Positions 1 through 64,000 of a stretch of 64,000 bases of DNA are shown here, one piece after another (within the stretch, counting starts at the first letter, position 1; each line of letters starts with the position of its first letter). The position numbers and the translations under genes were made by a program. The DNA is from Macrocystis pyrifera (taxonomy: Eukaryota; Sar; Phaeophyceae; Laminariales; Laminariaceae), in assembly GCA_031763025.1 (NCBI GenBank), contig JASSKH010000028.1, forward strand, positions 6,707,324 to 6,771,323, written 5' to 3'. Below the pieces are notes generated by a model, which was given only the letters and a program-made list of their open reading frames with translations, was not told the DNA's origin and did not search any database.

Positions 1-1030
1 GGTCCCTACGCTCGTGTGCGCCTCAAAGAATGGATCTAGATGGTCATCACGGATGGTGCAGACGCTGTTTGGTCATCCTCCGGACGGACCCGGCGTCCAT
101 CCGATGGCAGCCGTCCGCGAAAACCGCAGGCAGCTGCTGCGGGTGGACTGCCCCGCGCTTACTCCACACCCCGCCCTCGAACAAGAAGAAAGAGAGCTCG
201 GCGCAGAACGAAACAGGGTGGGTATCGCCCGGAAGAATCAATCATCGGCGCGCAGAGCAGGAACGTGGCGGTTACAATTCGAACACCAACACTAAAATAT
301 TACAGCACTCTCACCCATCGCTGTGTAGTTTCCGGTGGGAGCAACACCAGCGATTCCGTAGATAAAAATGGCAAGCAACAAAAAGAAAAACTCCCATGCT
401 CGTTTGCGCCTCAAAGAATGGATCTAGATGGTCATCACGGATTAGTGCAGACGCTGTTTGGTCATCCTCCGAACGGACCCGGCGTCCATCCGGTGGCAGC
501 TGTCCGCGAAAACCGCGGCAGCCGCTGCGGGTGGACTGCCCCGCGCTCACTCCACACCCCGGTATTAATCAACAGGAAGAACACCGAACGTGTGGAAGAT
601 CAAACAGGGTGGGTATCGCCCGGAAGAATCAATCATCGGCGAGCAGAGCAGGAACGTGGCGGCCACAATTTCAACAACACTAAAATTGCAGCACTCCCAC
701 GCATCGCTTTGTAGTTTTCGGTGGGAGCAACACTAGCGACTCCGTATATAAAACTGGCAAGAAACAAAAAAAAAAAATCCCATGCTCGTGTACGCCTCAA
801 AGAATGGATCTAGATGGTCATCACGGATAGTGCAGACGCTGTTTGGTCATCCTCCGAACGTACCCTGCGCCCACCCGATGACCACTGCCCGCGAAAACCG
901 CAGGTAGTCGCCGCGGGTGGACTGCCCCCGCGCTCATCCCACAGCCCGGTATCAATCAACAGAAAGAAGACCGAGCGTGTGGAAGATCAAAACGGGGTGG
1001 GTATAGCCCGGAAGAATCAATCATCGGCGA
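1..1030. repeat. ~387-bp tandem repeat, three diverged copies
   Basis: Three head-to-tail copies begin near 11, 399 and 785. Each opens with CTCGTGTGCGCCTCAAAG or a close variant, followed by GGATCTAGATGGTCATCACG, so the period is 386-388 bp. Copies share further blocks, such as the GGTGGGTAT(C/A)GCCCGGAAG segment near 218, 608 and 996. The third copy stops near 1030, and the first may continue beyond the left edge. Stop-free stretches in copies 1 and 2 are not conserved in frame, so I read the array as non-coding. It lies downstream of the UTP13-like exons and may sit in the next intron of that gene. Confidence 0.85.
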
Positions 1031-1602
1031 GAATGGTATACCAGACACCACGTCCACGTCCACGGGACGCACAACGGTGCACTGTTCACTTCAACAACTT
1101 CCCACGACACAATCGCGAAAGAACGCCCCAACTCTTGCCTACATCCACAATCAAGAGTTTCGGAAGCTGATGCCGCTGTTTTTCGCTGCACTTGGCACAA
1201 CGACTTGGTTGCCGGTCGGAGTGCGTTCGAAGCGTCAAAAGCGTCGAGAAAGACGGGGAACACGAAAAAACAACGATAAAAATCCACGCCGCACGAGCGT
1301 TCTTGGCGCAGTCACCAACCAGTAAACTTTGCGCGTGTAAGCCTCCTGCCTGCCCGTCCAAAAAAGCTAAGCACTCCTGTAGCTCCTATCCTGCACGAAG
1401 GGTAGGGAGGCCGTTGTTTTCAGCTTTTACCTCATCACCACCGCAACAATGATTCCACGCCAATTCCAAGTATGCAGCTTGTCACCACAAACGTTCGGGC
1501 CGTTCTAAAGGCGTAAAAGGCGACAACCACGACATGCTCGCGAAGAAAGCGCTTGGTTTGCTTGCTTCAGAAGGAAAGGTATATCGCAGGTGACAGGCTT
1601 AC

Positions 1603-2491
1603 CCGTCGTAGGCCATGCACAAGATGGTGTGGTCGTGGGCCTTGATGGCTCTCTTGCATTCCCCCGACTGGATGTCCCAGTGCCGAATGAGGAGGCTTCG
1701 GCTCGCGGTTACGATCTCCGACCCGTTCGGGTGCAGCGCGAAGGATACCTGAAAGCCAGGGAGCAAGAACGGGAGGATCGAGCGAGAGAGGCAAAAAAAA
1801 GGGAGGCAAGACGAAAGCGACAGAAAGAGGGACGGATAGAGAGTGAGAGAGGGAGCAATAGCAGAGGAAGGAATGCGAGACAAAAAAAGGAAACGACATA
1901 TCCAGCTCTCTCGAAGCGACGCAAGGACTTTCAGAGATACGAACAAAGGACACGGCAGACACCCGAGAAAACGCGCGATGAGTTGAGAGCGCAGACGTCC
2001 CGCGGAATCGTTCAAAACAGCTGCTGTTGCTGTTAAATCAATACAGTACCACAATGTCACACTGCCGTTTACGGTTTCACGAGTATACTGCTGTCGATGC
2101 TGTTGTAGACAATCAAGCGAGAACGTCAAACGTTCCTTACGGGTTTCTACGAATAATTGACACTACAGCAGCAATACAAATGACCAGGTATACGTAAGTC
2201 TATCAAGTATTAATAGAAGTTTCACATACGAGTACAGCGGTACGATGCTACAACTGGCGAATGTAGCAATCGTAGCGCTGATGCTAGTCGCACAAAAGCT
2301 TAAAGCTACGATACAGCAAGCAGCGGGTTGCTGGTCGCGCTCGACGCACAATTTCTTCCTCCCCGCCGGGGCTCCCCTCTTTCCTGAGGCGCCTCGACAC
2401 CACGCCCTCCTCCACGTCGACGAAGGACAGGTCCGACTCGTACAGGCACGCAACGAAGCTGCCGTCATTGCTCAGCTCGACCTTGCCCCCG
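1603..2491 (-). CDS. UTP13/TBL3-like WD40 protein, two internal exons (partial gene)
   Basis: Two minus-strand exons join in phase. Exon 2350-2491 follows an acceptor ending TTTTGCAG and encodes GGKVELSNDGSFVACLYE and onward, ending EEEI before a GTGCGT donor. Exon 1603-1748 follows CTTTCAG and encodes VSFALHPNGSEIVTASRSLL, then IRHWDIQSGECKRAIKAHDH and TILCMAYD, before a GTAAGC donor. The phase-0 junction reads EEEI|VSFALHPNG. A start-of-blade GGK-V-LS-DG segment followed by ALHP-G--IVTASRSLL-R-WD is characteristic of the N-terminal WD40 repeats of UTP13 (human TBL3). Known members belong to the UTP-B complex of the nucleolar small-subunit processome and act in 18S rRNA maturation. The upstream exon was not found with certainty (see 4000-4050), and later WD40 repeats lie left of the window. 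Family assignment is from memory of the motif pattern. Confidence 0.7.
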
Positions 2492-3999
2492 CTGCAAAAG
2501 AGACGAAACAAGCCGCCACCGGGGTTGGAGGAAGAGAAAAACAAGACAGAGGGAGAGGGATAGGGAGGGGGGGACGGAGAGAGGGGCAAAAACAGGGAGA
2601 GGGACAGGGAGACAGACAAGCAGAGGGAGAGGAGGAGAGCGAGAAAGTCACGTTTCTCATCTCAGGTTCCGAAACACACATGGTCGTTACATACTACCAG
2701 GTATACTATACTGTAGTTCGTTCGTATTGCACCTGGCTATAGCGTAGGGCTCTCTGGTGAAAAGCGGCACTGGCTTTTGTGCGCAAGACCCTAAAGACAC
2801 TGCTGCTGCAAATGTATCGCTTCCCGTTAGATGCGAGATGATATCACACATAAGAGACCGAATACTTGCCGCAGCAGCCGAGGAAGGGGAGGGGGGGGGG
2901 AAACCACACTTTCTGTAGTTGCACATACTGCTGTAACTGGTTGCTCGGCCATCGGACAGACCAAGAGACGAGGTGATGTGAACGACAGAATGTATCATAC
3001 ACCAGTAGCAGCAGGTACCCGGGTTCCACCAGGTAGTCACCATGTGACCATAGAGCCACACACTAGCAGAGCACATGTCGCTGCTGTGCCGAGGGGAAGA
3101 AAACCCAAGAACCTCTTCTCCGCTCCCTGCGTCCTTTCAATCAAGCGCAGATCGCCGAGAACCGACACGATGGACTATCGCAAACGCACACACCGTCCGC
3201 TCCCACCATCTGGTCAGCTGCCACCGCCCTCAGCACTGGAACACCAGAGTTGCGTGAGTCACGAGGATGAATGCTGCAGTGAACCATCGGGGTAGAAACT
3301 GGTCACCACAGCAGCAGCAGTACTGCAGGTACTAACTGTAGCACGATAGGTACAAGGCGCTTCGCTCCGCGGGCGGCTTACGCCGCCCGCTACGCTCGCT
3401 CAGGAAGGAAACATCAAATTATGCGAAGCGGACAGAGGTCCATGATTGAATATATTGTTTTTTTGATGGCCCCTGTAGTTAGCTGCAAACTGGCGACTTG
3501 ATAGTGCCAAGAGTCCCGCCGCCATGCTTCAGGACAAAACAGCTCGGACGCCACATATGCTTCGCGTCGCGGGCGGTTTTCCGCTACGCTCGCTCACACG
3601 TCGTACATACGTACATACCCCAGGTAGGGTACTTATTTTCTTCTTTCGATATGCTCTGCTGTGTCTGTGTACTCGTCGTATGTACGAAAGATAAAGCACA
3701 GAACGGCACAGCAACACAGCAAAAACAATGAAAATGAAACCGAAAAATTCTAAAAGAAATAAAATCCCCGTCCCTTTTGTGTAATAATTTACTACCTGAG
3801 TGGAACACCTTACACCAGTCAAAAAAAGAAAAAAAAAAGAAAAAAAAGAAAAAATCTTACAGCAGAGCTTCTCTCTCAGCCTCGTACGCCGCCCGCCCCT
3901 CTCGCGACCATCTCGTCACCGATTCAGTCCGGGTAAAGCTTCGCTCCCTCTCTTCCACAGTGAGCCCGTCGCCCGCCTCGCGTGAAGCCCGGTGCTCAC
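2492..3999. other. no recognised gene; putative intron of the UTP13-like gene
   Basis: Most of this stretch holds nothing I can assign. Visible items are GA-rich tracts near 2570-2640, a GC-rich hairpin at 3368-3405, a diverged relative of it at 3555-3600, and an A-rich run at 3825-3855. Confidence 0.4.
3366..3405. repeat. GC-rich hairpin, with a diverged second copy at 3555-3600
   Basis: GCGGGCGGC and GCCGCCCGC flank a TTAC loop, giving a perfect 9-bp stem. It is preceded by GCTTCGCTCC and followed by TACGCTCGCTCA. The 3555-3600 copy keeps GCTTCGC, GCGGGCGG and CGCTACGCTCGCTCA but has lost the perfect stem. It may be a small dispersed palindromic element. No function can be read from it. 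Confidence 0.6.
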
Positions 4000-4050
4000 C
4001 GTGGACCTCGACGCAAGCTCGACAATGTTGGTGCTCATTCGGGGTACCTC
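4000..4050 (-). CDS. possible first coding exon (MSTNIVELASRST)
   Basis: On the minus strand an ATG opens a 13-codon stretch reading MSTNIVELASRST, closed by a GTGAGC donor. It lies about 1.5 kb upstream of the UTP13-like exons on the same strand and could be the gene's start. However, it ends in phase 0, while the next recognised exon (ending at 2491) needs two preceding nucleotides. At least one more exon would therefore have to lie between them, and I could not identify it. Coordinates are approximate. Confidence 0.25.
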
Positions 4051-4866
4051 CCTCTTGTGACTCTCAGCCCGGTCGCGAAAATAAGCACCGCTTGAATATT
4101 ATCTTACAATACCGAACGACCCTTAAATACTCGTACGTACTCTATCCAAAATCACAAATGGAGGCCAGACAGAGCCTATTGATGCATCCCTAGTGTCTCG
4201 AGGCACACGCAACGCCTAGGCACGAAAGCGGCGACCGCGCTCCTTGCAACTCCCCCTCTACTCGCCAGCATCCGCTGACACCCGCGACGGTGCCGGGTTC
4301 GCCCGCGCAACCGTGCTCGGAGTACACGCACGCACACGAAACGCAAGAAGAAAAAAGGAAAGAAGGACTGAAAGTACGACGAGAAATGGAGAAAACAAAG
4401 ACTCGCTGGAACGGTCCGGCAAGTAATAAACGGAGGCGATTCCCAAGTGGGAGCTTTGAGAGGCCAGGGATGTACCAACCGAGCACGCTCAGAGGTTGAG
4501 ATATCTATAAGTAGTTCTATTACGACGTACATGTACCAATAATGTCGTCCATTGAGGCCAGCCCAGCTTTTCTTCCTCGCCCTGCTGCTGTCTACACTAC
4601 CGCAATCTCACAACAGTACTAGTGCGTTGCGAGTACATATCATATACCATACCCGTGTCCTCATGAGATGCTGATACTCTACCATACTGCTGATACTGCT
4701 GTACAGAGCGCCGACAGCAGAGACTCCTGAGAGTACAAACGAGGATGATACGACCTTGTACTTGCTGGTTACGTATCATACCATGAGTCACGCCGCAGAA
4801 TTGTAATGCAAGCAGTCGCTCGAGGACGAGAAGGTAGATCCCAAGTTATGTTCGTATTGCGTATGC

Positions 4867-5136
4867 TTGGTACGTAGGTGGCGCCAAGCGATAGTAATCT
4901 CAGAGAACCAAGTAGCCACCCCACGCCAGAGACAGTTGTCGAAAGCATTGAGCGTGCTGCAAAAGGCGCTGGCTGCTGTAAAGGTACCGGGTGAGGAAGC
5001 TGTAGCGCCACTCATCGCCGATGACAAACACAAAAACATCGCTAAAGCATATCTCAATAAATTGGAAACGGAATCAGGGGGTCCCATGAAGAGAGTGTCA
5101 GAGAAGTCGCCACCTGCCATGGAGAGGAAGCATTAG
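4867..5136 (+). CDS. hypothetical coding segment, charged/alpha-helical
   Basis: An open frame ends at a TAG at 5134-5136 and reads QRQLSKALSVLQKALAAVKV in its middle, then KNIAKAYLNKLETESGG near its end. The regular spacing of Leu, Ala and Lys suggests helices. It could be a terminal exon or part of a mobile element. The first methionine codon need not be the true start, and no acceptor was fixed. I recognise no family. The 450 bp that follow (5137-5600) contain no obvious coding sequence and could be untranslated. Confidence 0.3.
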   Translation: MVRRWRQAIVISENQVATPRQRQLSKALSVLQKALAAVKVPGEEAVAPLIADDKHKNIAKAYLNKLETESGGPMKRVSEKSPPAMERKH

Positions 5137-5706
5137 GCAATTCCTCACCACTCACACCCAACTCCAGATACCAGAGGCTAATCATGAGGTCAACTCGTAG
5201 CCTTGATGTGAGCCCAGAAGTTACATAAGTTGAACGGAGCCCTACAGACCTTAGGTGAAAATGCTCACCTATACGCCCCTTTGTGAGCCTTCGTAACTTC
5301 CCATGCCTTGCTCAGAGAAGTGCCACGGGACGTTGACGCCGCCTTGAGCATCTCTATAGGTTTCAGTTCAACCAGATGCCGACTGCGGCCAGCCAACGTC
5401 CTGGTGGGCACCACAGCGGTCGAATGTCTGCCTAGTCGATCGAATTTTTCTCCCTGACATGAAGTGGCTACTTTTTTACGTGGAACTCCATTATTTTCGA
5501 ATTATAACCCCTACTCCCCAAAAATAACACAGAAAGCTGTCACTGGAACTCCTTACACCGATTACTATTTAATAGGTTCGTGAGGTCCTTCTTGGGGTCC
5601 ACACGTGTCTAGCCACAGAAAGACGCAACCCGAGGCCGTAGCGACGACGACGTTACGCGTGCGGCATTGCCTCCGACCTTCCTTAGACGATTCGTGGCTC
5701 TTACGC

Positions 5707-5876
5707 TCAAGTCTTTATCCAACGGCGCGAAAGTGTTCGACCGTTGGTCATTCGCAGTAAATCATTCTTTGAGCTAAAGTTTGAAGTAGACGCACCTCCG
5801 GCAACTGCTGCGTCTAGATTGGCGCGCAGCTGGTTGACGACCTCAACACGGTCTGCGAGGTCGACATGGACCATCG
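5707..5876 (-). CDS. alternative short minus-strand ORF overlapping the plus-strand start
   Basis: From an ATG at 5876 the minus strand encodes about 55 residues including MVHVDLADRVEVVNQLRANL and ending TLSRRWIKT before a TGA. Its composition is more ordinary than that of the surrounding low-complexity sequence, so it could be a real terminal exon of a gene facing away from the Ser/Ala-rich block. It overlaps that block's first codons by about 10 bp. It may equally be chance. Confidence 0.2.
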
Positions 5877-7676
5877 CGACCGAGAATTTCGCGGACCTTC
5901 GGTGACGATAGCGCCAGTGGCAGGGGCGGCGCCAGCTACGGCAGCGAGAAATCCGTCGCCCGAAGAAAACGACGTCAGCCAAAGCACCAACAACAACAAA
6001 CACTCGTACAGCAGCAGCAGCAACAACGGCAGCAGCAGCAGCAGCAGCAGCGGAAAGCGAGAGAAAGGTCTGGCATGGTGGAAGCTCGCAAGGCCGGAGC
6101 GCTCGGGCCGCCGGCGCCCCTCCCTGGCCGACATATCCAGTAGCGGCAGCACGAACAGCAGCAGCCGCACCATCCTCAACAGCATCAGCACCAGCACAAG
6201 CACCAGCAGCAGCACAACAAACAGCACCGCCCGAAAAATCTACTCCCAGCCGCGCGAGCTGCTCCAATCCGCACCTCCCCCCTCATCCGCAGATCGGCTT
6301 CTCTACTACTACGACGATAATCTAGCAACCGTTTCCACGTCAACGTCATCGTGCGGGCGAGGTGGGGGGGCGGGGGCGGGGGCGCGGGCGAGCCCGGGGG
6401 ACGGTTCACCTCAGGAGGGCAGCCGAAAAAACACCACCACCAGCGGAACCTCTGGACCCGAGGCAGCGGAGAGGGCACCGAAGCCCCCTCGCCGGAAGAA
6501 GACGACGACCGCGATGACAACAACATCGCCGGCCTCCACCCCTCCTTCTCCTGCTCCGCTGCCACCGTTGACGCCGATGCCACCGCATTCCCGCGCGTAC
6601 TGATCCCCAAGTACAACGATGACTCGGGAGAGACGACCGAGCCCGTGCGCCTCCGCCGCCAGCCCTTCCTTCTCTCCGACTTAACCAACCTCGCCCCAAG
6701 AGACGAGGCAACAACGGCGGCGGCTGCGGGGGCGGGGGCGGCTTGCTGCCCGATAGATGACCCTGCTTCCGTCACCGCCTCCATCACCGCCACAGCCACT
6801 GCCGCGACTGCTGCTGTGGCTACGGCTTGTGCTGCGGCCGCCATCGCCTCCCCTCTCCCCGGGACCCCTGTGCAGGGCGTTTCTTCTTCCGACGACAGCT
6901 GGCCTGGTGCCTCCGGTCGGAGGGGTCCACGCCCGGACGAGAACTCGAGCGGCGGCGTAGGTGGCGGGCGGGACCAGCCGTGCCGGCGGGAGGCGAAGAA
7001 GCACCGCACTCCTTCGAAGCCGCCGCAGACCGAGGAACGGTTAGAGCACTCGGCATCGTCGTCGTCGCCGTTGGCGGCGGCGGCAGAATGGGCGGCCCGC
7101 GACAGTACCTCCGCGGCCGCTTCCGTTGGCTGCGCAGGCTCGGCAGCACCGGCGGCGGCGGCGGCGGCGGCGGCAGCAGCGGCGGCAGCACACCGGGGCA
7201 GCAGCAGCAGCAGCAGCAGCAGCACTGGCAGCGCCTGCGGTAGCGGCGGTAGAAGTGGTAGTAGTGACCGAAGCACCCCTGGCGACCAAGGTTAACGGTA
7301 GCGACGGTGGTGGTAGAGAGGATGCGGAAGGCGTTATAGCCGGCAGCACTGCTGCCGCTCTTGATCCCGATCTGGACGAGATGATCTGCGAAGAGCGAGG
7401 AGAGGAGGCGGAGGAGGAGGAGGAGGAGGAGGAGGAACGGGGGGAAGGATCCACCTCCAGCAGGAGCACGAAGAGGGGGAAGGGATGGACGATGATACCG
7501 CCGTGGGCATGGTGAGGGAGCCGAGCGTGGTCTACGATATCCTCGCTGTGGACCGCGGTTGCGGCTACTGCGACACCTCTGTGGTGCCTTTCCACGTGGA
7601 TGACGGGGGGGAAGTGCCGGGCGAGAAGATGAGGGCCTTAACGGCGGGGCAGGGGCAGTTTCTCGCGAGAAGGTGA
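5866..7676 (+). CDS. Ser/Ala-rich hypothetical protein, reading frame interrupted
   Basis: A GC-rich plus-strand block has protein-like composition but changes frame. Segment 1 (5866-~6400) starts with ATG (MDHRDREFRG) and carries Ser/Asn tracts and RKIYSQPRELLQSAPP. Segment 2 (~6350-7292) contains EEDDDRDDNNIAGLHPSFS and FPRVLIPKYNDDSGETTEPV, then poly-Ala and poly-Ser. Segment 3 (~7230-7450) contains ALDPDLDEMICEERGEE and a Glu run. Segment 4 (~7470-7676) returns to segment 2's frame with VREPSVVYDILAVDRG and ends at TGA. The switches fall in G-rich runs or trinucleotide repeats (6361-6400, 7200-7290, 7438-7446). Homopolymer miscalls, small introns or pseudogene decay are all possible. The opposite strand also has long open frames here, so strand choice is an inference from composition. 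No known domain was recognised. Confidence 0.4.
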
Positions 7677-8847
7677 CCGTTCTGTTCTGGTTAACGTTTC
7701 ATAACTTTGTATATACGTACGGAGTGGCATCTTATTTCGTACCAACTTCGACGGGAATATAGGCACCGTATGATGTTGATACCAAGGGTCCAAATGATTA
7801 TTATATTTACGAACATATTAGTATTATACGATAGCCGTTTATAAGTTGTTGGTTGTATTCTTTGCACTCGTCGCATGATGTATACATACAGGCGCGATGC
7901 AGATCTGGGGGTGATAGAGAGAAAGAAGTTGGGAGGGATTTTGAATCTGGGGTATGCTACAATGTTGATATTCAGTATTTTTGCTTCTAACCAACTCCAC
8001 CCGTTAAAGGAACAGGCATGCTTTGAATTTGCGCTGCTGTTTCTGCCGTAGCTCGTACCAGGTAGTTATTGGTGGTTTGGCCGCGCGGGCGACTAACTGT
8101 AGGAAATTGCGTTGTTAGTAGTTGTTGCGCTTCGCACACGTTAGCACTTGGAAGGTACCTGGCATCATTTTGTTGAACAATTATTGTAAGTACCTTGATA
8201 CCGTACGGAGTGTTTGTTGACACCTCCTGTTTTTTTTCCCCCTCGGATCTCTGCGTTTTTTTCCGTGGTAAGGAATGGTTTTGCCACGGTTCGGAAAACT
8301 ATCGAACAAAGGGTAAACTAAACGTAAGCTATTGTGTGCACAACTAACTATCAACAGCAGTATTCATCGCACGGCGTCTTAACACAGTAGTGGAACCATG
8401 GTTGGCGTTCGAGTTCGTTCAACAGGACCTTAGCGATCCCTTGTTTCTGTGAATATGAGCTCCGTTTGTGGTTTGTACGTAGCGAGTGCCTTTTGAAACG
8501 CCCTTGCCTGCTGGCTCGCGCCCATGTCGCGTGGGATCCAGGCCCCGACCGAGCTCGTCAAGACCCCGGCAGAGCCGCTGGGGCCAATTCACCTCTCGAT
8601 ATATCCTCAAAACGCGCCCGGTGTTGGCACCAGTAGTGCAGGCGCGGCTCGTGCAACCCCGCATGCGTTCAGACTTCGTGCTCGTATGCAGTACGAATAC
8701 AGTATGTATATAGTACGACAATGCCGCGCGACCCCCCCCCCCCCCTCCGCCACCCCTTCTGCTTCTGCCTTCCTCATACCCCTTTTGCTCTTGACCCGTC
8801 CATCCGTGCGTCGTCTCGTTAATCCTCCGTCTGACCACTATTATGGC
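7677..8847. other. no recognised gene
   Basis: AT-richer sequence follows the Ser/Ala-rich block. A 16-nt C run lies at 8729-8744. Long open frames on both strands across 8420-9006 are not supported by splice signals or recognisable motifs, apart from the exon at 8848-8955. Confidence 0.4.
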
Positions 8848-8955
8848 ATGGACCACGCGCGCGCCTTTTTGCTTTGCCTGGGAAATAGGGGATTCGCCGC
8901 TGGTTTGGTGTCGCACTTTTTGGAGGAGACCAACTGCGAGTTTCGCGTGTTGCAG
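8848..8955 (+). CDS. possible exon, unknown protein
   Basis: Thirty-six codons from an ATG read MDHARAFLLCLGNRGFAAGL, then VSHFLEETNCEFRVLQ, and end exactly at CAG|GTGAAC, a plausible donor. The amphipathic, Leu/Phe-rich composition looks like folded protein and contrasts with flanking low-complexity DNA. The open frame extends upstream, so the ATG may be internal. No partner exon was identified. Confidence 0.25.
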
Positions 8956-8984
8956 GTGAACTGCGACCAAAATTGCCCATGACC

Positions 8985-9195
8985 AATGAAAATGATCATT
9001 GACCAACGACCGAATATCAGTGATACAACAAGTCTGACAATTTTCATGGGCTCGATTCGAAAAACAATACGTACGAGTATCAGGTAGTTATTACAGCAGT
9101 ATAATGACCATTGCCACCAACCAATGGCCGCCGACCAGTGACCAACGATGGTTGACCATTGGCTAAACACCAGTGGCCAACGACTACTAACAGTG
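8985..9195. repeat. cluster of degenerate GACCAATG/TTGGCC-type words
   Basis: Words such as GACCAATG, GACCAACGACC, GACCATTG, CCAATGGCC and CCAGTGGCC recur every 10-25 bp in both orientations in two blocks (8985-9025 and 9105-9195). It looks like a short decayed tandem array. No coding potential is visible. Confidence 0.5.
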
Positions 9196-9743
9196 ACGAA
9201 TATGCCGTGTTTTTGGTGTACTCCCCTTGAAGCCGTTTTAGGCGCGCCGAAATCGCGCGCGCGTCGCCCCATTCCGGATAGGGATTAATTCATATATTCC
9301 CTGTGTACCTACAGTATGCAGCGAGGGCTTGTACCGTTGAACACTCAAAAAGCGTGGCAGGCTACGTACCCGTACCAACATTGTGTTGTATGATTATTAT
9401 TCATGTGATACGGGCACCGCAAGATGAATTGTTGATAGTGGTGCTTTCTGTCAATAGTGCGATGGAGCCGATGTTGACGTACTTTTCTTCGAGCTCGAGC
9501 CAGTTCTATCCCGGATGCCCATTTTCTATTCTGCACGTGCATATCGGAGGGCCGTCGTACGTATTCATATGTAGTGCCTGATAGTCGTTGATGATTTGTG
9601 TGTAGAGTGCAGAGAGCTCGGACGTTGCGCAAGCGCAAGACCTTTGCTCTTGCCCTTGCATCGATATAATTCGTAAGAGATACTTTCGAAGTGTTTTAAA
9701 TCGTGTTGGAGTGCTCCGTGTTTCATTTTTCGCCGAGGTGGCG

Positions 9744-9854
<111 letters not shown>

Positions 9855-10295
9855 ATCTGCTCAGCAGCTCTCGCCTCCTTATGTATTAATGTAATTGGTA
9901 ACTGGTGCACAGCCATGCTGTTAGTCGAACGTGCCTGGCATCTACCCCCACCCCCCTTTCCTTGTGCGAAAAGCGCCACCGCTTGCATGGAGACCCCTCC
10001 GCCTGCTAATCATGTATTTTTTGTTGCGTTACCGCTGCCGCGAATCCGCCGCCTGCAGTCCGGAACCCATCGGCGGCAATTTGCACGTGCGCTGCAAACT
10101 TGCCAACATGTATTTATGCGTCTGAAAATCTGCAAGTATCTCGGCGTTACAAGCACCTACTCGTATAGGTGCAAAATCTGCCAACACGTCCCACTCTGGC
10201 CGAGAATATAGTATATGTTTTGACTCTTCTGTCAATATCAACCGGATACGTCAGTATCAACCGGATATGATATATCCGGCCAAAGTGGTGCATAG

Positions 10296-11117
10296 TAGAC
10301 CTGTGCTAATGGAAACGCGAAGTCCAAAAGTTTTTTCTTTCAAAATTATTGCCTTAAAAAAGCGGCCGAAAATATCCTCGTACCGCCGGTGTGGGAAAAA
10401 AGGGAAAAACATGTTTGTTTGTTTTCTTCTTTTTCTTCCAACGGCTGCAGGCGGCACAATTTGTTTTCTCTCGTTGCAAAATGGCAACACGCTGATAAAA
10501 TCAGCTCGTGCGACGATAGACGCTCGATCTCGATATAGACTCAGCCCACGGCCAACCCGCTTGGTGTCGGGCAAGGCCAACGAGCATAGATGACGGCATA
10601 GAAGATAGAGAGTGGATCCGTGCTTAACGGGGCGAGAGCTTGCACGCGGCGCCCTGCGATATCCTCCCAAACCTGAAAAAAAAACTGTTTTTTGCCATTC
10701 GGGACGGATCGAGAAATTTTGTCTTCTGTTTTGTACACACCAGCGGCTAATTATTTTTTTTATCGTACGCCCGGCCAGCGCCCGCCACACGTCACTGGGC
10801 ATTGTGTGAACACGGAGCCCCTAACGAGCGCACTCCGTTCAGAATTCATGACGCAGTCGTTGCTTTTGTCAATAGATTGTTGTCGAGAGGTCTCGGAATC
10901 TCGCCGCTTCGACCCAAACATCCGCCTGAGTTTTTCTGAAGCCGTCTCGGCCCAACATCGACCCCAGAATTGATTTTTTCAGGCTTTTCCAAGAGTTTGG
11001 AACTTTTCCGTTTTTGAAGAAACGTGCCCATAGCAAGCTGTACCTGAAAATTTCTGACGGGTATCTTTGGAACTCAATTTTTTTATGGAAACTTTGCGTT
11101 TCCATTGGCACACGTCT
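10296..11117 (+). mobile_element. 822-bp non-autonomous TIR element, copy A
   Basis: The left end reads TAGACCTGTGCTAATGGAAA and continues CGCGAAGTCC. The right end is its inverted form, CTTTGCGTTTCCATTGGCAC at 11092-11111. The interior matches the inverted copy at 47204-48025 throughout, including the GCGGCCGAAAATA block, the CCGTCTCGGCCCAACATCG block and the TTTCTGACGGGTATCTTTGG block. No transposase-like frame is visible, so it is best described as a MITE-like element mobilised in trans. The exact ends and target-site duplication are uncertain. Confidence 0.8.
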
Positions 11118-11271
11118 TACACGTCCGAAAATTCTAACTCTACGTCTCCAAATCTGCCGCACTATTTTCCCCTGCGGCGGCGACCGTGTTGGCGTTTTGA
11201 TCGCGGTGGTGGTGATGGTGGTGGTGGTGGTGGCTTTTTGACGGCGGGGACAGGGGGGGGCGTCCTGCGGC

Positions 11272-12882
11272 ATGAACGCGCAGCAGCTGGAGGATGCCGC
11301 CGCCCGCCTGGAAGAGGCGTTCGTGCCAGCTGTGAAGCGGTTGCGGGGGCGCTCGTCGATGGAAGTGGTGCTGGACTCCCTGTTCAAGGGCGAGGACGAT
11401 GCCGGGCAGTTCGTCGTCCGCTTCGAGGTCACCGTTACCAGGTGCGCGCGTTTTTTTAACGGAGCAGTTGCGTTGGGAGAGTATTGGGTATTTGTGTACT
11501 TTTTCGGTGGGAGAAAATACTGCTTGGTGTATGTTGTACGAAGTAGTAGTGTTGACCGGCAAGTCATTCCGGCCTGTTTTTACAGTGACGAGTTGGTTTC
11601 GTGGTTACGAATCAGACTTGTCAGCTTGATGTTTCCGAAACGCAACTCGAAAACATGTGTTCTTAATAGTCTGCTGGTAGGATTGACATCTGACCCGAAG
11701 CTCGACCCAGACCCTCACCCTGCTCCCGCCCTCGTCTCTAAGCCTCACCGTGCCCCTTGACTCCGACTCGGACAGCGGCAGCAGATGTAGCGGTAGCCGG
11801 TACTCGTCGTACTGCTGTAGCGTTTAAAAAAAATATTTCTACAAGTGTGTGTTTCTGTGGTACTGTGCTGTCATGTACCTGGTATCATCTAGCAGGCGCA
11901 TGTTGATGTGTTTTTTTTTTAAAGTACTGTGTGTTTTTGCGCTTTTCTTTTTTTAATGTTTTTGTATTTTTTGCGTTTATGTTTCTGTTGTGTTCATGCT
12001 TTACGTTATCGATAATTGGGCGAGAACGAAAGGAGGGGGGGAGGGGTGGCGGCTGAGATGGAAGAATTTGCCTCAGGCGTGAAATGGCCTCGGAGGAATG
12101 AAGGCTTTGGCGTTTGATAGAGAGGCGTTTTGATTGGTGGTGGCGAAAGTGCGATTGATCGGGCGTGGTGTGAGAAAAAGCATGCTCGTGTAGTGTTAAT
12201 GGTATGCCTGGTATTAGTGGGAGGTGGCTATGACAACACGCGTGCCTCTGCTTGTCCAGGGAGGGGGCGGGAGTATGAAGGCGGGGGAGGGGGGTGTTTT
12301 TCCGCGCATGTTAGCGGTAGGAACAGCCCCGCCCCTAACACAGCCTCCATCCTCCGTATACCCTTCACTCCTCAGCCGGCAAGGTTTCGCTACACCGCCT
12401 TTTTGAGAATTTTCCGGAAGAGGGAAGAGGTTGTTTTGTGTTTTTCCTAGTGATCATGTATGCAGGACGCAGCAAAACGAGCAGCTGGGCTCACCGCCCG
12501 GCACTCCCCCTCCCCCCCTTCCTATCCCTTCCTATCCCTTCCCAATTCCCCTCCATACGTGTCCTTGACCGCCTTGACTTAGTCGTATCGACCGATCAAT
12601 CGATCGATCGACCTCGATGGGATCAGTTTATCGATCGGCCTTTTTTTTTTTCCTCAACTTATTTTGTTTGCTGTGCAGGTGCCACCCTGAAGACCTTGAC
12701 GCGAATCCCGCGCCCGCTCTCCGGGAGTGCGCCCAGGCGATCAGGGAGGCTGTGCGCGAAGAGGGGGTAGAGGATCACTCCACCCACGAGGTCGTTTTCG
12801 TCGGCAGACCCATGTGGGAGCTCGTCTCGCCCGTGTTGGACCTCTCCCTTAAGGACGAGGATAACAGTAACGCCTCCTCCGG
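11272..12882 (+). CDS. conserved-looking hypothetical protein, first two exons
   Basis: Exon 1 (11272-11441) starts at ATG and reads MNAQQLEDAAARLEEAFVPA, then VKRLRGRSSMEVVLDSLFKG and QFVVRFEVTVT, ending in AG before GTGCGCGCG. Exon 2 (12679-12882) follows TGCTGTGCAG. With the phase-2 join it restores the Arg codon and reads RCHPEDLDANPAPALRECAQ, AIREAVREEGVEDHSTHEVV and VGRPMWELVSPVLDLSLKDE, closing at a GTAAGAG donor. The charged, low-repeat composition and clean phase agreement support a real gene. I do not recognise the family. Later exons were not fixed. A possible 24-nt microexon at 13299-13322 has strong splice signals (TTTTTTTCCAG and GTGAGA) and the right phase, but is speculative. 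Confidence 0.55.
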
Positions 12883-12915
12883 GTAAGAGAGTGAGAGCGA
12901 GGGAGGAGGCATTCC

Positions 12916-13083
12916 GGGGGGGGGTACTTACGGCATGCATGGTCGTAGTAGTACAACCGTAGACCCTCACATCCCTGCAAAATGCTGGGACGAAGCATGT
13001 CGGGTTTTCACCGACCAGGCAGGCATTGCTTCCACCAAGCGCGAAGCGCCGTGTGGTGTTTGGCGAGTCGCATGAAGGGTAAG
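12916..13083 (-). mobile_element. poly-C-ended dispersed repeat, copy 1
   Basis: Read on the minus strand, this segment matches 39101-39294: CTTCATGC, CACACGGCGCTTCG, GCCTGGTCGGTGAAAACCCG, GGGTCTACGGTTGTACTACT and ACGACCATGCATGCCGTAAG, followed by a C run (G run 12916-12924 on the plus strand). Other copies are at 14944-15069 and 52862-52942. All end at the same place, immediately before a C tract. Confidence 0.7.
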
Positions 13084-13418
13084 CGGCACCAGGGAGGGGG
13101 TGAGGGGGCGGGGGTTAGGGGACGAGGCCCCGCTCTTCTCTCTCGGTCGCCCCCGAAAATCGACGTCGTCCTATACATCGTTTTGGGAGCCTTTTAGCCA
13201 TTTCGTTGTTGAAAATGGGGTTTCGTTCTCTTTGAAAATGAGTTTTTCGTTTTTGAAACTACGTTTCATTTTTGAAAATTGCTTTTTTTTTTTTCCAGCT
13301 CGCGTCCAGGCGGGAGGCAGCGGTGAGATAGGAGGGTCGAGGTGACCCAGAGGCGGGAGTGGGTATGCCTACTGGCGTCCTGCGATCGTCCTCTGGGAGA
13401 CCGAAGGCGTTCCCTCAT

Positions 13419-13419
<1 letters not shown>

Positions 13420-13457
<38 letters not shown>
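13420..13457. repeat. 38-nt poly-G tract
   Basis: Uninterrupted G run. Poly-Gly frames across it are not coding. Confidence 0.95.
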
Positions 13458-13458
<1 letters not shown>

Positions 13459-13688
13459 GGGCGACTTACGCGACGCAGGAGGCGGCGCTCGGAAACGGCT
13501 GTTTTCTGTTTACAGTGCTGTGGGTATTGAATGTGTGTATGCGTGTGTATATGCGTGTGTTCTTGACATATTACAGTAGTATTAAACCTCTTTGGGAGTT
13601 CAGAGGGGGAAGATGAACGATAAAGAAAACGTGACTCTTTCGGCAGACGGCAACTGCGTGATACAAAATGGTGTCAGTCCGAGCTACA

Positions 13689-13689
<1 letters not shown>

Positions 13690-13731
<42 letters not shown>

Positions 13732-13733
13732 CA
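13690..13733. repeat. (GCAG)n microsatellite
   Basis: About eleven tandem GCAG units lie at the start of a long minus-strand open frame (13674-14456). I regard that frame as chance: it has no recognisable motif and its poly-Cys/Leu-Pro-Ala end is this microsatellite. Confidence 0.9.
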
Positions 13734-14515
13734 CTCGTACGGCACGGGCGGGACATGATCCCACCCGTTGCTTGTGCTCCTGCACGGATGAGTCGATAAC
13801 ACCAAAATTATCGTCTGCTTGGTCGCGATCTGGAGGGGTCCCGAAGAGGTCAATTGTGAATGAGAGCATGCACGGCGCAGCGGGGGGGTGAAGAAGAAAT
13901 GACTTTGGTGGCAGTGGCGGTAGAGAAGGGGGGGGGGGTTGGGGGGGGGGGGGGGGACTATAGACGTTTGACCGGCTGACGGGGGCTTTTTTTTGTGCGT
14001 GTGTATCGTCTTGGGAGTCACTTGCTTCGGGATTTTAGACGCATGGTACGTAGAACGGCTTTTAGCTGCTGCAGCTTCAGCCTTGCGTGTCACATGTTTT
14101 ATGGAGATACAGAGGCGTATCAGATGGAGGGGGGGGTCTGCGTGGACGGTGTGGATGCCATGAGATTTACTTCCACGCCGTCTGAAACGCGTGAGGTTGG
14201 AATCGAATGATGAAGCCTGCCGACCGACGGTGGTGCAGGTGTGCGGTGTGGAGCGGTGCATGGCGGAGTCTAGCGCTCTGAGGGTTTCATTGCGGGTAAC
14301 GCTCCTGTTCCAAGAAAGTGATATGGTGATTAGGAAGCCGCGGTTTGACCCCTTGACTGGCCGCCCCCTGCGATTAAACTGGTATATTAAAAACAGGCCT
14401 TGGCGCGCCCGGTCTTCTATGATGTGACTAAAGTGGCATACTGGGTGGTGCAGCAATTCATTGGAGTGCTTTAGGATAAGGTAGCCTGGTAGTGCGCATG
14501 GCTCTATTTGGGGAG

Positions 14516-14610
14516 GGGGAGAGAGAGAGAGACAGAGAGAGAGGGAGATAAAGAGAACGAGAGAGAGAGAGAGAGAGAGAGGGGGGTGGGGGGGGGGGGG
14601 GGGGGGGGCG
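14516..14610. repeat. (GA)n microsatellite and G run
   Basis: Imperfect GA/GAGA repeats run from 14516 to 14582, followed by G-rich sequence to 14608. Confidence 0.9.
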
Positions 14611-14943
14611 AGAGCGAGAGCGAGAGAGGAAATACCTCTAACAGCGCACCACCGGGCGTCGATAGAAATAGACTGTTCCGAAAATAAGCTAGCAAGTACG
14701 GCCCCTGCTGCCGATGATGCTGCTGCGTGTCCGCTTTTCCGTTCTGCTTCGTTTTTTTTTTTTAATTCACTACTGTTGCCGTTTTTTCTCTCACTTTTTA
14801 AGTGTTTTGTGTCTTGCGCCTTGTACTTACGTTTGATTTCGGGCCCTTTGTTGTCTTTTTTGCTCTCTTTTGTTTATTAGCGACGACGAAATTATCGAGA
14901 GACGAGGGGTGTCAATTTCTCGTTGGTGGTTTTGCGTCGGTTT

Positions 14944-15069
14944 CATGCTCGAAAACCCGGCGTGCTCCGTCCCTGCATTGCATGGATGTGAGGGTCTATG
15001 GTTATACGACCACCGGCCATGCATGACATCGCGTACACCCCCCCCCCCCCCCTCCCGCCCCCCCCCCCG
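14944..15069 (+). mobile_element. poly-C-ended dispersed repeat, copy 2 (partial)
   Basis: The segment carries GAAAACCCGGCGTGCTCCGT, GATGTGAGGGTCTATGGTTA and TACGACCACCGGCCATGCAT, then GACATCGCGTACAC and an interrupted C run to 15069. It aligns with the last ~100 bp of copies 1 and 3. Confidence 0.65.
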
Positions 15070-15197
15070 GCAAGGCTTATATAACATCACGTGTCTCGGC
15101 GGGCGAAGCAATATGCTGGGCTGTTTCGTAGATATCAAACTTGCAATCGTCGCCCACCGGCGGCATGTAAGTTCTGGTTGGAAATTTGGAGGCGTAC

Positions 15198-15332
15198 GTG
15201 CGTCGCCCCCGCGGTGCCGGTCACTGTCCTATTGCAGCCCCGGTCCTGGATGATGTCACAGATTTTGGGTACAGCTCCGCCTTGGCCAACCGGTGCGCTA
15301 TGTGTTGCCCTTGCGACCATAGCCTCTGCTGC
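15198..15332 (-). CDS. possible internal exon, unknown protein
   Basis: After CTATCTGCAG the minus strand is open for exactly 45 codons, reading AAEAMVARATHSAPVGQGGA, then VPKICDIIQDRGCNRTVTGT and AGATH, and stops at a GTACGC donor. Both junctions are phase 0. The composition is that of ordinary folded protein. The plus strand is also open here, so strand choice is inferred from the splice signals. No adjoining exon was identified and I do not recognise the family. Confidence 0.3.
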
Positions 15333-17381
15333 CTGCAGATAGGGTGAAGGAGGAAGCGAAATCAATTAATGTGGCTGTTCCACCCCCACGCGGCAGCGGG
15401 CTGTCGGTGTCTTTCGTCTGACAGAATGATTTACGCTAGGGCATGATTTGGGAGACGGGTTCCGACATGAGGCCGGTCGACTATCTTGAATCTGGGTTCC
15501 GTTGTCTACGGGTGGTGATTTCAAGGGTGGGCGTTGTAGATGGCACGAATCGGGAAGGACGGTGGTGGGAGGGGAGGGAGGGTGGTAAGGGGTGAGGGGG
15601 TTGGGGGGGGGGGGTGGATGGTAAGATCAGCCGGGATTTCGGTTTTGATTTTATTGATTCTATTTTTTTTGCTTTGGTTTGGTTTGATTTGAGTTCATTT
15701 CTTGTTTTGACAACAATAGGTTTTGTTCTTTTTTTCTTGTTTATTTTCAGCCGCCATATGCATGCTGTCGTGCTTTTCGCGAAACGCGCGATTGCTATCG
15801 TGTAGTTTTCTTCATTTTGCGTTGCTGTATTTTGTTTTCGGTTTTTGGCCGGTACAGCAATTCGTAGGATACTTCCGACTTCTTTTTTCCTTTTTTCTCG
15901 TCCCCGACAATTTCGATTTTCCGTTTCTTCTTGTGACGCGTTCTCCGTAGCATTTGCCTCGCCCGCCGGTGTATATGTATGCATGCGCGTGCGGTTTGGG
16001 TTCGTTCTCGTTTAGGGCAGAAAAGTGGCAGTTTCACCCACAGCAAACAGAAGTTGCGTTTCGAACGTACTGGTGTAGTCACCACCGTAATTACGGCTGT
16101 AGTTACCGCAATGGTTACCGCTGTGACCCAACCGCCGTCGATATGTACCGCAATAGCCATCGCTGCAGTTTCCGCAGTAATTACCCTGTGGTTCGACCGG
16201 CGTAGTTACCGCTGTTGTTGACATGCCTCGGAACCACATCCGGTAGGTACGGGGTGGGCGGCGGGCGGTATGCATATGCGCGAACAGCGCTGCTCACTCT
16301 TTTTCACGCGATTCGTCTGTCTACACCCTCTCGAAGTGCCTATTAATATACTATTAATATGCTGACTGGTACCGGTTCGTGCTGCTAATCCTAGCAGCTG
16401 TAGTATAGTAGTAGAGCTATTGTAGCAGTAGAGGGTGGTCCAAGGGCGGCAGGTAGCCTCGCGCCGAAACGCCTTGCACGTAGTAGTCGGCAATTAGACA
16501 GGCAGTCAAACGGCCTTCGCCTTTGCAGTTTCTCCCCTTTGCTTAAGGCTTTTGGAATGGGCGTGCGAGGAGAGAAGGGAAAGGACTGGTCCGTTAAGAT
16601 TCGCTGCGGCCAGGAAATTGCAGATGTGACGCGCCTCGGGTAAGATAGGCCCAGCTGGTAGAAATACGTGAGGCAGTACATAGGATAATTAGTTTTTGTC
16701 GGTCGGTAGCCTCAGGAGGAGGAGGAGTTCGACTTGCTCCCCCATTTGATACAAGTACAGGTAGGTAGTATACGACGTGGCAGCATATATTCCGTACGAT
16801 GCATGCGATACGTTTGGTCAGGGCATAATAACTGCTGTAATGGGAGGAACCTATTAATAGTTACCTTTGTAGCGGTATAGTCTAGTATATAGCGTATGTC
16901 ATCCTTTTCCTTCTGTTATTTTTACGTGGAGGGTTAGCGTTCGGGTGGGTCTGCATAAAGATGGGAGGCGTTTTGCTCGATGTCGGCAAGGTTTTGTTTC
17001 AGTCCCCGCCTGGAGGATTATTTTATGTGGTAACTAACCTCTTGGGGATGTTCACGGGGAAGGAAGTAAGTGATGACGGTTTGGGTAACATGGTCTGTAC
17101 CTGGTGCGATAAAATATTACCCTGGTACATGGTAAGGCGGTACTAAAACAGCAGTGGGTAATGTGCGGGTTTCTTGATATTAAAAAGCTTCTTGGGACTT
17201 CAGAGAGGAACTGACGATATAAATTGACGACTACAGCAACGAACGGCCACTACTGTGGGACTGGGGGGACTATACAACGGTTGGTGTCTGAGTTACAATG
17301 GTTGATGCAAGGAGTCGTACGGCACGGTACTGACGACACGACCCTCTGCCCGTACTGGTGGGCGTTGACGCTGCTGACTCC
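15333..17381. other. no recognised gene
   Basis: T-rich sequence at 15640-15940 includes one strong acceptor-like site (TTTATTTTCAG near 15750) but no convincing exon. At 16070-16210 a short ~12-bp degenerate repeat of GTAACCGC/GTAATTACGG words occurs. Several TATTAATA words lie near 16340-16360. Nothing else is assignable. Confidence 0.4.
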
Positions 17382-17490
17382 TATTACGGGGGCGCATAGT
17401 TAATAGGACCTATCGTATGCATAAAAACCTATAAATTTACCTATTTTTACTACAAAGATCTAGTCCTATTTACTATGGCCCCCCTTAGTA
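17382..17490 (+). mobile_element. 109-bp MITE, family TTACGGGGG, copy 1
   Basis: The left end is TATTACGGGGGCGCATAGTT and the interior holds ATAAAAACCTATAAATTTAC. The right end, TTTACTATGGCCCCCCTTAG, is diverged from the consensus TTAACTATGGACCCCCGTAA. It lies immediately left of the TAACATAATGTTA array. Confidence 0.75.
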
Positions 17491-17499
17491 AAACGATCG

Positions 17500-19695
17500 A
17501 TTGACAACACCGAAGTTTTCACACCTCGGATAACGTAACACTCGGATAACACTTGAGTCACCCCACGGTAGGGGTTGCACTTTTTGGACGAAAGGTTTCT
17601 GACCGATTGAGTTCCTTAAGTGAGGAACTACCAGTTACAAAGAAAACAATTAGTCGTATATTCGTTTTACGACTAGCACATACAAGTGCCGGTCGGACGG
17701 CCCGAACGAATTCTTCCAAGTATTGTATCGGATGAGATATTGAGTTCCTGATGTGAGGGGCTCAGGAACGTCGGGAACACCCCTTCTGTGGGATGGCTCA
17801 CTTATCTACGTTATGGGGCCCAACACAGGAACGTGGTAACGTACTAACATAGTGTTAGCACTACAGGAGCGATCACGGTAACGCAGTAACAGTGTTAACT
17901 GGAAACCCACGAACGTGCACGAGCCTTAACGTTATGTTGCTGCTCGGTCTCGCTCAGCTCTGTTACAGTAACATTATGTTATGCCGTGATCAGTCCTTGA
18001 ACTAACACCGTAACACAGTGTTAGGCTTTGACCAAACACGTACGTTATCACTCTATCATGCCCAGATCGATATCGGCATATTTACTAACACGATAACATA
18101 ATGTTATTGTCGACGCAGCGTTAGACGTAACACAATAACATTATGTTACCCTTAGGAGGAGTGTTATACATAACACCCTAACATAACGTTACCATGTTCG
18201 CCAGCACTACTAACACATAACATTGTACAGATAACACACTAACGTAACAGAACGCAATGACCAGCATTACTAACACTACGTTATCTGGACCCCCCATCTG
18301 ATTGCCTTAGGGTCGGATAACGTAACACTTAAACGTACGTTAGATACGTTACAGTCTTAGCCGGCCCATACGTAACATTATGTTAGGATGTTATAGCCTA
18401 AATGCGGAAGTCCCTGTAACATTATGTTACGGTGTTACCGTCAGTGAAGATCTGATGGTAACATTCCGTTACCGTGTTTCCATAAAAACCAATCCGGGTC
18501 TAACTTTATGTTGTTACTGAGTTACCGTTGGGGCCGAAGTCGTTCTAACGTAATGTTACTACGTTACCCTTTGGATCTTCCCGAGATCTAACATGTGTTA
18601 CCTGTGCTAGTGGTAAAGCGGGCGTGTGGGAGTAACATAGCGTAGCCGTGTTATCCAATTTCGCCAACATCCCAAGAGGGGATACCTACAACAATATCCC
18701 CGGGGGGGGAGGATAGCATGGTATCCCCGGTAAAAAAAACGCCTCCATATTTTAAAACCCCAAAACAGGGGATATTTAGGAGGGATCCCCACAAAAAAAC
18801 GCCTCATTTTTTTGTGGAAACCCCGCCAGTACGTTATCCATATTATAACACATTACGTTATCCATCTACCAGGTATAACGTAATCCGCACACTCGGACGT
18901 ACGAGTTAACACGGCAGTAACATATTGTTGACTTCAGATTGGGGGTGTACGTTATCTACTGACTTGTATCACTACATACATTGCATACGAGTTAACGACA
19001 TTAACATATTGCTATTAATAGTGTTTTATCGATCATACCTGGTATACGTTATCCGTTTGACGTATGTATGTATGTATGTCATGGTAGCAAGACTTCCGAA
19101 TACCCTCACATAACGTCGCTCGAAACGGACTGCTGCTGCGGCTGATACAGTAACATAATAATGTCAACGTTGTATTGACCATACATATACGTCATCCCTC
19201 TAACGTGTTACGATAGCCACTAGGAATTTCACTAACACACGAACATAGTGTTATGTACGCGTTTATTTGGCCGTGTACGTTGTCCGTCGAAAGGGTGTTA
19301 CGGTAGCACGAAGAATCCCGCTGACACACTAACATAACGTTACTCGCTACGGGCTGATGCCGCTAACACGGTAACATAATGTCAACGTTTAATTGACCAT
19401 GTACGTTATCCCTTCAACGTGTGTTACGATAGCCACCAGGAATTCCGCTAACACGCTAACATAGTGTTACTCGCCATGGGCTGCCTACCCTAACACCGTA
19501 ACACATATACTGCGGTCACAGTACGAGATCAAGGTAACACTCTAACTAAGATAATGTTACGCGATCGCCCGCCAATATCATAACACACTAACACTATGTT
19601 ATCACAAAATCCAGAAAGTAGTTAACGCAGTAACGTAATGTTACGTGTTTTTTTCGCTGACGCCTAACATTAACATAAAACGTTAAGTGTTACGT
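17500..19695. repeat. 2.2-kb array of the palindromic word TAACATAATGTTA
   Basis: Variants of GTAACATAATGTTAC, TAACATTATGTTA, TAACACAGTGTTA, TAACATAACGTTA and similar words recur dozens of times, usually every 20-60 bp. The common module is TAACAC-NN-TAACATAATGTTA. Between ~19140 and 19480 a longer unit repeats about three times, including ACGATAGCCAC(T/C)AGGAAT, ACTAACAC, CATAGTGTTA and ATGTCAACGTT(T/G)(A/T)ATTGACC. A GC-rich insert with GGGGATA words occupies 18660-18830. No coding sequence was found in it. Confidence 0.85.
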
Positions 19696-20750
19696 TATCC
19701 TAAGTGTGGAAGTTTTTATTATTCTTGTTGGCCGCTATTTTACCTTCAACACCCAAAGCGGGTGAATAGGAGCTATTTTTTTATATTTATATAAAAATAG
19801 CACACACGCACAATCATATTTGTTTTGTTCCCAACAGATAACGTACCAGTAGCTAGCAACGTTCTTGATACACTTGGTATGGCGAATTTTAGGTCAGGAG
19901 GCAGAAGCATCCGCTTCTGGATGCGCGTGGTAACACCTCTCGAAACGTATACTGCCATGGTAGGTGTATACTTCGTATTTTGAACGAAAAAAAAAAAAAA
20001 CGAAAAGGAAAGCAACACGAATCCGGTTCATCACGGCTATACACGACTTCGGTGGCGCCTCTGGCTAGCACCACAGCACTACAGCTAGCTGTGAACCATG
20101 ACCTATGAACTAGCCGATGGGGTGCCTTTTTATATCTCCCGGTTCGCTACGTTCGTGCCGCCTGTGCCGCTCGTGTCGATAGATAGTTACCTACCGTTGT
20201 GTCGTAAAATTCCGGCATCTTGGCGTGTCGGCTTGCGCCCATTCTGACCACACCAGACGGTACGTGACACGTTTCTGTTTTCCTGGTGTTTCTCAGTATA
20301 TAACGACGCCATTTCACAGCTACTGCTGTATTAGATATTAGTTTTCGTACGAATAAATATCGGGGGGGTAACTCAATGACCAATGACCGAACGGTGTGAT
20401 CCGAAAAAAAAAAAACCTCCCGGCCGAATGTGTGTTAATAAAAAAAAACACAGAAAATGTGCAAAAAAAAAATATGACACGCCTCCTCTTACAGTAATAC
20501 AGTGGTCTAGTCTGTGGCAATGCCGTTAATACTAATAATAGTTCGAAATGTGTGCTGCTGTGATGTCGTTGACTTTTCCTCGTGGTTTATCTAGGCAGCG
20601 TTTTGGGCTTGATGACGTTCGTTCCCATCCTTGCCAGCGAGAGCTTGCCTCGTCGCTCAACCGCAATGCCAGCACCACCAGCCGATTGGTCGACTCCGCC
20701 ACCTTTCCCCATGTTTCTACAATGGACGCCTTCGGAGAGACCACCTACCT
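19696..20750. other. no recognised gene
   Basis: Mixed sequence with A runs near 19987-20000, 20405 and 20464. Nothing assignable except nearness to the TIR element starting at ~20751. Confidence 0.4.
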
Positions 20751-21006
20751 TATCACACTGGGTGATAAAATAACACACCCCCTGGGACGAAGTTCCGAGC
20801 CGTTTTTGTTCTCCAACACATGCCGTAAAGGGGGCACACGCAACGAAAATGGTGGCGCTGGAAATATCTCGTCGAAGAGACATTTCCATACTGGAGGCTG
20901 GAGGCGTCGCTTGGCGCATGCATGAATTATATGTTTACACTCTCCTCGTTGTAGAGCAAATCAGCTTGGAAAATCGTCCCCGGGTGTTGTGTTATATCTC
21001 GGGCGT
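20751..21006 (-). mobile_element. ~240-bp TIR element (GTGATAAAATAACAC family), copy 1
   Basis: The left end is TATCACACTGGGTGATAAAA, then TAACACACCCCCTGGGACGA. The right end is CGTCCCCGGGTGTTGTGTTA, then TATCTCGGGCG, its imperfect inverted repeat. Internally, CACACGCAACGAAAATGGTG is the reverse complement of the CACCATTTTTCG and TTTGTGTGTG block of copies 2 and 3, so this copy is inverted relative to them. The open frame overlapping it (20548-20925) is not regarded as a gene. Confidence 0.75.
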
Positions 21007-21100
21007 CACACGGTACTAAATATCAAGATCGTTTTGATGCCTCGAACTCACCCCTTGTATATAGCAAGAAAGAGCATTTTTCATGCATGTGCATTGACCC

Positions 21101-21103
<3 letters not shown>

Positions 21104-21145
<42 letters not shown>
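21104..21145. repeat. 42-nt poly-C tract
   Basis: Uninterrupted C run followed by an A-rich tract. Confidence 0.95.
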
Positions 21146-21147
<2 letters not shown>

Positions 21148-21537
21148 ATAAAAAAAAAAAAACAAAGCGAAAAAGAGAGAAACAAGACGAACCCGAGGGA
21201 TTTCCCAACAGTGCTGTTAGCCTTCGTTCGTCGAAACCCTCCTCCCGTTCGCCACAGCGCGTGCCCTCGACGGACTGGTGGTCCCTGTTAGTAAGAAGGG
21301 ATAACCTGCAAGATTGCTTACTGTAGTCAGCAGCACCCGCCCACACTGCCGGTAACAACTATCCCCTCCCCCGCCCCGACCCCCCCTCCACATCGCCACC
21401 GCCACCGCCAATGCCTGCATCTTCAGCGGAAACGTTCTGCCCTCTGACTCTCGCCTCATTCCCGAGCTCCCTCTTCTTGGGTGGATCTAGGGTTTTATTT
21501 CGTGTACCTTTTGTGTACACAGCTGAGTAATAATACA

Positions 21538-22597
21538 TTAATCGTAGTATTTCTCCTCCGCTTCGTCCCACCCTTCTTCATCGCGATGGTAGTGGTGGTG
21601 CTGAGGGTGGTACTTGTGAGCCCCCGGCGCTTCCCGCCGTCCAAGGTGCCCCTCGCCTCCTTCGTAGAACTCCGTCCTTTGTTCGCCACTACCGCCATCG
21701 CTGCCACCACCACCACCACCGCCATAACCATCACCACCACCACCACCACCACCACCACCACCACCACCACTACCTCGTTTGCCGCTGCTGGCGTGGTAGG
21801 GGCCCTCCCTCTCCAGCGAACGGCGCGCCGCCGATGACATCCTCCTTGAGGCCATTATTGCCATGTCGGCGGGGTGGTCCAACCTTGCGGTGTTGGCTAC
21901 TCCTTCGCCGCCAACAGTATTAGTACTTGCTGGTGACCATCTGCGTCCTTGCCGGGGAAGCAGTGCGGACGAGTGAGGCGCCATGCTTGCCATGCTTGCC
22001 ATGCCTGCCACACTTGTCCGCGACCGCCGCTGCTGCTGCTGCTCTTGCTGCTGCTCTTGCTGCTGGTGCTGGTGCTGGTGCTGGTACCCCTGTTGTTGTT
22101 GTTGTTGTTGTTGCTGGTGGTGCTGGTGGTGCTGGCGGTGGTGCTGCTTTGCCCCCAGCTCGCCCCGGCGGTCGCGACGCCCGTAGCTGGCGTAATCGTA
22201 CAGCGACGGCTTAGCGTGGACAGCAGCACCATCGCCTTGCCGGCGATCGCGGTTGTCACCGTCGCTGGTTATATTTCTGCGGGAAACACGCGACAAAGAG
22301 GATAACTGGTCGGGGGCAGCGGCGGAAGCAGTTGTCCTACTAACTCTTACAGGCGGCCGGCTAGCCCTGGCTGGTATAGTGTCGCCAGGTTCCCAGGGGG
22401 CGCGCCCCGGTAGTAATATTGTTGGTGTTGTCGCGGGTGCCCATGTCAATGCGGGCGGTTCCAGGATCTGGTGATCGCGACATCTGTCTTGCCGTGTAGG
22501 AAGGGCTAGAGCCGTGCGCCTGTTGTCCTAGGTAGGAGAGCGTCTTGTCCTTGAGGGCTTTCCAGCCAGCGCGCGCCAGATCGGGAACCGCTGGGTC
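21538..22597 (-). CDS. His/Gln/Gly-rich hypothetical protein, C-terminal exon
   Basis: Reading the minus strand, an acceptor-like GGATAG precedes DPAVPDLARAGWKALKDKTL, SYLGQQAHGSSPSYTARQM and RIDMGTRDNTNNITTGARPL. That frame closes near 22380, but a second frame overlapping it from ~22450 continues with RRNITSDGDNRDRRQGDGAA, SLYDYASYGRRDRRGELGAK, a (Gln)9 run, HQ repeats, a 12-Gly run and an acidic tail DEEGWDEAEEKYYD, then a stop at 21538. The switch lies near a CCCCC run, so a 1-nt indel or a small intron could join the two. The low-complexity C-terminus suggests an intrinsically disordered protein. No domain was recognised. WKALKDKTLSYLGQQ is the most conserved-looking stretch. Confidence 0.5.
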
Positions 22598-23563
22598 CTA
22601 TCCGAACCACCGCACACGTTAAGGTCGAGAAGAAAAACAGCACACGTCAAGGTAGAGACGTGTCACAACACACGTTATCAAGGTAGAAATGTAAACCAGC
22701 GCGACACACAATATTAACGTAGAAGGGTGAAACACCGCCAGGGGAACAGCATATATATTCTGTCTCTGCAATGAAAGCCCCTGCGGAGGATGGTGCCGCG
22801 CATGCTCGAAGTTCACAGCTCAACTGCGGCATCACGTATGGGAGGTGGCGGGCGGGAGGTACATCGTACACTGTGTCCGGCCCCCGAAACGGGAGGGCTT
22901 CCATAGCATGACGGTGCTATAAACATTTGCTGTATGTGGGTGCGGAATCAAGCGACGTGCATGCTACTGCTGTAATTGGCGGCGGTGCGCGAGGTGGCCA
23001 CGTTGACCTGCACGTGAAAAACGCGAATTCCCACATTCAATCGGCGAGCGTGCGGCACTCCTGATCACACAACGGGATCACGCAGAGTGCAGGGTGCCAG
23101 CTGCGGAAAAGGTTGCGGGATATTTCGCGAGCGTTTTTGCCCATCAGGTGCTGCTTTCAGCATTTTTTTTTTTTTTTTGACGAATTGATACATACATGCG
23201 CACTCCCCTGCTCAAAGGAGTACACACCCACAGAACGGGAGTAGGAAACATGCAGTAGTCCATCGGTCTATATTTTTTTTTGATGTAGTTTTTCTTGTTC
23301 CCGCAGGAGTTTTTATTTCTCTGTGGTGTCCCCGCCGGGGATCTGGTGGTGCCTACACGGTCAGAATATGGCGGGCGACCAGCTGAAAAAACTTCGGCTA
23401 GTTCACTTTACGTACGTGGGCGGGTGTTGTTTCATGCTCCGTCCAAGATACGACGAAGCCAGGAAAATGACCCACAGCTCGCACAGCTCGCGCAGCTGCA
23501 GAGTACGCATGCACTTAGCCGGTCGCCCAGGTGGTCTACGTAGTAGTTAACCTCGAGTACTAC
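22598..23563. other. no recognised gene
   Basis: It holds a T run near 23162-23178 and another near 23272. No assignable coding, RNA or repeat feature otherwise. Confidence 0.4.
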
Positions 23564-23673
23564 TATTACGGGGGTCCATAGTTAACAGGACCTATGGTAT
23601 ACATAAAAAACCTATATACTTACCTATTTTTACTAACGAAATTTGGTCCCGTTAACTATGGACCCCCGTAATA
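23564..23673 (+). mobile_element. 110-bp MITE, family TTACGGGGG, copy 2
   Basis: TTACGGGGGTCCATAGTTAA with CAGGACC at the left, and GGTCCCGTTAACTATGGACC with CCCGTAA at the right, form a ~27-bp terminal inverted repeat bounded by TA on both sides. This is the best-preserved copy. The internal ~50 bp is AT-rich (CCTATATACTTACC, TTTTTACTAACG). Confidence 0.9.
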
Positions 23674-23699
23674 GCGTTGCTTTTGCAGGTTCGATTTTG

Positions 23700-23905
23700 A
23701 ATGAACATTTTATTCATCGTGAGACACTAGCTGCGGAGAGTGCCTACATCGCGTGGGTAAGCACAATTCGACGCAAGTCGACGAGGGAAGAAAGTGCTGG
23801 AGTCTTCTCGAGATGACAAAGCAGGGTGCGTACCCGTGTAGTAGTGAGAAGGTGGGGGGATGGGAAGAGTCTGCCATGTGTCCCCGGATCTGAGTTCCGA
23901 CTATA
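23700..23905 (+). repeat. ~190-bp dispersed repeat D, copy 1
   Basis: Contains TTCGACGCAAGTCGACGAGG, then GAAGAAAGTGCTGGAGTCTT and a conserved end TGTGTCCCCGGATCTGA. It matches 26098-26280 in the same orientation. Confidence 0.7.
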
Positions 23906-23906
23906 C

Positions 23907-24015
23907 TATTACGGGGTTCCATAGTTAATGGGACCTATGGTACACATAAAAATCTATATATTTACCTATTTTTACTGACAAAATTTGGTCCCGTTAACTA
24001 TGGACCCCCGTAATA
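23907..24015 (+). mobile_element. 109-bp MITE, family TTACGGGGG, copy 3
   Basis: Same structure and orientation as copy 2, 230 bp away: TATTACGGGGTTCCATAGTT at the left and AACTATGGACCCCCGTAATA at the right. The two copies bracket repeat D1 (23700-23905). Confidence 0.9.
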
Positions 24016-24342
24016 GTAAGAACGGGGCAGGAGAAGGAGAGTCGAAGGCAGTGCTGCTGTAGATGTGATAAGAAAAAAGACAAAAAAAAAAACAAAAAAC
24101 AAAAAAACGGCAACACATCACACAGTTAGTACACGACACACACCACTATAAACCTTTGTTTGTGACCACATCAGGCTCAAGTTCATCACGATCTGTATCC
24201 TTCGGAAGGTCGTGCTGTTGGTATTATCTGGGACTTTGGGGAGGGGCTCTACCGGCACAGTACGATAACTGCGGCACCGGCCGCTGCTTCTCGTTTCCTA
24301 ACATGATGCCAGCTCCCAAGAGTTCCCTCCCTGGCCGGGGTT

Positions 24343-25000
24343 CTAGCACACACAGCAGTCTCGGACGACGAGACCCTCGATGGTAGAAAACCATTGACGC
24401 ACACCAACTCCGAGGTCTCCTGGAGACTGCGGGATTCGGCCCCAAACAGTGCCCCGGGCTGGCTGTCTTTGCCCGATCTTCCCAGTCTCTGCTAGTTTAC
24501 GAGACACTATACCCGCGCCCTCCGGGTTATTCCGGCTGAAAACCTTAGACGACTCTGGCGGCTTCCATCTACTCTCTCGCTGAATCGCTCTCTGCGGCAC
24601 CTTCCCTCCGGCCGCCAGTATAGTGGCTGCGCCGATACGCATCGAATGTAGGGCGACTTCGCCGGGATCACCCTCTGTCCTTTCTACCACCTGGCGAAGT
24701 GACCCGAGGGCCTCCGTGTACCCCCACACCCTCTACCCTAACAACCTCATTGCCATACAGACACGCCGGCAGTGGGGCGCTGCCTGGCGATGTCGGATAA
24801 CTCGACAGCATCTCCACCATAAGAGCGACGGCATCGCCGCCTCTGCCACTCCGCAACGCGTCCCCCTAACGTCGTCGTGTGTGCGCACAGTAACCGACCC
24901 GTGTTGAGCTTGGTCGCCCCGGCGACCTCAGAAACAAACTCCGATGCTCGCACAATAGTGGTCTGGTGCCACCGCAACGAGCCCAACTGCCGCCCCCTCG
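24343..25000 (-). pseudogene. decayed tyrosine recombinase (phage-integrase/Crypton-type) fragment
   Basis: The minus strand encodes the C-terminal catalytic half of a tyrosine recombinase in broken frames. One frame gives DAVALMVEMLSSYPTSPGSA and PLPACLYGNEV. Another gives VVERTEGDPGEVALHSMRIG, AATILAAGGKVPQRAIQRES and RWKPPESSKVFSRNNPEGAG, ending VRQWFSTIEGLVVRDCCVC before a TAG. HSMR is the family HxxR motif, and RW fits the later His/Trp position. The position where the nucleophilic Tyr would be expected (KVF-SRNN) is Phe. Frameshifts plus that substitution indicate an inactive copy. Such recombinases occur in Cryptons, DIRS elements and integrated viruses. Which applies here cannot be told. 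The minus-strand frame up to ~25420 may hold more of the N-terminus. Confidence 0.6.
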
Positions 25001-25704
25001 TGTGTACGTGGCCCTACACTCCCTCTCATTAAGGGTTAGCAACGTACGGGGTGCACTACCCCGGATGACGAGGCGAAAGAGTCGTCCGACCTCGCCTCGA
25101 AAAAATAGCCCAACGCGATACACATCTATCTACAGAACGTGGCCGCCCGGACCCCACGACGGGGCCAGGCACTGTCCTTCCAACCACGTGTCTCATGAAA
25201 TCGGGCGGCGAACTCTGTTTGGAGTGCCGGCGGCAACGTGCGACCGCGCACGTAGCTGTGAGCGAGATATTGGGGCGGACGAATGGACGGGTGGGCCCTG
25301 CACTTGCTCCTTTTGTTGCGTATCGGTGTACATCTCGTTCTAACGAAACCTTTCGCCGGTGCGCCCTTCCGTCGGTCGACACGACAATCGAGCACGAATT
25401 TCGACGTATACGAATGAAATACACAGAATTGCTTCGCTTAAGTACGCTTCACTTGTTGTGTGAGGCAAGAGGGGGTGTGCCCTGCAGTACGGCAGTACAG
25501 AAAGTTCAGTATTGTTCATGGACTTCTATTCTGCTTTGTGAAGAGTTTGGCGTATTTTTTTCTCTCAACTTTCAGCTTCTTAATTTTCTTTAATTTTCTT
25601 GACCCTCATAGTTCTGCACTGCTTTGCACAAGATTTTATTTGATACTAATTCCAAGTAATCAGTCCCCCAAAACGGAACTCGCAGTTCTAAAAGGGTTAC
25701 GTAC

Positions 25705-25813
25705 TATTACGGAGGGCCACAGTAAATAGGACCTACGGGACAGACAAAAATCTATATCTTTCCCTATTTTTACCAACAATATTTGGTCCTATTTACTATG
25801 GTCCCCCGTAATA
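25705..25813 (+). mobile_element. 109-bp MITE, family TTACGGGGG, copy 4
   Basis: TATTACGGAGGGCCACAGTA at the left and TACTATGGTCCCCCGTAATA at the right, with the standard AT-rich centre. Confidence 0.88.
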
Positions 25814-25940
25814 TTTGCATGCTGTCGCGTACTGTAAACCTGGAGCTCCACTCAGCAACAATAATGTCGGACTGGAACATGTAAATATTGCACGATACAA
25901 TACTGGTCGCCCCAGTGGCCTACAGCAGTAGTGGTCACCC

Positions 25941-26090
25941 TCGAATGCCACTAAAAGTTGGCCCTGGGTCCGAATCCCAACGTGGTGAGATTTTGAATTT
26001 GCGCGCCAAATCAGCTCGAATGTCACTAAAAGTTGGCCCTGAGTCCGAATCTCAACGTGGTGAGATTTTGAATTTGCGCGCCAAATCAGA
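25941..26090 (+). repeat. two 75-bp tandem units with a tRNA-like T-arm
   Basis: Units at 25941-26015 and 26016-26090 are nearly identical (TCGAATG(C/T)CACTAAAAGT, then TGGCCCTG(G/A)GTCCGAATC). Each contains a stem-loop resembling a tRNA T-arm: GGG-TCCGAAT-CCC in unit 1 and GAG-TCCGAAT-CTC in unit 2. Upstream, GCCA-CTAAAAGT-TGGC could be an anticodon-like stem-loop. There is no 5' tRNA half, so this is not a functional tRNA gene. Confidence 0.6.
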
Positions 26091-26097
26091 AATAGTC

Positions 26098-26280
26098 AAC
26101 TGCTGACAGCGCTTACAGTCAGTGTATAGCGAGGGTATGATTGGCACTTTCCGACGCAAGTCGACCAGGGGAGAAAGGGCTGAAGTCTTCCATGAATGGC
26201 GATAAAAAGCAAGGCAATCAGGGAGTGGGGCGGAGGGGAAGAGGAGCCTCCTGTGTGGCCCCGGATCTGATTATTAATAA
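26098..26280 (+). repeat. ~190-bp dispersed repeat D, copy 2
   Basis: Contains TCCGACGCAAGTCGACCAGG, then GGAGAAAGGGCTGAAGTCTT and TGTGGCCCCGGATCTGA, with order and orientation matching 23700-23905. Each copy lies within 300 bp of a TTACGGGGG MITE. Confidence 0.7.
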
Positions 26281-26611
26281 TAGTATCGTTGTAGGAAGGA
26301 GAGAAAAGAAAGGCGATGTTAATAAATGGCATACGAAAGAAAAAAATGCCGAGGGGCAAATTGACCTCAATTTCAATTTAATTAATTCGTACTGGAAATA
26401 GAGTAAATCATTTATTTTCCGTCTTCGGGCTCACGAAATAGGTTTTGTTAATTTTTTTGTCTTTCTGGCTTCCCTTTGGTTTCTCATTATCATCGGGGAA
26501 TACCAAATGTTCACGGGTGATCAACGTTGAAGCTGATAAAAATAACGACAGCCGGAAGCGAGAGACTAACTAATTGATCCAACCGACCGAGTATAAGCTT
26601 CCATGGAGATA

Positions 26612-26824
26612 CTACTGCTGTTTAGATCGAGCGATATGCACCTTGTAGAGAGAGTGAAGGAAGGCCACGAAGACCGGCGTGACGACGCACGCCATGACAC
26701 CGCCAATCACCAAAAGGAACTCAGAGAAGTCTTTTCCCGACCTTGCCCGGGACTTCATGTTTCTGCGCCTGCGCGTCATCACATGCAAAACGACGGAGGA
26801 AATAGAAATTCCATTTGTTCCCAT
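26612..26824 (-). CDS. possible small single-pass membrane protein or C-terminal exon
   Basis: The minus strand reads RRRRNMKSRARSGKDFSEFL, then LVIGGVMACVVTPVFVAFLH and SLYKVHIARSKQQ before a TAG. A basic stretch followed by ~22 hydrophobic residues and a short basic tail is the layout of a tail-anchored or small integral membrane protein. Two in-frame ATGs are possible starts. An acceptor-like GACGCGCAG precedes GCGCAGAAACATG, so it may be a last exon. No family was recognised. Confidence 0.35.
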   Translation of the reverse strand: MGTNGISISSVVLHVMTRRRRNMKSRARSGKDFSEFLLVIGGVMACVVTPVFVAFLHSLYKVHIARSKQQ

Positions 26825-27658
26825 CCCCTCTGTAAAATGTTAACCTGGCAAATGCCGATGAATAGGTCGAGTGTTGACCGTACAACGACTACATGCAGTA
26901 CGACGACACATCTTATTTTATAAAAACTATTAGACACCTGGTACGTCAGCTGTGAGTTCGACCGATCGAACAGTTGACGATAATCAATTTTGGAGGCTGA
27001 GTATACGTCTGTTCTATATTGGTTTATAGCATAGGGGTTGTGCACTATTCGTCAGTACGAACTATTAATTATTAATATAATTCCGCGTACCGGAGAGGGG
27101 CTACGGCTACGTACGAGTACGCATAGTGAATGGCTGTGTGCTTCTGGAAACCCTCGGATCCTTGGATTACCACCGTAACACAAGAACTTTGTCCCGCCCA
27201 CTTCATGAAATAGTGTGCTACAATCAGTGTGTGTGTTCTTCACATTAAACCGTTCTTCTACTCAGTAGATAGACTCGGGGTGACGCCCTGGGGTGTATGT
27301 TAAAATATACATGTGCTGTATGTATCTTTCATATACCAGTAACCAGGCACCGGTATCCATGATAGGAAGCAACGGTACATGTAGTAGGCGTACTTGTGTT
27401 GTATCCTTCAGTACATCAACCAGGCACCGGTACGAGTACGTATCTTTGTACATACCTGGTAAGAAGCAGCACTACGACGTACATATATTGTGCGTACGCA
27501 TGGTACCATCAGCCGTGGAAATAAACAGCAGTAGTCGTAGTATGCCATCGTACAGAGCATACTACAAAGCCTACACAAAACAAACAGCAGTAGTAGTACG
27601 AATATACAGCTTTCAAAAGCGACTTTGGCCACATATACGAGCTTGAACTATCCCGATC

Positions 27659-28059
27659 GTGCGCTCTTGTCCTCACTGTGAGTCTGGTCTCTTGTTCCGT
27701 CGTCCCTCCGCCACCTCGAGCAAGACAGCCAACAAGACGGCAATGAGCAGAAGGATCGCGTGCGGCATCGGCATCGTCATCGCCACGATCCTCTGCTTTT
27801 TACTTGTCGCAGACGCCTTCCTCATCACCCCCACGCATTTCTGTTCTGCGATCCCCTGATCCATCAACTTTTCGGCTTCATGGCCTGCCCGGCGATGACG
27901 GTGGTGGTGGTGGTGGTGGTCGGCATTCGTGTGCGAAGCATTACTGTGGGCGTTTCCGCAGGGCGAGACGAGCAACTGCGGCAACGTATCTTGTACATAC
28001 CAGTAAAAAAGTGACAGTTGATGAGACAAGGTCCGCAAGCGGCTTGCGGTTTTTGACAA
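27659..28059. other. ambiguous region with open frames on both strands, each with a hydrophobic segment
   Basis: Plus frame 27659-27859 reads MSRRIACGIGIVIATILCFL and LVADAFLITPTHFCSAIP. Minus frame 27673-28059 reads HEAEKLMDQGIAEQKCVGVM, RKASATSKKQRIVAMTMPMP and a hydrophobic LLLIAVLLAVLLEVAEG before RRNKRPDSQ. A hydrophobic segment on one strand often yields one on the other, so at most one is real. No splice evidence favours either. Confidence 0.25.
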
Positions 28060-28421
28060 TTAACGAGGATTTCCACAGAAGAAATATGTATCCATATCCA
28101 AGCCACGCCTGCCTGCTCCTTGATGAGCTAAGTACATGGTGCGGGCAATTGTGACCCGGATTTTGGGGGTCTTTGAAAAAAATATGACGGGTATAGCATG
28201 CTCGCTCTTCCATTGCACTTTGTTTTTTTTTTTTTTTTTTTTTTTTGCACCCTGTGACAACAAACAAATATATAATGATCAAGAATGAACGGGTATACCA
28301 AAAGCGGCAGACACCAGCAACAAACATTTCATCACCCGGGCAGCATCTAGGGGAGCCGCTGGCCTACATCTTTGACAAGGAATCGCACATAGAATACGCG
28401 CGTTCGGTTTATCACAATACT

Positions 28422-28650
28422 TGAGGCGTATCACGCAGCTTGCAAAGTTGAGTATCAACTATTTAATCAGTCGAACTCACAGCTGACGCATTTTGAAAAT
28501 ATATATAAAAAAAAATACTTGTAAAATTCGGTAAAAATGGAATATATAAGAGGCGTATTACGCAGCTTGCAAAGTTGAGCATCAACTATTTAATCAGTCG
28601 AACTCACAGCTGACGTATTTCAAAAAATTTATATTAAAAAAAAAAATACA
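28422..28650. repeat. ~100-bp direct repeat, two copies 129 bp apart
   Basis: GAGGCGTATCACGCAGCTTG, CAAAGTTGAGTATCAACTAT and TTAATCAGTCGAACTCACAG occur at 28423 and, with few changes, at 28552. Both copies end in an A-rich tract. Confidence 0.9.
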
Positions 28651-29114
28651 CAACGTTACATTGTCTGTCTCCTGGTCGTCGTGTTGTTTCTCGGCCACAC
28701 ACACATTGACATATATATGACAATGGCGAAGCTGAAGATAATAATACGTGCGTTTCGTTCATAAATAAATGACGAAAACCATGGTTGATTATCATGCCGA
28801 CCGCGCCGACGGAGGTCCGTCTGGAACTTTTGTAGATGTATGCATGCGAACGAGCGAGTCTGTCTACTCGTTCGTCTGCCCCCAGTGTCTCGCTCACCAG
28901 CTACTGCGTGATGAGCATAGCAGATGCACTCGGGCGAACGGCACGACACCGCCCAGTGTTGGTGTGGATAGGTCTAGGGGCTACAGCAGGCCATCGCTGT
29001 GCAGTTTCCTTCCACCCGCCCCTTTTTCTTCCGAAGGTAGACGGAACGGAGCAGCTACACATGGTGTGCGCCACACCGTATTATACTTACTTGCAGTTAT
29101 TGTCCGCGATTGGC

Positions 29115-29215
29115 TGAGAGTAATCCCGAGCTCACAAGGACTTCATTGGTTTACTACCATTGGGGGCCTCGGTCGTCCGAGACTGCGTGTGTTATAGAGC
29201 CCCGGCCAACTGGCT
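29115..29215 (+). pseudogene. 3'-end fragment of the same tyrosine-recombinase element
   Basis: GGTTTACTACCATTGGGGGC, then GGTCGTCCGAGACTGCGTGT and a stop followed by CCCCGGCCA match the last ~60 coding bases and the post-stop bases of the copy at 24343 (read on the minus strand: GGTTTTCTACCATCGAGGGT, CTCGTCGTCCGAGACTGCTG and CCCCGGCCA). It is only a terminal remnant. The larger open frame covering it (28769-29197) has no other recombinase motif. Confidence 0.55.
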
Positions 29216-29324
29216 GAGGGGGGGAACTCTTGGGTACTGGCATCATGATAGGAAACGGTAGGAAACGGAAGCAGCGGCCGGTGCCGCACTTACTTACACG
29301 TTCTACGCCAGCCAGTACAGTATT

Positions 29325-30689
29325 CCTCATTATTTGGTAAATGAGTGGAAGCTTTCACAACTTCCATTTGGAAGTAACAAACTTCCAAAACTTCCGTTTT
29401 GACTTCCAGATGGATGTTTTGCACTTCCAAATGGAAGTTGTGAAAGTCAAAACGGAAGTTTTTTACTTCCAAATGGATGGAAGTTGTGAAAGTCAAAATG
29501 GAAGTTTTTTACTTCCACATGGAAGTTGTGAAAGTCAAAATGGAAGTTTTGGAATGGAAGTTTTGGAAGTCGAGTGGAAACTTCCATTTCGTCCATGGAA
29601 GTTTCCATTTTGGAAGCTAGTGCAAGCCAGTGTAAATTTCCAAAGTGGAAGCCAGTGGAAGCAAAGTGGAAGCTTCTACTGCCATGCCCGGTAGAAGCTT
29701 CGTCCAGCTTCCACTAAGCTTCCATACACCTTGATATGCTTTCACCTACTGTCACCCACTTCCACTTCACGTCTGGAAGTTCCATTTGACTTCTACCTTC
29801 AAGGAAACTTCCATCGGTGTCCGCAGAATCTTCTGTCCACTTCCATCCTCAACCGTAACTTCCACTTACTTCCACCTACTCGCATCCGCTTCCATTCAAC
29901 TTCCACAACTTTCGTTTGGCTTTCAAAACTTCCTTTTTACATTTAATTTCCAACGAAACTCGCATCTGAGTACGCATAATCTTCTGACCACTCCCCCCAT
30001 ATTCAAGCGCGACTTCCACCTATTTGTACGTACTTCTCACGCACTTCCATTAAACTTCCAATGGCTACAGCTTACTTATTTATTTATCTTCCATTTAACT
30101 TCCATTTCAATGAAAACTTCCACGCACGTCCGCAGACGCTTCCATCCACTCCTATATTCAAGATTACCTTCCACTTAATCCCACTCACTTGCATCCGCTT
30201 CTAATTATCCAACTTCCAAAGTTACATGTAACCCCTACTTACACGGAAATTCATATCATCAGCGTTCGCCGAAGCTTCCATACACTCTCGTATGCAAGCA
30301 TAAATTCAACATTATTTCACGTACTTCCACGTGCTTTCATCCACTTCCATTAAACTCCCAAGAAATATGTTTTCCTTGTATTACCATGGCAAACTCCCAT
30401 CTACGTCTGTAGACGCTTCTATCCACTCCCCGGGGCCCATATGTATGTGGGACTTTGGCCTAATTACTTCCTTTTGGAAGTGAAAATGGAAGTTTGGAAG
30501 TCAAAATGCAAGTATTGGAAGTCGGGTATGAGCCTACCACGGGGATCCCATTCCACATTCAACTTCCAAAACCTCCATTTCGACTTCCAAACGGATTTTT
30601 TTTTTCTTCTCCAAAGGGAAGTTTTCGACTTCCAAATGGAAGTTTTGGAAGTCGAGTGGAAGCTTCCACTCATTTACCAAATAATGAGG
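29325..30689. mobile_element. 1.37-kb TIR/foldback element filled with ACTTCCA/TGGAAGT words
   Basis: The left end reads CCTCATTATTTGGTAAATGA and GTGGAAGCTT. The right end (30658-30689) is its reverse complement, AAGCTTCCACTCATTTACCA and AATAATGAGG. The interior has dozens of TGGAAGT or ACTTCCA words. TGGAAGT-type words dominate 29400-29690 and 30470-30660, and ACTTCCA-type words dominate ~29700-30400, so much of the element can self-pair. No protein-coding frame was accepted: open frames here are translations of the words. Confidence 0.8.
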
Positions 30690-30807
30690 TGGACCCAGTA
30701 GATGGGGTAGAGCCCCTCCCCAACGTCGCAGAAAAAAAAGTACCAGGTACCAGGTAACATGACATTTCGAAGGATAAATCAAAGAAGTGTTTCATCAAGC
30801 ACTAAAA

Positions 30808-30920
30808 AAAGAAAGTGCAGCCCTTGTAGGACTGCAGTCCCGTTTTGGCGACAAGCTACTTAGAATTTTGAGCGTGATGTCTCCCAACGGGACTGCAGTT
30901 CTACAACCAGGGTTTAACGT
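30808..30920. repeat. imperfect inverted repeat
   Basis: TTGTAGGACTGCAGTCCCGT at ~30823 and its reverse complement ACGGGACTGCAGTTCTACAA at ~30885 can form a ~20-bp stem with a ~45-nt loop. Each arm is itself partly palindromic around CTGCAG. Confidence 0.7.
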
Positions 30921-31227
30921 TCTGCCCAACCCGAAAGGAGTCCCTATGCTTTGGCGCCGTCAAGATTAGAATCTTGCAGCATATTCTCAGCTCGTTTTTG
31001 TTTTTCACAAAAATGAATAAATTATTATTGTTTCACCACATTTTCCCTCTCGGTTAGTTGTTCCTGTCCAGCTCAGCTCGCATTGTGAGTTTTTAACCTC
31101 GGCGACCGTCTGAATAAGCCGTGGTCACAGGTTTGCCGTACACATAGTATTTGCACACACACGTCGGACAGATAAATATTAGATCACGATCTACATGCAG
31201 TAGATCGTCAACAGATCCTATATTATC

Positions 31228-31435
31228 CTGCCGTTTATACACGTCCAACCAAGGAAACCAGGGGTTTCATGTAGAGCCATGGCATTTTTTACAAGACTAG
31301 TACACTAGTAGATCATGCAGAATATGTGATGGCCCCCACCTGAAACTGCCGTTATAAAGGTCCAACCAAGGAAACCAGGCGCTTCACATAGAGTCATGGC
31401 ATATTCTACAGTACTAGCAAACCTGGCAACGTGAG
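31228..31435. repeat. two ~90-bp tandem units, period ~117 bp
   Basis: Unit 1 carries GTCCAACCAAGGAAACCAGG and GAGCCATGGCATTTTTTACA, and unit 2 carries GTCCAACCAAGGAAACCAGG and GAGTCATGGCATATTCTACA. A short AT repeat follows at 31474-31492. Confidence 0.85.
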
Positions 31436-31654
31436 CGAAATCGTGCAGATCAGGGATACAGCTGGTCCTCAAATATATATATATATATATGCAGGTCACC
31501 AACGATGATCTGTCGGAGGTGTACATATATGTGCTTCCTTGGATGCTATCTCGCGCATAATTCAGCAATCCCACTGCTCGTCGATGCTAATCGAAAGTTG
31601 CAAATGTTGCCAACCCACGCTGGCGCGCCTGCCGCGACCACTGACAGGCAGTTA

Positions 31655-31940
31655 TGTTACACTGACTGACGTTGTGCAAGCTGACAAGTCTTATTGTCAT
31701 TGATTGCTGGCATCAGGTACAAAGGCAGTATTGTTCACTGACATTGTGCAAGCTGGCAAGTCTTATTATCATTGATTGCTGGTATCAGGTACAAAGGCAG
31801 TATTGTTACACTGATATTGTGCAAGCTGACAAGTCTTATTATCATTGATTGCTGGTATCAGGTACAAGGCAGTATTGTTACACTGACATTGTTGTGCAAG
31901 CTGGCAAGTCTTATCATTGATCGCTGGTATCAGGTATAAG
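31655..31940. repeat. four tandem units of ~70-76 bp
   Basis: Each unit carries TGTGCAAGCTG(A/G)CAAGTC, TTATTGTCATTGATTGCTGG or a variant, and ATCAGGTACAAAGGCAGTAT. Unit length shortens toward the right, the last unit being truncated. Confidence 0.9.
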
Positions 31941-33896
31941 CTATTGAGCCGATTGCTCCTCTACTACTCGTACTATTAATTCAAACCACTTTACGTACAG
32001 TACGTACGCCGCGCCACTAGATGGTGGCGTAGACTACAGTGAGTCGAAACACAGAAACAAAGCACAACAACACAATCAACAACAATTATAACTATACCCA
32101 TGGCTACTGCTAAGCGTGTGCCTTGGTCGCCTCAGTCAGTCGTCCTCGTCCTCGCAGTCTCGACTGTTGCCGGCCCGACCCAAAAGTGACACGCTCATCA
32201 TCATAACACGAACGCCTTTTTGAAGTAGCAAACCCCACACCCCCCCCCGCCCCGTCTCGAAAGGGATGCGTGGTCAACGGTCAAATGATTTGAGGCTTGC
32301 ATGCAACAAGTGAGTACGCCCCCTCGCTTCATGCATTCGTTTATCTCTACAAATATCCTAAAAAAAGCGCAACAGGACAGGACATCACACACGATGACAA
32401 GGAGCGCGCACACCTGAAAAAAAAAAAGCTCAACGCTCCGCAAAGGAGCGATCAGCAACGCCTGCCATCTTTTTGCCGCGCCTCGTGTAACCCACCAACT
32501 AACTCCGCAAACACTTACATATGGTGAAATACACAACAAACTGTTCTTGGTCTTACTATAGGGGGGCGTCACGTGCCTCCTTTTCAACGTCCAAACAAAA
32601 AAAAACCGACCCTTCCACCGAACATCGAAGGACAAACCATGAACTATCCCCATTGGCGCTTCATTAACTTCACTATAGTACAGGGGGACATGTCGAAACA
32701 AGACGAAGCAGCCCGACTTGTTACGGGGTGGGCATATGTAGTAAGAATCAGAACCCACGATGGATCCAAAACCCATGTATTATCCCCCCTGTGTTTGGGC
32801 ACCATACTTGGTTCTCACTACTACTACCATATATATATCTACGTTTCGCCGCAACAGAGTGTGGCAGGGTATACGTTCGTGTAGGGTGTGTGTCGGCAAT
32901 GCAATGCAAGGGGGGCTCTGTACGACACGCGCATCTACACATAGCGTGAGAGGATACTCGCATCCCGCTGAACGCTCTTGGGTGGGCTGTTAGTGCCCTT
33001 GGTAGCAATCAGAACCCACGACGGACGGACCCAAAAAGCAGGTATCTCCCCATAAAAGTTGACGCACCATACGATGTGCTTCCAATTTGCTATGCTTCCC
33101 CGTAATAGACTGATAACTTCGTCCAACGCTGACTTTTTTTCGATCGTTATGTCTGCCCCCTGCCCCCCCCACTCCAACAAAATAAAATGACCCCCATTCA
33201 AACTAATCTTACTGCAGCGCCCCCCCCCCCCGCCCCTCCCCCCAACATGCCATGTTTTTCGTGGCGAAAACCATTCGGAACGAGATTCGGATAATCTTAG
33301 CAGTAGTACAAGGGGGCATTGGACAACGATACTGGTACGCTACGAGCCTGACACCATTTTTATATGGTACTCCTACTAGGTACTCTGGTATGCAACAAAC
33401 GCAGTAGTACATCATTCCGGGACCTTCACAAAAAGGAAGAAAAAAAAAAAAGAAAAAAAGGAAAAGAAAAAAAAGACAAGGGAAAATGGAAAAAAGAAAT
33501 GATGTGTTCTGCAATCACACCACGTACCAGGACCAAGTACCAGGTACCAAAATCCGTTCGGAAATTTCAGGACCGTTCATGCACACATTTTGATACCTAA
33601 ACGAGTCATTACATTTCCGGACACAGCGGTACCTGGTATATACCCGTAAGACGTACGCATACGTATCGTCTTTACAATTCAGGGCCCCTATTACTATTAA
33701 TATTAATAGATACCAAGACAACGAGCACCGCTACAGCAGGAAAATAAGCGGCTGCGATTCACAGCGAAATAAGACACGAGGAAGCCACTAGACAAATCGA
33801 AGTCACAGTAGTGTAGAGTGCAGTATTTCCCCAAATAAGACTCGTACGTAGATAGCCTGGGTCAACACGTTCTTTTTAGAGTGCTACACCGTATGT
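31941..33896. other. no recognised gene
   Basis: A 191-codon minus-strand open frame (32201-32776) has no recognised motif or splice support. AATCAGAACCCACGA and a few following bases recur at ~32746 and ~33008, suggesting a small local duplication. Poly-C (33220-33230) and A-rich (33430-33500) tracts are present. Confidence 0.35.
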
Positions 33897-34130
33897 ATCA
33901 CACGGGTGATAGCGTAACACACCCCCTCGGACAATTTATTCCCGTCTGATTCTCTCGATAACAAGGAGAGAGTGCAAATGTTGAGCGATGCATGCGCCTC
34001 CATGGAAAGGTCTCAGCGAGATGTTTCCATAGCCACCATTTTTCGTTTCGTTTGTGTGTGCATTGGAGCAAATCGCCTCGGAAATTCCTCTCAGGCGTGT
34101 GTTTTGTGTTATGTTATGTTGTCGCCCGTA
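33897..34130 (+). mobile_element. ~235-bp TIR element (GTGATAAAATAACAC family), copy 2
   Basis: It begins TATCACACGGGTGATAGCGT, then AACACACCCCCTCGG, and ends GTGTTTTGTGTTATGTTATG. The central block AGCCACCATTTTTCGTTTCG is shared with copy 3 and, inverted, with copy 1. Confidence 0.75.
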
Positions 34131-34737
34131 TGATTAGGTAGGCGCCCTTCACTTGGGTATTAATAGTACCGTAATGCTGTTGTGTTGCACCCCCCTTTCT
34201 GGAGCAAACTGCTCGGAATTATACAAAAAAGACCGCGGCGTTGGACAATTTTTGCCATGTATTCTATCGCGGAAAAAAGTTAGTGCCATACGAGCAATAC
34301 ACCTTTTTCTTCCGCCGCAAACATGATCCGACCTCTTGATCGTTCCAAGTGGCTGTCCACCAACGCGTGTGATGCAGTCATCATACCTCGTAGTTGCAAG
34401 GGAGTGAAACCAATCGAATACGGTGCTCTTGTTGTTTCGGGGGACAAACTACCTGTATATAGAAAGGGATAATCTTTGCACGGCTGTACGTAGAAAAAGG
34501 GATATTCTGCCGACTGATCCCGGCTACCAACCGCATGCATGCCTTCCATACAATAAATAAAACCACGAGCTAAACCTGTCCCACAGCCGCCACCACTCCC
34601 TCCGGGCGGGTATCACCGTGAAGTTTAATCATATCATAATTTAAAAAAGAGTAGGGAAAGCAAAAACAAAATTACCAGCAGGACGAAAAAAGTTTCATTT
34701 CCCAAAACAAATATGCCAAAATAAAACGTGTTCTTAA

Positions 34738-37700
34738 TCAACCCATCCGAAAGCCCTGCGATAGCAACCGCTGTTGATCCGCAGCCGACCCCCGGTGCTC
34801 CAGCGCTTCGTACAGGGGCCGTGCCGCCGGCGGCGGCGAAACGCTTCCTGAGAGGAGTTCCCTGAAAAATCGGAAGCGTCAGTTGTCAACCAAACGAGAA
34901 CGGGGGCGGGGGGCGGAGGGCGGAGGAGGGGGAGTCGATCGTTTTATACAAAAATGTGTTCGCCAGGTGGGCGGAGTCGATCGTTTTATACAAAAATGTG
35001 TTCGCTTGCTCGCCTTCGGCTCAAGTACCGACCGTTCACGCTACGAGTATTTGCTACGAGTACACCACCTTGCAGGCGTGGGGGCGGCAGCAGCAACATC
35101 GGCGACAGCTCGGCAATCCACCCACCCACCCACCTGACTGACACTTCTCGGCCGTAAAATTTCCGGTTGACGTCCGCCCTAGCGACGATAATGCCTCCCT
35201 CCAGGCTCAGACCCGCGAAAAGACCTCGGCTGTGGCTGTCTGCGAGACCGTAATCGGCAAACAAAATGCGCACACAATGAAAACAAATAGACGAAGAAAT
35301 AAATAAGAGAAACAAATATACCAGGTAAAAAACGAAACAGCAGACAAACAAAGTGAACAAACAACACAGAACAAAACAAACTACAGAACAAATAAAAAGA
35401 AAACTAACCAACAAACTAACAAACTAACAAACTAACAAACTAACAAAAAACACAAGCATACACAAAATAAACGAAAAAAACAAAGCACGAAAAGCGCGGC
35501 GAAACCTTTTCTTTTTTTTACTTCTTACGTAGGTCGTCGATGTTTTCACGGGCGATCGTATAGTTCTGATGCTGCATATCAACAAAACACCAGTTTAGTC
35601 GACGGCCATTTCGTCGAGAAAGTACCTCTCTCTCCAGAAAAGTGAAGCCCGTTTGGGTGAATAGGCGTGAGATCCCTGATTTCCCGGGAACATTTGTACC
35701 TATTTCGCACCTACCAGGTACTAAATCATTCAACTCATCAGTGCATACCTGGTATTCAATTTAGCAGTTCCCCTGGGGGTCACGGGGGGGGGGGGGCGCA
35801 TACACGCGCATATAACCCCCCAGCCGCTGATAGAGGTAGCTTACGAGAGCGGCGTTGGGAGACGCCATCTGCGACGGCGCCGAGTAGTTTCCTATACCCC
35901 CTCCAACCCTTCCCGGAGGGAGGCGCGCGGTTCTACGCGCATTTTAAAAAAACCCCGGAAAATTCCAAGAGTAGAGGCGTGGGGGACACCCTCGGCGGCA
36001 ACGCCAAGCATTTCCCTATATCATACCCTATACATACTTCAGGGAAGCTTTGCACCCATACAGGATTCAACTATCAGTACTATACCTACCTGGCATTCAA
36101 CAGAGCAGTTTCCGGAGAGGGGGGGTACTCGATATTATGCCTGGCCGCAGTCGTATGGCCATAATTCCCGGGGGAGGGGGGGGGGGGGCTTTTACGCGCA
36201 TATCAACCCCCACCCGTGCCCGCTCTTGAGATAGGTGGCTCACGAGGAGGCGTGGAGGACAGACAGCCTGTGGGGCAATGCTGGGCATTTCCCTTTACAC
36301 TCCCTTCCCCGCCGGCCTCTGCGGGGGAGTGGGGGGGGGGGCGCGCGATTCTTCGCGCATACAAAACAGCAGGAATGTTCGCCGATCGGATCAGCCCTCG
36401 CGGGTTGGGTCGGGTAGGGTTGGGTCGGGCAAGTGTGACCCGGCCCGACCCGACCCGTGATACTTGAAAAAAATCCGGACCCACCCGCGGGTCGGGTTAA
36501 TACGACCCGTGAAAATACGTACAAAAACATTGCCTGCCAGCGGTAACTCACAAGAGTAGGCGTGGGCGACGCCCTCGGCGGCGACGCTGACGTTGCCCGC
36601 CCCTGTTCGTCCCAGCGGGCCCACTGCCACGCTTAGTTCCGCGCCGATGGACACTTGGCCCCTCCCTGCCGACATCATAGCCGGGTGCCGAAGCAAGGGA
36701 AGGCATGATGGAGCAGTAAACGGAACAAATCGCGAAACAACACGTACAAGAAACAGCAATGAGAAAAACCACCACGGGATTATTGGCAAAACAGCAAAAA
36801 CAGGAAACACACAAGGTGGCGACGACAAACATAAAACAAGTGATGTGGGTGCGCGGCGGCCAAAGGCACTTAGGCAGCATTGACCGACTATCAGAAAAGC
36901 GGGCGCGCTTGCTTATTTCACCCACCTGAATCCCTGCCTCCCCCCCCCCCCACGGCCTCTCCTCCACCGAACATTGGCGGGCTATCCTAAGGCTAACGCG
37001 ACGGCTATTTCTAATGCTAAGGCCGAGGCTAAAGGCAAGGCTCAGACCAAAGTCAAGGCTGAGGAAAATGTTAAGAATAACGCTCAGGCTAACGCCAAGG
37101 CTAACGCTAAGAGCAACGCTAAGGGTAGCGCTGAGGCTAAGGCTAAGGCTAAGGCTAACGCTAAGAGCAACGCTAAGGGTAGCGCTGGGGCTAAGGCTAA
37201 CGCTAGGACTAACGCTAGGACTAACGACAAGACCAATGTTTAAGCTAGGGCTACGAGCGGGAAGAAGACTAAAAGTACCAGGGCTTTTCGCGGGTCAGGT
37301 CAAATCTCACGGGTCGGGTCGGGTCGGGTCGGGTCAGCTGACCCGACCCGACCCGCGAGATTTTGAAATCCTCTTGACCCGACCCGACCCGATCCGCGAT
37401 ATTTAAAAAGTTGTTGACCCGACCCGACCCGATCCGTGAGATATGAAATTATCCTGACCCGACCCGACCCGACCCGCCACCTTCGGATTGACCCGTGAGA
37501 CACGGGTTTCATGCGGGTCGGGTCACCTTGACCCGTGAGACTATTTATCTTGACCCGCAGGTCCGACCTGTGGATCCGGCCCGTGGGTCGACACTTCAAA
37601 AACAATTTATTGTCCATTTTTGTGCCCACAAGCGATATGTGGCCTGGCTGTAATGGGTATAAATGGATGTGGGCATGCGTATATGGATTTGGCAGTGTTT

Positions 37701-39259
37701 TAATGTGTGAATAAGATACCAAAAGAGTATTATTGAGTATTTGTACGAGAAAAGCCTTTGGGTAAGAGAACGGGAAGTGCTTTGAGTGTCGGATCCGCGG
37801 GCCGGATGCGCGGGTCCGACCCGCGGGTCAGCAGAAAAGAACTCGCGGGTCACGCTGGGCCGACCCGCGAGTGACCCGTTTCTCGCGGGTCATGACCTGA
37901 TCCGGCCCGTGAGCTTTTCATCACCTCTTGACCCGACCCGACCCGACCCGACCCGTGAGATTTGAAAAACTCTTGACCCGACCCGACCCGACCCGTGAGA
38001 TTTGAAAACCTCTTGACCCGACCCGACCCGTGAGATTTCGAACACTTCCTGACCCGACCCGACCCGACCCGTGACATTTTGAACACCCCGTGACCCGACC
38101 CGCGGGTCGGGTCATGACCCGCGAAAAGCCCTGAAAAATACCAAATTTCACGGCCAATGCCTAGCTTTCCAAAATTCACCTGAAAATGCCTCGACGGCGG
38201 AGTCGGTGTTAAGTACCAGCACGAAATCGGTTATCTCCCCGCCGATTAGCGCGCCCCACCCCATGCCAAGCGTCGCGATCGCCGAGGGCGCGGACCAGAA
38301 GCCTTCCTCCGTCCTCGCCACCACTAGTCCGGTCCCAACACGGCCCGCCACGATGAACCCCCTAGAAGAGAAAGTTCGTAGATTGAGGGTTGTTACAGCG
38401 TTCGTTCGGAGGAGAAAGAGCAAACGAGGACGGCGAAGAGGAAGAGGAAGACTCGGCTTGTGCCTTGTCGGTTTCGATTGATTTTCGTTCTATTCTTGTG
38501 TTCTTGTGTGTGCTCGTTGTTAGTTTCTGGTAATTTATCTTGTACGAGCTTCAGTTTTTCTTGGGAGCTATTAAACGAGCTTTTCTTGCTGCGCGATTTT
38601 TGCCTTCTGCGGATTAAATTATCTGCGACATGTTTGCGATTCTCTCTCTCTCTCTCTCACTCCTCCTCCTTTTCCCGATAAGCGCCTCCTCGTGGGGTTA
38701 GCGGTTATATACATGCGGTAAAATAAATACAAACAGCAGCAAACAGTGCAGCCCAGTTCACTCTAAGTTCAGCACGCATTGATGCACGTACGTACGTACG
38801 TACTACCGCGCCTTTGACCGCGTCCACATACACCGCGCGCGGCGGGTTCCTCGGGCGAGAGGTCAGAGGGGCCAAAAAAACGGGATGCACCCCCCCCTGC
38901 CCCCCTCCTTCTCCTCCCCGAGCGGTGGAGAACCTTAACTCCGCTCAAGGGGAATGATCGTATCACGCAGTGGGTATATGGTGAGGCATCCACGAGGCAG
39001 TTACGTAGTAACCCCATTGCTGTCTCTGGAAGTGGCCACACCAGAAAACAAAATCAATCGATTCGAATCTGTCCTCCATACGCAAGTCTAGGCGGTTCTC
39101 AGCACGATGCATATCACCCTTCATGCACCACACGGCGCTCCGTGCTCGGTGCAAGCGATGTCTGCCTGGTCGGTGAATACCCGACGTGCTCCCCCGTCCC
39201 GTAATTGAAGGCATGCGAAGGTCTATGGTCATACGACTACGGTCATGCACGACACAAGT

Positions 39260-39296
<37 letters not shown>

Positions 39297-39348
39297 AACC
39301 CATCCGAACCCACGCCAACCCCCCCCCTCCGCCTCCTGCCCCCTTTCT

Positions 39349-39380
<32 letters not shown>

Positions 39381-40785
39381 CCCCCCACCCCCATGCCTCT
39401 AGCACTTTCCTGTTAACCCCTTAAGGACTGTAATCCTGTCTTGGGCCAACTTCCTCGGAATAAGGGGTGGAATACCGTAGGCGTGTCTGTGCAGTGCAGC
39501 GGTGAAAGGGTTGAAGTGTGACTCACCCCTTGATCACGGTCAGGAAGGCGAGACCTTTGGCGCGGCTCAGCAGCTCCTGCGGAATGGAGCTGTCCTGGAT
39601 CATCCCCCTTGCGATAAAGAAAAAAACAAAAACAAAAAAAGAAAAGTTGAGCTGGCCGACCTGCATGCTCAAAAAAGAAGTAGAAGAAAAAAAGCGGCTC
39701 GGAAATATCACCCGACTTGGTTGACTGTAAGTCAGCGACCACAATTTAGTTGGCCAGGAATTTGCAGTAAGCTTCACGGGGCAGATCGCGGAGTTCCGTG
39801 TCTTGTCCTTTGAATCAGGCCCTTGAGCGTTTTGTGACTGGACGTGCTCGTTTTAAAAGTGACGAAACACAAAAGTCCGCTATTAATAGTTGGCCTACTG
39901 CGTTATCCGAATGATAACTTAGCTGCGAAGTCCAGCCAACCAACCCCAAAGCCCTACGTATAATACATCAGAAAAAAAAAAACACCGCCGATCCGAAAAG
40001 AAGAAATAAGTGGGCGGGAAGGTTCAACCAAAAAACTTTAGGTGCTGAAGCGGCCTTGACAACGGGGATATACGGGAGACTGCCATGCTTTCTTGCTAAC
40101 GCCCTAATAATGGCCACTCCGTCCCCGCCCCCCGCTTTGACCGCGCTTTTGGATGTGGATCTGGAATTGACCTTGGCTTTCAATTTTCTCCGGACCGGCC
40201 TCTCTCGCTGTAGTTTTCACTTTCGCTTTCAATTTTCGCGATCTCAATCTCGTGCTCAGTTGTCATTCTCGGTGTTTTTTTCATCAAAATGATCACTATC
40301 TTTCTGGCTTTTCCCATTTCTCTTTCGTTTTCGCTCGCTCATTCTCATAACCACTGCCATTCTCACTACCATTGTCATCCTCAATTGCCCTTCTCATCAT
40401 CATTTAATCTCGTTATCATGCTCATTCCAGCCATTGCCATTCCCAGTACCATTGTCATGCTCAATTAATATCTCATTACCAAAATCAATATCATTCGCAT
40501 TGTCAATCTCATCCTCAGCCTCATTCTCAATTGACTTTTTATGATCGGAATCAAGACCATTCTCGTGTTCATTCTCAAAGCCAATCTCGTTCTCAGTCTC
40601 ATTATCAGTGTATCTCTTTCGCGCTTCACAACGCTCCTCCGCCCACCCCCTCATCCGCTCCAATCTCTCCCCCCCGGTCCCGCCTGCCCGACTCACTCCT
40701 TCGTGAAGTTGTGTATGGTGTACGCGGCCTTCCGCACCTCCGCCCCGAGGGTGAACGCGATGGGCCGGTTGAGGTAGGACGCCAT
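34738..40785 (-). CDS. SYLF-domain (SH3YL1/Ysc84-like) protein, complete six-exon gene
   Basis: Minus-strand exons: 40697-40785 (from ATG; open to a possible acceptor at 40832), 39527-39607, 38180-38361, 36552-36665, 35134-35239 and 34738-34861 (TGA). All five junctions agree in phase, giving 696 nt and 231 residues. Exon 1: MASYLNRPIAFTLGAEVRKA. Then SRAKGLAFLTVIKGGFIVAG, WSAPSAIATLGMGWGALIGG, EITDFVLVLNTDSAVEAFSG, GAELSVAVGPLGRTGAG, AYSYSHSRGLFAGLSLEGG, ARADVNRKFYGREVS and ARPLYEALEHRG. This is the whole SYLF domain, as in SH3YL1 and yeast Ysc84, which bind phosphoinositides and actin regulators at endocytic sites. There is no SH3 domain: the protein ends ~30 residues after the SYLF core. 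Donors are mostly GTGAGT/GTGAAT/GTGGGT, and acceptors end CAG, TAG or AAG. Introns span 0.3-1.5 kb and host several arrays. Confidence 0.9.
34931..35005. repeat. 33-bp direct duplication in the last intron of the SYLF gene
   Basis: GGAGTCGATCGTTTTATACA, then AAAATGTGTTCGC occurs at 34931 and again at ~34973. The period is ~42 bp. Confidence 0.9.
36400..36512. repeat. GGGTC/GACCC-rich palindromic stretch
   Basis: GGGTTGGGTCGGGTAGGGTT is followed within 40 bp by GACCCGGCCCGACCCGACCC, so the segment can fold back. It is the same word family as 37300-38122 and lies in the intron between SYLF exons 4 and 5. Confidence 0.85.
36981..37245. repeat. GCTAAG/GCTAAC hexamer array
   Basis: About 40 degenerate hexamers (GCTAAG, GCTAAC, GCTAGG, GCAACG) run in one orientation. 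They leave an open frame of Lys-Ala-Asn-Ala type on the plus strand, but it opens with TTG rather than ATG, has no splice context, and lies in an intron of the SYLF gene on the other strand. I treat it as a satellite, not a protein. Confidence 0.8.
37300..38122. repeat. 0.8-kb GACCC/GGGTC pentamer array in SYLF intron 3
   Basis: Blocks of three to five GACCC units alternate with TGAGATTTGAAAA-type spacers of ~15-20 bp, so a ~40-55-bp unit repeats many times at 37345-37500 and 37925-38100. At 37311-37356 five GGGTC units meet three GACCC units around TCAGCTGA, forming a near-perfect hairpin. A second one sits around 38096-38118. Confidence 0.9.
38641..38662. repeat. (TC)n microsatellite
   Basis: Short CT/TC run in a SYLF intron. 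Confidence 0.85.
39101..39294 (+). mobile_element. poly-C-ended dispersed repeat, copy 3
   Basis: This is the longest copy seen: TCACCCTTCATGCACCACAC, GGCGCTCCGTGCTCGGTGCA, TGCCTGGTCGGTGAATACCC, AAGGTCTATGGTCATACGAC and TACGGTCATGCACGACACAA, then GTA and a 34-nt C run (39261-39294). A further C run lies at 39350-39377. It sits in an intron of the SYLF gene, opposite its transcription. Confidence 0.7.
40195..40615. repeat. degenerate TCATTCTCA array in SYLF intron 1
   Basis: Words such as CTCATTCTCA, CCATTGTCAT, CTCAATTG and TCTCATTACC recur every ~10-12 bp for about 400 bp. The open frame on the minus strand (40400-40696) begins exactly at the exon 1 donor and consists of Asn-Glu repeats derived from these words. 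It is intronic. Confidence 0.75.
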
Positions 40786-41569
40786 GCCTCCCTGTTCCAC
40801 GCCGTTATCCTTCACTGCGTTGCTCACGCTCTCTGAGGTTGTTAGCGATTAGACAATCCAAATCAACAGAAACATTCAACGCTTTAGTTGATATAATGAT
40901 GAGATAATAGTTACATTACATTCATTACATACGTATGATACATACCCAGGTGGATACGAGTGATGCGAGACGTTCATCTAGCACACGGGGCCACCTAAAA
41001 TGCACCTACACCAAAAGTGGACGCAAGAAATCACCCCCTGGGGTGTTCCATGCTTCGCGTTTGGCTTCCTGTTAGTTTTTTTTTATAACCCCGGGGTAGT
41101 CTCCTGCCGGTTGGGTTGCACCCAAGAGGACGGTGGTATCCAAGGCGTGAAATAGACGTCCGTTTCGTGGTGGGTCCCCCGCAGGGGGCCCCCGTTGGGG
41201 CGGAGGACCGAAGGAGGCTGCTCTTTCCAACACATGTGCGTCCACGTATGGGTACTTAAAAGTGCATCTTTCGAGCTCATTGTATCCTCTTGTAGACGTG
41301 GTGCCGGCCGGCTTAAGCAGGGTCCAACAAAAAACGACTACTGATAGGAGTCCACAGCAAATACGGCGCGGACAAACTGCTCGTGCCGCACACGCGTGAT
41401 GTTGCTTCCTGCTCTGCTGGCGGGCGGCAGGTGTGTACAGGGTTACAGCCAGCTGGGTGTAGCACGCGCCCCTGTGCTCATTGTTGTCTGCGGTGTCTGA
41501 GTTACGTACACGATACAAAAAAAAAAAAAGTGAAAAAAAAACAAGGAGAAACAAAACAAAACATCATCT

Positions 41570-41640
41570 CTGCGAGGATCGAATTCGCGCCTTCAAGTCC
41601 AACGTCGCGCATCGTGACCATTGTACTATATTAATAAATA
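41570..41640 (-). other. degenerate tRNA-related sequence
   Basis: On the minus strand TAGTACAATGGTCACGATGC resembles a tRNA D-arm/A-box. After TTGGACTTGAAGG (an anticodon-loop-like CTTGAAG), GCGAATTCGATCCTCGC resembles a T-arm/B-box with a 4-of-5-bp stem. The acceptor stem does not pair, and the anticodon stem is poor, so this is a tRNA relic or the head of a tRNA-derived SINE rather than a working tRNA. Confidence 0.4.
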
Positions 41641-41699
41641 TCCATATCACCTGGTACCTGGTGTTATTTTTCGCGGCGCGCACGACACACCGCACACAC

Positions 41700-41945
41700 A
41701 TGCACAGCAGCGCAGGAGAAGAGGAAGAGGTGGTGATGGCAGATGACGGACCGCATCTTCCGACAAAGCAACTAGCCATAGCAGTACACCACGGACCTGC
41801 CACACGCGTGTGGTGTGGCCCGCCGCTGCTTGTGCTGCTACTGCTAGGCGGGGTTGTAACGTTGTTTGTGTTCTGTGCATGTTGTCTGACGTCTAGATTT
41901 CTTGGGTGTGCCTCTGGCAAGAAACACAAAAAAGTCGGAATATAA
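41700..41945 (+). CDS. possible 81-residue single-pass membrane protein
   Basis: An ATG-to-TAA frame has an acidic start (MHSSAGEEEEVVMADDGP), one hydrophobic segment (LLVLLLLGGVVTLFVFCACC) and a basic Lys-rich end. This topology is plausible for a small membrane protein, but there is no homology that I recognise. A related but broken sequence lies at ~42085-42190 (CACAGCAGTACAGC, GTGGTAACGTTGGGCTTTGT), suggesting a duplicated non-coding segment instead. Confidence 0.2.
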   Translation: MHSSAGEEEEVVMADDGPHLPTKQLAIAVHHGPATRVWCGPPLLVLLLLGGVVTLFVFCACCLTSRFLGCASGKKHKKVGI

Positions 41946-44900
41946 CGACAGTTGTGGACTCATAATAAATCTAAACGGTCCTTACATTTCCGTCCAGCAT
42001 GTGTGTGGATCCGTCACACATAAGAGCAACAGCAAAAGACGGTACTGTTGATGGATTGCGGACCGCAGGCCCCGTAAAACACAATCAGCCACAGCAGTAC
42101 AGCGCATATGGGTGTGTCGCACAACCACGGCGTATGGGCGGTAGCGTGGTAACGTTGGGCTTTGTGCGTGTTGTCTACCTGGTCGATATGTCTGGGCTGT
42201 GTGCTCATGAGAGCCTAGGGAAAAAAACAGACGACATTTTACCGGCACGTACGTACAAAATCAGGTCTCTCGTACTCAAACCAGGGAAATCGTCTCATCT
42301 ATTCCCGCCGAAAAAAACTCTTGAGCGCCCGCCACGTGCTCCAGAGGGCACGGATCGCGCCCGGACCTCGACCAATGTGTCCGGCCGGGCTTTCTGTGCC
42401 GACTACTTAGCGTTTCGCCAAAAAGTGCTCGTGCGAAGAGATACGTTCGAAAAAGTACGAAAATTTCACGAACACAACTATACATACAAGTCTCCCCTTC
42501 GGGGAGGGGTGTTCCCCTCGTGCCGACGTAAGCTGTATGTCGCAGATGAATTTCGGTGTTAACAGCGAAAGCTTTTAATTTTGACCCGTCCAAAAATATT
42601 TAGACCTCTTTCGAAATTGATGCGTAACTTGTATCTACGCCCGACCGCGGTGATCTCCGAAAACATCGCAGCGAAATAACATCACACATCAGAGCCACCT
42701 ATAACAGATAACTCTATTTCACTGCAAACACCAGTTGATTGGTCGTTAGTCGCATCAGCTCAGAGATCACAGCTCACAGCTCACAAAGGGACCATCCAAA
42801 CGGCGGCAGGCGGCAGGCGAGTGCAGCCTGGGAGTCTAGCAAAACCTCTCGTTTTTGGCGCAGGTATTTGTCGCGCAGGGCGCATGGTGCGCGGAGCAGG
42901 GACATGTGCAACCCCGTCCCTTTCCCGCTCCAGGTCGGAGGTGACATGAAAACAACCATCAAATATTTCGTGAAGCGGGGACAAAGGTGTGTGTGGGTTG
43001 TTTGACCATCCGGTGTTGTGACATGGTGGGGAGAAATATGCAGTGGCCCATTGTCGCGGATGGGAAAGGGTGACTGGGTTTGGTCCTGTCCCGCTCTGCT
43101 GGTCGCTCGTGTGCTTCCTGCTGTGCAAAAACCACCTCCGAAGGTAACAGCACCAGCACCAGCTGAAGTACACAGCCGGTGCGCTGGCAGGGTCGGCGTT
43201 ATTATATTTCTCTCTGCTGCCACACCCAGCTGGACGCAACCCGCGTGACAGCCCAGAGGCTCTAGGCGACGCTAGCTCAGAAGACTGAGAGCGTCGAGAC
43301 TACGGCTGCAACATATGCGTGGACGTATATCGTTCATCACCGGATGCTGTATGATGCTACCTGTGGTCTTGGACTGATTTTCGCTTTTTTTTCCTGCAGG
43401 TTTCGCGCGATTGTGCGAAGGCATGTTTTTCATGACGATTCCTAATTGCGTATGTCTTCCCCTCGAGTTCGACTGGAGAGGAATTACAGCAGTACTCGTA
43501 GACCGCAGCAGTAACGTATTGGAGCCTATCTTCTGCCCTGTGGCCGAACAACAATTCCCGTCCACGATCCACCAACGCGCACAAGTTGGCGAGAGCGACA
43601 AATTATCGGCTGTGCGGGATTCTCGCGACAACAGCTGTTACAGTTGTAGTACATGGCACACGTACATACTTAAAAGGTAAATTCCAGAGCTCCAGCAAGC
43701 AGCAGTAGAGGCAGCAGTACACGGTTAGGACATGTACAGCACCAGCATAACTGCTCGTACATGCGGCAAGCAGCGACGAAGCAGCACGGTTCTGCAGTGC
43801 ACAGCAGCAAAGCGTTGCCACTATTATATTCCTTCTTGCAGCGCACGTATTCAAATGTAAAGCAGCAGCTCTACGAACGTACGAAAGAAGTGATGCAGTG
43901 ATCCAGTGATCGTGTTGTGAAATATTCTGCTTTGAGCCCCCACAGAGTGCCTTGTAACACGGTATAGGTGCGCGTCTCGCCTCGACTATGAATGTACGGC
44001 GGGGAAAAAGAGACAAGACTCGTACGAGCAAACTGCTGACTGGCTGCCGCCGGGTTTTCCGCGCTAGGATACCTGTTGTAACAGAGTTCGATGCGGGCAG
44101 GCTTGGCCTGCCGAGCTAAGGAGCGAAACAACCAGTCACGCGGAGTCAATCATCCATCGACGGGGCCAAACCAGACCAGCAGCACGATCGACCCGACAGG
44201 GTAAATGTCGAACACATGATACGGCAATTTATTACACTACTGTACGCCGACTGCCATAGCTTGCAAACGTATGATATCCTAAATCCATTAATGCAAGGCC
44301 AAGGAACGGGGTTGGCGTGCTTATTCCACGACTGTGTGTACTCGTAATCATTCGTTGTACTTGGTCGGGTTTTTTATGAGGAGTTGGAACATCGTATGTC
44401 TTTTGGTCTCGCTGTTCAACACCCCCTCGCGCTGAAAATCTGCGAAAATCTGCGTATTCTCTTTGTGTGCTTTGTTTCCTGATTTATTGGTTGTTTTTTC
44501 TCTCTCTTCCCTTTTTGTGCGTAAACACCGGGTGGAGAAAGAAAGTCAAAGCCAAGTGATCTGTGATACCTGTCCCATCGACCCCCAGTCCCTTGGGCCC
44601 TGCCTTGCCCGTCGTGCCCATCATCGTGTCTGTGGTGCTTCGTTGAGTGTTCACGCTGGCTGCTTGCATCTACCGCATTGCATCGATCCACGTTCTGCGT
44701 GACCCGATCATTACTGCTCGAAGGCACTTCCTCGAACTCTCAAACAACAGGTGAGCCGGCCCCAGAGATCTAACGAGCGCAGGTCCTTTTTAGGGTCTGA
44801 GAGCTGTACACTGCTGTAACATGGTGAACCCAGGGAGAGTTTGTTTCTTTCGATCTCGATTTCGAATTGTTTTCATCCTGTCTTATATAATAACGATGAA

Positions 44901-45470
44901 TGGTTGAAAATATTCGTCAGACGAAATTTTCGCCACATGCAGAGAATTTGCAAATAATTATTGTTGTACTTTCCGATTGTTAGACGTTTGCATAGTACGA
45001 GGTAGTCAAGTTCAAGTTTGTTCGAGGGAGGAGGTATACGTCACCTCGTTTCTGCGGGGACGACTACTGCTGCCTGCTGGTACTGCTGTTCTGTACCAGG
45101 TACGAAAATGTCTGGAGGCTACCGCGGGACCGGTTCCACTTGATCGAGTGCAACACCTGATCAGAGCTACCACACGACAACCGCAATAAAAGACGTAGCA
45201 CCCCAATCCTCAACCAACCCCCACCCCCTCGCTTCTACTCCCGATGCATAGGTTGGTCTCGAACATCGCGACAGCATTTCCGGCAGAGGTGACGCTACAA
45301 CGATCACCAGTCCTACAAATAAAGGAGGGAAGAATGGACGAAAGCCTTTGCCACTGCTGTGCCGCTGATCGCTCGAAGCACAGCACAGAAAATGAAATTA
45401 CACCTAACCTATTTCACTTGAAAATAGACTTGACAAAGAGTTTTCCCGCTGGCCTCGACTCGTCACCTCA
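41946..45470. other. no recognised gene
   Basis: Open frames on both strands at 42781-43239, 43603-44031 and 44416-44727 lack splice support or recognisable motifs. TACTGCTGTA-type and GTACGAG-type words are frequent at 43480-43880. Confidence 0.35.
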
Positions 45471-45920
45471 CCCCGATTGGGATGCTGGAAGTCAACTCTG
45501 AGAGCTCCAGACACAGGGCACCCGATGAGGTGTGCCTTGGACCATGACGGTCGTCTCCGCGAGGGCTTCGACCTGATGCGTGCGGCATGGGGGCCTCGGG
45601 CGAGCGATCGCTGCCGCTCGACCCATCACCCCGATTGGGACGCTGGAAGTCAACTTTGACAACTCCACACTCAGGGCACCGGATGAGGTGTGGTTTGGAC
45701 CATGACCATCGCCTCCGCGAGGGCTTCGACCTGATGCATGCGGCAAAGGCGTAGCCTCGGGCGAGCGATCGCTGCAGCTCGACCCTTGACCCCGATTGGG
45801 ATGCTGTAAGTCAACTCTGATAGCTCCACACACAGGGCACCCGATGAGGTGCGGTTTGGACCATGACGATCGCCTCCGTGAAGGCTTCGACCTGATGCTT
45901 GCGGCACGGGCGTAGCCGTT
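45471..45920. repeat. three tandem units of ~160 bp
   Basis: Units start at 45471, 45629 and 45790 with CCCCGATTGGGA(T/C)GCTG. They share CAGGGCACC(C/G)GATGAGGTG, GGACCATGAC and GAGGGCTTCGACCTGATGC. Open frames run through on the minus strand, but with stops at different places, so coding is unlikely. Confidence 0.9.
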
Positions 45921-46056
45921 TCGAAAGAAATTTGTCCGTAGGTGACCATAGAGTCACCCTCATGCGGACAGACAGACAGGCAGACAGATAGACGCTTTTT
46001 CTGAATCCGTTCGAGAGACCACCACCTGTGCACCTATCATAGTGTTTGATTCAGCC

Positions 46057-46375
46057 TGAAAAGTGTGGTCGCGATTGGACATCTTGCTGAACACTACACA
46101 CACAACTACGAGCAACACGAACGCGAAAACACCGTGGCTGTCACAATGACAAGACTGCCGTCGTAAGGTTGCTGTTGTGTAGTGCTGCGTACTGCTGCTC
46201 TAGCGTAGGATATCATACCTCGTATCACACCTCTGTGATCTTTGCCAGGAAAAAATGCGGTCGTGAGCGGATATCCTGCTCAACATGGCACACACACCTA
46301 CAGAATAACTGCAGACAACACACACAGGAGCACCGTCGCAGCCACAAAGGCAAGACTGCTGTTGTGTACTGGTAA
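46057..46375. repeat. two diverged ~130-bp units, period ~190 bp
   Basis: GTCGCGATTGGACATCTTGC, then TGAACACTACACACACAACT matches GTCGTGAGCGGATATCCTGC, then TCAACATGGCACACACACCT. Each unit ends GACAAGACTGC or GGCAAGACTGC near TGTTGTGTA. Confidence 0.75.
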
Positions 46376-46621
46376 GTGGGTGTGCGGCGAGCGGCTGTTT
46401 TGTTTTTATGAAATCGGCAAAATACTTTTTTTTAAATCTACAAGTGTGGGTTCACGGTTCACCGTGCAGTATTTAATACCAAAGAAAGCAGTCATTGCCC
46501 AGCGTTTTGAGATCGTGTGTACATATCTGAGGGTCTGAGAATGACAGGAATCAAATAACACAGCCCAAACACACCAGCACACGCAAACGCGAGGTCGCAC
46601 GGAGCTACGCCTAGACTCCAG

Positions 46622-46915
46622 CGCCGTGCGTCATCACGTTGCGGCGGCCACCCTGCGTGCCCCGCGATGTATTGCTGCGGCTGCTGCTGTCGCTGCTGTT
46701 GAAAATAGAAGCTACGAAAGCGTGCGGTGGTTTCGTTCGCTTCGCCGCATGCAGATCTTCATGATCCACCCATCCATCTGGCATAACGCTGGAAGACGAA
46801 AGAGGTGCGGCAACGCTCCGATACCGTCTCGCCAGCGGGCGCGGTGGCCCGAGCAGAGTCGTGAGTGGGCCCCCCTCTGCGATCAGACGTGCACCCTGTG
46901 CCTCACGTTCTATGT
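46622..46915 (+). CDS. possible exon with a CxxC zinc-binding pair, unknown protein
   Basis: Between an acceptor-like GACTCCAG and a GTAAGTGCG donor the plus strand is open for ~97 codons. It reads an Ala-rich start, then ENRSYESVRWFRSLRRMQIF, HPSIWHNAGRRKRCGNAPIP and REWAPLCDQTCTLCLTFY. W-x-P---C-x-x-C---F is reminiscent of the first half of a FYVE or similar zinc finger. No second half was found downstream on this strand. An alternative donor (GTGAGT at 46861) would end the exon earlier and remove the CxxC. Confidence 0.3.
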
Positions 46916-47203
46916 GTAAGTGCGTGCGGCAACTGAATTTGCGGGGCAGAAAACATGAAACTTTTGCACAGATCGAGTTTCAAGTTGCCTGCATGGCTCG
47001 GCCGAGTGGAACGGGGTACCTCGTGAAACTGGCTCTACTTTTTCGACTTAGCGAGTGCGCCGCGCCGGTCACGGGCCTCGGGCGAGGTAAGACCCGGAGG
47101 GTGCGCGCCAAGGCCGATTCCCCGCCGGCCGAGCCCGCCGGCGACGAGACCGGTCGGGAGGCCGCGGAGGGAAAACGCGCCGCCGGGCAAAAAAAAACAC
47201 AAT

Positions 47204-48025
47204 TAGACCTCTGCCAATGGAAAGGCGAAGTTCTCATAAAAGTTTGACTTCCAAAGATACCCGTCAGACTTTTCCAGGCGCAGCTTTCTATGAGCACGAT
47301 TCTAAAAAAGGAAAGTTCCAAACTTTTGGAAAACCCCGAAAAACAAATCTGGGGCCGATGTTGGGCCAATATCGGCTTCAGTAAAAACTCAGGCGGATGT
47401 TTGGTTCGAAGCGGCGGGATTCCGGGTCCTCGACAGACATCGATCGACAAAACCAACGACCGCGCCATGAATATTGAACGGGGTGCGCTCGTTAGGGGCT
47501 CCGACCCACTCTAGGGTCGCCGTGTTTACACAATGGCCAGTGACATGCGGCGGGCGCTGGCCAGGCAGCGATAAAAAAAAACAATTAGCCGCTGGTGTGC
47601 ACTAAACATACGACAATTTTCTCGAGCCGTCTCGAACGGCAAAAACATAATTTTTTCTTCAGGACTGGGAGGATACCGTAGCACGCCGCCGGCAAGCTCT
47701 CGCCCCTTAGACCATGGATCCACCTGATACCATCGGGGCCGTCGTCTATACTCGTTGGTCCTGCCCGACACCAAGCGGGTTGGCCATGGGCTGAGTCTAT
47801 GTCGAGATCGAGCGTCTTTCGTCGCACGAGCTGATTTTTACATCGTGTTGACGATTTGCAACGAGAAAAAAACAAATTGCGCCGCCTACAACAACAAAAA
47901 ATAAATAAATAATTTTCTCTTTTTTTTCCCACGGCGGCGGCACGAGGGTATTTTCGGCTGTTCTTTGAAATCATTATTTTCGACACAAAACTTTTGGACT
48001 TCGCGTTTCCATTGGCACAGATAGG
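47204..48025 (-). mobile_element. 822-bp non-autonomous TIR element, copy B (inverted relative to copy A)
   Basis: The left end reads TAGACCTCTGCCAATGGAAA and the right end reads CTTCGCGTTTCCATTGGCAC at 47999-48018, the reverse complement of copy A's left terminus. Length and internal order match copy A in inverted orientation. Differences are scattered, suggesting an old insertion. It lies downstream of the FYVE exon at 48388-48535 and, if transcription of that minus-strand gene continues, within its next intron. Confidence 0.8.
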
Positions 48026-48387
48026 CCTTAAACTTTGTAAAATGCCACCATTCCCGAAATATACTCGTACGGATATGGTTTGTACGAATAGCAACATTTC
48101 ATCCGAGCGGTCCATGTATATATATTCCGGGACAGAGCGGTATATCGTACCAAATGCATACATACGTGTTTTAAAACAAAACACACCACCACCACTACTA
48201 ACGCCTACCCAAACCAAGGCGGTGCTCGTATCGTACCTACACACGTACTGTGCATACTGCGGTAGGCCTCCTAAACCTGTGGGATCTACTGACGGCCGCG
48301 CTATGTACAAACTCTGATTATAGCTACCTACTGAATGTAGCCGAAGCCCTAGCCCTAGCCCTAGCCCTCCCCCTTCAAAAGTCGTAC

Positions 48388-50054
48388 CGGCAAGCATCTC
48401 CTGGAGCGGAGCCACCCGGGCGTTGCACGGCTGGCACAGCCTCTGCGGGTCCCGGGTGCCGAACGATCGCGGGAGCAGCGCCCGGAAGCGGCTGCACGCG
48501 TAGCAGTACAATCGCCCGCACGCCCTGCAGTGATGCTGCCCAGCCGAGAGGGAAAACATCGAACCGACGGCACGCGAAAGAAAAACCGACGGGGTGCCAG
48601 AACAAGAAAAAACCGACGGTGCAAAATGAAGAATGAAAAACTAGAAGGAAAGACGGCGCCAACAGCAGCGAGAGGGGACGTACGGTATCGACATTATAAC
48701 GACGGACGGGCCGACCGACCGACGGATCGACGGGGCGGAAGGAGCAGCCAGGGGGAAAATAGCCAATTTGAGCATTACAAGTTTTTAGTCATCCGGCGGA
48801 GGAGAAAAAAACGAAGCCAGTCAGTACGAGTGGTCGGACGATAGTGCACAACACGTTGTTTTCAGCACAAACCAAATAGGGTGGTCGGTGATCGAAGAAC
48901 CTGTAAACACCAAACACGCAAAAAAAAAACGAACACCCAGTACTACTACATGCATGTATTATGCAAGTATAATGGTGTACATACTGTGCGCAAAACAGAG
49001 ATATTTATTTAGTAGGATCGTCAATCCGAGGTGATTCCGATTCACCCAATAAATCGGAATCGGAATCGGCAAATCGGGGCGATATTTCAACCGATTTTTT
49101 GCCGATGCAAAAGTACACTAAATTTCGCACGGATTGTGAGCAGAAATGAAGCCAACTGGCCAATTTTCTCTGCGCTCGCCCGATATAGATATCGGACAGC
49201 CGATCTACCGGATACCGACTGGGCCGAAAACCGATGTTTTAAATATCGGAAAACGCAGCCGATTTACACCGCTACCGGTACTATTTTGCCTTCTTGCCGT
49301 TGTATCTACAGCACATCGGTCGCCCCTAGCCATGGGTGCAGCATGCAGGAGGCGACTCGGTCAAGAGGTACGCCCAACGGTCATATTTCCATCCAACGGT
49401 CATAACGGGCATCCGTACCACCGATATTTTCCTGGCGTATTTCGGTGTCGCAAGTTGCATGCGATGCGGGATGGCATACCACATTCCACAGTTATAGCCC
49501 TGGGACTCAGCCTCGTAACAACCACAAAAAAAATGGCAAATTCAAAATTTAATGGATGATTTTTTCACCGAACGTAACCTTCCAATAGACCGGAAATTCC
49601 TAGCAATTTAGGGCTGTCTTTCGCACGAAAATAACAGGAACATAGTATACCACACCTACGGCATGGCATCTGTAATAATTTTTCACACGTCCAGAATTGA
49701 GAATTTTTACTGCGTGGAGACACGTGAATCCAGCCCAGTTCAACTCTGATTTGCTACTTACCGGAAATGTTCTTCCGTGTTGAACGGCCGCGAAATCGAC
49801 CAAAATTGGTGTTTTTTCAAGTGCTACAGGATGTTTGGAGACCGCAGCAGAGCCATTCAATTTTTTTTACTAAAAAGGATGGATTCGTATCTGCTGTGCG
49901 CCTTGTACTATCGCACACACAAAATACAGCGAGGTCGTGGCACACGTACGTGCGAAGAATGACGCTGCACCAGGTATAACTTGTTTAGCGACAACGGGAA
50001 ACTTAGGTCGCAGCAAGAAGAAAACCAAAACATGTTTGCGTGAAGGATCGGGGG

Positions 50055-50092
<38 letters not shown>

Positions 50093-51453
50093 CGACGACG
50101 ACGAGTTTTTCGTTCCGCCACGGACAACAGATTGGAGATGCCGGAAGGGACGGGAGCGCCGCGAACGCCGGGGAGCGACGCGACTACAGCAGTATCATGC
50201 CCTGGAGCGACGGCGTCGCTCGCTCACGCGACGTGGCCGTTGCTCAGTGCGCGGATGAGGCTGAAGGCCCCCCACCGGCTGAGACGAACGCTGATGACAA
50301 GGAGGTCTGTCTCGGTTTCAATATGTAGAGGCTTGGAGGGCAACTTCTACACTCAAAGAGGGAGGATCAGCAGATGCATCTTCGCGAGCGGCTAAGCTCC
50401 GAAAAGCTCAAGCTCAAGGAAACATACGAGTTGATCGGCCACGTCACTGCCACCTTCTGTCTGCTGCTGCTGCTGCTGCTGGTGGTGTATTCTTGCTTGT
50501 TTAGCTGGAGAGTAGAGCTGTATCCCATTTTTTTTTTGCAAGTTTCAATTTCTCCATTCATTTTCATCTGCTGAGAGCTTCCGAGCTTCTTGGGGTTTCG
50601 GGGTCTGCATGAAAAAAAGAAGAAGGCCGAGGTCAACTTTCTTGGTTGTGGTTGGTCGAAAAAAAAAAAAAACATGTTCGCGGGGGACGACTACCGGACA
50701 CCCATATAGTCGGTAACGCCTATATTACGCATCTCAGTCCCAGGGCTTGCAGTGTCGTTTCCACATCGTTCGTATCGCGGTGCACGTATTGTTGTATGCT
50801 TGTTTTGTTCTTCCAACAGGATTATCACCTCCTACGAAGCTTGTCCTTGTGGCCAGTGACCACAGGCGAGTTCAGGACAATGAGCTATAATCCGGGAACG
50901 TCATCGTAATCATCAACCGTAATCCATCAGTCTAACAGTGGTAACGGTCATCCACCAACCCAACGTTCACAACGGCCAACCGTCCTGATGCTACATCCCC
51001 TAAGTTCATCAACACCAACTCACGCACTCGCGCCCCCCTCCCTCCCTCCCTCCCTCCTTGTACCGAGCCAAACACCCACACAAACAACAAAACCTACATA
51101 TTAATAGATTATTTTCCCACCCATAAAAAACAAGAGTTGCAACCTCCTCCCAACCTCCATCCCCCCCCCCCGAATAAAAACACCATCCTCTCACCCGCCG
51201 CCTCGCCCAATCGAAATCCTTGCCGCACCCCACGCACGACGTGTTCTGCTCGTCCGGCACCCATCTCGGGGGCATCAGGCCAACACCCCACCCCACCGCT
51301 GACACACCTCCTGGAGGGCCCCTCGCAACCCCTCCTCCCTCGTTTGTGGCAGGAGAGTTCGGAGACGGTCTCGTGGAGCGCAGGCTCCACTTCTTCCTGA
51401 ACTCGACCCACCCATCCAGCACGCGCCAGGGTCGAGTGGGGTTGGGAAGTAGC

Positions 51454-51488
<35 letters not shown>

Positions 51489-52239
51489 GGGGTGGGGTGG
51501 AGTCGGGGACGGGGATCAGCTTCAAGCACTCTTGAGAAAACACCTGGAATGAAAAAATGACCGGGCCAACCTTTTCCCACGTGACTGACTTAAACCATGA
51601 ATCGTAGGCAATACTCATGCAACACCAGCAGCAGCAGCAACAATACCATAGCCACCAACAGAAACACGAAAAAAAAAAAAAAAAACAGAAGCAACAACAA
51701 CAAAAGCAACAGCAACAGACAGCAACAGACAAGTACAGCAACGACGGCAACGAGAGAACAGCAAGAAAACGTCGAAAGTACAAAACGCTGACCATCGCCA
51801 ACGCTCACCTGGCCGACTCCGTAACTGTTGGCATGGCATCCAACTCCGGGTCCCTCCCCATTCCCGCCCCTCCACCCTCCCCACCAGCCCCCCCTCCACT
51901 AGCGGGGGGTATCGCCATCGAAAACGGGTCGGCACGTAACCCTTCCTTCTCTTCGTCTTCTCGCCGAATCTCGCTCGTTCGCCCGCCACCTTCTCCGCTA
52001 CTTCGTTCACCAGGCCAAGAAATGGCATCGTGGCCACCCCCACTTCCACCACCACCGCCACGACCACCGCCACCGCTATCACCGCTATGACTGCCCTCGC
52101 CACTACCGCCTCTGTTAGCAGGTGTTGACCAGGCGCGGTGGTCGTCACTCTCGCTCGGCCATCTCTCCTCGATGACTTGTCGGCTAGGTACTCCGTGTTG
52201 CTGCCCGTTTTCAGCCGACGGGTAGAGCTGCTGTGTCAT
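48388..52239 (-). CDS. FYVE zinc-finger protein (partial gene; N-terminal and FYVE exons)
   Basis: Minus-strand exons. 51809-52239 starts at ATG (MTQQLYPSAENGQQHGVPSR), is Gly/Ser-rich and ends GRDPELDAMPTVTESA before GTGAGC. ~51195-51543 ends PPRWVPDEQNTSCVGCGKDF and DWARRR before GTGAGA. 48388-48535 follows GGCTGGGCAG and reads HHCRACGRLYCYACSRFRAL, LPRSFGTRDPQRLCQPC and APLQEMLA before GTACGA. The phase-0 join yields WxxD, RRRHHCR and RLC, the three FYVE signatures, and all eight zinc Cys. Such domains bind PI3P on endosomes. Unresolved: exon 1 ends in phase 2, while the middle exon changes frame (VFSQECLKLIPVPDS and RVQEEVEPALHETVSELSC lie in a different frame from WVPDEQ) around a (GCC)n tract and G-rich runs. 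Either a sequence indel or a missed intron or exon is needed. Later exons lie below 48388 and were not found. Confidence 0.7.
49023..49300. repeat. degenerate CCGAT/ATCGG word cluster
   Basis: ATCGG, CCGAT, CCGATA and TCGGAATCGG occur about 20 times in under 300 bp in both orientations. It lies in the FYVE-gene intron. Confidence 0.6.
50055..50090. repeat. ~36-nt poly-A tract
   Basis: A run within the FYVE-gene intron. On the minus strand it is a T run. Confidence 0.9.
50120..50909 (+). CDS. possible plus-strand gene fragment inside the FYVE intron
   Basis: One frame reads DYSSIMPWSDGVARSRDVAV, AQCADEAEGPPPAETNADDK, then a TAG, then in the same frame RLGGQLLHSKREDQQMHLRE and RLSSEKLKLKETYELIGHVT. 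A (CTG)n tract follows as poly-Leu. A strong acceptor (TTGTTCTTCCAACAG, ending at 50819) precedes DYHLLRSLSLWPVTTGEFRT and a stop at 50909. The coiled-coil-like RERLSSEKLKLKETYELIG is the most convincing part. The in-frame TAG at ~50320 and unmatched phases leave the model incomplete: it may be a pseudogene or several unlinked exons. No family was recognised. Confidence 0.3.
51447..51490. repeat. (GCC/GGC)n tract inside the FYVE middle exon
   Basis: About ten GGC repeats coding for Ala, Pro or Arg according to frame. It is a likely place for a length error or polymorphism that would explain the frame conflict. Confidence 0.8.
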
Positions 52240-52564
52240 CCCGCAAGCAGGAGCGCGAGGAGGCCGAGGGGTAGCGGGGAGGGGTAGAGGGGAGGGGGGG
52301 GGGGAAGGGACGGGGTAGGGGAAGGGAGGGGAAAGGGGGGAAGAAGTCAATAATTGGTAAAGGGGTTGGAAAAGGAGAACAAAACGCGGCATGTGTAAGC
52401 GACGCACACATGGAGGATGTAAGTGTCAGCCGGGGGTGCGGGGGCAACACGAAAATAAGAAGAAAAAAAAATAAATAGACGCAAATAGCAGACTCGCAAC
52501 ATACAAATCAAGAGACGGAGCCATCGAAAGGCAGGCGTAGCACTAACCCCAACCCTCTTGTCTT

Positions 52565-52625
52565 ACAGGGCAACCCTCTCGACCATACAGGGCAACCCTC
52601 TCTTGCCTTGCAGGGCTGGCCCGCG
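52565..52625. repeat. ACAGGGCAACCCTCTC short tandem repeat
   Basis: ACAGGGCAACCCTCTCGACC is followed by ACAGGGCAACCCTCTCTTGC and a partial third copy (GCAGGGCTGGCC). Confidence 0.85.
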
Positions 52626-52861
52626 AGAGTCTTGTTTCGACAGATACACACAAAATGTGGGAGAGTGCAGCTGAGTGGCTGTGTGATTGAATTCACGCTT
52701 GCGGTGGCGGCAGTGATGGCGACGGTGGTTGTGGTCGTCACGATGTTGATAGACAGCCGACCGCAACTAAGCGTGGCCGCGAAGTTGTAAAAACTTTACC
52801 AAAACAAGCAGCAGCGGGATGCGACGTGCGCCAGAAAAAAAAAAACGTCACCCTACCACCC

Positions 52862-52901
52862 CCCCGGTCATACGGTCACTACGGCCATGTATGCCATAAG
52901 T

Positions 52902-52942
<41 letters not shown>
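52862..52942 (+). mobile_element. poly-C-ended dispersed repeat, copy 4 (terminal fragment)
   Basis: GGTCATACGGTCACTACGGC, then CATGTATGCCATAAGTA and a 40-nt C run at 52903-52942. It corresponds to only the last ~40 bp of the family plus its C tail. It is 5'-truncated relative to the other copies. Confidence 0.65.
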
Positions 52943-52944
<2 letters not shown>

Positions 52945-53143
52945 CTCCCCTCCCCGTCGTCGCCCCCCCACACGTCAAGACGCCTCCTCCGACATCGAAA
53001 GGGGTGGCATAGTACACCATTACGACCTACGAGTTGGGCCAGCCAAGAATATGACAATCATTTGGCCGCCGCTAACACCACCACGTTTGCGAGTTAGGAC
53101 TCCAAAAATGCACCAAGTGACCATGGCACAACTGAGTACATGC

Positions 53144-53254
53144 CATTACGGAGGACCATGGTAAATAGGATTTTTACGGTACACACCAAACCCTATATAT
53201 TTACCTATTTTTACGAGCAACATTTGGTCTTATTTACAACGGTCCCCCGTAATA
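53144..53254 (+). mobile_element. ~110-bp MITE, family TTACGGGGG, copy 5
   Basis: ATTACGGAGGACCATGGTAA at the left and TTACAACGGTCCCCCGTAAT at the right. Its right half is also the outer part of the hairpin described at 53215-53627. Confidence 0.85.
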
Positions 53255-53627
53255 CCTTCATGTTTTAGAGACTCCGAGTCGATGTCGCCGAGTTATGCTG
53301 AACACCTCAAAAATACCTACCAGGTATATAGATGTTTTGCCGACATGTGGACAATAATTTCCACACGACATGTCAAAAACCTCATCGTCCCTGACCAAAG
53401 GTGAAACACGGCCGATCACCGTATTGTATCTTCAGCATTGACTGCCTCATATTTCACCTTTGATCAGAGACGATGAGGTTTTTGACATGTCATGTGGAAA
53501 TTATAGTCAACATGTCCGCAAAAAATAGGTTTATTTTTGAGGTATTCAGCACAACTCGGCGACATCGACTCGGAGTCTAAAACATGAAGGTATTGCGGGG
53601 GACCGTTGTAAATAGGACCAAATATTG
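53215..53627. repeat. large hairpin with ~170-bp arms carrying MITE ends
   Basis: The left arm (53215 to ~53405) reads TTACAACGGTCCCCCGTAAT, CTTCATGTTTTAGAGACTCC, GAGTCGATGTCGCCGAGTT and GACATGTCAAAAACCTCATC. The right arm (~53455-53627) is its reverse complement: GATGAGGTTTTTGACATGTC, AACTCGGCGACATCGACTCG, GAGTCTAAAACATGAAGGTA and TTGCGGGGGACCGTTGTAAA. The loop is ~45 nt. The outer ends are the terminal part of the TTACGGGGG MITE, so the hairpin is bounded by MITE ends on both sides. Confidence 0.85.
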
Positions 53628-53633
53628 CTACTG

Positions 53634-53743
53634 TATTACGGGGGACCATAGTAAATAGGACCAAATATTGTTGGTTTAAAATAGGTAAATATATAGGTTT
53701 TTATGTATACCATAGGTCCCATTAACTACGGACCCCCGTAATA
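53634..53743 (-). mobile_element. 110-bp MITE, family TTACGGGGG, copy 6 (inverted)
   Basis: TATTACGGGGGACCATAGTA at the left and AACTACGGACCCCCGTAATA at the right. Internal order is reversed relative to copies 2-5. A truncated end (TATTGCGGGGGACCGTTGTA) lies just left at 53591-53627, and a fragment of the internal part follows at 53745-53815. Confidence 0.85.
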
Positions 53744-56038
53744 GTAAAAAATAGGTAATGTATGTAGGTTTTTGTATGCACCGTAGGTCCTACCAGGTAT
53801 TTACTATTACTAGGCAGTCAATGCTGGAGACACAACAAGATGATCGTCATCGGTTCCATTGCTCAAATCAACACCCAACTATTAATAGAATGCCACCAAA
53901 AAAACAATCCCCTTGCACCGAACAAATAGTACCGAGAACACATGGCATTTCTGCGATGCCGTGCTCAATTTCGCGAAGTCCGATCTGAACTTCTAACCCC
54001 GTATTTGTACTCGCAAGGCAGGTAAGAACGAGATTTATAGAGTGCCGGCCTTTTTAGTGTTTTTGTTTCTCAGAGCTTTGGTCGATTTTTTCCTTTCGTT
54101 CTTCTTGGGACAGCGACAAAGGCAAAGGCCGGGACCGAGTGTGCAAACTATTGCATGAACAACGACGTGTAAAAAATTATTTTTTCTCATGTTCTAATTC
54201 GTAAAAGCGCTCGCGGCATAGCCAGTAAACGGTTGTAGCAGACGCTTGGCTGGCCCAGCTCGTCTACGCGAGAGACAAACACACAAGCTACATTCGGAAA
54301 AAAAAGCCAAAAATAGGTATATCTACGCCTTTTTAGCCATATATAGGTACACACTAAATATTCTACTCCAGAAAAGGCTGCCTGGCCCCGTGTGTGATTG
54401 GCCAACAATCCATCGTACCCACAAGTGGCTAAAAAATCCCAAGTGTACTCGTACACCTATCAACTTGGGGGTTCAACCATAAATGGTTTCAAGGTACCTC
54501 TGTGAATGTCTCGACCGATCCCTCTTCTGCCAACAGAGATACGGGCAGTCGTCCACACCAGATGCGGGGACTGTCGACCAGGTGACCTACAGACACACAC
54601 GTCCCAATAGATTACGGAACACATTACGAACGCAGCTTGTGCCGGAGACAGCACAAGGTCACCTACGAGACTGGGCGGCCGGGCCGTTCTGAATTTTGTG
54701 TTCCCGTTTGCACATAGTCTGAATTTCTTGTGTTTTTTCGTGAAGCTCAGCCTGTCTGTCGTTCGTATGTTGTGTCCAAGTTCTTATCAACAGAGTGGTG
54801 GTGGCTCTTGTACACTTTTAACAGTGGTATAGTATATTCCACCCTTTAGTGAATGACGTATTTACTGCCGCCGCCACGCCTGATAACAGGGGCTACCATG
54901 ATCAGGGTAAAACCATACCATGACCATGGGAAAGGCGCCTTCATCGTTTCCCCCCTCGCATATGTTGTAACCCCCAAGACGGTTGCCCGCCGCCTACCTA
55001 CAACGTACTCAATGATCGCCGTGATGATACCCGTTCGGTTTGGGGCGACCAAGTTTCGTCCAGTAATACTGACAGTATATCGTCGTTTTAGTGGTGTATT
55101 AGTAAGCCCCCCCGCTGTGCGCCACACAGCGGTATAGACACAACGCGAATAGTCTCACCATGACAAAAGCTTAGGGGGCTTTCATGGTCCGGCCCTCCCC
55201 GCATTTTGGCTGCTCACGGTCTCCTTTCCACAGCTACAGCAGTAGCTACCAACAGCTATTGATATCAAACCCGGACATACATCGGAACGACGCAAACAAG
55301 CCGCGACAGAAAACCCCCCCAAAAATTACCCGGTCGAACAAAACGTGCCGCAAACACCAACGATTACCAGCAGTACCAGTCGTACCCACTCATGAAAAAT
55401 GTTTGTCCGTACGAAGTCCACGATTGCTTTTTAGACTCCTCTATAATGTTTGTCCGTACGAAGTCCATGATTGCTTTTTAGACTCCTCTTCTCTTCTCTG
55501 TTCTATACACGCGTACAACTTAACACTTTGTACACGTATACATAGAACTTGTATCTCTCTAGGTTTGAAGAATCGGCACGGACACTGGTTGTGCTGGATG
55601 TCGACGCGTAGAAAGAACGGTTTAATGTGAAGAAAACAACAACAACAACAACATATACCGAATTTAGTTCTACTCTCGTCGTGCTGTGATTTAGGGTACA
55701 TGCATGTACGTACAGCAGCAGTACTCGTGATGATACCGCCGTTTCAGCATTCCGGCTTGTATGTACATGTGCATGCGTATGTGCGTACCTCTACGTCGGC
55801 ATTATTGATATTCCGCACCGTGATCCTGGTCGTCACTCGCGCACACATTCAATGGCGGCAGATTGGTGCTGATCGCTGCCGCACGTTTAGTTCGGCCGGG
55901 ATATTTATTATTAATGGTTGGGTTTTTTTCTGTCGCGGCTTGTTTGTGTCGTTATGGATGTACCCGGTACGGGTTTGATAGCTAATACCAGGCTGACGTC
56001 GACGGGTAGAAAGAACGGTTTAATGTGAAGAAAACAGC

Positions 56039-56039
<1 letters not shown>

Positions 56040-56085
<46 letters not shown>

Positions 56086-56088
56086 CGT
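56040..56088. repeat. (CAA)n microsatellite
   Basis: About sixteen CAA units follow a GTGAAGAAAACAG segment. A shorter (CAA)n follows the sister segment at ~55637. Confidence 0.95.
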
Positions 56089-56769
56089 ACGTAGCGTTTA
56101 GTTAAATAGATGTGTGCCACGGAGACCATGAGCAGCGAAAACATCAGGAGGGCCGGACGATGAAAGCCCAATGACCCCTTGTCATGGTGAAACTATTCGC
56201 GTCGTGTCTATACCGCCATGTGGCGCACAGCGAGGGCCGTACTAATACACCACTGAAACGATGATCTATTATCAGTGTAAGGGATGAAACGTGTTCGCCC
56301 CAAACCGAAGGGGCATCATCACGGCGATCAGTGAGTACGCGTAGGTTGGCGGCGGGCAACCGTTTTGGGGGCCGAAACATACGGGAGGCGGACACTAATG
56401 AAGGCCCCTTTTCCCGTGGGCATGGTGTGAATTCATCCTGTTCATAGTAGCCCCTGTATCAGGCGTGGCCGCGGCAGTAAATACGTCATTTTTTTATTTA
56501 TTTTTTTACAACATCACTTTGCACTTTTACTTTCCTCCTTAACCCGTAGGAGGTTTTACCCTCAGCGATTTTCTGGACAAATACGTAATCGTTGTCACAG
56601 GTGTCGTCCCTTCTCCCCCCCCGGTACGTGCCTTCATTTTGATCGCGCATACTGATAAGGTCTAGCTTTCCCACCGCTCGTCGATTTCCATCGAATTTTG
56701 CTATCTCACGCTCTCGCAGTTTCCGTCAATCACTTTTTACGCAAGAAAAAAAGTCCTCAGGAGTATGCA

Positions 56770-56860
56770 CTCGGTGACACTTGAACCCACGAAACTAATC
56801 TTAGTATTAATAGAAACGCGGACCACCTACCAAGCCATCGGGGACGCCGGAAGTAATGGG
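56770..56860 (-). other. degenerate tRNA-related sequence
   Basis: On the minus strand GATGGCTTGGTAGGTGGTCC resembles a tRNA A-box/D-arm, and CGTGGGTTCAAGTGTCACC resembles a B-box/T-arm, ~35 nt apart. Pairing of the acceptor ends is weak and the centre (TTTCTATTAATACTAAG) does not form a clean anticodon arm. It lies between the two arms of the inverted-repeat element's right half. Probably a tRNA relic or SINE. Confidence 0.35.
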
Positions 56861-57619
56861 TGGATTATGTTGTACCACAATTAAGGTATGCAAGAACCAC
56901 CACTAATGTTGATAAGAACTTGGGCACAGCATACGAAAGACAGACAGGCTGAGCTTCATTCACCAAGAAACACGAGAAATTCGGATATGTGCAAGGGGAA
57001 ACAAAATTCAGAACGGCCCGGCCGCCCAGTCTCGTAGGTGACCACAGGTGCTGTCTCCGGCACAAGCTGCGTTCGTTCGTAGTGTTTCGTAATCCATTCG
57101 GACGTGTGTGTGTCGGGAGGTCACCTGGTCGCCAGTCCCGGCGTCTTGTGTGGACGACTGCCCGTATCTCTGTTGGCAGAAAAGGAGTCGGTCGAGGCAT
57201 TTGCATAGGTACACTGGACGCCATTTATAGGTGAAGACCAAGTTGACGGGTGTACGAGTACACTTGGGATTTTTGAGCCTCTTGTAGGTACGATGGATCG
57301 TTGGCCAATCGCAGAAGGGCCAGGAAGCCGTTTCCGGAGTGTAATATTTAGTGTACCTGTATATGGCTAAAAAGGGGTGGGTGTACCTATTGTTGTTTTT
57401 TTCCCCCATACATAAATATTCAGCTGGGCGAGTTCCTAGTAGCCACAGCTACGATACTTGTACCGGCACTGCCTTACCTGCCGGTCGGGGGTTTCACGGT
57501 CCGGCAGGAGAAGAGCCGCTTCGCGTGATTTTGCTCCTGCGTCTGCCGAAGACGAACCCGCCGCCTCTCCCGACGTCTGCGGAAACGGAAACAGAGCAAA
57601 AGTTCGTGCGTGATGGAAG

Positions 57620-57760
57620 TACATATCGAGTAGAAGCAGTAGCAATATTAGTAGCAGTAGTAGTAGAAGTAGTAGCAGTGGTAGTAGTAGTAGTAGTAGT
57701 AGTAGTAGTATTCATATTAAACGTAGTAGTAGCAGTAGTAGAAGTAGCAGTGGTATTACG
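57620..57760. repeat. (GTA)n-type microsatellite
   Basis: GTAGTA, GAAGTA and GCAGTA triplets run for ~140 bp, ending at MITE copy 7. Open frames through it are not genes. Confidence 0.9.
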
Positions 57761-57865
57761 AGTACAGGGGGGGCATAGTAAATAGGACCAAATATTGTAA
57801 AAATAGGTAAATATATAGGTTTTTGTGCGCACCGTAGGTCCTGTTAACTATGGTCCCCCGTAATA
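57754..57865 (-). mobile_element. MITE, family TTACGGGGG, copy 7 (TIR interrupted)
   Basis: TATTACG is followed by an apparent AGTACA insertion, then GGGGGGGCATAGTAAATAGG. The right end is AACTATGGTCCCCCGTAATA. Orientation is as in copy 6. It abuts a GTA-rich microsatellite. Confidence 0.8.
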
Positions 57866-60646
57866 GTATCACGGCCAGTATGATACCAAACAAGCGACAT
57901 TCAAGTCTTGCTGTAGATGTTACATGCGGTAGTCGTAGTCGCGGCTGACCCATTTTGGGCTTTATACCAGCCTGTATGGCAGAAAACAAGTTCTGGCTCG
58001 TCAGCATCTCCCACCGGCTCGTGTCGACTACTGTCGACAGACGTATATATGATACGCGAGCACACACGAGTACAAGTACTATTAACAATAGTTGCGTCCT
58101 AACATTGTGACTTGAAACAGAGAACCATCCTGCGGTGCTTTAAGAGTAGTTCTCGCAGCCCGCTCGGCACAAAGTGGCCGGAGGTCTAAAACTCGCAGTT
58201 CGCAAGAACAGGGCTCTTTTTCCTGCCACCTCTTCTACTCGCTACCCATCGCTACATAGGTTAATATGTTCACACCAGGCACTGGTATCTATACAATACT
58301 CTACTGCTGTACCATGACGTACACAAACCGTGCAATTTTTCTGTCTTCCCTCCGCGATCGGTATGGTGGAACAGCAGCAGCAAGGCAGCGAGCAGTACGT
58401 ACAGGTCACGTGCATTACATGCCATATCCTACCCTACCAGATTTTCACTTTCAAATTGGAACCGAGCACTGAGAAAAGGCCGGGCATAAAAAAACGTTTA
58501 CAGGAAGATGATATTTTTCCAACGCGATTGTGCGGAGTGAACGATATTGATACCGATAACTGATACCTGGTACGAAAATTGACACCTGGTACCTGATAGT
58601 CGCCAACACCCCTTCCCAACACCCCTGTTTTCAATACCATAGGCTACAAAATAGTACCATAATACTGCTGTACAGTAATAGATGCACCGCGCTGCTGGAC
58701 ATGTTACGACTTGTGACGACGGAAGGGAGTTGTACTATCTTACTTACGCATGTCATGTATCCTCTGGGACCACCAGCGCGGGGTCTGCGGCAGCAATGTC
58801 AGATCTACTAGTGCTGTACCATACTGCTGCTGTAACAAGTACATCAAGTAGAACAACAACAACCACCACTCCTAGAACTTATGTACTCGTGAAGCTACTA
58901 AAGAGAGGTCTACTCACGTCCCACAAGCCACAAGGGCGTCCCGCTGCTGCGACTGCTGCTGCTGCTGCTGCTGCTGGGTGTTGCAGCGGAGACCGTAAAC
59001 ATACACAAACATCCATTTATCGAAATCTGGACCGCTTTTAGTTCCCCCATGCTTCCAAGATACTGCAGACTCGTACATATGAGCGTGAGTGTATCCCACC
59101 ATTTGGTGGTCTGTGATGGCGTTTCCTAGTGCATGCTATATTCGTATAAAAATGTATACTACCACGTACTACGTAACAAAGTGCAGTGCACGGCAACCGC
59201 AGGATCTCTCTTGGTATGATACCTCCTGCTGCAATGGCAAGCCGGGTAGGCGAAAAAAACTCTGCATTACCCCGGATACCTTTTGAAGTACAACACTACA
59301 GTAATACAGGTACTGGTAATATTTTTCTAGTGGACTGGAGGGTTTCAGGCATAGGGTTTATGATTGTTAGACAATACGACATACGAGGGTGTACAGCAGG
59401 CGTTCTTGCGAGTCTGTTGCGTAAGTGCCGGCATGCTACAGTATAAACAACCCTATGAGTGCGACCAGCCTGTACTTGCGCGAAACAATGACAACGATTG
59501 AAGCGTAACAGCAGTCGCCGATTTTTACAGAAAAATAGCGTTACTAGGGATGTAGACTGGCGCAGTATGATACCAGTGTGTATTGGATCAGAGCACCCAG
59601 TAGCACGTACTTGGTGTTATACAACAATACATTGAAACAACGTAGGTCCCACAGAACGCCATCCCAATACATCGGAAAACCTGGCAAAATAAGTGCAAAA
59701 ATCGACAATTTCAAACGGATTGTGATCGGGTGTGATCGAACATATCGTTGTGTTTTGGCCTCCGGCGAGGCCCCTTCACCAGCCGGGGGGGGGGGGGGGG
59801 GGGGGGCGACCGCCAGCTCGCGGCTTCGCAGCCAGGTTGCTACGTATCATCATGTATATTGGCGTTTTTTTTCGTCTTTTTTCGATCACATCTCTTCGTA
59901 CGCACGACGTTTGCGCGACAGCTAAAGGTTGATACAGGGGGAAGGCCACCCAGACACGGTCTTTGAAGTCTGGGCGCGATCCGGGCAATGTTGAGGGCGT
60001 GGCGGGCGCTAAACCTTTTCTTCGGCGGGAGTGGATACGACGATTTTCCGGCGACTGCACACCGAAACTGCGAGAGCGCGAGTTGGAAAACTTCAACAGT
60101 CAGTTGACATCGACGAGCAGTGGGAATGCTGGGCCCATGGCCCGATGAAGGAGGATACATACATGTGCATTATATTTGCACGACGCCGTGGGGCAGTTGA
60201 TGCCGCATTGCGTAATCACCTCCCTACGGCGAGAGCGGTTTGGGGGGTAAGTAACAGGACTGGGCCGGCGAAATTACGTCACGCCTCCAGTCGCCTGTGA
60301 ACGAAAACCGTGAAAATATTTAGGAAAACCGCCCATTTTTGGACAGGAATGAGCGTGTGGAGAGAATTTCACAGGTTGACACCGTTACCGACCCTGCTCT
60401 CACTCGGCACCCTGATCCCACACGGCACCCTGCTCCCACGCGACTTTGTCCACAGCAAAGGGGTTTCCACCAGAACGTCCACAGCAAAAAACCGGAACAG
60501 CACTGAAACCAGTATACTAGTGCTCGGCCTGTGGTTTTTCCCCACAGGCTCGCGTCTACAAATAGTTGCGCCCGCATTTTTGCTTCCAGCAGCCACATTT
60601 AAGACTCGTGAGCTTGCGTTTGGATCCTAGCGGGCTTGTCTCTTAA
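57866..60646. other. no recognised gene
   Basis: TACCTGGTA, TACTGCTGTA and GTACGAG words are common (58300-58680, 58800-58830). Open frames at 58682-59041 and 59963-60148 lack splice support or known motifs. A 22-nt G run lies at 59785-59806. Confidence 0.35.
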
Positions 60647-60856
60647 ACGTCCCCCGTTTCTGCCACCGTAACTACCCGTAAGCACGAGTCTTTCTGGTTT
60701 TGCCGTAATACGGGTAAGAACAAGCGTTACCGGTCGCAATCCGACATCGTCGCCGTGGGGGAGAAGGCGCGAGACTTGCGACGACGTCATGCCCAGAAGG
60801 CCGCCGAGGGTAGAACCTCCTGGTACATGTACGACATAACCTGGAAACCAAAGTAA
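60647..60856 (+). CDS. possible C-terminal exon, basic protein
   Basis: After a stop at 60644 the frame is open to a TAA at 60854-60856 and reads VTTRKHESFWFCRNTGKNKR, YRSQSDIVAVGEKARDLRRR and HAQKAAEGRTSWYMYDITWK. It contains no start codon, so it would be an internal or terminal exon. The composition is strongly protein-like (charged helix, then aromatic tail). The acceptor is not clear. No family was recognised. Confidence 0.35.
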   Translation, partial: TSPVSATVTTRKHESFWFCRNTGKNKRYRSQSDIVAVGEKARDLRRRHAQKAAEGRTSWYMYDITWKPK

Positions 60857-60980
60857 AGTGACGAACGACTTCGCAGCTTCAATACAGCAGCGCCGTAGGT
60901 ACAGCCCGATACGGTACGTGCTATATAGCGGTGGCGCGCAAATTATGTTGTATTCCGAGGCAAAACGAACGGGTTTGCCG

Positions 60981-61217
60981 TATCACACTATAGGGTGATA
61001 AGATAACACGACCCCTCGGCCGATTTTCAAAGTTGGGTTTCTCGACAGTGGGGAAGGCGTGTATGCCCGAGAGATGCGTCTATGCAACCTCCTCGACGAA
61101 AGCTTTCCAAAGTCACCATTTTCGTTGTGTGTGCCCCCCCCCCTTGAGGCATGTTTTGGAGGAAACCAAACCGGGTCTGAAATTCGTCCCAGGGGGGTGA
61201 GTTATGTTGGTTATAGT
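60981..61217 (+). mobile_element. ~237-bp TIR element (GTGATAAAATAACAC family), copy 3
   Basis: It begins TATCACACTATAGGGTGATA, then AGATAACACGACCCCTCGG, and ends GGGGTGAGTTATGTTGGTTA. The central block AAGTCACCATTTTCGTTGTG matches copy 2. Confidence 0.7.
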
Positions 61218-61463
61218 ACACGGTGTACGGCAACGTCTCCGTACACCAGACAACACGTAATATTCACTTTCGTACCTACAGCAGCAGCACCCAAGTACGA
61301 GTATACGACGACAGCATATTGCGATTGTGCATAGATATATACCAGGTATAGAACGATATTACGACCAACAAGAACGCAGGGATTGGCAACGAGTTGTTAT
61401 CATGCCGGACTCAGTATCGGAAACTTAAAACCTCGTACGAGTTCGCGAGGGTTTTTTTTTTTC

Positions 61464-61597
<134 letters not shown>

Positions 61598-61739
61598 CTT
61601 CGAGCCCTTTTCGAGGATCGGCTTCAACGCCTCCCGCTTCTCGTTTTCGGGTGGCATATCTCACCGCGAACGTGCACGTAGAGGCCGAGACAGAGACGAG
61701 CAAGAAGTAGGCGCGATCGTGGATTTCGGGCGGCAGTCT

Positions 61740-62915
61740 CGAGCTTTTCTTCTTTAAATCTTGACGCGGAGAGGTCGTGCAGATGAACGTGGAACGACTT
61801 TGAAAAGAGATGGCATACGCTTTCCTCATTTGAAAAAAAAAAAAAGTGAGTGTATGAGGAAACAAGCTGCACACAGCAATCGCAGCCGTAGCTGCAGCCC
61901 GGGCTCGACCGTTGTTGTACGAGCAAGAACACATACAGTACGAGGATGTGTATACGAGTACAAGCGCATACCAGGTACGAGCATGTACACGAGCACAAGC
62001 ACATACAAGCACGTACGTGTACGAGTACGCACTCTCGAGGTTTTCTTTAAATCTTGACATTATACGGAGAGGTCGTGCAAATGAACGAGGCATCATTTTT
62101 TTTTTTTTGTTTTTAAACGATAGTTTTCGGGCTCAAAGGTGAGTGCACGAGGAAACAAGTTGAACAAGCACTTACAGCAGCTGCATCGCGGGCTCGAACG
62201 TTTTTGTACGAGTACTGGTACATACGAGTATGTACCAGTACACGCGCTGTCTGTCAGTAGCAGACATTTTCAGCACAAATGTTGAGTGCATGAGGAAACA
62301 AGCTGCACAGTTACAGCAGCAGCGGCTAGCTCAGGCTCGAGCGTTTTTGTACGAGCAAGAGCACATACGAGAAAGCATAGCACAAGCACCTACGAGTTCG
62401 TACGAGTACGAGTACGCGCGCTCTGTCAGTCTGATACGCTGTGCAAAGTGACACATTTGGAGAGCACGTGAGTGCTTGGGCATGTGTGAAACAAGTACGA
62501 GCACTACTGGTGTACATAGCAACAACCCTCTTAAAAGCAAGCAACTCCCCTTCACAGGCAACTCATGGTGTCGAGTGCGTGAACACGCTCGCTCCTGGAG
62601 GATTGATTCGCTGTGTAGGACCGGTACTGTTGATTTCGGCGAGAATATATATTTTTGCTGGTTTTCGGATCTTGAGGCTGGATCTAAAAGATTTTTACCG
62701 TGTACGAGAATTACGCCTTTCATTGTGAATTGAAGATCTTGCGGTTTCGAGAACACGTGAGAGTGTTTGAATGAACGAGAATGTGCGAATACTTTGTATG
62801 AGTACAGCTTGAGAAAAGAGTGCTACGGTGCATGGTAGCTCAACTCCGAGTTCGAGCGTTGTGCGAGTATGTACGAGCATGAGTACGCACGCTCTGCCGT
62901 GCAGGGCTGTAGTGC
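61740..62915. repeat. degenerate 200-300-bp tandem array rich in GTACGAG
   Basis: Four to five diverged units share, in order, TTTAAATCTTGAC, GGAGAGGTCGTGCA(G/A)ATGAA, GAGTG-ATGAGGAAACAAGCT, GGGCTCGA-CGTT-TTGTAC, GAGCAAGA(A/G)CACATAC and TACGAGTACGC(A/G)C(T/G)CTC. Best-preserved starts are near 61755, 62052, 62283, 62470 and 62755. One frame in unit 3 (MRKQAAQLQQQRLAQARAFL) looks helical, so an origin from duplicated exons is possible, but frames are not kept between units. Confidence 0.65.
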
Positions 62916-63065
62916 TGCGCCTACTCATACGATATTATGCGAGTATCGTCTCGATTTTGTTTTTTTTCATGCTTGTTTCGAATCTTACACCCGGATCTTG
63001 GATATTTAATGTAAAAATATACCGCGGTATCCCCTTTTTTTTACATTAAAGTTGGGTGCATTTAG

Positions 63066-63263
63066 GAGGACGAGTATGAATCAAACGTGTACGAATGCGA
63101 GGCAGCTTCAGAGACAAGCTACACGCGGTTACGATACTGTAATTGCAGTCCGAGCACGAGCACGAGTTGCCGCTGGCCGTTGCCATGTCTGCACCTACGA
63201 GTTTTTGTTGCTGTGTTGGATGCCCTCCATCTGCAAGAAGCGAGTGGTGAGTACAATCTGCAA

Positions 63264-63311
<48 letters not shown>

Positions 63312-63428
63312 GCAGCAGTATTTATGCATTCTAACAACCGGAGAGTTGAACGACGAAGGCAGAAGGCCGTCAGCTCGTCTGTCTTCAGCTCTGACCGCAT
63401 AAAATCGGTCTGCGAGGCTCGCATCTAG
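63066..63428 (+). CDS. possible terminal exon with polyglutamine tract
   Basis: After an acceptor-like GGGTGCATTTAG the plus strand is open for 120 codons in phase 0. It reads EDEYESNVYECEAASETSYT, CLHLRVFVAVLDALHLQEAS and GEYNL, then a 17-residue Gln run and AAVFMHSNNRRVERRRQKAV, ending CEARI before a TAG. The CAG repeat (63262-63317) will be length-variable. The opposite strand is open too, as poly-Cys/poly-Leu. No family was recognised. Confidence 0.35.
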
Positions 63429-64000
63429 CGATAGCAGCTGGCTACTCTCCATGGCTGCGTAGAAAACATGCAGCAAGCAATCAGCAGTCAGCCAGCGTGC
63501 TAGCCCCGGATGTTTGACTGAGTCGAACTACCACTTTAAACGCAGTCGACATATTTCTTCGTGGCGAGACTAGCGAGTTAGTGTGCGTGGGCAAAAAAAT
63601 CGCGAAAACAAGGAGGCTATAAAGAGGCATACGTACATATCAACCGTCGCCAGGCACAAGGTACGGTACATACATACTTTGTATCTGTATTCGTAGACAT
63701 ACATACTTGTATTTGTTCTCGTCGACAATCCGATCGAAATCTGAAGCACGGAATCGGATTTGCATAAGAAATTGCGTATATATATAAATTCCATTAAAAA
63801 TATAGTAGTGTAGACGCTTACGCTATATTGAATTTTTGGCATTACTGTACGTACCGCAAGGAATAGTTTTTCATGCGCTTATTGTAGTGTTGTTTGCTAT
63901 ATGTCGAACAAGTCGAAGTGCTGCCCTGCCCGACCCGAAGCATGGGTGCCGGCATGCGGAACCCGAACATGCTACATGATACAGCAGAGCATTTAACCAG

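Follow-up and report, generated by a model that had tools for sequence, protein, structure and literature searches.

A dispersed DNA transposon family of the giant kelp Macrocystis pyrifera with arrays of one short word at its ends

The word-rich element studied here lies in a window of 64,000 nucleotides of Macrocystis pyrifera DNA (the whole stretch that was analysed) and is a mobile DNA transposon. Copies bounded by the same terminal inverted repeat (TIR) are dispersed over the genome and flanked by 8-bp target-site duplications, and the element is therefore not a local satellite. We consider it reasonably probable that the family is a non-autonomous cut-and-paste family, probably of the hAT superfamily and foldback-shaped, in which subterminal transposase sites have been amplified to arrays.

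Results

Dispersed copies and target-site duplications

When the genome (537,376,219 bases in 223 contigs) was searched with the element, at least 40 places were found (the best 40 of 350 candidates), being the window copy and 39 relatives. The relatives are 83–91% identical, many of them matching over 1.3 kb. When up to one mismatch is allowed, 244 sites in the genome match the TIR's inner 24 bases, an intact copy contributing two of them, while the reversed pattern occurs at none. The preliminary description had called for this search and for an alignment of the copies, and had held that a TIR present only here, with flanks free of duplications, would mean a local satellite; what emerged is a dispersed family with target-site duplications. 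A satellite in the usual sense, a head-to-tail array without dispersed TIR-bounded copies, does not describe this family, and the dispersed copies with their duplications leave a local satellite without mobility a practically negligible probability.

Twenty-eight of the 40 loci were aligned, with L038, L022 and the loci lacking both tips left out. The 8-bp duplications match at seven or more positions in 14 of the 28 copies, compared with 1 of 756 mispaired flanks; when shifts of up to 5 bp are allowed, 16 of the 28 copies match, against 1.2% in the control. The other 12 stay below seven of eight when shifts are allowed as well; five of these reach six of eight. The window copy is one of the 12, with a strict match of 3/8 that shifts of up to 5 bp do not help; a collapse of CCAGCCAG to CCAG would explain the loss on the right. 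Decay and recombination between copies could account for the mismatches in the 12 copies, and chimeric copies with non-matching flanks have been reported for Galileo (PMC3573991, in the part of the article available). Counted over 29 rows, L022 included, flank positions 1 to 8 agree in 15 to 22 copies each, and the ninth in merely 5 and 8 of 29. Loci L004 and L007, which differ by 0.3% and have an identical left flank, represent the same insertion, and L020 and L022 have their left flank in common, so that there are fewer independent copies.

The 28 aligned copies are 1.4 to 2.7 kb long. The median divergence between copies is 9.5%, and 26 of the 28 lie 2.7 to 6.8% from the majority sequence, which suggests, as far as sequence divergence can tell, a burst of similar age. 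Miniature inverted-repeat elements (MITEs) are short, under about 800 bp; the non-coding sequence, the TIRs and the many copies fit such a class, but the length does not.

A few loci are arranged differently. Locus L022 has two element ends joined back to back with almost no spacer, and at L012 and L023 extra tips are located 118 and 109 bp away. Left-type tips are also paired in the same direction, 739–770 bp apart, on contigs C211 (19008329/19009099) and C218 (15689058/15689797), perhaps as a tandem or satellite-like form.

The element in the window

The preliminary description had placed the element at 29325–30689, enclosed by a 30-bp inverted repeat. The repeat is perfect, as the span and its reverse complement begin with the same 30 bases, but each end had been set 7 bp too far in: CRGTGGT and TGGACCC are common to the copies, with the 8-bp duplications outside them, and hence the ends lie further out. 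From comparison with the family copies the element has the extent given in Table 1, with the tips CAGTATT on the left and TGGACCC on the right. In the majority sequence, 26 of 31 tip positions agree between left and right.

Table 1. Coordinates of the features in the window.
Feature	Position	Strand	Remarks
Left target-site duplication AGCCAGTA	29310..29317		right side keeps only AGTA (30697-30700)
Complete element	29318..30696	+	1379 bp; from comparison with family copies
Left terminal inverted repeat	29318..29354	+	30 bp of the preliminary description, extended outward by 7 bp
Left word array	29346..29672		both orientations, ~21-bp units
Centre	29708..30349	-	diverged ~150-bp tandem monomers, CTTCCA orientation but for one word
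Right word array	30475..30668		shortened in the window copy
Breakpoint at which 394 bp of the family majority are missing	30627..30628		between two copies of ACTTCCAAATGGAAGTTTT
Right terminal inverted repeat	30660..30696	-	inverted match to the left end
Second one-word element, another family	37279..38133		855 bp, tips CAGGGCTTTTCGCGGGTCA

The 7-nt word had been said to recur dozens of times, and it does: 16 TGGAAGT and 24 ACTTCCA are present inside 29325–30689, compared with 6 and 3 in the window outside that span. The corresponding hexamers number 22 TGGAAG and 32 CTTCCA in that span. The complete element contains 54 of them, 52 being TGGAAG(T/C), whereas 1000 shuffles that preserve the dinucleotides averaged 1.33 and never exceeded 8; the window outside the element has 34 in 62,621 bases. 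Dense as the word is, the phrase "almost wholly" went too far, as the hexamers cover at most 324 of the 1379 bases. Part of the remainder is spacer or degenerate word from the same repeat units. The switch of strand preference inside the element is also present, with both arms mixed and the centre all in CTTCCA orientation except for a TGGAAG at 29774. On the majority sequence, TRF resolves the centre into 4.0 copies of a monomer of about 150 bp.

No open reading frame of 150 or more amino acids was found to start in the window copy. For the entire element, DNA folding yields -236.5 kcal/mol, a value from which we draw no conclusion. Elsewhere in the window, a 386-bp tandem repeat (2.6 copies) is located at 10–1031, and there are two long homopolymers, a run of about 110 C at 9745–9854 and one of about 146 T at 61452–61597.

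Arms and repeat units

The family sequence, of about 1.77 kb, is made up of a tip, the left array, the centre, a larger right array and the other tip. Each arm is an inverted copy of the other (79% match over 267 columns), and both contain internal tandem units of 21 and 42 bp, as foldback elements do. The number of words per copy, a count proposed in the preliminary description, ranges from 54 to 94 on both strands over the 28 copies, the window copy having the fewest. Two spacings between words are conspicuous, 21 bp with 29 pairs and 42 bp with 18.

Insertions and deletions of at least 12 bp were counted in 27 copies, L007 being left out. The arms contain 101 of the 108 and the centre 7, with 21 bp as the most frequent length (15 cases). 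Of the 99 arm indels no longer than 150 bp, 39 deviate by at most 2 from a multiple of 21, where 23.8% would be expected (P = 4e-4, shared descent ignored). The indels thus sit in the arms and proceed at steps of about 21 bp, from which it follows that the arms grow and shrink by repeat units; this supports the earlier suggestion of a foldback element grown by internal amplification. An arrangement of one word per helical turn was considered and rejected. The phasing at 10.5 bp is weak, with the left and right arrays below the 99.9% level of the null, the centre just above it and the pooled set above it, and the 21-bp period is kept solely as the size of the repeat unit.

Longer relatives with the same ends

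Locus L030 (contig C215, 4734153–4740621) measures 6.47 kb from TIR to TIR, and its word array runs about 1.8 kb inward and then fades. A TIR pair on C216 (4067814–4091744) spans 24 kb. A 1049-base piece of L030 from beyond the array is matched over its length, at 83–86%, on C216, C142 and C210, and the same extension recurs in inverted form, at 73–74%, close to the right-hand end of both the C215 and the C216 element. Extension pieces within 10 kb of the TIRs listed (100 of the 244 sites) are also located on C142, C201, C206, C195 and C219. Extension and TIR are paired 15 times among the listed TIRs, compared with about 0.16 expected under independent scatter, several of the 15 falling in one element or in duplicated segments.

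The majority sequence departs sharply from L030 at about position 1148, which is its junction with the right array. Other TIR pairs also contain the extension, which makes loss of sequence from the short family a likelier explanation than a gain in L030, and the 1.77-kb form looks like an internal-deletion derivative of longer elements with the same ends. The part of L030 outside the family sequence amounts to 2 kb; the seven open frames compared with Pfam, out of 14 listed there, matched no family at E ≤ 1.

The TIR pairs of about 7.45 kb on C206 and C195 (L071 and L072) were considered as autonomous elements and discarded. They are segmental duplicates, 99.7% identical, of one copy with an insert of about 5.8 kb, which is bounded by direct repeats of 232 bp, contains a long open frame and resembles an LTR retroelement. 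The copy itself has CCCACGTA on either side and thereby adds one more insertion with a target-site duplication.

The word as a candidate binding site

In the majority sequence, 93 of the 95 words are followed by T or C (76 T, 17 C), giving TGGAAG(T/C), and the same is true of 25 of the 27 words in the diverged centre (15 T, 10 C); array words descend from one another, and these counts are not independent. Of the control hexamers, 9 of the 29 present in 56 kb of left-flank sequence from the 40 loci continue with T or C, and 17 of the 34 in the remainder of the window do so. The word TGGAAG(T/C) contains AAG(T/C), the known subterminal core of hAT elements, with its degeneracy included. According to the accessible part of one article, the BED domain of Hermes has the site 5'-AAG(T/C)-3', of which 17 and 14 occurrences are present at the two Hermes ends, and Tol2 has AAGT motifs near its ends together with the palindrome AAGTACTT (PMC10368747).

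The preliminary description had set internal amplification and a protein-binding site against each other, and both may be true. The core being equal to the Hermes site favours the second, where binding itself is a prediction by analogy; by this analogy, TGGAAG(T/C) is probably the docking site of the transposase that moves the element. The agreement with Hermes is telling, no proof, the core having only four bases. Word positions are hardly better kept than others among the copies (4.7% versus 5.1% changed), and no selection on the words after insertion is seen beyond this small difference. Dead copies would show word positions changing almost as often as others in any case.

A second one-word element

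Another element of the same plan is present in the window (Table 1). It contains 52 CGGGTC/GACCCG (14 CGGGTC and 38 GACCCG), compared with 26 in the rest of the window, and its flanks AAAAGTAC and AAAAATAC match at 7 of 8 positions. A relative (88% over 866 columns) is nested in the centre of L039, between CTATACTC and CTATATTC, and is absent from all 27 other aligned copies, of which 26 continue across the site and one, L040, is altered there. Its tips and its 8-bp duplications are of hAT type. That two families in one window follow one plan and yet differ in their word points to a shared cause, for example transposases that need many sites.

Search for a transposase

Domains of hAT dimerisation are abundant in the genome, with at least 150 matches among the candidates scored, none of which is within 30 kb of the 100 TIR sites listed out of 244. 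Around the same 100 sites and within the same distance, none of 94 MULE matches was found, nor any of 18 BED matches, mostly weak; the BED search was run at E ≤ 1 and also matched two bacterial or archaeal control genomes, so that its 18 matches count for little. Thirty hAT loci with 1.5 kb flanks contain no family tip with fewer than four errors in 20 bases and at most two words each. Neither these 30 loci nor the 30 kb around the 100 listed TIR sites yielded an autonomous partner. The KDZ domain (PF18758) had no match in the genome and none in the control genomes either, so that this search shows little.

In the same hAT search, AT-rich word arrays (GTGATAT and ATATGATATCAT) were seen downstream of hAT dimerisation domains at L041/L042 and L044/L047, and L045 has no such array. 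These are perhaps subterminal arrays of other kelp hATs and are only a hint.

Discussion

Assignment to a superfamily

The usual hAT tips are CAG-type at both ends; the left tip CRGTGGT fits this, while the right tip, GGGTCCA when read inward, does not. Two other hAT features are present, namely the 8-bp duplication, at a frequency far from that of the mispaired control, and the AAG(T/C) core in nearly all words of the majority sequence. Drosophila FB elements have a 9-bp duplication and MULEs one of 9–11 bp, compared with 8 bp here. The 7 bp of a Galileo-type duplication do not fit either, as positions 1 to 8 each agree in more than half of the 29 rows. Inverted arms of short tandem repeats are a property of Drosophila FB elements, which are tied to MULE-like transposases, and of rice Tnr8.

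Both of these are mentioned in the articles on Galileo, a Drosophila element of the P superfamily that has long, internally repetitive TIRs like those of the kelp family (PMC3688188, PMC3573991). As given in the available parts of these articles, THAP binding sites have been shown near the Galileo end and in its tandem repeats, and their authors propose that many sites give specificity. Galileo differs in its 7-bp flanking sequences, in having three named sites (BS1–BS3) where each kelp copy has several tens of words, and in its known transposase, none being linked to the kelp family. Tetris, a foldback element of Drosophila virilis, is similar in its lack of a conserved open reading frame, its shape and the tandem repeats in its TIRs; its transposase source was not found, and its authors suggest that the repeats may hold binding sites (PMC4079207). 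Its tandem units are of about 220 bp and its duplications of 8–10 bp, and the accessible text does not describe it as built of one short word (PMC4079207). Hermes and Tol2 share the subterminal repeats with an AAG(T/C) core, and palindromic pairs occur in them (PMC10368747, available part), but each of the two has a transposase gene and scattered sites, whereas the kelp family has a longer word, arrays, foldback arms and no coding sequence. No description of a one-word element of this kind was met among the titles and abstract openings of the open-access articles listed by our searches.

Proposed mechanism and alternatives

In the mechanism we propose, a hAT transposase supplied in trans would move the element, and the N-terminal BED zinc fingers of this transposase would bind TGGAAG(T/C) as a subterminal repeat. 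Many sites could raise local binding and end recognition and help to assemble a multimeric complex, and array growth would hence be favoured or tolerated. Length variants would arise from slippage and unequal exchange, the well-bound ones spreading, and the short 1.77-kb form would have come from longer elements with the same ends by internal deletion.

The element may instead belong to another superfamily that duplicates 8 bp (Zisupton or Dileera of the KDZ group, P or Merlin), its word being bound by that transposase. P and Merlin elements make 8-bp duplications. The hAT genes are not near the listed TIR sites, which speaks for such an origin, as do the 8-bp duplications of Zisupton and a Dileera (PMC12730594, in the part available) and the several transposase binding sites in the long repetitive TIRs of Galileo (PMC3688188). 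Nevertheless, the word core equals a hAT site, the genome has no KDZ match (in a search that matched no control genome either and shows little) and the MULE domains that exist are not near the TIR sites listed, so that we regard another superfamily as rather unlikely.

To a similar degree we doubt that the word arose as a by-product, spread passively as a satellite within a transposon by slippage and unequal exchange and lacking any binding role. Indels in units of about 21 bp, a period that tandem duplication alone predicts, suit this explanation, as do the little or no conservation of the word above other positions and the array-mediated deletion in the window copy itself. It does not readily explain why the irregular centre keeps the T/C end, with both letters used, unlike the flank hexamers, nor why two families in one window follow the same plan with different words; furthermore, Hermes and Tol2 use such repeats as binding sites (in the available part of PMC10368747). 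Dense arrays in both orientations would also suit a host factor (a transcription factor, chromatin protein or origin protein) acting in expression, localisation or escape from silencing. This we think distinctly improbable, given that the hexamer is sparse in the window outside the element and that the arrays are densest in the arms beside the tips, as expected of transposase sites.

Implications

A non-autonomous, probably hAT family with amplified candidate sites bears on the question of why certain transposons possess ends that are long and internally repetitive. The kelp family offers natural length variants with 54 to 94 near-identical candidate sites, in which the effect of site number on transposition is directly testable, and a possible titration of the transposase is likewise testable. 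The finding would carry the logic of hAT subterminal repeats to the brown algae. Tentatively, and as a possibility only, the giant kelp may harbour a guild of non-autonomous transposons that consist of little beyond docking sites, with one word per family (TGGAAGY; CGGGTC), which would outcompete others for transposase by the number of their sites and may titrate it away from the autonomous element.
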